35,481 nucleotides of DNA from Eubacterium sp. (GTDB lineage: Bacteria > Bacillota > Clostridia > Oscillospirales > Ruminococcaceae). Below the pieces are notes generated by a model that saw only the letters and a list, made by a program, of their open reading frames with translations, did no database searches and was not told where the DNA came from. Within the stretch, counting starts at the first letter, position 1. Every line of letters starts with the position of its first letter. Where the stretch lies: the NCBI GenBank assembly GCA_022511265.1, contig JAFLRX010000013.1, forward strand, positions 1 to 35,481. The letters are read 5' to 3'. Made by a program: the position numbers and the translations under genes. Of the stretch, positions 1 to 35,481 are shown in pieces.

Positions 1-685
1 CGCCATACACATCGCAGTTGCTATAGCAATAGCTGATCTTGCCGAAGTTATAGCCTACGACACCGCCTGCATACTGCCAACCGCCTCTAATTACGCCGGT
101 GGAGTCTTCGGGGGAGGAGGCGACGGAAGAGCAGTATTCCACCAAACCTTCATTACGACCCGCGATACCGCCCACATAAAGGGCGCTGTTATAGAGATCG
201 CAATCCACCACGTGGACCTTTCGGATTATGCCGTCCTCGCCCACATGGCCAAAGAGACCGGCGTCCTCATTCCTTGAGTACACATACAGGCCGTAAATAT
301 TATAGTTGCCGCCGTCATAAACGCCGTTGAAGGGATGGGGCGTGTTGCCGATGACATGACCGATCACCGGCCACGGGTCACCCTCCAAATCAATGTCCCC
401 GGTCTGCTCAAAATACAGGCCTTTCAAATCGTTGTTATTGTTGACGGCGTCCGCAAGGGACTCTAAATCTTCTCTATCGGAAATTAGATACGGGTCTTCC
501 TGCGTCCCGCGTCCGCTAAGTCCTTGAAGGTATGGCGACACAGCTTCATTTATGACAGCGGAACTGTCGCCCTCGGTATAACCTGATATCCCGGTGTTGT
601 TCGGATATGCCGCCACGGTCGGAATACCGGAAAAGAAAACCGACAGCGCCAGCACACCACCTAAAATCCTTGTTCTCATTCTCAT
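1..685 (-). CDS. Secreted GLUG-motif adhesin-like protein (partial, 3' end outside window)
   Basis: The first 228 residues are present; the gene runs off the left edge. The ATG at 685 follows a GGGGAGG site with 7-nt spacing; the second ATG at 679 is too far. An N-terminal signal peptide (MRMRTRILGG, hydrophobic core, cleavage near VAA-Y at about residue 24-26) marks it as exported. Residues 75-228 carry a sequence style known from GLUG repeats: an ISDREDLESLAD opening, then FNGVYDGG, then repeated GG(I/V)xGxN(E/F)G units (near residues 180 and 210) rich in aromatic residues and cysteines (CDLY, YCSS, YCYSNCDVYG). GLUG repeats occur in bacterial surface and adhesion proteins and IgA-protease-like proteins. 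Any anchor would lie in the missing part. It is divergent from the GGDEF gene. Family assignment is by eye; the role as an adhesin is inferred. Confidence 0.7.
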   Translation of the reverse strand, partial: MRMRTRILGGVLALSVFFSGIPTVAAYPNNTGISGYTEGDSSAVINEAVSPYLQGLSGRGTQEDPYLISDREDLESLADAVNNNNDLKGLYFEQTGDIDLEGDPWPVIGHVIGNTPHPFNGVYDGGNYNIYGLYVYSRNEDAGLFGHVGEDGIIRKVHVVDCDLYNSALYVGGIAGRNEGLVEYCSSVASSPEDSTGVIRGGWQYAGGVVGYNFGKISYCYSNCDVYG

Positions 686-725
686 AATGAGACCTCCCCA
701 AATAAAAATTTGTGAAAATGTTTTT

Positions 726-745
726 GGCCTATTAACAAATAGGCC
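726..745 (-). promoter_or_regulatory. Perfect 8-bp hairpin in the adhesin leader
   Basis: GGCCTATT (726-733) and AATAGGCC (738-745) pair perfectly around a 4-nt loop, about 40 nt upstream of the adhesin start. Reading leftward it is followed by A residues, not a U tract, so it is not a terminator for that transcript. It may be an mRNA-stabilising hairpin or an operator; neither is proven. Confidence 0.5.
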
Positions 746-854
746 ACATAAATTATTATTTTTTACAATACTCAAGCTCTCCGACATCTGAAATCTCGAA
801 GAGCTTTTACAGAAAACAAATATATTCTGTGGCTCATTTTTTCATACGTGTATA

Positions 855-883
855 ATTATATCACAAGATTATCTGAAAATCAA
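855..883 (-). promoter_or_regulatory. Promoter of the GLUG adhesin gene
   Basis: On the minus strand: -35 TTGATT (rc of 878-883), 17-bp spacer, -10 TATAAT (rc of 855-860) with an upstream TG (extended -10). Predicted start near 848, giving a leader of about 163 nt. Confidence 0.65.
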
Positions 884-955
884 TACTATTCTCACGTTTT
901 TTGCTGTAAAAATGCCGCAAAAATAAACAAACATAATGAATATTTTCCGATAATA

Positions 956-984
956 TTGAATTTTGCGGAAAAATATGGTATACT
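956..984 (+). promoter_or_regulatory. Promoter of the GGDEF gene
   Basis: -35 TTGAAT (956-961), 17-bp spacer, -10 TATACT (979-984) preceded by a TG dinucleotide. The predicted start near 991 leaves a 30-nt leader to the ATG at 1021. Confidence 0.7.
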
Positions 985-1020
985 TGATTTATATCGAATT
1001 TACACGGGGGAGTGTTACTT

Positions 1021-2943
1021 ATGCAGAGAAAACGTTTGGCAGTCGTTTTATCTCAGGCGGATTCTTCATATCAGAGAAAGCTTTTGACGGGGCTGCTCGG
1101 CGAGGCTTTCAGATATGATTTTGACGTATGCGTGTTTACCGCCTTTATAAAAGAAGGAACTCCCGACGAGTATCAAACGGGAGAATCAAACATATATAAT
1201 CTTATCAATCCCGAAAAGTTTGACGGAGCGATAATTGTCCCCGACACCATAAAGTTTACGGGTATCACCGAAAAAATTATTTCGGATTTCAAAAAATATA
1301 ATGTACCGATAGTGACTGCGGATTATCAGATAGACGATCTCCCTTGTGTATGGAACAGCGACATCGGCGATATCGAAAAGCTGGTAGATCATCTTATTGA
1401 TGTACACGGCTGCCGCGTCATTGATTTTTTCAGTGGATATAAGGATCATCCTCATTCCATTAACCGAGAGGCGGGCTATATCAGGTCGCTGGAAAAGCAT
1501 GGCATACCGTTCGAGCCGGAAAGGATACACTACGGCGATTTCGGAATAGGGAAAAGCGAGGAGGTCGCCGACGCTATCCTTAACAGCGGCAGGCCGCTGC
1601 CGCAGGCGATAGCCTGTGTCGGTGAAAACTCGGCTGAGTCGCTGATAGAGGTGCTTAAGTCAAGGGGCTGCAGGGTGCCTGAGGATTTTCTGATAACCGG
1701 ATATGATACTCCCGCCGCATCGCCTGACCGCGTCGGTGAGATCACAACGATGATAAGAAACTCAGGCTATGCGGGATCTGAAGCTATAAGATGTATATAC
1801 CGTGAGATATACGGGAAAGAGCCGGAGGGAATAACAGAATACGATAACAGCGAGGTCATAACATCGGACAGCTGCGGCTGCGGTATCTCACATAAAAGAA
1901 TATTTAATAATCACAGCGTGGAAAATGAAAGCATTTACGAGCTGCTGGACAGCTTTTATTCCGGCTATACGTTTATGATGGAGGATCTTATAGCGATCGA
2001 CAGCTATGAAGAGTTTTTCTGGAATATCGACTGGTATAAACGCTTTATAAATGACATTGACGGTATGTATATCTGCGCCTGCGACGATTGGCAGACGATA
2101 AGAGACGAGAGCGAAACCGGTTATCGCACGGTAGGCTATTCCGATAAAATGGTGCAGGTATACACCTATGAGGACGGCGTGCCGTCGGTGGATACCGAAA
2201 AGATGATAGACAGAAAACTGATGCTGCCCAGACTTTACGTGCAGCAGGACAAGCCCTCGGTATATTATTTCACCCCGTGGCATTTTAATGACAGATGCTT
2301 TGGTTATACCGTGCTGCAATACATAAACAAGCCGATTGTTTTCGATAACAACTATGCCAGCTGGATGAGGACTGCGGATAACGCATTTGAGGCTATGCGC
2401 CGCCGCATGGAGCTGAAAGCCCTTTATGAGCAGCAAGAGCGGCTGAAAGCCTTTTCGGTCACCGATTCTCTCACTGGGATATATAACCGCAACGGATACT
2501 ACAGCATGGCGGTCGAAACGTTCGACAGCGCAAAGCAGGAAGATAAAAATGTTTTCGTGCTTGTGGGGGATATGAACAACCTAAAGACGATAAATGACAC
2601 ATACGGTCATATCGAGGGTGACGCTGGCATTAAAGAGGTAGCCTTGGCGATGAAAAACGCCTGCGAAAAAGACGAAAAGTGCTTTCGCATAGGCGGCGAC
2701 GAGTTTGTGCTTATCGGGACGGGCGACTATACCGATGACGAAATAAAGTCTAAGCTGCAAAAGGTAGAGTCGCATATAAGAGCGTTTAATAACAAAAGCG
2801 GCAAGCCGTACGAGATAAGCATAAGTCTCGGATACGAATATGCCCCTGCCCGTAACTTTGACAATATAGAAAACGCCATGTCATCCGCCGATGAAAAGAT
2901 GTTCATCAATAAGCAGGAATATAAAAAGATGCACGAGCAATAA
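1021..2943 (+). CDS. LacI-type sensor domain / GGDEF diguanylate cyclase
   Basis: A 640-residue cytoplasmic protein without signal peptide or membrane helix. Start: ATG 1021 has CGGGGGAG about 9 nt upstream; an in-frame GTG at 1012 lies inside that site. Residues 1-280 resemble the ligand-binding core of LacI/PurR regulators (RKRLAVVLSQ opening, FDGAIIVPD, later ACVGENSAESLIEVLKSRG and VPEDFLITGYD) but no DNA-binding helix-turn-helix precedes them. A SCGCG motif (Cys285, Cys287) marks the junction to a central region, about 290-450, that may be GAF-like. Residues 478-640 are a GGDEF domain: DSLTGIYNR at the start and an intact GGDEF at 558-562, so c-di-GMP synthesis is likely. The inhibitory RxxD site five residues before GGDEF is absent. 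Inference: it converts a cytoplasmic small-molecule signal into c-di-GMP. No EAL domain is fused. Confidence 0.88.
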   Translation: MQRKRLAVVLSQADSSYQRKLLTGLLGEAFRYDFDVCVFTAFIKEGTPDEYQTGESNIYNLINPEKFDGAIIVPDTIKFTGITEKIISDFKKYNVPIVTADYQIDDLPCVWNSDIGDIEKLVDHLIDVHGCRVIDFFSGYKDHPHSINREAGYIRSLEKHGIPFEPERIHYGDFGIGKSEEVADAILNSGRPLPQAIACVGENSAESLIEVLKSRGCRVPEDFLITGYDTPAASPDRVGEITTMIRNSGYAGSEAIRCIYREIYGKEPEGITEYDNSEVITSDSCGCGISHKRIFNNHSVENESIYELLDSFYSGYTFMMEDLIAIDSYEEFFWNIDWYKRFINDIDGMYICACDDWQTIRDESETGYRTVGYSDKMVQVYTYEDGVPSVDTEKMIDRKLMLPRLYVQQDKPSVYYFTPWHFNDRCFGYTVLQYINKPIVFDNNYASWMRTADNAFEAMRRRMELKALYEQQERLKAFSVTDSLTGIYNRNGYYSMAVETFDSAKQEDKNVFVLVGDMNNLKTINDTYGHIEGDAGIKEVALAMKNACEKDEKCFRIGGDEFVLIGTGDYTDDEIKSKLQKVESHIRAFNNKSGKPYEISISLGYEYAPARNFDNIENAMSSADEKMFINKQEYKKMHEQ

Positions 2944-2945
2944 AC

Positions 2946-2985
2946 AAACCCGCATAAGCCTACAGGCGTATGCGGGTTTTGTTTT
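2946..2985. terminator. Bidirectional terminator between GGDEF and AraC genes
   Basis: AAACCCGCATA (2946-2956) pairs with TATGCGGGTTT (2969-2979), followed by TTGTTTT on the plus strand. Convergent genes end on both sides; the stop codon of the minus-strand gene (2984-2986) sits in the tail. Confidence 0.85.
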
Positions 2986-3805
2986 AGCTGTCATTTTTAG
3001 GAGCGCAGCCAAAGTGCTTGATGTATGCGCGATAAAAGGCTGAATAATCGCGAAAGCCGCAGCTGTAGCAGGCAGCTTGCGCAGGTATACCGTTTCTTAT
3101 TTTCTCTCTTGCCGCTGTAAGTCTTTTTATGGTGATGTATTCCCACGGTGACGCTCCGGCAGCTTGCTTGAACACCCTGTTAAACTGAGAGGTGCTTATA
3201 TAAAACTGTTTTGCCAGCTGCGGCACCGACAGCTCGTCAAATAAGTGCGTGTTGACGTACAGCATTATCTGTTCCGGCAGGCTTTGCGGAGGTGCGTATT
3301 CCGAAAACCCACGTCTTTTGTATGCCGAATTTATCATATCTAACAGCACAAACAGATATGTAAGCCCCTTGGCGCGGCTGTCGTGTCCGTTCTTTGCGAC
3401 CGAGCATATCTCCCCGACAACATCATCAATCCGCATACCCGAAAATTCCGATGGCTGATATAGATTGCCGCGTCCTAAAGGTCTGTCGTCAAACGGCTCG
3501 GTAAGCTTGTGCGTCGGGTCGATGAAATCTATGACCGCAGGCGTAAAATTTATTGCGGCACGCTCGTACCGTCTGCCGTCGAGTATTTTTACCTTATGGG
3601 ATTCGGCAGGGCGCATGATCAGAATACTGCCCGGCTGTAGGGGATATCTTGCGCCTTCTACGAGATACTCTGCCTTTCCGGATATAAAACAGAATATCTC
3701 ATACCTTTCATGCACGTGCATTGTAAAATCTCTGTCATCCGGGCAATCATCCACGGCATGACGTATATATAACTCGTCTGATATATGTTCAAGTAAAAAG
3801 TCCAT
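2984..3805 (-). CDS. AraC-family transcriptional regulator
   Basis: This 273-residue protein has the usual AraC layout. The N-terminal half is a cupin-like sensor (HVHERYEIFCFISGKAEYLVEG, then YPLQPGSILIMRPAESHKV). The C-terminal 100 residues hold two helix-turn-helix units: LSVPQLAKQFYISTSQFNRVFK, and the second with AQAACYSCGFRDYSAFYRAYIKHFG, the family signature. It is divergent from the sugar operon at 3956, with promoters about 50 bp apart, so it most likely controls that operon and perhaps itself; TTGCAAT-like boxes are shared by both promoters. The ligand is unknown, but the sugar-isomerase/dehydrogenase neighbourhood suggests a sugar or sugar acid. Confidence 0.9.
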   Translation of the reverse strand: MDFLLEHISDELYIRHAVDDCPDDRDFTMHVHERYEIFCFISGKAEYLVEGARYPLQPGSILIMRPAESHKVKILDGRRYERAAINFTPAVIDFIDPTHKLTEPFDDRPLGRGNLYQPSEFSGMRIDDVVGEICSVAKNGHDSRAKGLTYLFVLLDMINSAYKRRGFSEYAPPQSLPEQIMLYVNTHLFDELSVPQLAKQFYISTSQFNRVFKQAAGASPWEYITIKRLTAAREKIRNGIPAQAACYSCGFRDYSAFYRAYIKHFGCAPKNDS

Positions 3806-3844
3806 AACTTTCTCCTATTATTTTATCTGCCTCCTATCGGTTTA

Positions 3845-3873
3845 AGTATATCATACTATGCGTCAATTTGCAA
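3845..3873 (-). promoter_or_regulatory. Promoter of the AraC gene at 2984
   Basis: Minus strand: -35 TTGCAA (rc of 3868-3873), 17-bp spacer, -10 TATACT (rc of 3845-3850) with upstream TG. The -35 lies in one of the TTGCAAT boxes. Confidence 0.6.
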
Positions 3874-3930
3874 TGCTATATGGAAAAATTGACAATGGTA
3901 ATGCAAATACGATTATGATATAATTGCAAT
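3866..3930. promoter_or_regulatory. Candidate AraC operator boxes (TTGCAAT / ATGCAAAT)
   Basis: ATTTGCA (3866-3872) is inverted as TGCAAAT (3902-3908), and TTGCAAT (3868-3874) recurs as a direct copy at 3924-3930. The boxes overlap the -35 of the AraC gene and the downstream edge of the -10 of the sugar operon, where a regulator could act on both. Confidence 0.4.
3896..3924 (+). promoter_or_regulatory. Promoter of the sugar operon (extended -10, poor -35)
   Basis: -10 TATAAT (3919-3924) with TGA directly upstream. The hexamer 17 bp upstream (3896-3901, TGGTAA) matches TTGACA poorly, while a perfect TTGACA at 3889-3894 is 24 bp away. A weak -35 fits a promoter that needs an AraC activator. 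Confidence 0.55.
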
Positions 3931-3955
3931 AAACCAAATAACGGAGGTTATAAAA

Positions 3956-4777
3956 ATGGGGTTTAAGCTATCGGCGTTTGCCGACGAGGCAGGCAGCAGC
4001 CTGACAGAGCAGATCGCCGCTATGAAAGAAAATGATATTGCTTATCTTGAAATACGCGGGGTGGATGGTGAGAATATCTCGGAACTGACGCCTGAAAAAG
4101 CAAAGCGGGTGCGCCGTCGGCTGGAGGATAACGGGCTGTCGGTATGGTCGCTGGGCTCGCCCTACGGCAAGCAGGGGATAACCGAGCCGTTTGAGCCGCA
4201 TCTCGACAGCTTTAAGCGCGGGCTGGAGCTTGCCGATATTCTCGGCACAAAGCATATACGCCTTTTCAGCTTTTACATTCCGCAGGGTGAGGCGGACAAA
4301 TATAAGGACGAGGTAATGTCCCGTCTTGATAAATTCTGCTCCGCCGCAAAGGACAGCGGCGTTATCCTCTGCCATGAAAACGAAAAGGGGATATACGGTG
4401 ACAACGCGGTGCGTTGTGAGCAGATACACAGAGAGTTTCCGACGATAAAGGCGGTGTTCGACCCGGCAAACTTTATTCAATGCGGACAGGACACCAAAGC
4501 AGCGTGGGAGCTGTTAAGCCCCTATGTGGAGTATATGCACATCAAGGACGCGAGGGCTGACGGTTCGGTAGTACCTGCCGGTTGCGGTGAAGGAAACATA
4601 CCGTTTCTTCTTTCACAATACAAGGACGAGGTGCTCACGTTAGAGCCTCACCTGTCGGTGTTCAGCGGATTTGACAAGCTGGAGGGTGAGAACAAAACCC
4701 CAATGGAAAAGTATGTTTATCCGTCATCAAGGACGGCATTTGACGCGGCAGTCAGCGCACTTAAAGAATTACTGTAA
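3956..4777 (+). CDS. Sugar phosphate isomerase/epimerase (TIM barrel)
   Basis: This 273-residue protein fits the xylose-isomerase-like TIM-barrel family (AP_endonuc_2 fold). The four metal ligands typical of this family can be placed: Glu141 (CHEN), Asp169 (VFDPANF), His195 (MHIKD) and Glu230 (LEPHL). The start is ATG 3956 with a GGAGGT site 7 nt upstream. It is first in an operon with a Gfo/Idh/MocA dehydrogenase (14-nt gap) and a transporter-like gene. Isomerase and dehydrogenase pairs of this kind usually process inositols, keto-inositols or unusual sugars taken up by the cell, but the substrate cannot be read from the sequence. Control by the divergent AraC protein is likely. Confidence 0.87.
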   Translation: MGFKLSAFADEAGSSLTEQIAAMKENDIAYLEIRGVDGENISELTPEKAKRVRRRLEDNGLSVWSLGSPYGKQGITEPFEPHLDSFKRGLELADILGTKHIRLFSFYIPQGEADKYKDEVMSRLDKFCSAAKDSGVILCHENEKGIYGDNAVRCEQIHREFPTIKAVFDPANFIQCGQDTKAAWELLSPYVEYMHIKDARADGSVVPAGCGEGNIPFLLSQYKDEVLTLEPHLSVFSGFDKLEGENKTPMEKYVYPSSRTAFDAAVSALKELL

Positions 4778-4791
4778 TAGGGTGAATTATT

Positions 4792-5964
4792 ATGAAAAAG
4801 TTAAGGGTCGGAATAATCGGTGTGGGAAATATGGGCAGCGGACATTTACGCAGCGTCGTTAACGGAGAATGTCCAAGCGTTGAGGTGACCGCGGTAGCTG
4901 ACATAAACCCCGAAAGGCTGGACTATGCCAAAAAGATACTGCCGTCGATTGCGGTGTACACTGACGCTGAAGATATGCTGGACTGCGGTATGATAGACGC
5001 GGTGCTTATCGCCGTACCTCACTATGACCATCCGAAATACGCGATAGAATGCTTTGACCGCGGTATCCATGTAATGACCGAAAAGCCCGCGGGCGTATAT
5101 GCAAGACAGGTCCGTGAGATGAACGAGGCGGCGGACAAAGCGGGTGTAAGGTTTGCTATCATGTTCAATCAGCGTACAAATCCTATATATGCAAAGGCGC
5201 GGGAGATAGTCCAAAGCGGTGCGCTGGGTCAGCCGAAAAGACTGGTATGGATAGTAACTAACTGGTACCGCACACAGGCGTATTACAACTCCGGCAGCTG
5301 GCGCGCGACCTGGAACGGCGAGGGCGGCGGAGTGCTGTTGAATCAGGCGCCGCATAACCTTGACCTGTGGCAGTGGATATTCGGTATGCCGAAAAAAATA
5401 CGAGCATTTTGCAGCGTCGGCAAATATCATAATATTGATGTTGAGGACGATGTCACCATCTACGGAGAATACGACAACGGCGCGACGGCGGTGTTTATCT
5501 CTACCACTGGAGAGGCACCCGGCACAAACCGTCTTGAAATATCGGGCGATAAAGGCAAGCTGGTGTTAGAAGACGGCAAGCTGAAATGGTGGAAGTTGTC
5601 CGTGCCGGAGCGTGAGTTTTGCTTTACCTCTAAAGAGGGATTTTGCACCCCTGACACTACTTATGAGGAATTTACCGCGGAAGAGCCGGACGGTCATCCT
5701 ATCCTGCTGGAAAATTTCGCGAAAGCTATTATTGACGGTGAAGAGCTTATCGCCGACGGACGCGAGGGGTTAAACTCTCTTTCTATTTCCAACGCCGCGT
5801 ATATTTCCACATGGACAGACAACTGGGCGCAGATACCCACCGATGAAGAGCTTTTTGAAAAGTTCCTGCAAGAGCTGTGCGATAAAGAGAAAACGGCAAA
5901 AAATGTTTCACAAAGCGCAGACACACCTGAAACGCTGAGTGAAAGATGGAAGGTAAGATGGTAA
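4792..5964 (+). CDS. Gfo/Idh/MocA-family NAD(P)-dependent oxidoreductase
   Basis: A 390-residue dehydrogenase. The N-terminal Rossmann fold begins RVGIIGVGNMGSGH, with the dinucleotide-binding GxGxxG. Asp at the end of the second strand (AVADINPERL) points to NAD preference. The family EKP motif is at Glu97-Lys98-Pro99, with Lys98 the expected catalytic lysine, and NQAPHNLDLW places the active-site His at 188. The C-terminal half is the usual alpha/beta substrate domain. Start supported by AGGGTGA 7 nt upstream. It lies 14 nt after the isomerase gene. Expected reaction: oxidation or reduction of a sugar or cyclitol hydroxyl; exact substrate unknown. Confidence 0.9.
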   Translation: MKKLRVGIIGVGNMGSGHLRSVVNGECPSVEVTAVADINPERLDYAKKILPSIAVYTDAEDMLDCGMIDAVLIAVPHYDHPKYAIECFDRGIHVMTEKPAGVYARQVREMNEAADKAGVRFAIMFNQRTNPIYAKAREIVQSGALGQPKRLVWIVTNWYRTQAYYNSGSWRATWNGEGGGVLLNQAPHNLDLWQWIFGMPKKIRAFCSVGKYHNIDVEDDVTIYGEYDNGATAVFISTTGEAPGTNRLEISGDKGKLVLEDGKLKWWKLSVPEREFCFTSKEGFCTPDTTYEEFTAEEPDGHPILLENFAKAIIDGEELIADGREGLNSLSISNAAYISTWTDNWAQIPTDEELFEKFLQELCDKEKTAKNVSQSADTPETLSERWKVRW

Positions 5965-5973
5965 CTTTATAAT

Positions 5974-6810
5974 ATGGATGCAGTCGTTTTAATGTTAGTA
6001 GTAACCGGATGCTATACAATAACCTCACTTAATGATAAATATGCCGCATCAAAAGCAAAGTTTAACGGCAGCGAATTTACCTTCCTTATGTGCGGGGCAA
6101 TGTCGGTTTTCATGGCGTTCACTCTGCCGTTTCAGGAGCTGTACTTCGTGCCGGTATGGCAGTCTTTTGCGGCGGTCATTCTGGTCGCCGCCTGCAAGCT
6201 GATAGAGTTTCAAACCTGCACAATGGTGCTGACGCAGCTTTCGGCATTCGAGCTGAAGGCATGGCTGGGAATAACGCTGTTTGTCTCCTATTTCACCGAT
6301 GTTTTCTTCGGTGCGGAATTTTGCGCGGTAAAGCTGATATTCATTACAGCCGCGGCAGTCGGTCTTGTTATGATAGCAAGGTCGGGCGGCGACAGAAAGA
6401 TAGAATATAAAAAAATCATCCTGCCGCTTATCCTTTACCTTTCCGTAAAATACGGCTACGGTCTTATTATCAAAGCCTTTACACCGTATGCTTCATCCTC
6501 TGTTCAGCTTTTTTCCGCATTGGTGATAGTCACTCTCATTGTGCTGCCGAAGGCAAAGCCTATACAGCTTTTTAAGAAAAACACCAAGGGCGCGTTGTCG
6601 GTAATCATTGCGCGTATACCCAACACTGTCGGAATGATAATCGAAAATATGGTGATTGCGATAAGTCTTGCCAGCTATTCGTTTATCCAGCCGTTGATAT
6701 TAGTTTCGCTATTTATCGTCGGACTGATACGCAGAGAACGGTATTCAAAGTTGAACATGCTTGGCAGCGTTATCTGCGTTGTCGGGGTGTTGGGCTTTCA
6801 GGTGGTCTGA
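5974..6810 (+). CDS. EamA/DMT-like multi-helix transporter
   Basis: A 278-residue, very hydrophobic protein with about nine or ten membrane segments arranged as two similar halves, as in the drug/metabolite transporter (EamA) superfamily. Visible segments include AVVLMLVVTGCYTI at the start, LIFITAAAVGLVMIA near the middle and MLGSVICVVGVLGFQVV at the end. It is the last gene of the operon, 9 nt after the dehydrogenase stop, with only a weak and distant AAGG ribosome site, so translational coupling is possible. Role inferred: moving a sugar-derived substrate or product. The family call rests on hydropathy and layout, not on a diagnostic motif. Confidence 0.65.
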   Translation: MDAVVLMLVVTGCYTITSLNDKYAASKAKFNGSEFTFLMCGAMSVFMAFTLPFQELYFVPVWQSFAAVILVAACKLIEFQTCTMVLTQLSAFELKAWLGITLFVSYFTDVFFGAEFCAVKLIFITAAAVGLVMIARSGGDRKIEYKKIILPLILYLSVKYGYGLIIKAFTPYASSSVQLFSALVIVTLIVLPKAKPIQLFKKNTKGALSVIIARIPNTVGMIIENMVIAISLASYSFIQPLILVSLFIVGLIRRERYSKLNMLGSVICVVGVLGFQVV

Positions 6811-6840
6811 CGCTATGGACGTTATTGATTTATTGATGGC

Positions 6841-6878
6841 GACCCCGCAGCTTACAAAGTCTGCGGGGTCTTGTTTTA
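6841..6878 (+). terminator. Terminator of the sugar operon
   Basis: GACCCCGCAG (6841-6850) pairs with CTGCGGGGTC (6861-6870), followed by TTGTTTTA. Confidence 0.9.
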
Positions 6879-6894
6879 TAAAAAACACGACCTA

Positions 6895-6923
6895 TTGACA
6901 AACATCAATGTGTCGTGTATAAT
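6895..6923 (+). promoter_or_regulatory. Consensus promoter of the ars genes
   Basis: Perfect TTGACA (6895-6900), 17-bp spacer and perfect TATAAT (6918-6923). Such a strong promoter fits a repressor-controlled unit. Confidence 0.85.
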
Positions 6924-6924
6924 G

Positions 6925-6944
6925 ATAGATAGACATTCATCTAT
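6925..6944 (+). promoter_or_regulatory. Candidate ArsR operator
   Basis: ATAGAT (6925-6930) and ATCTAT (6939-6944) form an inverted repeat with an 8-bp centre, spanning the predicted transcription start. ArsR repressors bind such imperfect repeats at or near the start site. Assignment is positional only. Confidence 0.45.
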
Positions 6945-6957
6945 GGGAGGTGAAGGC

Positions 6958-7266
6958 ATGCAGTCGGACGAAAAGAGAATGGCTCTGGTTTTCAAGGCGC
7001 TGGGCGATGAAAACCGCATACGGATATTAAAGCTGCTGCAAAGCGGAGAAAAATGCGCCTGCGTGCTGCTGGACGATTTGCGGATTACCCAGCCTACGCT
7101 ATCGCACCATATGAAAATTCTTTGCGACTCGGATATCGTCGTGGGGCGCAGGGACGGAAAGTGGACGCATTATTCCATTTCCGAAGAAGGCGCGGCAGCG
7201 GCGATAAAATGCCTGCAAGAGCTTACCAAGGTAACATTTACGGATAATAACAAGTCGTGCTGTTAA
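6958..7266 (+). CDS. arsR: ArsR-family metalloid-responsive repressor
   Basis: A 102-residue winged-helix protein. The ATG at 6958 has GGGAGGTGA about 6 nt upstream; the open frame extends to 6871 but without a ribosome site. MALVFKALGDENRIRILKLL is the classic ArsR opening; the recognition region reads TQPTLSHHMKILCDSDIV and the wing VVGRRDGKWTHYSI. Cys33 and Cys35 (KCAC) match the As(III)/Sb(III)-binding pair in the sensing helix, and the tail ends in CC (101-102), a possible third or fourth thiolate. The gene directly precedes an ACR3-type pump, so it should derepress that pump when arsenite is present. Confidence 0.92.
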   Translation: MQSDEKRMALVFKALGDENRIRILKLLQSGEKCACVLLDDLRITQPTLSHHMKILCDSDIVVGRRDGKWTHYSISEEGAAAAIKCLQELTKVTFTDNNKSCC

Positions 7267-7338
7267 TTTTTCCGCACGGCTTATTAAAATAGGAATACAT
7301 TGATATATTTGAATATAACTATGAGAGGAATTGAAGCA

Positions 7339-8391
7339 ATGAGCAACGAAAAAAGCGGTATCAGTATTTTTCAGAAATATCTGACTGTATGGGTCATTAT
7401 CTGTATGGTTATCGGGGTGCTTATCGGGCAGTTTTTGCCGCAGATACCCGATTTCCTGAATCGGTTTGAATACGCTAAGGTATCAATACCCATGGCAATT
7501 CTTATTTGGCTGATGATCTATCCGATGATGATGAAGGTGGATTTCAAAAGTATAAAAAACGTCGGCAAAAACCCGAAAGGGCTTTTCGTTACATGGATAA
7601 CAAACTGGCTGATAAAGCCGTTCTCGATGTACGGTATCGCCTGCCTGTTTTTCTTTGTGATATTTAAGGCGTTTATCACACCCGAGCTGGCCACCGAATA
7701 CCTTGCGGGAGCGGTCCTGCTGGGTGCCGCGCCCTGCACGGCAATGGTGTTTGTGTGGAGCACTTTAACAAAGGGCGACCCAGCCTATACGGTGGTGCAG
7801 GTGGCAACCAATGACCTGATCATCCTTGTAGCGTTTGTGCCGATTGTAAAGTTCCTGCTGGGTGTTTCCAATGTGGCTGTGCCGTGGGATACATTGTTTT
7901 TGTCGGTGGCGCTGTTTGTTGTAATCCCGCTTGCGGGCGGTCTGCTGACACGGTATTTTGTGACAAAGAAAAAAGGCAAGGATTATTTTGAAAACACCTT
8001 TGTCAAAAAGTTTGACGGCATTACCACCATAGGACTGCTGTTGACGTTAATTCTTATCTTCTCGTTTCAAGGCGGCATTATCCTTGAAAACCCGCTGCAC
8101 ATCGTCCTTATCGCCGTGCCGCTGGTTTTGCAGACGTTTATCATATTTGCGATTGCATATATAGCTTGCAGGATAGTAAAGCTGCCGTATAAAATAGCCG
8201 CACCCGCGGGGATGATAGGCGCGTCCAACTTCTTTGAGCTTGCGGTGGCTGTTGCTGTAGCCTTATTCGGCACGACTTCTCCTGCTGCTCTGGCAACGAC
8301 GGTCGGTGTATTGACCGAGGTTCCTGTTATGCTGTTCCTTTGCAAGATTGCGAACAAGACGCAAAATCGGTTTTCCGATAATGATAAATAA
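7339..8391 (+). CDS. acr3: ACR3-family arsenite efflux permease
   Basis: A 350-residue membrane protein with about ten helices, of the bile-acid/arsenite (BASS) superfamily. Key stretch: LGAAPCTAMVFVWS, with Cys133 at the position conserved and required in ACR3 proteins, followed by NDLIILVAFVPIVKFLLG. The start is placed at ATG 7339, which has AGAGGA 9 nt upstream; earlier in-frame starts at 7300 and 7321 lack such a site. Expected role: proton-driven export of arsenite (possibly antimonite). It follows arsR by 72 nt with no terminator, so both share one transcript. No arsC reductase is present here. Confidence 0.9.
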   Translation: MSNEKSGISIFQKYLTVWVIICMVIGVLIGQFLPQIPDFLNRFEYAKVSIPMAILIWLMIYPMMMKVDFKSIKNVGKNPKGLFVTWITNWLIKPFSMYGIACLFFFVIFKAFITPELATEYLAGAVLLGAAPCTAMVFVWSTLTKGDPAYTVVQVATNDLIILVAFVPIVKFLLGVSNVAVPWDTLFLSVALFVVIPLAGGLLTRYFVTKKKGKDYFENTFVKKFDGITTIGLLLTLILIFSFQGGIILENPLHIVLIAVPLVLQTFIIFAIAYIACRIVKLPYKIAAPAGMIGASNFFELAVAVAVALFGTTSPAALATTVGVLTEVPVMLFLCKIANKTQNRFSDNDK

Positions 8392-8405
8392 TAAGTGCGA
8401 ATATA

Positions 8406-8441
8406 AGACCGCAGACAAAGTTGCCTGCGGTCTGCTTATTT
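8406..8441. terminator. Terminator between acr3 and the mannan AraC gene
   Basis: AGACCGCAG (8406-8414) pairs with CTGCGGTCT (8425-8433). The plus-strand tail (GCTTATTTC) is moderately U-rich; the minus-strand tail is weaker. It lies between two convergent stop codons. Confidence 0.75.
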
Positions 8442-9260
8442 CATTTTCTTTTTATATTGGGCGGGGGACATCCCCTCATATTTTCTGAACACCGTGCTGA
8501 AATATCCCGCGTCTCTAAAGCCCGAGCCTGCCGCCGCCTCAGATACCGAAACATTTCTTTCGGTCAGCAGCTGCTTGGCTTTATCCAGCCTTATTTTTGT
8601 AAGATATTCGTTGGGTCGGGCGTTCATTGTATTTTTGAAAATGCGGCAGAAATGCTGCGGGGTGACGCCTATTATCTCGCTCAGCTGGGTCATGGAGATA
8701 TCGGTGCGAAAATTGTCGTGCATATATTTCAGTACAGGCAGCAGCATTGACATCTGTCTGCTCCTTGCGCTGTCGGCGTTAGAATCCGTCCACCTATGAA
8801 ACTCGATTATATAATCGTACACCAGCCCTGAGCAGGTATAATCACAGTAAAGTATGTCGTTTTCCTGTGATATTACCATTTTGTCAAAGGTTCTTTCCAA
8901 TGCCGTTCCGTCCGCAGGTGTAACAACAACAGGCACGGTCATCCCTAATTTTGACAGCAGCTCATCGCAGGTCTGCCCCTCAAACGCTATCCATCTCACA
9001 TCCCACTTTACTTCATCGGGATAGTAAGAATGAGGTGCGTTTTTCGGCAGGAAGAAATAATCTCCCGCAGTGATTTTTTGTGCTTTTTTATCATATTCAA
9101 GCGTCCCGCTGCCCGCCGCGCAGAAAAGTATCTGGGCGCAGTGATAACCGTCGGGTCTGTCGATGCGAGCCTGATATTCACTCCCGCCGATGCCGAATAG
9201 AAAAAACGGCAGCACCCTTGCCTCGGGATTATAGGGATAAATGCTTTTTTCCAGTTTCAT
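8436..9260 (-). CDS. AraC-family regulator of the mannan locus
   Basis: A 274-residue regulator. I place the start at ATG 9260 (MKLEKSIYPYNPE) because GAGGAG lies 6-7 nt upstream; the open frame reaches 9476 but that extension crosses a perfect promoter and is not coding. The N-terminal cupin-like sensor includes YHCAQILFCAAGSGTLEYD and ITAGDYFFLPKNAPHSYYP. The C-terminal 100 residues have two helix-turn-helix units (MTQLSEIIGVTPQHFCRIFK and VSEAAAGSGFRDAGYFSTVFRKYEG) and the terminal MSPAQYKKK of the family. It is divergent from the esterase/mannanase operon, which it presumably activates in response to a manno-oligosaccharide. Confidence 0.92.
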   Translation of the reverse strand: MKLEKSIYPYNPEARVLPFFLFGIGGSEYQARIDRPDGYHCAQILFCAAGSGTLEYDKKAQKITAGDYFFLPKNAPHSYYPDEVKWDVRWIAFEGQTCDELLSKLGMTVPVVVTPADGTALERTFDKMVISQENDILYCDYTCSGLVYDYIIEFHRWTDSNADSARSRQMSMLLPVLKYMHDNFRTDISMTQLSEIIGVTPQHFCRIFKNTMNARPNEYLTKIRLDKAKQLLTERNVSVSEAAAGSGFRDAGYFSTVFRKYEGMSPAQYKKKMK

Positions 9261-9288
9261 TTTCGCTCCTCGTTTGGACTTTTTTAAT

Positions 9289-9317
9289 ATTATACCCTTT
9301 GTGTAATACACTGTCAA
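9289..9317 (-). promoter_or_regulatory. Consensus promoter of the mannan AraC gene
   Basis: Minus strand: TTGACA (rc of 9312-9317), 17-bp spacer, TATAAT (rc of 9289-9294). A small palindrome, GTGT-AAT-ACAC (9301-9311), sits inside the spacer and could be a repressor site. Confidence 0.8.
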
Positions 9318-9397
9318 TACTTTAGCGATTTTAATTATAAATTTTTTACAGACAGCTTTTTTATCATAAATTGCAGGATTGACTTTTGAATTTTTAA

Positions 9398-9441
9398 CAT
9401 TTTCAATGGTTGTTTTATTCAGAATTTTACATTGAAAAATG
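9398..9441 (+). promoter_or_regulatory. Candidate operator of the mannan operon
   Basis: CATTTTCAATG (9398-9408) and CATTGAAAAATG (9430-9441) are near-perfect inverted copies (one extra A) about two helical turns apart. The right copy covers the -35 hexamer of the operon promoter. The placement fits binding by the divergent AraC protein; no experimental support is visible. Confidence 0.5.
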
Positions 9442-9460
9442 CCGCGGGCTGTGATAGAAT
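9432..9460 (+). promoter_or_regulatory. Promoter of the esterase-mannanase operon
   Basis: -35 TTGAAA (9432-9437), 17-bp spacer, -10 TAGAAT (9455-9460) with TGA immediately upstream. Predicted start near 9467. Confidence 0.7.
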
Positions 9461-9492
9461 AAATATAGAATAGCATTATGGAGGAATTTATA

Positions 9493-10572
9493 ATGAAACG
9501 TTCTGCAAAAATTCTTGCCCTGTTACTTATAAGCGCGTTTGTTCTTTCCGGCTGTGTCGGTGAGAATACGACCGATACTGACAGCAGCGTTGTATCTCAA
9601 ACGGAAAGCAGCACTTCAGCCGATGAAAGCAGTCCTTCAGACGTGGAAAGCGACACATCAAGCGAAGAAAGCGTTACTTCAGACGAGGAAAGCAGCACCG
9701 AAAACCAAGACAGCAGCACCGATTCAGGATCGGGAGATATTACGGAGGTATCATACATGGAAAAATTCAAAGATATGATAGAAGAAATGGCGCCGAAAGA
9801 TATATTGATAGAGCGTGAGGGCGTGACCTATCCCACGTTTGAAAAATATCATTACTATTCCACCACTGCCGAGCGTGACACGCCCGTCAATGTTTTGCTG
9901 CCGGCGGATTTTTCAGAAGATAAAGAGTACCCGGTGCTTTACATTCTTCACGGATATTATGACAATGAGGACTGGATGAAAAGGGATGCGGTACATCTGG
10001 ACACAATGCTGACCAACCTTATCGCGGACGGCGCGGCGGAAGAGATGATAGTGGTACTGCCGTATATTTATTGCAGCAAGGATATGCCGTACTGCACAGG
10101 CATGGACACGCAGAACACCCTTAATTACGACAACTTTATAAATGATATGATGACCGACCTTATGCCTTATATAGAGGAGAATTTCCCGATAAAGGCAGGA
10201 CGCGAAAACACCGCGATAACCGGCTTTTCAATGGGGGCGCGCGAGTCGCTGTTCATCGGCTTTTCTCACCCCGAGACATTCGGCTATATCGGCGGTGTCT
10301 GTGCAGCACCGGGTCTTATAAACGGCACGGGATATCCTTATCAGCTGGAGAAGGATGAATTTTGCTTTACCGATACAACGCCCTATCTGCTGATGCTCAG
10401 CGCAGCTGACAATGACGGCGTAGTCGGAAATAACCCCATGACATATCATACACTGCTAAACGCAAACGGCACAGAGCATTTATGGCACACAATGTCAAGC
10501 ACAGGTCATGACGCGAGCAGTGTGACACCTCACCTGTATAACTTTATGAGGATGATATTCAAGGAGGTGTAA
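9493..10572 (+). CDS. Lipoprotein esterase, CE1-like alpha/beta hydrolase
   Basis: A 359-residue lipoprotein. The start is ATG 9493 with GGAGGAA 8 nt upstream (the ATG at 9478 lies within that site). The signal peptide ends in LSGC, with Cys lipidated. A Ser/Glu/Asp/Thr-rich spacer of about 60 residues follows. The catalytic domain is an esterase-D/feruloyl-esterase-like fold: VNVLLPADFSEDKEYPVLYILHGYYDNEDW, nucleophile Ser246 in GFSMGA, probable Asp306 (SAADND) and His339 (GHD). In its operon with two GH26 enzymes the likely job is removing acetyl or other ester groups from mannan outside the cell, but substrate is an inference. The next gene starts 3 nt after its stop. Confidence 0.85.
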   Translation: MKRSAKILALLLISAFVLSGCVGENTTDTDSSVVSQTESSTSADESSPSDVESDTSSEESVTSDEESSTENQDSSTDSGSGDITEVSYMEKFKDMIEEMAPKDILIEREGVTYPTFEKYHYYSTTAERDTPVNVLLPADFSEDKEYPVLYILHGYYDNEDWMKRDAVHLDTMLTNLIADGAAEEMIVVLPYIYCSKDMPYCTGMDTQNTLNYDNFINDMMTDLMPYIEENFPIKAGRENTAITGFSMGARESLFIGFSHPETFGYIGGVCAAPGLINGTGYPYQLEKDEFCFTDTTPYLLMLSAADNDGVVGNNPMTYHTLLNANGTEHLWHTMSSTGHDASSVTPHLYNFMRMIFKEV

Positions 10573-10574
10573 TT

Positions 10575-12230
10575 ATGTCAAGGAAATACAGCAAAGCGAC
10601 CGCAATGGCTATGGTTCTTGTTATGATGCTTACGGCTTGCTCGGATGCCACAGGCACACAGAATACGTCGTCTGATAATTTATCTGATGTTCCGTCGGAT
10701 GTCTCATCGCAGGAAAGCAGCGAGCCGACAAACGGCACCCATGCGGAAAGAGTAAAGGTCGACCCGTCGGAGATAACCTATGCCGACAGCTATACCTTTG
10801 AAAAGCTCAGCTTTGACGGTATAGAAAAAGCTGACGTAGATATACTTATCGAGGCGGAGACCGCCGAGGAAAACTCCGGCGTAGCGATAAAAACCGATGT
10901 CGAGGGTTATTCCGGCGACGGATATGTGGATATATCCGACAACCCGCACTTCAAGCTGACTGTCGATATACCCGCCGGCCAGTATTACAAGCTGACGGTG
11001 ACCCACCGCGCGGGCAGCCATAAGGAAAACCCGCTGCTGTTCAACGGGCTGAAGGCAATGGACATCTATTCCGAAAACGAGGACTGGCAGGTGACTGTCG
11101 TTGACGGCGTTTTCCTTGAAAAAGGGGAGAATACGATAACCCTCGGAGAGGGGTGGAGCTGGTTTTCGCTGGATTGTATCCGGATAGAAAACGGAGAGCC
11201 GCTGAGTGATGATATATACGGAAACACCTCCGCAACGCTCTGCAATCCTTACGCCAACCTGAAGACGCAGAATATTTATCAGTATCTCAGGGCGGTATAC
11301 GGCAACCGCACGCTGTCAGGTCAGTGCACCGACTACGGCAAAAATACCGAGACCGACGCTATCTACAAAGGCTATGAGAAATATCCCGCAGTAAGGACCT
11401 TTGACTTTATTTACGATTCTCCCAGCTTTTGCAAGGGCGAGCCGCAGGCAAAAGACGTAGACCTTGCGATACAGTGGAGCAAGGACGGCGGACTGGTCGT
11501 GTTCGACTGGCATTGGTACGCGCCGATGAACGAGTGCGAGTTTTATTCCGACAAGACCACGTTCGATCTCAGTAACGCCGTCACCGATGAGGATATAGCG
11601 CATCTTTCGCCCGACGACGTGCAAAAGCTTTACGACGACGGAAAGATAAGCGAAGAGGCACTCGCTATAATCAATGACATTGATAACATATCTGCTCTTA
11701 TGCAGCGCATGGAGGACGAAAATGTCACGGTAATGTGGCGACCCCTGCACGAAGCGAGCGGCGGCTGGTTCTGGTGGGGCTCTGCGGGCGTTGACAGCTA
11801 TAAATGGCTGTGGAAGCTGATGTACGAGCGTATGACCGACTACTACGAGCTTGACAATCTTATCTGGGTATGGAACGCACAGGCAGCCGACTGGTATCCC
11901 GGCGACGAGTACTGCGATATCTGCGCGATAGATATATATAATCAGGCATACGATTACGGTCCCAGTCCCTCTACTCTTGCCGAGGTATCCGGCTGGGCAA
12001 ATAACGGCAAGCTGGTAACTATGAGCGAATGTGCCACCATGCCCGACCCCGACCTGATAGTAAGGGATAACGCGTACTGGCTGTGGTTTGCGGTATGGAA
12101 TTGGGACTATATCGTTATGAGCGGAACAACATACCTGTCGGATAAATACACATCTTTTGATATGATGGAAAAGGTGTATAACAGCGATGTTATCATCACA
12201 AGAGACCAACTGCCTAACTTTGACAGCTAA
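10575..12230 (+). CDS. Lipoprotein beta-mannanase: CBM35-like module + GH26
   Basis: A 551-residue lipoprotein (signal ending LTAC). After a Ser-rich linker, residues 85-210 form a carbohydrate-binding module of the CBM6/35 type: VDILIEAETAEENSG, GYVDISDN, then GENTITLGEGWSWFSLDCIRIE. From about residue 220 to the end is a GH26 catalytic domain. The acid/base Glu393 is in WRPLHEASGGWFWWG and the nucleophile Glu485 in TMSECA, both standard for GH26 beta-1,4-mannanases. The ribosome site (AAGGAGGTG) lies in the last codons of the esterase gene, showing tight coupling. Expected role: surface cleavage of beta-mannan, with the module holding the enzyme on the polymer. The exact product pattern cannot be told. 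Confidence 0.92.
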   Translation: MSRKYSKATAMAMVLVMMLTACSDATGTQNTSSDNLSDVPSDVSSQESSEPTNGTHAERVKVDPSEITYADSYTFEKLSFDGIEKADVDILIEAETAEENSGVAIKTDVEGYSGDGYVDISDNPHFKLTVDIPAGQYYKLTVTHRAGSHKENPLLFNGLKAMDIYSENEDWQVTVVDGVFLEKGENTITLGEGWSWFSLDCIRIENGEPLSDDIYGNTSATLCNPYANLKTQNIYQYLRAVYGNRTLSGQCTDYGKNTETDAIYKGYEKYPAVRTFDFIYDSPSFCKGEPQAKDVDLAIQWSKDGGLVVFDWHWYAPMNECEFYSDKTTFDLSNAVTDEDIAHLSPDDVQKLYDDGKISEEALAIINDIDNISALMQRMEDENVTVMWRPLHEASGGWFWWGSAGVDSYKWLWKLMYERMTDYYELDNLIWVWNAQAADWYPGDEYCDICAIDIYNQAYDYGPSPSTLAEVSGWANNGKLVTMSECATMPDPDLIVRDNAYWLWFAVWNWDYIVMSGTTYLSDKYTSFDMMEKVYNSDVIITRDQLPNFDS

Positions 12231-12259
12231 TCGTTATTTACGGAGAACGGAGAATGATC

Positions 12260-13474
12260 ATGAAAAAAGGTTTAGCTTTAATATTAACAGCGGCAATACT
12301 TGCGTCTATAATGTCCGGCTGTGAAACAGCCGCGACAGGTGATAGTTCTGCAATGGAGACATCCGCAACAGAGACTTCTGCAACGGAGAGTTCAGCACCT
12401 GAGACATCTGCGCCTGAAACTTCCGCACCTGAAACATCAGCGCCCGAGACTTCCGCACCTGAGACATCAGCGGTTGAAACATCAGTGCCGGAGACATCTG
12501 CGCCCGAGACCTCAGCACCGGAGACATCTGAGCTTGAGACATCATCCGTAGATGAACCGGAAACAACCGATTACACGGCGAAATATCCTTTGTCCAATCC
12601 GAATGCGGACGTACACGCTCAAAAGGTATACGATTATCTCTGCGATAATTTCGGCACATATATGCTGTCCTGCCAGCAGGAATCTACATGGATGTCCAGC
12701 CCCGATTATGAGATGGATATAATAGAAGAGGCGACCGGCAAGCTGCCCGCGATGCGCGGACTTGATTTTATGAACGGCGATTTTGCCGGAGTTGTCAAGC
12801 GCTCAAAGCAGTGGCATGAAAAAGGCGGGCTGGTAACTATATGCTGGCATACCGGCATAAACGGAAAGGGATATAACGAATCTCTTAACGACATGCCTGA
12901 TTTTGACAAGCTGCTAACCCCCGGGACTAACGAATATAATGCCATGATAGCGAACTGGGACAAGGCGGCAGAAGCGCTTGCCGAGCTGCGTGACGCGGGC
13001 ATACCCGTGCTGTGGAGACCGTTTCATGAGTTTGACGGCGGCTGGTTCTGGTGGGGCAAAAAAGGCGGCACAAATTTTATCAAGCTTTGGCAGATGATGT
13101 ATGACCGTTATACCAACGAATTCGGGCTGACCAACCTTATTTGGGTGCTGGGCTATTCTGGAGAAGTGAAAAACGGTTGGTATCCCGGCGATGATTATTG
13201 CGATATCATCGGCTCTGACACATACGATAATTCTACGCATAAAGCGGGATATGATAAGCTGGCGGCAATGAACACAGGCAAGCCTATGGCATTCCACGAG
13301 TGCGGAAATCTTCCGCGTGTTGACAGGTTTGAAACGGACGGAGCTGTCTGGTCGTGGTTCATGGTATGGCACACCGATTATATAGCAAATCAGAACAAAA
13401 CAAATCTTTCTATGGTTTATAACAGCGAGCTGGTCATCACCCTTGATGAGCTGCCGAAAGAGTTGTTTGAATGA
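12260..13474 (+). CDS. Lipoprotein beta-mannanase, GH26 on a Thr/Ser/Pro stalk
   Basis: A 404-residue lipoprotein. The start is placed at the second ATG (12260, MKKGLALIL), 7 nt after GGAG; the ATG at 12254 is only 1 nt from it. The signal ends MSGC. Residues 30-95 are a low-complexity stalk of about 13 ETSAP-like pentads, then a GH26 domain: YMLSCQQEST, acid/base Glu257 in WRPFHEFDGGWFWWG, nucleophile Glu347 in AFHECGN. It resembles the catalytic part of the preceding enzyme but has no binding module, so the pair probably divides the work between polymer and shorter chains (inference). It is the last gene of the operon; a terminator follows at 13571. Confidence 0.92.
   Translation: MKKGLALILTAAILASIMSGCETAATGDSSAMETSATETSATESSAPETSAPETSAPETSAPETSAPETSAVETSVPETSAPETSAPETSELETSSVDEPETTDYTAKYPLSNPNADVHAQKVYDYLCDNFGTYMLSCQQESTWMSSPDYEMDIIEEATGKLPAMRGLDFMNGDFAGVVKRSKQWHEKGGLVTICWHTGINGKGYNESLNDMPDFDKLLTPGTNEYNAMIANWDKAAEALAELRDAGIPVLWRPFHEFDGGWFWWGKKGGTNFIKLWQMMYDRYTNEFGLTNLIWVLGYSGEVKNGWYPGDDYCDIIGSDTYDNSTHKAGYDKLAAMNTGKPMAFHECGNLPRVDRFETDGAVWSWFMVWHTDYIANQNKTNLSMVYNSELVITLDELPKELFE
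12350..12545 (+). repeat. 15-bp tandem coding repeat (ETSAP stalk)
   Basis: About 13 degenerate 15-bp units encoding ETSAP-type pentads (with ATE, VP and EL variants). Such repeats gain and lose units easily and set the distance of the enzyme from the membrane. Confidence 0.85.
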
Positions 13475-13570
13475 TTATATTGCCGATAGCGTTGTTGCGG
13501 GGATATCTGAAGTAACGGCGTTATCGCATGCCGATTGGCATGATGGCATTATGTACAAATTTAATAGACT

Positions 13571-13604
13571 AAAAAGAGAGGATATGTTCCTCTCTTTTTG
13601 TGTT
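13571..13604 (+). terminator. Terminator of the mannan operon
   Basis: AAAAAGAGAGGA (13571-13582) pairs with TCCTCTCTTTTT (13588-13599) around a 5-nt loop, followed by a short T-rich tail (TGTGTTT). It lies 97 nt after the last stop. Almost the same hairpin recurs at 21923-21950. Confidence 0.85.
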
Positions 13605-13670
13605 TATGTAAAAAGTGATGATAAGCGACTATCGTATGACTGCTTTTTCGTCCCGCTTACCGCTCGATGT

Positions 13671-13704
13671 AAAAAGCGCATACCCTATATCGGGCATGCG
13701 CTTT
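13671..13704 (-). terminator. Terminator of the giant surface-protein gene
   Basis: Reading leftward, AAAGCGCAT (rc of 13696-13704) pairs with ATGCGCTTT (rc of 13673-13681), followed by further T residues; an inner CCCGATATAGGG extends the stem. It lies just after the stop at 13714. Confidence 0.85.
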
Positions 13705-13713
13705 CGGTTAGTA

Positions 13714-16700
13714 TTATTTTCTGCGGCGTTTTACCGCTGTGGTGGTAATTGCTGCCAGCATAGCCATCGGCACTGCGAACAAGCCGTTCACTTGTATACC
13801 GGTTGAGGGGTTGTCTGCGTCGGCAGGCGCTTCGGTAGTAGGTGCGTCGGTTGCAGGAGCATCGGTTGCCGAAGGCTCGGTTGCAGGAGCGTCAGTCGCC
13901 GGGGGCTCGGTCGCGGGGGCGTCGGTCATAGGCGGCTCGGTCGCGGGAGCGTCGGTCGTCGGTGGCTCGGTTGCGGGAGCGTCGGTCACCGGAGGTTCGG
14001 TCTCGGGCGGCTCTGTCGTCGGAGGTACAGGTGCCTCATAGGTGTTGACAAACACCAGACTGTCTGTATCTTCGTCTATTATTACCGTACCGTCTTCATC
14101 GTCATAGCATGCGGTTACCGTCAGATTGCCCTGCATGTCGTCAACGACTGTAACAAGCAGGATATAAGGATTAGCATAAGTCATATTTTCTATTCCTGTG
14201 TCGGTCTCGGTTATCCTGAAGATATAGCTGTTAACAGCTGAGCCGTTGGATTTAACGGCAAGCTCAAACGCGCCGCTTGCGTTATCTGCGTCAAGAACGA
14301 CGGAGTCTTTCGCTATTGTGATATATCCGTCCTCTATTGCCTGTGCGGTATCGCCCTTGCTGTCGGCAGGCGCGATGGTGAACTCAAATTCTTCATCCTC
14401 CCACGGCTTACCGTTCAGTATTTTCGCTATCGGGATCAGATAAGTTTTGCCTGCGCTGTAGGTGTTGGTGACGGTTACGTTTGCGTTGCCCTCAACTTGG
14501 GCTGTCAGACCGTCGTTGGTCTCAACAACATTTACCGTTACGATATGGTCAGCGGTGTCATAGCTCATGCCTATGTTGTCAAGACCTGCGGTCTCTTTGA
14601 TGATGAAATCATAGCTGCCCGCTTTATAGAACGCTATATTGTCAAAGGCCTTGAATAATGTGCCGTCATTGCGGATGTCAGCTATAGTCAGTGTTATCTC
14701 GGTATCGCCGATAAATTCCATCGCGTTGCCGTAATCCTCGGCAGCGGTCAGCGTAAAGCTAAACTCGTCGCCTGCAATTACATCTCTGCCGTTTATCACC
14801 TTGGTGACTGACAGCTGTACCTCGTCCTTTGCGGGATAGGTGTTGGTAAAGATATAATCGTTATTGTTATATGCAGTACCGTTGTTGTCGGCTGCTTCAA
14901 AACGTGTTCTGTCGATAAGCTGCGGGATAAGGCTGCCGTAGCCGTCATCCTCCACATCTGCCGTCAGCACATAATAGCCGCTGTCGTAGATAAGGTCGGT
15001 CTCGCTGTCGGCGGGTTTTTCGCTGAGCTTAAAGGTGTAGATGCCGGGCTTTGAGAATATTACATTGTCAAATGATTTGTGTGCCTCTGTCCTTGTGCCG
15101 ACGGTACCGGTGACGGTGATGTCAGCAGGCATTGTAATGTCATCCGCAGTCACACCGTCGGGTGTGCCGATAAGTTCGAGTGTAAATGCAAACTTATCTT
15201 CCGTTCTCCACGCTCTGCCGGTCAGCTGCTTTGTGACCTCGGGCGGCCATACGCCCTCCGAGCTGTAGATATTGGTGAAGGTGAACTCGCCGCCGTCTAT
15301 CACTTCCGCCGAAAGCTGTCCGTTATTGTCGTCGGTTACGCGTACAGTAAAGGTCATGACAGTATTGTTAGGCGCAATGCCTATGATGCTGTGCGGCTTC
15401 TCACTGACGGTAAACTTATAGTCGCCCGCCTCGTTAAAGGTGACAGCGCCTCCATTTACGCTTATCGGGCCGTCTGCGTCATCAGAGCCGTATACGGTTA
15501 ATGTATTATCTGTTATCGTTACCTTGTCGCCGTATTCATCGGCGATCTTGATAATAAAATCAAACTTGTCGGACTCTCTCCAGTCTCTGCCTTCCAGCAC
15601 CTTGGTTATGGTGATGATGTCGGAAAGCTTTGCGGATGCTGCCTTGTAGGTGTTGACAAAGGGCAAAGCGTCTTTGGAGAATGTCCCTGCGGCCATGTCA
15701 CTTGTTATCTCGGTATCGTCTATATAAAGAGTACCGTTCTTGTCGTCCTTTACGGTTACAACTATCGTATAGGTAACGGGGTCGGATTTCAGTCCGGCTG
15801 CGTCTATCGGTTCTTCAATCAGCGTAAAGGTATAAGTACCCTTTGCGTCAAGCAGTATGGCACCGAATGTGCCGGGATATGCCGTTCCCTCGTCCTTGCC
15901 GTTGTCAACTGCCGTTGTCCATGTGCTGCCGACTGCAACAGATGCGGGAGCTGTCTCAGCGTCTATATCTGTCAGAGTAAGGATAAACCGGAACAAGTCG
16001 CCGCTTATCCAGTCTCTGCCGTTCAGCGTGGTTGTAACGCCAATGTTCAGTTCTGCGCTGTTAGACACGTATTTGTTGGTAAAGGTCATCTCGTCGCCTG
16101 TTTTGCCTGCCGCACTGTAGGAAATATCCGCGGACAGCTGACCGTCCTTGTCGGTCACGGTGACGGTGACGGTGTAGGTGTTTTTGTCGAATATAAGACC
16201 GTTTTTGCCGTCGTCGGTCTTATCTTCGGAAACAGTATAGGTATAGATACCCGCCGCGGTGTATTCGATATCACCGAATGTGAACACGCCGTTTACCGCG
16301 CTGACTGTCGTATTTGCAGGTACAGGATATGCAGCATTGTCGGGGACGAGTACGAACTTAAATCTGCCGTTGTCGTCAGTCGTCCAGCTGCGTCCGTCTA
16401 TGGTCTTGATACCTTGTATCTTTGCAGTCGTGGGCTTTACCGCATAGGTGTTGACAAAATCAATGCTGTCGTATTTGTTGCCGTCTTCATCTTCGATGGT
16501 ATAAGTTATTGAGAATTTGTTGCCGGTCTCGGTGACAGTAACGGTGACAACGTAGACGGTTTCATTGTATGTCATACCGCTTGTGTATGCCGAGCTGCTC
16601 TGGCTTATCGTATATTCATAAATTCCCTCGGTATAGTATACCTCGTCAATGAGAGCGATGAGGTCAAAGGGCACTTCCGATGTTTCGGGGTCGTACTTAA

Positions 16701-19700
16701 ACTCAACGGTATTGGTATAATCCTTTCCGGTGACGGTGTAGGTGAAGGTTTCACCTGTATAGCCTGTGCGCTTGTCTAACGGACCTGTTACATTTGCCGT
16801 GCCGTCAAGTGTGAAGGCATAGTCTCTGTAGTAGTTGGTGAAATCAAATGAGGTTATCGCAGTAACACTTTCATCAACTGACGCAACGAGCGTACCATTG
16901 GTGAAATCATCGGTAACCTTGACTGTTACGGTATAAGCGGTCTCATCATATTTTATTCCGACGATGCTGCCCTTGGTCTCGGTGACGGTGAGGGTATATG
17001 TACCCGCCGCGCTGAAGACTACATCGCCGAAAGATGCGGTCTTGTCTGCCATTGTGTGATCTATAGTAACATCAGACGGGCAGGTCACATTTCCGCTGTT
17101 GGCACCTGTTGTCGCTATGCTGAAGGTAAAGCTGTCGCCCTCTGCCCATTCTTCTCTGCCGATAAGTGTTTTGTTAACAGGGAGAGGAGCCCATTCAGCG
17201 TCATCGGGTGTATACTCATAGATGAATTCGGCTGTAATAACAGCTTCATCATCATAATCGAATGTACCTGCGGTATTATCAGATGACTTCAGGCTGTACG
17301 GCGCATTCTGCGCGGATTTCTCCTTAACGGTATAAGAGGTGCCGTCGGGTATGCCGTTTATCGTCAGGGTCTCGCCGTGCTTTACGGTTATTTCCGCCGT
17401 ACCGTCCGCGACTGTCAGCGTACTGCCGTCGGACATCGGGTACTCGTTATCGGGCAGACCGCTTATCACATATACAAATTCCTTGTTTTCGTCAACCTTG
17501 CCGCCCTTGGTGTTCTCGATTTCTACGGATACACTCAGCGAGCAGGTGTTGACGATAAGCTCAACGGTGGACGGACTGCCGTCATAGTCCGCAGGCGCGT
17601 TGGCGTAGTATATGCTGTCGCCGTCATAATCCGTCTCGCTGACCTCTGAGGTGCTTGTAAGGGTGGTTTCATCCGCGCTTACAAAAGGCACAGTGACGCT
17701 GTAGGAGAGGGAATAATGATCCTCCGGCTCCGGTTTTTCGTCAATGGTCCATGTTATGGTGATTATGCCGTCGGTCTCTGTTACCGTTACATCCTCACGT
17801 CCCTCAAAGGGGTTGACGTCATCAACAAACCTCACTCCTGCGGGGAGGGTATCGGTTATCGTGAATTTGTCGTGGGCTGTATAGTCATCATCGTTTTTGA
17901 CGGTTACGGTGTACTCGACAGTATCGCCGGGTGTGACGTATAGCGTATCTGTAGAAGCCTCGTCATTGCTGTCGGACTTCTTCTGCGTCTTGATGACGGT
18001 CAACTCGGCAGGCTTTAGGTTGTTTGTAAACACATAATGGATGTTGGAGGAGACAAGCGTGCCGGAGCTGTTCGCGTTATTAAAGCCTGCTTCGATGGTG
18101 GCGTCTATCTCATTCTCATTATCGCCCGGTGTAGAGCTGTCGGTGTTTGCGTCGCCGCCTGTCTCTACTTCATCAACATAAACATCATAATTCTCTTCAT
18201 TGTCGGCGCTTCTCTTCTCGGTGACGGTGTACTTGCCCTTAATGACATATATAGTTATCTCTTGACCGAAGGGCAGATCTTTAATCGTCAGCGTGTTGTT
18301 TTTGTCAAACATCAGCTCTTTGACTGTGTCGGGGTTGATGTTCTCAACCAGCATGCCATCTGTATCGGAATACTCAAAGAACAGGCCGGTTATAGGTATA
18401 GACTTTTCATCCGCCTCGATGGTGATGTCAAAGGTGTTTTCGCACTCGTCGTACTTGTCGCCTTTTTCAATATTGAAGGTCAGCGGTCCGCGGTTTTCGT
18501 AAAAGTCGAGGATAACCTGAGTCTTGTAATTATCTTGGTTGACCCGCGTGTGGGAGATGCCGGCTGTCGCGGAGATGCCTGCCTCTGCCTCGTTTTGGCT
18601 CGGCATCTTTACAATTTGGACAAGGTCTCTGCCTTCGCTGCGGATGCTGTAGGTAGGATTCTTTTTGAGCCACTTCAATATCTGGCCGGCATATACGTCG
18701 ATAAAGACGGTGGTCTGGGTCGTTCCGGGATAAACTACCGCAAATTCATCAAGAGAGATGTCGATAAGCTCGCGGCCCTCTATCGGCAGACCTTCCTCAT
18801 CTACTATTCGGCCGACAACCTCATATTCAATGTCCTCGGTCCTTTCAGGCGGTATTGCCTCCCAAACGGCTTTCAGGTTGATAACGTAACGCTTGGTACC
18901 GTCCTCGTCAAAGTATCTTATCTCTCCGTACCAGTACTTTGCAATATCGGCAAGCGAAATGCCCTCTCCGGAATTTATGTACTGTTTACTGTTGGCGTAT
19001 TCATAATTTCCGTCTCGTTTATCGTCGCTGTCTTTCTCTATTTCCCAGCCGACAAACTTCATCTTGCCGTTAAGGTCAACAGGAGTATTATACAGAATGG
19101 TGACCATGTTGTGTTCGGTCATATCGTAGAATTTCACATTGCCGTTGACGTCGTTAGAGTCGTAGTATTTACCCGGCTCTTCAGGATACTCCCATATACT
19201 GGGCATTACGCTCTTATCCCAGTTGATGTTTTGTCCGATGAGCAGTTCGTCCTCCTCGGTAAGCGTAACGATGTCATCGCTGTACTCACCGTCGGGGTTG
19301 TATCTGATGATGTATTTTACAGGCGTTGCGTAGATGTAGAGCAAAGAGATTTTCTGCTCGTCGGCAGGTCTGTTAAGGGTGATATAATACCATTCGCCCG
19401 CCGCCTTGTTATCCAGCTGTCCTTTTATCTTATTTCCTTCTTTATCTACCAATACGTTGCCGTCTGTACCCTTCAGTTCGTAAGATACATCCTCGTACGA
19501 CTCCAGCAGCTTAAAGCGGAGGTTGCCGCTGCCGTCGCTGCCGCTGTAGATATTTTCGTACGGGAAGTCTACCATAACGGAACCCTGCTTCCATTCATTC
19601 GACCAACCGCTTGCACTGTATTGTTGAACGGCAGTCACATTTTTATCCGAGCAGTATGTGCCTGTAAGCGAGTAAACGGATATTTCGTTAGAACCGGCTC

Positions 19701-21414
19701 CGATCATAAGGTTGGCGTTGGTTACGGTGACGCCGGTGTGCGCACCGGTGATGGTCAGCTTATACACGCGCTGAGGGACATAGTTGTTCGGACGGCCTGC
19801 GAATAAGCGCAGATAATCCAGACGTGCCACTGCGCCGTCAGGCAGAGTTGTCAGCGTATAGTTTAGTCCCAGCTCCGGTTCTTTGACCGTCTTCGGCATA
19901 TGGTTAGTGTTCCAGACCTCTACCTCTCCGTAATCCTCCTGAGGCGAGAACGGGATAGCAATGCTGACGCCGTTTAACTCCATCGTATCCAGAGTATAAC
20001 CGCCTTCATTGGCATTAGTCTGGAAGATCCATGTGTAGGTATATGCGCCTGTAGGTTTCTTGGTTATCTCATCTTTTTCTTCAGCCATTTCAACAGCTTG
20101 GTCTTTTAATACACTTTCGTCATTTTGCCAACCCCATTTATCGCCGCTGTTAATGTTGGGGTAGTTCCCGTTCCTATCAAGAGCATCATCGGCGCCTGTA
20201 GTTGCACGGTTGCTCGCATTATTTGTTGTCAGCCAATCCTTTACGCTGAATTGCGGCACGGTATCGCGCTTGGTCAGGATGACCTCGATATGTCGGTCCT
20301 CAATAACGTCAGAGGTGGGGAAGGTCCTGCTCAGAGAGAGGGCAGCGGGTAAAGGATCATCGTTAGCGTCTTTCTCCAACGCAATGATCTTGCCGTCTAC
20401 CATCTTGTATATCGGCTCGGTACCGATAGGATAATCGTCGGTACGTTTAACCTGCGCCGCATCGGGAAATTCAGAGTCGGGGCTTTCATATCTGCTGTAT
20501 CTGTATACCTCTGCGGTATATTCTACAGGTACGTCAACGCTGAAAGCATAATAGCTGTCATGCGGGAGATTTTGCACGCGGTTTTCGCCGAAAACAGCGT
20601 CCAGCGTCAGTTCGGACGCACTGACGTCGTCCTCGGTGACATCTCTTATTACGCCGTTTTCCTCTATCTTGACGCTGTATGACACTTCATACGGTGCCTG
20701 CTCGTAGTTGAGGACAAATTTCTTATCGGTCTCGCCGTCATCCTCTTTCATTACCGTTACGCCGACGGTGGCACTGTTGCCCTGTCCTGCGGTGGAGTAA
20801 TAATAGTATAACTCGCCGTTGAACTCAATAGCGCCGATGTATGTAACCGCAACGCCGTCAACGGTAATATTTTTATACTGATAACGAATTCTCTTATAGC
20901 CGTTGCCGTCAACACCCTTTGACCATACATAGATATACTCGTCAAACGTAGGGAAGAGCGAGGCGTCCGACGCGCTGCAATAAAAATAGCGCGCGGCGTT
21001 CTCATCCTGAGGGATGGTAAGCTCCCAGTCCTTAGGCAGCTCAAAGTCTAATTCAAAGCCGGAATAACCGTTGGCCTCGACATAATATTCCTCGGCGGTG
21101 ACAGTGTTACCGTCTCCGTCTGTTACAGGGGCTAAGAAGTTCAGAGCGAACATGTCGTTTGGTACGGTTCTGGTCTCTGTATCATCAGCCTTGCTATCTG
21201 CATCGTCAGAGCCTTCATCGACAGCCGAAATCTCGGTCGTCTCTTCGGCGTCAATGTCATCGCAGCTTCCTTCTATATCTGTTATATCGGCAGCTACAGC
21301 GCCGTTAGCCAGCATCATCTGCGATTCATACACGTAATAAAGCTCTCCGACGCTCAAGGTCAGGATAGCCGCAGCCGCAGTGATCGCCAGCAGTTTCCTT
21401 AAAATTTTGTTCAT
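13714..21414 (-). CDS. Giant sortase-anchored surface protein with eight Spy0128/FctA-like isopeptide domains
   Basis: 2566 residues. The start has an AGGAGGT site (21423-21429). Signal peptide 1-42 (MNKILRKLLAITAAAAIL...GAVAA). Residues 43-690 are unassigned beta-rich sequence; about 690-855 resemble listerial/InlB-type repeats (YIIRYNPDGEY ... KFVGWEIE ... NLKAVWEA). About 1160-1285 is DUF11-like (TPGDTVEYTVTVKN ... ITDTLPAGVRFV), then a DUF5979/7601-like domain to 1400. Residues 1404-2460 are eight tandem domains of 124-145 residues with the pilin Lys...Glu...Asn pattern, for example VTKVINGRD, then KET, then VTNTY. A Pro/Thr repeat (TDAPATEPP) leads to NPSTG (2535-2539), a hydrophobic helix and KRRRK, a sorting signal variant of LPXTG. 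Likely a long covalently anchored stalk or adhesin. Ligand unknown; no sortase gene in this window. Confidence 0.88.
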   Translation of the reverse strand: MNKILRKLLAITAAAAILTLSVGELYYVYESQMMLANGAVAADITDIEGSCDDIDAEETTEISAVDEGSDDADSKADDTETRTVPNDMFALNFLAPVTDGDGNTVTAEEYYVEANGYSGFELDFELPKDWELTIPQDENAARYFYCSASDASLFPTFDEYIYVWSKGVDGNGYKRIRYQYKNITVDGVAVTYIGAIEFNGELYYYYSTAGQGNSATVGVTVMKEDDGETDKKFVLNYEQAPYEVSYSVKIEENGVIRDVTEDDVSASELTLDAVFGENRVQNLPHDSYYAFSVDVPVEYTAEVYRYSRYESPDSEFPDAAQVKRTDDYPIGTEPIYKMVDGKIIALEKDANDDPLPAALSLSRTFPTSDVIEDRHIEVILTKRDTVPQFSVKDWLTTNNASNRATTGADDALDRNGNYPNINSGDKWGWQNDESVLKDQAVEMAEEKDEITKKPTGAYTYTWIFQTNANEGGYTLDTMELNGVSIAIPFSPQEDYGEVEVWNTNHMPKTVKEPELGLNYTLTTLPDGAVARLDYLRLFAGRPNNYVPQRVYKLTITGAHTGVTVTNANLMIGAGSNEISVYSLTGTYCSDKNVTAVQQYSASGWSNEWKQGSVMVDFPYENIYSGSDGSGNLRFKLLESYEDVSYELKGTDGNVLVDKEGNKIKGQLDNKAAGEWYYITLNRPADEQKISLLYIYATPVKYIIRYNPDGEYSDDIVTLTEEDELLIGQNINWDKSVMPSIWEYPEEPGKYYDSNDVNGNVKFYDMTEHNMVTILYNTPVDLNGKMKFVGWEIEKDSDDKRDGNYEYANSKQYINSGEGISLADIAKYWYGEIRYFDEDGTKRYVINLKAVWEAIPPERTEDIEYEVVGRIVDEEGLPIEGRELIDISLDEFAVVYPGTTQTTVFIDVYAGQILKWLKKNPTYSIRSEGRDLVQIVKMPSQNEAEAGISATAGISHTRVNQDNYKTQVILDFYENRGPLTFNIEKGDKYDECENTFDITIEADEKSIPITGLFFEYSDTDGMLVENINPDTVKELMFDKNNTLTIKDLPFGQEITIYVIKGKYTVTEKRSADNEENYDVYVDEVETGGDANTDSSTPGDNENEIDATIEAGFNNANSSGTLVSSNIHYVFTNNLKPAELTVIKTQKKSDSNDEASTDTLYVTPGDTVEYTVTVKNDDDYTAHDKFTITDTLPAGVRFVDDVNPFEGREDVTVTETDGIITITWTIDEKPEPEDHYSLSYSVTVPFVSADETTLTSTSEVSETDYDGDSIYYANAPADYDGSPSTVELIVNTCSLSVSVEIENTKGGKVDENKEFVYVISGLPDNEYPMSDGSTLTVADGTAEITVKHGETLTINGIPDGTSYTVKEKSAQNAPYSLKSSDNTAGTFDYDDEAVITAEFIYEYTPDDAEWAPLPVNKTLIGREEWAEGDSFTFSIATTGANSGNVTCPSDVTIDHTMADKTASFGDVVFSAAGTYTLTVTETKGSIVGIKYDETAYTVTVKVTDDFTNGTLVASVDESVTAITSFDFTNYYRDYAFTLDGTANVTGPLDKRTGYTGETFTYTVTGKDYTNTVEFKYDPETSEVPFDLIALIDEVYYTEGIYEYTISQSSSAYTSGMTYNETVYVVTVTVTETGNKFSITYTIEDEDGNKYDSIDFVNTYAVKPTTAKIQGIKTIDGRSWTTDDNGRFKFVLVPDNAAYPVPANTTVSAVNGVFTFGDIEYTAAGIYTYTVSEDKTDDGKNGLIFDKNTYTVTVTVTDKDGQLSADISYSAAGKTGDEMTFTNKYVSNSAELNIGVTTTLNGRDWISGDLFRFILTLTDIDAETAPASVAVGSTWTTAVDNGKDEGTAYPGTFGAILLDAKGTYTFTLIEEPIDAAGLKSDPVTYTIVVTVKDDKNGTLYIDDTEITSDMAAGTFSKDALPFVNTYKAASAKLSDIITITKVLEGRDWRESDKFDFIIKIADEYGDKVTITDNTLTVYGSDDADGPISVNGGAVTFNEAGDYKFTVSEKPHSIIGIAPNNTVMTFTVRVTDDNNGQLSAEVIDGGEFTFTNIYSSEGVWPPEVTKQLTGRAWRTEDKFAFTLELIGTPDGVTADDITMPADITVTGTVGTRTEAHKSFDNVIFSKPGIYTFKLSEKPADSETDLIYDSGYYVLTADVEDDGYGSLIPQLIDRTRFEAADNNGTAYNNNDYIFTNTYPAKDEVQLSVTKVINGRDVIAGDEFSFTLTAAEDYGNAMEFIGDTEITLTIADIRNDGTLFKAFDNIAFYKAGSYDFIIKETAGLDNIGMSYDTADHIVTVNVVETNDGLTAQVEGNANVTVTNTYSAGKTYLIPIAKILNGKPWEDEEFEFTIAPADSKGDTAQAIEDGYITIAKDSVVLDADNASGAFELAVKSNGSAVNSYIFRITETDTGIENMTYANPYILLVTVVDDMQGNLTVTACYDDEDGTVIIDEDTDSLVFVNTYEAPVPPTTEPPETEPPVTDAPATEPPTTDAPATEPPMTDAPATEPPATDAPATEPSATDAPATDAPTTEAPADADNPSTGIQVNGLFAVPMAMLAAITTTAVKRRRK
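13830..14035 (-). repeat. TDAPATEPP-type repeat in the wall-spanning region
   Basis: A run of 21-30-bp imperfect repeats encoding TEPP/TDAPAT units (residues about 2461-2530). Pro/Thr-rich segments before sorting signals usually cross the cell wall. Confidence 0.85.
14035..17205 (-). repeat. Array of eight FctA/Spy0128-like domains
   Basis: Approximate residue ranges: D1 1404-1530, D2 1532-1658, D3 1659-1784, D4 1785-1925, D5 1926-2053, D6 2054-2198, D7 2199-2322, D8 2323-2460. Each starts with a (T)K-x-L-x-G-R strand, has a Y-x-(F/V)-x-(V/I)-x-E strand and ends F-x-N-x-Y. In the known Spy0128 fold those Lys, Glu and Asn form an internal isopeptide bond. D1, D3 and D5-D8 keep all three; D2 and D4 do not (see findings). 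Protein identity between units is low, so the duplications are old. Confidence 0.8.
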
Positions 21415-21476
21415 ATAATATACCTCCTATAAAAGCAGTAAATAGGGTTGAAGACATAATTATCTGAGTATATTCT

Positions 21477-21505
21477 ATTATACTTTTATTCTTTGATAAA
21501 GTCAA
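21477..21505 (-). promoter_or_regulatory. Promoter of the giant surface-protein gene
   Basis: Minus strand: TTGACT (rc of 21500-21505), 17-bp spacer, TATAAT (rc of 21477-21482). The leader is about 55 nt. Confidence 0.8.
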
Positions 21506-21723
21506 GTATTTGGTATAATTTACAGCTTTTTGGGTGAATTTTGTAATATATAACAAACGGACGGTTGTATCTAACAGCCGCTTTTGTGCTTTGTTATAAT
21601 AAAATAGCGGATTTCAGCAGTATTTGAAAAGGAAATTTTATACGATTAAGCTATGCATAGCCATACATCGGAAATACCAATAAGCTAAACTGTTTGACAT
21701 ATAAGCGTCAAAGCAAAGAAATT

Positions 21724-21752
21724 TTGACAAAAAATATAAAATACTATATAAT
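21724..21752 (+). promoter_or_regulatory. Perfect consensus promoter without a normal gene
   Basis: TTGACA (21724-21729), 17-bp spacer, TATAAT (21747-21752). The transcript would start near 21759 and end at the palindromic terminator near 21950, about 190 nt. Confidence 0.75.
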
Positions 21753-21881
21753 TAAATAAAACAGGAAAATACGCAGTTTTTGCTGATCTATTCTTTCTGT
21801 TGTACATACAATTTGATATAACAGTATTATCTGATACAAACGGGCGGCAAACCTGCGTTGATAAAAACAAGGAGCGTCAAA

Positions 21882-21905
21882 ATGAAATTTGTCCATTCAA
21901 GGTAA
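21882..21905 (+). CDS. Seven-codon ORF (MKFVHSR) with ideal RBS
   Basis: AAGGAG (21869-21874) is 7 nt before ATG 21882; the frame ends at TAA 21903-21905, 17 nt before the terminator stem. Signals are textbook but the product is only seven residues. It may be a leader peptide, a peptide signal, or the stub of a truncated gene. Confidence 0.3.
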   Translation: MKFVHSR

Positions 21906-21922
21906 ATGTAAGCAGAACAAAT

Positions 21923-21950
21923 AAAAAGAGAGGACATGTCCTCTCTTTTT
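21923..21950. terminator. 28-bp perfect palindrome, bidirectional terminator
   Basis: AAAAAGAGAGGACA (21923-21936) is the exact reverse complement of TGTCCTCTCTTTTT (21937-21950). U-rich tails on both sides let it end the short rightward transcript and the leftward ABC operon. Confidence 0.85.
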
Positions 21951-21977
21951 TGTATATAGAATTCCTCTATGTTATCT

Positions 21978-23018
21978 TCATACTCGCTTCTTTTTCGTGA
22001 TCAAAATAATTATCCCGTACATTGCCGCGGCTGTTGCCGCAGCAGTCGGTATGCTGAGCGGAACAGACGACTCTAACACGGAAAAGCCGGTCAGCTGTGA
22101 GCCTGCCAGCGCTGTGCGCAGCCACTGCGGCAGCACCTCTCCCGTCGCAAGCGGGATAAATATCACGCCTGCCGATACCGCTATGCAGGCATACATGTTG
22201 CCGATGAGCTTGTAGACCGCCGCTATTATAAATGACAGGGCGACGCTCCATATCAGCCTTATCAGCAGCACCAGCAGCATATAGTCCAGTATGCTGACAT
22301 TATATTGACAGCCGCCGAATTCCTGCATACTGTACAGCGGCATAGAAAGCTGCTCGCTGCCGCATCTCGCGCAGAAAATTATTATATCCAGCGAAAAAGA
22401 GATGACGCTGCCCACCACAGCCACGGAGGAAAGTGCGGCGAGCTGCATATTCTCTTTTCGAAGTCTGCCGAATTTCGTCGCTGATACGGAAAGCAGCATA
22501 CCGTGCTGCCTGTCAAGGTTCCATGCGCGCAGCCCGAAAACTATGATAAATATCAAAAACAGGGCATCTGCGCCGAATTCTTTAAGATATTCGATGGCAT
22601 CAAGATCGTAGAAATACACAGGCGTTCTTTCCGTGCCCTTCATCGTCTCAAAGTACTGGTATTTTTCATAGAGATGCATCATCGCGCCAAAGTGGCTCAA
22701 GGCATAGTTGTATTCCTTGTAGTATTCGTTAAATTCATCCAGCGTTATCTTGCCGGAGGAAAAGGCCTGCTCCATTTCGTCCTTGCGTGATATGGTATCC
22801 TCTATGTATTGACGCTCGTTTTCTATATATTCGCCCTTTTCGTCGTTCGCCTCGCCGTAGACTATATCAATGTACTCGCGGTAATACTCGACGGAAAAAT
22901 CGTACTCCGGGGTATAATGTATTATGTCCAACAGCTTTACCCCCATCAGGGCGATAAAGGTAAGTATAGCAATGACATCGCACAGCTTTTTCAGCTCGTA
23001 TAAATACAGTTTTTTCAT
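21978..23018 (-). CDS. ABC-2-type transporter permease (second permease)
   Basis: A 346-residue membrane protein starting MKKLYLYELKKL, the same opening style as the other permease in this operon. One N-terminal helix is followed by an outside domain of about 130 residues rich in Tyr, Glu and Lys (SVEYYREYIDIVYGEANDEK ...), then five helices, the layout of ABC-2 permeases with a large loop after helix 1. It lies 4 nt downstream of the ATPase gene and is the last gene before the terminator at 21950. With its paralogue it likely forms a heterodimeric channel. The cargo is unknown: ABC-2 exporters of this type move peptides, lipids or antimicrobials. Confidence 0.8.
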   Translation of the reverse strand: MKKLYLYELKKLCDVIAILTFIALMGVKLLDIIHYTPEYDFSVEYYREYIDIVYGEANDEKGEYIENERQYIEDTISRKDEMEQAFSSGKITLDEFNEYYKEYNYALSHFGAMMHLYEKYQYFETMKGTERTPVYFYDLDAIEYLKEFGADALFLIFIIVFGLRAWNLDRQHGMLLSVSATKFGRLRKENMQLAALSSVAVVGSVISFSLDIIIFCARCGSEQLSMPLYSMQEFGGCQYNVSILDYMLLVLLIRLIWSVALSFIIAAVYKLIGNMYACIAVSAGVIFIPLATGEVLPQWLRTALAGSQLTGFSVLESSVPLSIPTAAATAAAMYGIIILITKKKRV

Positions 23019-23022
23019 ATAG

Positions 23023-23748
23023 TTATTCTTCCGATTTGTGACCGAAGTTTGCCATATACAGCTGCTCCAGCTCGCCGCTCTCGCTGTGGGCGGCTTTATC
23101 GTTTTTGACGGTGTTTATTATAACTCCGTTTTTTATCATCAGCGTCATATCCGCCACCGCCTCGATATCTGAGATTATATGTGTGGCAAGTATGACGATC
23201 TTACTTTCTCCCATTTCACGTATAAGATTTTTGAATCGCAGACGTTCTTCCGGGTCAAGTCCGGCGGTGGGCTCGTCAAATATCACCACCTCCGGGTTGC
23301 CGATAAGCGTCACCGCTATGCCAAGGCGGCGCTTCATTCCGCCGGAATATCCGCCCACCCGCTTGTTTATGGCTTGTGAGAGATTGACGTCATTCAGCGC
23401 CTTTTCTACTGATGCTTTATCGTATTCCGCGTCCTTGAGCAGTGAATAATATTTTATGATATCCGCGCCTGTAAAGGAAGGGTAGAAGTCTATATCCTGC
23501 GGCATAAAGCCCAGCACCTTTCTGAAATCCGCACCGAGGCTGTAGATGCTTTCGCCGCCGTATGTTATACTGCCGCTTGTGGGGCGGATAATATCCGCTA
23601 TACACTTCATCAGCGTAGACTTGCCGCTGCCGTTAGGTCCGAGCAGACCGTATATACCGTGGGTCAGCTCGGCAGAAAGCCCGTCCAGCGCGTTCAGGCT
23701 GCCGTATGTTTTTGTGACTTTGTCAAAGACGAGAGCTTTGCTTTCCAT
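23023..23748 (-). CDS. ABC transporter ATP-binding protein
   Basis: 241 residues from ATG 23748 (MESKALVF), chosen because a GGGG site lies about 12 nt upstream; the in-frame ATG at 23784 has none. Walker A is GLLGPNGSGKST, the Q-loop region reads GFMPQDIDFY, the ABC signature is YSGGM (a common variant of LSGGQ), Walker B is VVIFDEPTAGLD and the switch histidine is in ATHI. No membrane part. Its start overlaps the upstream permease gene by 55 bp in another frame, so the two are translationally coupled. It energises the two-permease ABC-2 exporter. Confidence 0.92.
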   Translation of the reverse strand: MESKALVFDKVTKTYGSLNALDGLSAELTHGIYGLLGPNGSGKSTLMKCIADIIRPTSGSITYGGESIYSLGADFRKVLGFMPQDIDFYPSFTGADIIKYYSLLKDAEYDKASVEKALNDVNLSQAINKRVGGYSGGMKRRLGIAVTLIGNPEVVIFDEPTAGLDPEERLRFKNLIREMGESKIVILATHIISDIEAVADMTLMIKNGVIINTVKNDKAAHSESGELEQLYMANFGHKSEE

Positions 23749-24956
23749 GAAAAATCTATCCCCTTTCCGTAAAGCTTTGCGCATATAAATGTGGATATTA
23801 TACCGAATATCACCGTTATCACCGCAACGACCGCCAACCGCGATACAGGGAAATCAAACAGCGCCCCGTAATCGAAATCGGTGAAATAAAACTCCGGATA
23901 TATCATATACAGCGGCACATACATCCGCACAGTGCCGAACATATCGGCTATCTCCTTCGGTACGCCGTTGCCGATAAAAAGCAAGAATATTCTGTACACC
24001 GCGAACATCACCACAAAGCTTAGCAATATTCCGCGCACGGGATATGCCGCGCGTATCGAGAAAAGCGCGGCAACAAACACCCCTGTCATTGCCGCCCCAA
24101 ACAGCATAAGCTGCATGACCGTGTAGGTGCCGATAATATTAAAAAGATACGGGCAATACTCAAATCTGCTCATCGACTGTATGGACGCATACATATCCAG
24201 CCTATAGACGGCATAGGCGATTATCATCTGTACGATATACATCAGCAATGTCGCGGTAAATACCGTTACGGTCACCGCGCCCAGCTTGTGCAGGAACATC
24301 GCGCTCCTGCCGCCCTTTGACGCTGCGGTCACCATGTCAGATCTGCTCGCGCGCTCGCAGCACAGAAGATATGCCGTTTGCAGCATCGCCCATAATACGA
24401 ATATTATGGGGAAGAGCTTTCTCTGCACCCACAGGCTGCCGTAAAATCTTTCAAAATAATCATTGTTTGCATACCTGCCGATAAGGGTTATGTCTATCAC
24501 TTGATTGTAGGAGTTGATTATTTGTTCGTTGTAACGCTGTTTGTAAATATCTCCGCCGGCCTCTGTGTCGGTCTTTGATTTTATCGCTAGCGTGAGCGCC
24601 TCCAGCCTGTGCCTATGGAAAACAGAAGCATATTCAAGCTGAGCTTGGATATCTACCTCTTCATAATAAAACTCGCCGAGATCTAACGTCTGACCGTCAG
24701 CCGCATTTTCGCCAAGAGCACCCAAGGCGTCAGCCAAAGCTTTTTCATTTTTGGCAATCAATTCATTTGTATATTCCTGCGTGATCACGTCAGGAACGCG
24801 CGTGTTTATATAGTCCGCTGTTTGTTTAGCGTGCTTTGCGTCGCTGTCGATGTTCGGTATAATCGTAACAAGATATGCGAGCAAAAGAAGGGCAGTGCTT
24901 GCGATAAAGAGCTTGCTGGTAACCAGCTTTTTAAGCTCGAATAAAGTGATTTTCAT
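23694..24956 (-). CDS. ABC-2-type transporter permease (first permease)
   Basis: A 420-residue membrane protein (MKITLFELKKLVTSKLF). After helix 1 there is an outside domain of about 150 residues (36-185), then five or six helices including the ERASRSDMVTAASKGGRSA cytoplasmic loop typical of ABC-2 permeases, where the ATPase docks. AAAGGAAT 6 nt upstream supports the start. The C-terminal tail (about 18 codons) overlaps the ATPase gene. Paralogous to the permease at 21978-23018. Confidence 0.82.
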   Translation of the reverse strand: MKITLFELKKLVTSKLFIASTALLLLAYLVTIIPNIDSDAKHAKQTADYINTRVPDVITQEYTNELIAKNEKALADALGALGENAADGQTLDLGEFYYEEVDIQAQLEYASVFHRHRLEALTLAIKSKTDTEAGGDIYKQRYNEQIINSYNQVIDITLIGRYANNDYFERFYGSLWVQRKLFPIIFVLWAMLQTAYLLCCERASRSDMVTAASKGGRSAMFLHKLGAVTVTVFTATLLMYIVQMIIAYAVYRLDMYASIQSMSRFEYCPYLFNIIGTYTVMQLMLFGAAMTGVFVAALFSIRAAYPVRGILLSFVVMFAVYRIFLLFIGNGVPKEIADMFGTVRMYVPLYMIYPEFYFTDFDYGALFDFPVSRLAVVAVITVIFGIISTFICAKLYGKGIDFSWKAKLSSLTKSQKHTAA

Positions 24957-24978
24957 ATTGATTCCTTTCGCCGCTGTT

Positions 24979-26034
24979 TTATTCCAATGTCAGGCGGTAT
25001 CTGGGCGTGATAAGCGCGCTTGCGAATACATCCGCGGCAGGTTGTTCGTAAGGGATAGCCTGCGTGGACGGGAGGATCACCAGCTCCATGCTGTGCTCTC
25101 CCGCCTTTGGTAACACAGAGCGTGGTATGCCGCAGCAGAGCATTTTGTTGTCTTCACTGTCAAAACGCATAAACTGCCTGCCGTCAAACGCGTTTACTAA
25201 TTCATTATCAATAAATACGCATGCATAGCAATCATAAGTCTCGCTTAATTGCGCTGTGACTGTAAGCCTGTCTGTATCTCCGCCTATTTTCACGGGTGTA
25301 TAATAATGATTTCCGTCTTTGCCGAGTTCTTCCGCTCGTTCGATCGAATAGCCGATGTCTGTTATATATGAATACTGTTCATATCCCTCTTTATCCAGCA
25401 GACCGTCAATGTAATCATCAGCCGCAGCAACATAAGAATTATCGGCTTTGCCGTCCTTAACTGTCATTGCTCTGAAAGAAGAGGCTACCGTCATCTGCAA
25501 TTCCTGACGTCCTTCCTGCGGCATAAAATCAGGCATACCTCTGCATATTACGGAAACCTTTTTCATTCCGCCGCTTTCGGTTTTTATCTCAGGTATTGAA
25601 ATGGATAAGATAGAAGAATTGTAATTATTAACGGTAACACGGCTTTTTTCGGAAAGCTCACCGCCGTCTATGCTGTGTGGGATAAGCACACCGTCGCAAA
25701 ACACATAAATATCCAAGTCGCTTTGCTCCAGCCTTAGCGAGATGTCAGGTGATGCGGTTATTCGGGCGGAAAGATTTATTTCTCCCTCGACAGGGGCGAG
25801 AAGATTGACCGGAGTATCATATCCGTCCTCGGATTTTCCAAGCAAAAGCAAAGATAATCCATAGCTGAAGTATGCGTTGCTTGACGCAGGCTTAGAGGTG
25901 TCTGTGTTTTCTGATGTGCTGTGCATATCGCTGTATGTGCTTTCATCATACGGGTATATCACCGGACCGTTGGTCCCTCTGCACCCTGTCAGCAAAAGCA
26001 TAGCAGCAAATATTATAAAAAATAATTTTCTCAT
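24979..26034 (-). CDS. Lipoprotein of unknown function
   Basis: 351 residues with a lipoprotein signal (MRKLFFIIFAAMLLLTGC; Cys lipidated). The rest has no motif I recognise: a Ser/Thr/Asp linker to about 50, then beta-rich sequence with two similar halves (INLSARITASPDISLRLEQSDLDIYVFCDGVLI and LTVTAQLSETYDCYACVFIDNELV), each describing a strand pair around V(F/I)(C/D)(D/N)(G/N)xL(I/V). It sits 22 nt upstream of the first permease gene and 22 nt after the other lipoprotein gene, so it is likely an outer-face partner of the ABC system, such as a substrate-binding or immunity component. Function not assigned. Confidence 0.7.
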   Translation of the reverse strand: MRKLFFIIFAAMLLLTGCRGTNGPVIYPYDESTYSDMHSTSENTDTSKPASSNAYFSYGLSLLLLGKSEDGYDTPVNLLAPVEGEINLSARITASPDISLRLEQSDLDIYVFCDGVLIPHSIDGGELSEKSRVTVNNYNSSILSISIPEIKTESGGMKKVSVICRGMPDFMPQEGRQELQMTVASSFRAMTVKDGKADNSYVAAADDYIDGLLDKEGYEQYSYITDIGYSIERAEELGKDGNHYYTPVKIGGDTDRLTVTAQLSETYDCYACVFIDNELVNAFDGRQFMRFDSEDNKMLCCGIPRSVLPKAGEHSMELVILPSTQAIPYEQPAADVFASALITPRYRLTLE

Positions 26035-26056
26035 ACCGTTTTCTTCCTGTTCTATA

Positions 26057-27196
26057 CTACACTACTGTGATTTTTCCTTTATCAGGTTTTGATATTTGTA
26101 CAAATTCCTCTCCGCTTTTATCTGAGATAAAGAAATTTATCCGCTGATCTGCGTTATATGTTCCTATCAATATTTTTTCGATATTGGGAAAATATGTTAT
26201 ATTGCTGACAGTGCTGCCGAACAGATCAGTTATAGTATCTATCGGCTGACCGCTGTTCTGCTGTTCTCTCGCCAGCTCCGGCAGGTTTAATACCTCTGCG
26301 GTCTCGCCGGTTTCCGTATCATATTTATATATTACGCTTCTGTCGGATGCGGTGCAAAAATAAATCGTTTTTTCTATCATAGTGCGGAGGCTTACACCGC
26401 TCAAAATCATTTTTTCATTCTCTCCGTCCATATCGCAGGTGAATATATCCGACGACAAAAAGTTGCCGGTCGTGTAATATATTTTATTGTCAGCATACCA
26501 ATTCGGATCGGCACCGTCTTTTATTTTTGTTACGGTTCCGTCATTAAGATCGGCAACAAACATGTAATCAACATGATCAAAGGTATACGCGTCTCCTAAT
26601 AATGTATCTTTATCTATCGCGAAAAACGAACAGCGTTCATCCTCCGCCGCCACAACAGGGTCGCGCAACAGCTCTCCGTCATAACTGATTTTAAAAAAAT
26701 AGTTTAAACCGACGCAGATGATCCCGTCGTCGGTCGGTATAGCTCCAAAATGTCCGAGTGTGTCTGTCCATTCATAATCTTTTTCAAAATCGGAGACAAA
26801 GTTGTTTTCGTATATCTTTTCAATATCGTCTCCTTTTTTGTAATACAAAATATTGCCGTCTGTATAATAAAATCCGCCTTCATAGGCTCGAACAATAACA
26901 TGTTCCTGGAAAAATTCGCCGTCACATTCAGTAGTATCATGATTGCAGAGCGGCTTGTCGCAGTTGACTGATATTCTATTTTCAAGAATGTCAATTCTGT
27001 AATATTCATTATAAATATATCTGCCGTCTGCGGTGTATGAGTAAATGCCGGGTCTCATATCGTTGGCAGAGCCTGATAACATATTATCGTTACTGCTGAT
27101 ACCGTTAATGTCGGATATATAAAGTCTGCCGGTAGAACAGGATGACAGTAATATTACCGCGGCTAAAGCAAAACATATAATGAGATATTTTTTCAT
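26057..27196 (-). CDS. Lipoprotein with propeller-like fold (DUF5050-type)
   Basis: 379 residues with signal MKKYLIICFALAAVILLSSC. It carries a Cys-x3-P-x-Cys-x-His-x4-Cys motif (CDKPLCNHDTTEC, near residue 85), which I associate with a Firmicute lipoprotein group built of repeated blades, and several IYY/IIYKYDTETGE-type strands (for example GGFYYTDGNILYYKKGDDIEKIYE) expected of a beta-propeller. GAAAGGA lies 9 nt upstream of the ATG at 27196. First gene of the five-gene ABC operon. The motif could bind metal or form disulfides. Role unknown; a sensor or binding partner of the exporter is an inference. Confidence 0.72.
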   Translation of the reverse strand: MKKYLIICFALAAVILLSSCSTGRLYISDINGISSNDNMLSGSANDMRPGIYSYTADGRYIYNEYYRIDILENRISVNCDKPLCNHDTTECDGEFFQEHVIVRAYEGGFYYTDGNILYYKKGDDIEKIYENNFVSDFEKDYEWTDTLGHFGAIPTDDGIICVGLNYFFKISYDGELLRDPVVAAEDERCSFFAIDKDTLLGDAYTFDHVDYMFVADLNDGTVTKIKDGADPNWYADNKIYYTTGNFLSSDIFTCDMDGENEKMILSGVSLRTMIEKTIYFCTASDRSVIYKYDTETGETAEVLNLPELAREQQNSGQPIDTITDLFGSTVSNITYFPNIEKILIGTYNADQRINFFISDKSGEEFVQISKPDKGKITVV

Positions 27197-27240
27197 AATA
27201 TAGTCCTTTCAAATCACCGTCGGTGCAGTAAAAATGCCGC

Positions 27241-27246
27241 ATTATA
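27241..27246 (-). promoter_or_regulatory. Likely -10 box of the ABC/lipoprotein operon
   Basis: TATAAT on the minus strand about 45 nt before the ATG at 27196. The hexamer 17 bp upstream does not resemble TTGACA, suggesting an activator-dependent or weak promoter. Confidence 0.4.
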
Positions 27247-27474
27247 GTTTGGTGTTATTGGTGTAATGACAATGAAATATGCATCGCTGTGTAAGTGTTA
27301 GATATAAAAAATATATCTTTGTTTGTATACTACGTTTTTTTACGAAAATATTACAAAAAATTCAGAAAAATTTTCATACGTTTTTTGGTTGCGGTTTATA
27401 TTTAATTTTGTGCGCTTTTTGTTTTAGGGCGGACGGCATAAGCGCGCTCAAAAACTGCGCCGCGATAAAAAAGA

Positions 27475-27505
27475 AAAACCGCTTAAACAGAGTTTAAGCG
27501 GTTTT
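27475..27505 (-). terminator. Terminator of the ExbB/ExbD-like operon
   Basis: AAAACCGCTTAAAC (27475-27488) pairs with GTTTAAGCGGTTTT (27492-27505), a 14-bp stem with a 3-nt loop, followed leftward by a long T tract (TTTTTCTTTTTT on the minus strand). Confidence 0.92.
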
Positions 27506-27529
27506 ATGTTCATACCTCAATGGGTATTT

Positions 27530-28000
27530 TTATTCGTTATAATTTACTGTGATACCGAGTGAGTCCTCAAGCTCTGCCAAAACAGACTTTACGCTGTCAT
27601 AGACGGACTTTATCGCGCGGGGATGTTCAAGCTCATAGCTCTTTTCCGTGCCGAGCGCGATTATTTTCTCCTTGAGCTCGGCCTCTGTGCAAAGCTCACC
27701 GTCAAAATAAATATCCTCGTCTTCGATCTTGATTATCACTTTGTCGGTCTCGGGCTCGCTGCTGTCGGCGGCCGCCGAGCTGTCGCTTGACGAGCTGCTG
27801 TCATTCTGACTGCCCAGTCCGAATGCTCCGCCGCCTCCCCAGCCAAACGGGTTGAAGAACATAAACACAAGCGCCGCGATAATCAGCAGCAAAAGAAAAA
27901 TAAATATCCCTTTGCCGCGTTTTTTACGCTTTTTCTTTTCCTTGCGCTTAGGCTCGTTAAAATCGGGCTGTTCGTGATTCGGGTGTTTTTCGTGTTTCAT
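27530..28000 (-). CDS. Small membrane protein with ExbD/TolR-like periplasmic domain
   Basis: 156 residues. A Lys/Arg-rich N-terminus (RKEKKKRKKRGKG) is followed by one helix (GIFIFLLLLIIAALVFMFF, about 31-50), a Gly/Phe stretch, a Ser/Asp linker, then about 65 residues, VIIKIEDEDIYFDGE and the following ELKEKI, that fit the ExbD/TolR outer domain style (strand, x-x-x-I-Y-F-D-G-E, helix). Unlike true ExbD its helix lacks the channel aspartate. AAAGGAT precedes the ATG. It is the last gene of a three-gene operon with ExbB- and ExbD-like genes, 27 nt after the second. Likely a partner or decoy of the ExbD-like subunit; role unproven. Confidence 0.6.
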   Translation of the reverse strand: MKHEKHPNHEQPDFNEPKRKEKKKRKKRGKGIFIFLLLLIIAALVFMFFNPFGWGGGGAFGLGSQNDSSSSSDSSAAADSSEPETDKVIIKIEDEDIYFDGELCTEAELKEKIIALGTEKSYELEHPRAIKSVYDSVKSVLAELEDSLGITVNYNE

Positions 28001-28027
28001 AGCTTATCCTTTCAAATTTCATATTCA

Positions 28028-28654
28028 CTAAAGCGGATTACAGTGGTATCTGAAATTTCCGCTGTTTGCTCTTATTTCGGCGCTTTTAAGCACCTCGTCT
28101 ATCGCCGCGTAATCGTCTTGATATACGTTGTGTGTATCGTAGGAGAACACGACGTACACTATCGTCGAGTTTGATTCGTCGGTCGTAATTTTCGTTATGT
28201 ACTCATTTATGAATATTTTCAGTCGGTTTATCGCGGTGTTGAGGTCAGCGTCGTCTCGTATCTCATACATACCCTCGCCGAAATCGCTGTTACTGCCGAA
28301 GGACAGATAACGCACGGCGTTGTCGTATTTGTTCTCAAGCCCGACGTTTATCACAAAAACGACGTCGTCCATATATTCATAGCTTTCGAGCCGTTTTTCC
28401 GCCTCGTCCAGCCGCTCGATAAGCTCTTCAAGACTTCCCTCGCTGAGCTTTGCCAGCGCCTCGTTAAGCTGCTCGGTCAGATCGTCTATCTCGTTTTCTT
28501 TTTCGAGATTTTCGGTCTGCGCCGCTTCCAGCGCCGTCTGCTTTTCGGTGATAAGCTTGCTGTTTTCCGCCATCACCATGAAAATGATTATCATAATTAC
28601 GTCAAGCAGTGAGGTGAGCTCGATAATGATATCGCGTCTTCGTCTGCGCCGCAT
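28028..28654 (-). CDS. ExbD/TolR-like proton-channel subunit with coiled-coil insert
   Basis: 208 residues. A short Arg-rich start (RRRRRR) is followed by the helix IIIELTSLLDVIMIIIFMVMA. It aligns with the ExbD helix (VTPFIDVMLVLLIIFMV); Asp18 matches the proton-carrying aspartate. Residues about 30-90 are a strongly charged coiled coil (LEAAQTENLEKENEIDDLTEQLNEALAKL style) that ordinary ExbD lacks; 95-208 are an outer alpha/beta domain ending in a HCNPL tail. The start codon overlaps the stop of the ExbB-like gene (TAATG), so the two are co-translated. Expected to form, with the ExbB-like subunit, an ion-driven motor complex in the membrane. See finding for why this is unexpected here. Confidence 0.75.
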   Translation of the reverse strand: MRRRRRRDIIIELTSLLDVIMIIIFMVMAENSKLITEKQTALEAAQTENLEKENEIDDLTEQLNEALAKLSEGSLEELIERLDEAEKRLESYEYMDDVVFVINVGLENKYDNAVRYLSFGSNSDFGEGMYEIRDDADLNTAINRLKIFINEYITKITTDESNSTIVYVVFSYDTHNVYQDDYAAIDEVLKSAEIRANSGNFRYHCNPL

Positions 28655-29115
28655 TATTGCTCCCTCTTTTCTTCGTCGTACTCATGTATGAGGTAGTCAG
28701 CCTCGTCAAGAGCCGAGTCAAGGCGCGCGGTGATAAATGAGTCCATGATTTTGAAGATTATCGCCGCGACAAGTCCCGCAAAGGTGGTTATCAAGGCCGA
28801 TGAAAAATTCGCGGACAAATCATCCGTCCCCGAAAGCCGCATAAGCGACGCCACCGTGCCCAGTATTCCGAGCAACGGGAACACCGCCGTGATGTTCGTA
28901 AAAAGCGCGTAAACCCCGGAGGCTTTGCCGGCACAATCCAACAGCTCGCGGCTTTCCTCATCGGAAAGCTTCAGCTTTGCCTCGATACCTATTCTTCGGT
29001 CGGTTTTCGGACGTACGATGCCTTCAAGCTTTTTTATCATTTTCAGATTGAAATAGAAAACCGCAATATTAAACGCGAACAGCAAAATGATCATGACTGT
29101 TATAATTTCGGGCAT
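28654..29115 (-). CDS. ExbB/TolQ/MotA-like proton-channel subunit
   Basis: 153 residues. The start is ATG 29115, 7 nt after GGAG; the ATG at 29121 lies only 1 nt from it. Three membrane helices: about 3-28, then SGVYALFTNITAVFPLLGILGTVASLM, then SALITTFAGLVAAIIFKIMDSFI. The LGILGTVxSLM and ALITTFAGLVAAI strings are the MotA/TolQ/ExbB signature; the conserved Thr-Thr of the third helix is present. At 153 residues it is shorter than E. coli ExbB (about 240), lacking the large cytoplasmic domain. It is the first gene of the operon under a perfect promoter at 29156. Confidence 0.8.
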   Translation of the reverse strand: MPEIITVMIILLFAFNIAVFYFNLKMIKKLEGIVRPKTDRRIGIEAKLKLSDEESRELLDCAGKASGVYALFTNITAVFPLLGILGTVASLMRLSGTDDLSANFSSALITTFAGLVAAIIFKIMDSFITARLDSALDEADYLIHEYDEEKREQ

Positions 29116-29155
29116 AGACATTCTCCGTTCGTAAAAAATATTATACTTTATCTAC

Positions 29156-29184
29156 ATTATACATTAAATTTCGACCTTTGTCAA
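29156..29184 (-). promoter_or_regulatory. Consensus promoter of the ExbB/D-like operon
   Basis: Minus strand: TTGACA (rc of 29179-29184), 17-bp spacer, TATAAT (rc of 29156-29161). Confidence 0.85.
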
Positions 29185-29195
29185 CACGGTTTTCC

Positions 29196-29224
29196 TTGCG
29201 TTTTTTTCTTGAAAAAGGTACAAT
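29196..29224 (+). promoter_or_regulatory. Predicted promoter of the structured leader
   Basis: TTGCGT (29196-29201, weak -35), 17-bp spacer, TACAAT (29219-29224). The expected start, about 7 nt later, is 29231, exactly the first base of the long stem. The -35 is poor, so this is moderate support. Confidence 0.5.
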
Positions 29225-29230
29225 ACGTGT

Positions 29231-29507
29231 AGGCATATTGGAATCGAACCCAAGCCGCCTCACAGCGACCCTTTTGGGCGCTTTTTGCCCTTTCTTCTTA
29301 GGAGGGCGCCAGCCCGCCGTCATCAGAAATGACAAAAATCACCTCAAAATGATTCGCTGTGAGGTGCCTTGCAGTTTTTACGGAGCAGATTTTTACCGAG
29401 ACTAGAAAAATACCGCAGGCAATACTTGCGTATTGGCAAGGGATTTGACGACGTATCGGTGAAAATATGCCCGTAAAAACCGACTTGGGTTCGACTCCCG
29501 TATGCCT
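29231..29507 (+). ncRNA. Candidate structured RNA, three-way junction leader
   Basis: Outer stem: 29231-29254 pairs with 29484-29507 (22 of 24 positions, one G-U). Branch A: CCTCACAGCGA (29258-29268) with TCGCTGTGAGG (29354-29364), perfect, enclosing GGGC/GCCC hairpins. Branch B: TTTTTACGG (29375-29383) with CCGTAAAAA (29471-29479), perfect; inside it 29389-29402 pairs with 29453-29466 (12 of 14) and a terminal hairpin CAATAC-TTGC-GTATTG (29420-29435). The junction linkers are 3, 10 and 4 nt. The right arm of the outer stem contains GGGTTCGACTCCC, like a tRNA T-arm, but no tRNA can be folded. No known riboswitch or RNA class was recognised. It ends 4 nt before the GGAGG of the next gene. Could instead be a dispersed DNA repeat. 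Confidence 0.6.
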
Positions 29508-29522
29508 GATTGGAGGTATAAA

Positions 29523-29936
29523 ATGAACAGACTGAATAATATGGAATTTGACGCAAGCTGTAAGAAAACAACGGCGGTTATCGCGGGATTGTTATTTTTG
29601 CTTGCCGCGCTGTGGTTCGCGGACAGGGCAGGGCTTTCGCCATGGTTAAGGTTTGTAGTGGTATTCACGGGTGATCTGTGTGCCTGCGCAATAATAACGC
29701 TGTATTGCAGGATGGTGACTTATGCGTTATTTCCCGAGCGGGGGAAAGCGCGGCTTATCGCTTTTCATATCGCCGATACAGTCGGCGAGGTGCTGAAGTT
29801 GGTTTTTCTGCTGCTGCCGATAGTGATCTACGGAGCAACAAACCCTCTGCCGCAGCTGCTCGCACTGATAACGGATATTGCTTTGTCAAGATATTTTTAT
29901 GTCGGTTTGCTGAAATCAGATACAGGTGTTGAATAA
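29523..29936 (+). CDS. Small four-helix membrane protein, unknown function
   Basis: 137 residues from ATG 29523, which has GGAGGT 5-6 nt upstream. Four hydrophobic segments: about 16-38 (TTAVIAGLLFLLAALWFA), 41-66 (WLRFVVVFTGDLCACAIITLYC), 78-104 and 109-130. Two Cys in helix 2. No motif I recognise. It starts 15 nt after the structured element, whose outer stem may control its translation. It is convergent with the PHP gene and ends at a shared terminator. Confidence 0.7.
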   Translation: MNRLNNMEFDASCKKTTAVIAGLLFLLAALWFADRAGLSPWLRFVVVFTGDLCACAIITLYCRMVTYALFPERGKARLIAFHIADTVGEVLKLVFLLLPIVIYGATNPLPQLLALITDIALSRYFYVGLLKSDTGVE

Positions 29937-29940
29937 TAAA

Positions 29941-29978
29941 AAGGCTGACTGCGATATACAGTCAGCCTTGTTGCTTTT
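29941..29978. terminator. Bidirectional terminator
   Basis: AAGGCTGACTG (29941-29951) pairs with CAGTCAGCCTT (29959-29969), with T-rich tails in both directions, between two convergent genes. Confidence 0.9.
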
Positions 29979-30002
29979 TGCGTCATATCATACCGGAAAA
30001 CA

Positions 30003-30683
30003 TCAATCACGGTTTAACTCGAAAATATTCATATCACCGCTTTTCACACGGCGGACAAAATCCTGCTCGTCTATGATCGGCTCGGCGGAACACATTCCCG
30101 CCAGTTTGGTCTGTTTAGAGGCTGAGTGGTTATCGCTGCCGGCAAATTCCAACAGCCCGTAGCTTTCGGCGTATATTTTTGCCATTTTATTTTCAAACTC
30201 GGTTCTTTGCGCGTTAATTATCTCTACGCCGTGAATATTTCTCGGAAACAAACGGATATGATCTATGTAAGAGGCTTCGCGAAAAGGGTGGGCTTGTATT
30301 ACCAGCGCGCCGCATTCCATATAAAAGGAAAGCTCTTCGCTTTTGCGCATATGCTCTATCTGCGGGTTTTCCAAAAACCGCTTTTTGTCAAGACCGTATA
30401 TCAAAAAATCCGTCCCGCCGTATGACTGCTCTACTCCGCAAAACACCTTTATCCCTATTTCTTTTCCTATTTTTACGCCCTCTTCATAATCGGAAAAATA
30501 GTATTCTATTTTTTCTTCATACGGCTTTGATCTGTCGACGTTTATATTTCCGTCTATAAAGTGATTGGTTATAAAAACACCGTCATATCCCATGTCCTTG
30601 TAAAATTGCAGAGACTCTCTGACCGTTGCGCTGGCGCAGCTGCTGACAGGGCTTGTGTGTAAATGTGTCTCGTATTTATACAT
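30003..30683 (-). CDS. PHP-domain metal-dependent phosphoesterase
   Basis: 226 residues from ATG 30683 (MYKYETHLHT), with AGAGGTGA 5 nt upstream; the open frame to 30758 crosses the leader and has no ribosome site. The metal ligands of the PHP family are all in place: His7 and His9 (THLH), His41 (ITNH), Glu85 (GVEQ), His132 (QAHPF), Asp184 and His186 (SDNH). A stand-alone PHP domain, as in phosphodiester/phosphoester hydrolases or histidinol-phosphatase-like enzymes; histidinol phosphatase itself is usually in a his operon, absent here, so substrate is open. Its promoter is perfect and the leader has a 7-bp hairpin. Confidence 0.85.
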   Translation of the reverse strand: MYKYETHLHTSPVSSCASATVRESLQFYKDMGYDGVFITNHFIDGNINVDRSKPYEEKIEYYFSDYEEGVKIGKEIGIKVFCGVEQSYGGTDFLIYGLDKKRFLENPQIEHMRKSEELSFYMECGALVIQAHPFREASYIDHIRLFPRNIHGVEIINAQRTEFENKMAKIYAESYGLLEFAGSDNHSASKQTKLAGMCSAEPIIDEQDFVRRVKSGDMNIFELNRD

Positions 30684-30748
30684 ACGTTCACCTCTTGATA
30701 TGCTGTGGCTTATGGATTTAAGCCAATGTAATTCGTTTTGTAAGCTGC

Positions 30749-30777
30749 ATTGTAACATATAATTTGCTTTTTGTCAA
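30749..30777 (-). promoter_or_regulatory. Promoter of the PHP gene
   Basis: Minus strand: TTGACA (rc of 30772-30777), 17-bp spacer, TACAAT (rc of 30749-30754). Confidence 0.8.
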
Positions 30778-30906
30778 CGCTCTAAAAAAATATGTTAAGA
30801 AGCGGTCTTTGTAATGAGCTTTGTTTTACGGTATTTTTTTGTGTTCCGGCACAGTAATCAGCTATTGTCAAAATGCACAAATATTATTCAAATGTAACAG
30901 TCATCC

Positions 30907-30935
30907 TTGACAGAAACAAAAAAATACAGTACAAT
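30907..30935 (+). promoter_or_regulatory. Promoter of the second giant surface protein
   Basis: TTGACA (30907-30912), 17-bp spacer, TACAAT (30930-30935); predicted leader about 48 nt. Confidence 0.8.
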
Positions 30936-30989
30936 ATATAATATATTTTGATTTTATATAATCAAAAACTAAATGAAAGGGTGACGTTA

Positions 30990-33900
30990 ATGACACAAAG
31001 AAAACCATCAGTACGAATTATCTCATTTCTTTTGGCGATCGCAATGTTGTTCACGCTGCTTCCGAATGGGCTGAAAGCCTATGCGGCGGACATTCATGAC
31101 TTTATAAGCTATGAGATAACTTACTTCGGACTTACCCCTGATGATGACGGTGTAGTAAAGAACGGTACATCGTTTGAGGTCAGGCTGGAGGGCTCCATAA
31201 GCGCGGATTATACAGATACCGTTTTGCCTTTGGAATTTACTATCGACCTTGAAACAAGCGAAGTAAAGCTTTCCGGATCGGGTACGATCAACTATAACGG
31301 CACGCGTGCCGGATCATTTACGGTCGATGCCGACGGAACGGTTCATATAACCATAGATGACAATGCCGGAGGCAACAGCTTTATCAACCAGGGCAACAGA
31401 AATTTCAGCCTTGAGTTCAGCGCGGCTGTTGACGCCGAGGAAACAGAGGACGGCTCTGAGAAAGATACGACTGTAAAGGTCGGCGAGCAGGAGATAGATG
31501 TTACGGTCCAATTCCCCGACAGTTATCTTAACGGCGAAAAGACGGCAGTGGGCGAGGCTTGGTATGACCCTGATACCGATATGGTGTATCAGACATACAT
31601 TATCAGGCAGACCGCTGTCAACGGAAATGTGTCCGAGGCATATATCTATGACTATATGGGCGAGTGGCTCAGCGGTCCTGTTGACGATGTAAAGATCACC
31701 TACGATATATACGGAAAGTACGACGGTCCGAAAGAATCCTATGAATATGCGGAGCAGGAAAGCGATTCCGAATTTTACGTATATATACCGGAAATACGCA
31801 AGGGCGAAACGATAGAGATAGAATATACCCTTGCTATTGATAAGAAATATTTCTCGTTTGAGGATTATGATAACAGAAGCCTTAATCAGTTTGGCAGCGA
31901 TTATGTGGACCAGAACGGAAATGACCATGACCCGACGCCCGACGGTTGGGTATATCCTAACGTCGAGAGACCCGGCGTAACCAAGGGCGGAGAGTACACC
32001 GTCAACGGCGACGAGGTCGTATGGACTATCATAGTCGACGCGGGTATTTTTGAGACTTGCGATGATTTCATTGCTGATTTCGGCATCACAGTGACAGATA
32101 TCCCCGGTGACGGTCTTGCCGATGAGGGCGAAAAGATAATTTTGCCGTCATATACAAATAACGGCGACGGTACATATACCTTTACCTATACTACAGAGCT
32201 GACCGACGAAGTCATCTCGCAGCTGAAGGACCTGTCGAAAACCGTAACGGTGCATAACGATGTACTGGCAGGAAACGACGACTTTACCTTCAGCGGCGAG
32301 GCTGACGTCACCAGAGACGGCATAGGCATTCTTGACAAAGAAGCGACTGCGACAGGGCCTGACGCGGACGGCAGATTTGCATGGAAGAGTACGCTGACCA
32401 TCCCCGTTGAGGGTATTGAGGGTCTGGTATTTACCGATTCTACCGCGGGCAGCAAAAACGGCCACAAGATAATAAAAGATACGATGGTGATAGACGGCAC
32501 GCCCATCGCCGAGCTTGAAAAGGCAGGCAAGGTGACTGTCACAGTCAGCGGCAGACAGCTTGTTGTCGCCTTCTCAGATGATTATCTTGCTGAATTACAG
32601 GCTAACAACAGGCGCGCGCACACCATCGACGGCTATCAGGGTAATGTTTATCTTGCCGATATAGTTATCACCTATATGACAGAGCCTGATAATGATGCGG
32701 ACCTTGACGGCTCTTACACCTTCACAAATACCTCCGATCTCGAATATACGATAACCGACAGCGGCGATAAGGTAACCGCCACTGACAGTGACGAATATAT
32801 TCAGATAATAGAGGCGAAAAAGTATTTCAGCAAGCAGGGCTTAGAGTGGTCGTCGCTTAACAGCGACTGGCTGATAGACCTTGAGGTCAGGCTCGACGAG
32901 CTTGAGGTCGGCGATGTGTTTAAGATAATAGACACACCCGAAAATATGGAAATTATCGAGGATACGATAATTCCGTACGTGCATCTCAACGGCTGGACTA
33001 CTACCGAAATATCGGAAATATACGATGACATTGACAGCTTTTTGACCTTTAGGGATAACAAAAACGGCACCTACACCTTCACATTTACGATCACACAGGG
33101 GCTGTATGATGCGGTATACGGCGCGTTAGAAAGCTGGGTGCCTGCGTCAGACGTATATTTCTCGATAGGCTATTGCACGAGAATAACCAACCCCGACGAG
33201 TGGGATTGGGACACAGAGTACACCAACACCGCGGACGGAACCTTTAACGGCAACCCCGGAGAGCAGACAATAGCAACAAGACACTTCAGCAAAAACGACA
33301 ACGTTTCTAAGCGGTTTATTTATTCCATTGATAACGATAAATTCGATTTCGGCGTAAGCAACGGAAAGCTGAATGCCAGATTTGAAGTAAAGATAAACCC
33401 GAACTCTCTCATGCTCGGCAACGAAGATGTTATTTATCTGACCGACAAGATGAGCGAAGGGCTGGTAATGATACCCGCCAGCACCGTAATCACAGACGCC
33501 GTGACAGGAAAGGTGCTTAAAAACGGCGATGATTACTTCATTGATTTTGATGAAGATAAGAACGAGATATATTTTACCGTTCCTAACGGCAGAAGCCTGC
33601 TGCTTACATATATGGCTGAGATAGCGGGTGACGCTCCTGTCATCGGCGAGCCTGACGTAGGATTTGCGGCAGGCAATACGATAGAGCTGTATGTCAAGGA
33701 CGGTGCATCTTTCGCATCCAATACAGATGCGAGCGGCAACATATTCAAGTCGTCCGGTACTCTCATATCGGAAGGATATTCTATCACAGTATCCAAGGTA
33801 AGCGAAATAAACGGCACCAAGCTCTTCCCCGAGGGCGCAAATTTTGAGGTAGTAAGAGTATACTACAACGAACTGACCGAAGAGTTTGAGCTGGCTACCG

Positions 33901-35481
33901 ACAATATGCAGGGCGAAAATATTGTGGTCACCCCTATTGAGGGAACAAACCTGACCACCATAACAGGTCTGGTGCCCGACGCTGTTTACAGACTTAAAGA
34001 GACAGAGGTTCCCGACGGATTTAAACTTTCGGATCAAGTGATTTATTTCATGTTCCCGGTAGACCCCGGCACAGTCGTTCCTCCGGGAGTAGTGGTATTT
34101 GACAATTTGGAAGTACTCTACTTCAACAACGATCCTGACTTTGGCGGTCTGAAGATATTCAAGACGGTAGATAACGAGAACATAACCGACGCAGAGCTGA
34201 GAAATGCGCTGACATTCACTGTGCAGAAAGAGGACGGCAAGTACGTTGACGAAGAAGGCAAGCTGCACGACGAACCGGTCGAAATTCCTTTCAGAAGCTT
34301 TAAGAAGCAGAGCGACGGCTCGTTTGTACTGACGTTCACACAGCTGCCCGCGGGCACATATACCGTCACCGAGACCAACACCGAGATAGACGGCTATAAG
34401 CTGATAACCGACGCCAGCGTCACTGAAGGCACAGTCGAGGTAGTAACCGGAGATATATCAGAAATCTCTCTGAGAGACAGCTATGAAGAAGTAGGCAATC
34501 TGACGATAACCAAGTCTATTGACGGTCTTAACGTCACCGATGAGGAAAAAGCAGGCGGACTTAAATTCACGGTACGGAACAAGGACGGCAAGTACCTTGA
34601 CATAGACGGCACTCTGCATGATGAAATTGTCGAGATAACGCTGGATAAGTTTACGCAGCGTGACGGCATCTATGTGCTGGAATTTACGGATATCCCTGTC
34701 GGTGAATATACAGTTACCGAGACCAACACCGAGATAGAAGGCTACAAGTTCATCAGCGAGGAAAGCGCCACCTCAGACAGTGCGGAAGTAAAGCATAAAC
34801 AAACCGCTGAGATCGGGCTGAGCGACAGCTATGAAGAAGTAGGTAACCTGAAGATAACCAAGTCTATTGACGGACTGAATGTCACCGATGAGGAAAAGGC
34901 AGGCGGGCTGAAATTTACCGTACGGAACAAGGACGGCAAGTATCTTGACGTAGACGGCAGTCTGCATGATGAAATCGTTGAGATAACACTGGATAAGTTC
35001 ACTCAGAAAGCTGACGGCACCTATGAGCTGATATTTACGGATATTGCTGTCGGCGAATACACCGTCACCGAGACCAACACAGAGATAGACGGCTACAGGT
35101 TCCTCAGAGAGGAAAGCGTCACCTCCGACAGTGCGGAGGTAAAGCAGAAAGAAACTGCCGAGATAGCACTGAGCGACAGCTACGAGGCTATAGGTAACCT
35201 GAAGATAACCAAGTCGATAGACGGTCTTAACGTCACCGATGAGGAAAAGGCAGGCGGACTTAAATTTACCGTAAAGAACAAGGACGGCAAGTACCTTGAC
35301 ATAGACGGCACTCTGCATGATGAAATTGTTGAGATAACACTTGATAAGTTTACTCAGAAGGACGACGGCACTTATGAGCTGATATTCACGGATATTGCCG
35401 CCGGTGAATACACTGTCACCGAAACCAATACCGAGATAGACGGCTACAGACTGGTTACCGACGCCAGCGTTACCGGCGACA
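30990..35481 (+). CDS. Second giant secreted surface protein with CnaB-like repeats (partial, 3' end outside window)
   Basis: 1497 residues visible. Start ATG 30990 with GAAAGGGTGA upstream. Signal peptide ending about residue 30 (LLPNGLKAYAA-D). Residues 30-1040 are a chain of beta-sandwich domains of the isopeptide-adhesin type, with recurring GTYTFT strands (NNGDGTYTFTYTTELTDE; NKNGTYTFTFTITQG) and an EYTNTADGTFNG strand. From about 1045 there are tandem 116-117-residue units, each with Lys (ITKSIDG), Glu (YTVTETNTE) and Asp (LSDSYE), matching a CnaB-type Lys-Asp isopeptide triad. The units resemble SpaA/DUF7601 stalk repeats. The C-terminus, where a sorting signal is expected, is missing. 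It is unrelated at sequence level to the giant gene at 13714 except in style. Confidence 0.85.
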   Translation, partial: MTQRKPSVRIISFLLAIAMLFTLLPNGLKAYAADIHDFISYEITYFGLTPDDDGVVKNGTSFEVRLEGSISADYTDTVLPLEFTIDLETSEVKLSGSGTINYNGTRAGSFTVDADGTVHITIDDNAGGNSFINQGNRNFSLEFSAAVDAEETEDGSEKDTTVKVGEQEIDVTVQFPDSYLNGEKTAVGEAWYDPDTDMVYQTYIIRQTAVNGNVSEAYIYDYMGEWLSGPVDDVKITYDIYGKYDGPKESYEYAEQESDSEFYVYIPEIRKGETIEIEYTLAIDKKYFSFEDYDNRSLNQFGSDYVDQNGNDHDPTPDGWVYPNVERPGVTKGGEYTVNGDEVVWTIIVDAGIFETCDDFIADFGITVTDIPGDGLADEGEKIILPSYTNNGDGTYTFTYTTELTDEVISQLKDLSKTVTVHNDVLAGNDDFTFSGEADVTRDGIGILDKEATATGPDADGRFAWKSTLTIPVEGIEGLVFTDSTAGSKNGHKIIKDTMVIDGTPIAELEKAGKVTVTVSGRQLVVAFSDDYLAELQANNRRAHTIDGYQGNVYLADIVITYMTEPDNDADLDGSYTFTNTSDLEYTITDSGDKVTATDSDEYIQIIEAKKYFSKQGLEWSSLNSDWLIDLEVRLDELEVGDVFKIIDTPENMEIIEDTIIPYVHLNGWTTTEISEIYDDIDSFLTFRDNKNGTYTFTFTITQGLYDAVYGALESWVPASDVYFSIGYCTRITNPDEWDWDTEYTNTADGTFNGNPGEQTIATRHFSKNDNVSKRFIYSIDNDKFDFGVSNGKLNARFEVKINPNSLMLGNEDVIYLTDKMSEGLVMIPASTVITDAVTGKVLKNGDDYFIDFDEDKNEIYFTVPNGRSLLLTYMAEIAGDAPVIGEPDVGFAAGNTIELYVKDGASFASNTDASGNIFKSSGTLISEGYSITVSKVSEINGTKLFPEGANFEVVRVYYNELTEEFELATDNMQGENIVVTPIEGTNLTTITGLVPDAVYRLKETEVPDGFKLSDQVIYFMFPVDPGTVVPPGVVVFDNLEVLYFNNDPDFGGLKIFKTVDNENITDAELRNALTFTVQKEDGKYVDEEGKLHDEPVEIPFRSFKKQSDGSFVLTFTQLPAGTYTVTETNTEIDGYKLITDASVTEGTVEVVTGDISEISLRDSYEEVGNLTITKSIDGLNVTDEEKAGGLKFTVRNKDGKYLDIDGTLHDEIVEITLDKFTQRDGIYVLEFTDIPVGEYTVTETNTEIEGYKFISEESATSDSAEVKHKQTAEIGLSDSYEEVGNLKITKSIDGLNVTDEEKAGGLKFTVRNKDGKYLDVDGSLHDEIVEITLDKFTQKADGTYELIFTDIAVGEYTVTETNTEIDGYRFLREESVTSDSAEVKQKETAEIALSDSYEAIGNLKITKSIDGLNVTDEEKAGGLKFTVKNKDGKYLDIDGTLHDEIVEITLDKFTQKDDGTYELIFTDIAAGEYTVTETNTEIDGYRLVTDASVTGD
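34140..35481 (+). repeat. Tandem 348-351-bp coding repeats (CnaB-like stalk)
   Basis: Equivalent lysine codons lie at 34161 (Lys1058), 34512 (Lys1175), 34860 (Lys1291) and 35211 (Lys1408): periods 351, 348 and 351 bp. Units 2-4 are nearly identical in DNA and protein; unit 1 is diverged. The array continues past the window edge. Confidence 0.9.

Follow-up and report, generated by a model that had tools for sequence, protein, structure and literature searches.

What is the folded, palindromic stretch of about 277 nt that lies between two genes in the 35,481-nt window (the whole stretch of DNA that was analysed)? The earlier note had described it as a three-way junction belonging to no known RNA class and had proposed an independent structured RNA or a cis-regulatory leader. 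When positions 29230-29508 were folded, the RNA MFE was -126.1 on the plus strand and -135.8 on the minus strand, compared with shuffle means of -74.6 and -79.4; the corresponding z scores were -10.2 and -11.8, and none of 200 shuffles was as low on either strand. In the predicted fold, two long arms branched from a closing stem made up of the terminal inverted repeats (TIRs). The outer inverted repeat (29231-29257 with 29481-29507, 27 nt) was 85% complementary, the arm-1 repeats (29251-29275 with 29347-29371) were 80% complementary, and the base of arm 2 was a perfect 10-bp stem (29374-29383 with 29471-29480). Both the folding of the two strands and these repeat coordinates bore out the three-way junction. 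The ends of the window copy were set at 29230 and 29508 by alignment with other copies (Table 1); the TG at its right flank is read as a decayed TA target duplication.

Table 1. Features of the element and its immediate neighbours in the window.
Feature	Position	Strand	Basis
Entire element, flanked by TA on the left and TG on the right	29230..29508	.	Ends common to aligned copies
Left TIR, TAGGCATATTGGAATCGAACCCAAGCCG	29230..29257	+	Inverted-repeat pairing; TIR pattern in 5/71 same-genus genomes
Arm 1, the junction's first branch, an imperfect palindrome	29258..29370	+	Fold; two-sided changes at 15/16 predictable pairs across genera
Arm 2 (model R1), the most conserved part, an imperfect palindrome of 112 nt	29371..29482	+	Fold; R1 match; two-sided changes at 37/39 pairs
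Right TIR	29481..29508	-	Inverted-repeat pairing; TIR pattern
MotA/TolQ/ExbB-family gene, left neighbour, host context outside the element	28654..29121	-	Pfam PF01618, E 7.9e-10
Small hydrophobic orphan protein, right neighbour, host context	29523..29936	+	No Pfam match

The element was present in multiple dispersed copies. The window's genome carried a second, shorter copy on another contig, and a search of 99 genomes gave some match in nine, with near-full-length copies in four other genomes of the same genus. The 28-nt TIR pattern (up to 3 mismatches) had 3, 22, 47, 43 and 63 matches in G000, G017, G029, G030 and G035, respectively, and none in the remaining 66 same-genus genomes; the reversed-pattern control had none in all 71. 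When named genomes were scanned with a TIR pattern of 25 nt, 70 stretches came up. Of these, 69 were in four MAGs whose titles read uncultured Ruminiclostridium and whose isolate names start with Lapin (read as rabbit gut), and the remaining one was in an Oscillospiraceae MAG. At L118 6128-6159, in the Oscillospiraceae MAG Hm464_bin57, there was an exact match to the TIR pattern with no second matching TIR in the 1.9 kb of sequence available.

TIR pairing gave 49 candidates; one overlapping 312-bp artefact was dropped, leaving 48 distinct elements from five same-genus genomes. Both flanks were TA in 32 of them and one flank in 11, and 5 had no TA flank. Several copies lay within frames that stayed open across a single TA. 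The copy at L029 split a receiver domain (left piece Response_reg 1-61, right piece 68-111, contiguous within about two residues), and the copy at L025 interrupted a MatE gene (left piece MatE 1-93 of 161, right piece MatE in two stretches); the halves of both genes were in frame over one TA. At L097 and L092, one flanking piece matched GerA and STAS, respectively, and the other piece matched nothing. Remnants of 42-49 bp (L088, L100, L107 and L146) retained the left TIR and at least part of the right one, with both arms gone. Internally deleted remnants, these four among them, were found in three genomes (G029, G030 and G035); extrusion and loss of the arms would be expected to leave them behind. 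A short form without the tip of arm 1, measuring 197-198 bp from one TIR core to the other, occurred at L002, L092, L093 and L097, in G000 and G017, and this subfamily may itself be mobile. In L014 (~1635-1690) and L012 (~1455-1500; a match in G012 that did not resolve into an element), two further stretches similar to each other, reading AACACCGCACAATTACCG.. and AACACCACACAGTTACCGG.., were seen next to or close to the matches, both with GC-rich, hairpin-like sequence after them; they are possibly a second dispersed repeat family.

We conclude that the feature in the window is probably one copy of a non-autonomous, palindromic, MITE-like mobile DNA element of ~277 bp that inserts into TA. The features by which MITEs are recognised were found: short length (<~600 bp) with no coding capacity, terminal inverted repeats, dispersal in multiple copies, and a target site duplication, the last seen in interrupted frames and flank counts rather than at an empty orthologous site. 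Against this reading stand the 16 of 48 copies without TA on one or both sides, one cross-genus TIR type (GACTGAT, in G062) that had no TA at its end, the class-wide conservation of the interior, which is not expected of ordinary MITEs, and the searches described below, in which no transposase with the same TIRs was found.

The dispersal bears directly on the proposed cis-regulatory leader for the small membrane protein encoded at 29523-29936. GGAGG (29512-29516, 4 nt after the element) and the ATG at 29523 were where the earlier note had placed them, and the promoter-like sequence it had named, TTGCGT (29196-29201), 17 nt, TACAAT (29219-29224), was present upstream; both would fit a leader. 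However, this sequence agreed with the consensus at only 8 of 12 positions (the -35 at 3 of 6), was missing from the three promoter-like sites of a consensus scan and lay outside the element, in a flank not common to 21 other aligned copies. The only perfect promoter in the region (TTGACA-17-TATAAT, minus strand, 29184 to 29156) faced the ExbB-like gene. A search for the downstream protein in 80 genomes returned its own genome and, beyond that, a single weak match (in G070, E 5.9e-4), and no orthologue of its gene was found among 47 same-genus relatives. Copies of the element flanked unrelated genes in both orientations. By a crude gene call, the flanking genes were tandem, divergent and convergent in 20, 15 and 5 copies of the window's family, in 15, 7 and 8 copies from other genera, and at 122, 68 and 40 background sites, with no clear orientation preference; this call labels the window copy tandem, yet its neighbours (28654-29121, minus strand, and 29523-29936, plus strand) are divergent. 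The lack of a clear orientation preference and the orphan nature of the downstream gene argue against a dedicated leader, which we regard as very improbable. Many copies at other sites, the outcome that the earlier note had set against its own reading, were what we observed. An independent RNA inside the mobile element stays compatible with these results.

Elsewhere in the window, a weakly ExbD-like gene (28028-28654, score below Pfam's cut-off) came after the ExbB/MotA-like gene. Two very large ORFs were also seen, one on the minus strand (13714-21414, 2566 aa) and one running off the window end (30948-35480, at least 1511 aa).

The reach of the element beyond the genus was estimated with R1, a covariance model built on 12 arm-2 sequences, among them the window copy, which scored 119.5 bits. 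In the order (E up to 1e-3), R1 matched 102 of 295 genomes, spread over 56 of 148 genera; in the class, taken to be Clostridia from genome names (E up to 1e-4), it matched 83 of 391, in 50 of 222 genera. These E-values are rough, at most 12 (order) or 9 (class) candidates were scored per genome, and the 308 class genomes without a match served as background in place of a shuffled control. Nearly all among the matches listed covered the whole model, and seven matches, two of them listed, were in the window's own genome. Five weak matches from the earlier search of 99 genomes, in G062, G065 and G014, proved to be complete elements, 247-278 bp long, that shared arm 2 but had TIRs of wholly different sequence. 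The occurrence of the same arm 2 in other genera with different TIRs indicates that the element is far older than one genus.

Among plasmids, blastn with the whole window element matched one record, from Vescimonas fastidiosa (query 27-252, 72% identity); the match covered the arms only, without the window TIRs, and the element there, 277 bp long, had its own TIR. The same plasmid record was matched by a query taken from L276, whose ends were estimated, over 18% of the query length. In viral_contigs, exact searches with one TIR pattern and two arm patterns gave no match. Two faecal scaffolds labelled 'Bacteriophage sp.', one of them marked unverified in its record, held relatives of the Vescimonas element: a whole one in L266 (MT837146.1, 3001-3282) and a partial one in MT836441.1 (7497-7701, 55% of the element). 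Both were 87-88% identical to the Vescimonas element, each in two pieces spanning more bases than the query, and they may hold insertions.

A set of 54 elements from 46 genomes or records, including the window copy and one G029 copy, revealed a constant plan with changing ends. The set comprised 62 elements (41 plus 21, inverted-repeat score at least 10) minus 8 outside 260-303 bp (161-252, 342 and 366 bp); lower inverted-repeat scores and truncated loci had been left out beforehand. Within these chosen limits, 41 of the 54 were 275-282 bp long. Their TIRs averaged 24.6 bp, with halves 90% identical within an element compared with 32% between 300 random pairs, elements having been kept only if an inverted repeat was found. 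TA stood at both start and end in 29 of 54, the automatic boundary being sometimes a few bases off. No common open frame was found: 14 of 324 element-frames were free of stops, spread over all six frames, and the longest stop-free run had a median of 79 aa and a maximum of 99. In an alignment of 35 elements (those of 245-303 bp from the 41-element set), mean pairwise identity was 0.41 and 0.42 in the two TIRs, 0.53 in arm 1 and 0.62 in arm 2, the arm-2 value being biased upwards as the cross-genus set was found with arm 2. Arm 1, which was not a search model, was still more alike than the TIRs. The interior is more conserved than the ends, the reverse of what the MITE model leads one to expect.

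The covariation among homologues that the earlier note had asked for was found both within the window's family, where two-sided changes occurred at 15 of 82 pairs, and across genera. Over the 54 elements, 94.4% of arm-2 cells were standard pairs compared with 71.9% in shuffles (none of 200 as high), and two-sided changes occurred at 37 of 39 pairs compared with 23.3. On the arm-1 side the values were 92.5% compared with 64.5%, and 15 of 16 predicted pairs compared with 12.7; the shuffles ignore relatedness among the 54 elements. We conclude that the arms are constrained as structures. Arms that are more alike than the TIRs and rich in compensatory change would suit a structured non-coding RNA of cellular or selfish function, mobile by chance, in which the TIRs form the closing helix of a three-way junction and the arms are functional domains. 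Arm 2 leaned to the plus strand: pairs predicted on both strands comprised 46 G-U and 19 A-C cells, and its minus strand folded better in only 6 of 54 elements, a hint at one preferred strand, although R1 was built on the plus strand and may favour it, and G-T pairs are tolerated in single-stranded DNA too. By contrast, arm 1 showed no strand bias (15 G-U and 14 A-C cells), the two strands of the whole element folded equally well, the minus strand being lower in 25 of 54 elements, and in the window's own family the minus strand was lower in 36 of 44 copies. The consensus scan placed no promoter inside the window copy and found there a single weak terminator-like hairpin (29276-29290, in arm 1; 0.6 expected). 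On balance, we consider it quite unlikely that the element is primarily an RNA of this kind.

The Rfam results touch the same question. The element resembles Rfam's structured RNAs in having a multi-branched fold with covariation, but no family reached its gathering score on any element tested: none in the window, and in 20 related loci only two tRNA genes, in agreement with the earlier note that the fold matches no known class. With lax thresholds on four loci, two matches appeared and were read as chance: MIR2933 scored 30.4 bits on arm 2 of L013 against a cut-off of 70, and tmRNA scored 12.1 bits on L006 against 47. The inner TIR resembles a T-arm (GGGTTCGAYTCCC), and elements of other genera had similar motifs there, a loose CGAAC-type motif being present in 37 of 54 elements. 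ARAGORN found no tRNA or tmRNA gene in the window. A tRNA origin of the TIR was rejected: four TIR variants compared with 56 tRNA sequences (G000, G029 and a few loci, tRNA-Ala not among them) gave best local scores of 11 to 15 out of 28, in the generic T-arm only, and the T-loop A was G in many copies.

If the element is mobile, as we think probable, an enzyme would be needed in trans. IS630- or IS427-like enzymes target TA, and the TA flanks point to them. The resident DDE_3 transposase that marks an IS630/Tc1-mariner MITE was found in none of nine carrier genomes. DUF4096, which we take to be the IS427 type and which would mark an IS5/IS427 MITE, was found in one of 32 genomes, that one being among the 19 carriers included. 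The TIR pattern of G329 gave 25 matches, which made 10 pairs of 280 bp each and 5 single ends. Near single TIR ends in draft genomes (37 ORFs in G029, G017, G329, G035 and G030), the families listed (25 of 102 for Pfam, 25 of 472 for NCBIfam) included no transposase; the single ends were internally deleted copies or lay next to genes that, by the families listed, were ordinary. Of 223 flanking proteins, 132 were scanned; no Pfam family had more than four members, and the 25 of 152 families listed, which included no transposase, marked the neighbours of copies as ordinary chromosomal genes. A 2.3-kb inverted TIR pair (G029:C3:135016-137320), considered as an autonomous partner, enclosed a glycosyl hydrolase 3 gene and had a truncated copy as one end; it was read as coincidence.

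Draft assemblies could hide the mobiliser, as insertion sequences can get lost from drafts. The element might then be an ordinary IS630- or IS427-derived MITE with its parent missing from the drafts, the arm conservation reflecting horizontal spread and not constraint. The TA target and TIRs fit this, metagenome bins often lack insertion sequences that are present in several copies, and several contigs ended inside copies. However, the TIRs should then equal the arms in conservation, whereas both arms were more alike (arm 2 being the search model); the arm changes were compensatory; and the IS630 and IS427 markers were absent from nearly all carriers tested. We think this origin unlikely. A somewhat different possibility, which we put forward tentatively and do not think probable, is a class-wide mobile element recognised by its shape: the arms, as single-stranded DNA or RNA, would be the recognition or replication module, the ends would need only to pair and mostly to begin with TA, and the mobiliser would be an unrecognised or host-encoded factor in many Clostridia.

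Comparison with known repeats placed the element beside several families and within none of those considered. ERIC is likewise a long imperfect palindrome with a TA target, but is shorter and is not known to have a separate pair of internal arms, and the element is set apart from it by this description. REP/REPIN palindromes are moved by RAYT (Y1) enzymes. REPs are 20-40-bp palindromes with GTAG or CGTC tags, whereas the element is ~277 bp long with TIRs of ~25 bp, TA flanks and TA as its commonest end. The likeness lies in the mobilisation in trans via hairpin recognition proposed for REPs, and in their palindromic, dispersed form (PMC3733652). Bacterial MITEs such as Correia, QMITE2 and Chunjie are described, in the available part of a review, as short, multi-copy sequences with TIRs, a target duplication, stable stem-loop transcripts and both intergenic and intragenic insertion (PMC10969869). 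Unlike these, the present element has an interior that is recognisable over many genera and TIRs that differ. Neither 'Clostridi' nor 'Firmicutes' occurred in that review, and no description of such an element family was found in an open-access library, whose scope leaves out most subscription journals. The MITE-like kind is already known; what is new is the conservation pattern, the class-wide span and the failure to find a mobiliser.

Our preferred reading, a non-autonomous mobile DNA element, suggests how this pattern may have arisen. The element would insert into TA, catalysed by an enzyme acting in trans, and its TIR sequence would drift with the enzyme of each lineage. The arms may be kept because the element needs a folded form, whether a cruciform, single-stranded DNA or a transcript, for mobilisation, copying or tolerance by the host. 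One copy would have landed at 29230, between the divergent ExbB-type gene and the small orphan gene, and would now form the upstream region of that orphan gene by accident. An arm-2 match was present in about a fifth of the class genomes and a third of the order genomes sampled, for an element to which no Rfam family matched at its cut-off. The interior is kept while the ends change, the reverse of the MITE model, and the element therefore offers, besides a repeat marker for Clostridia, a case in which mobilisation guided by structure, or a selfish structured RNA, can be tested directly.
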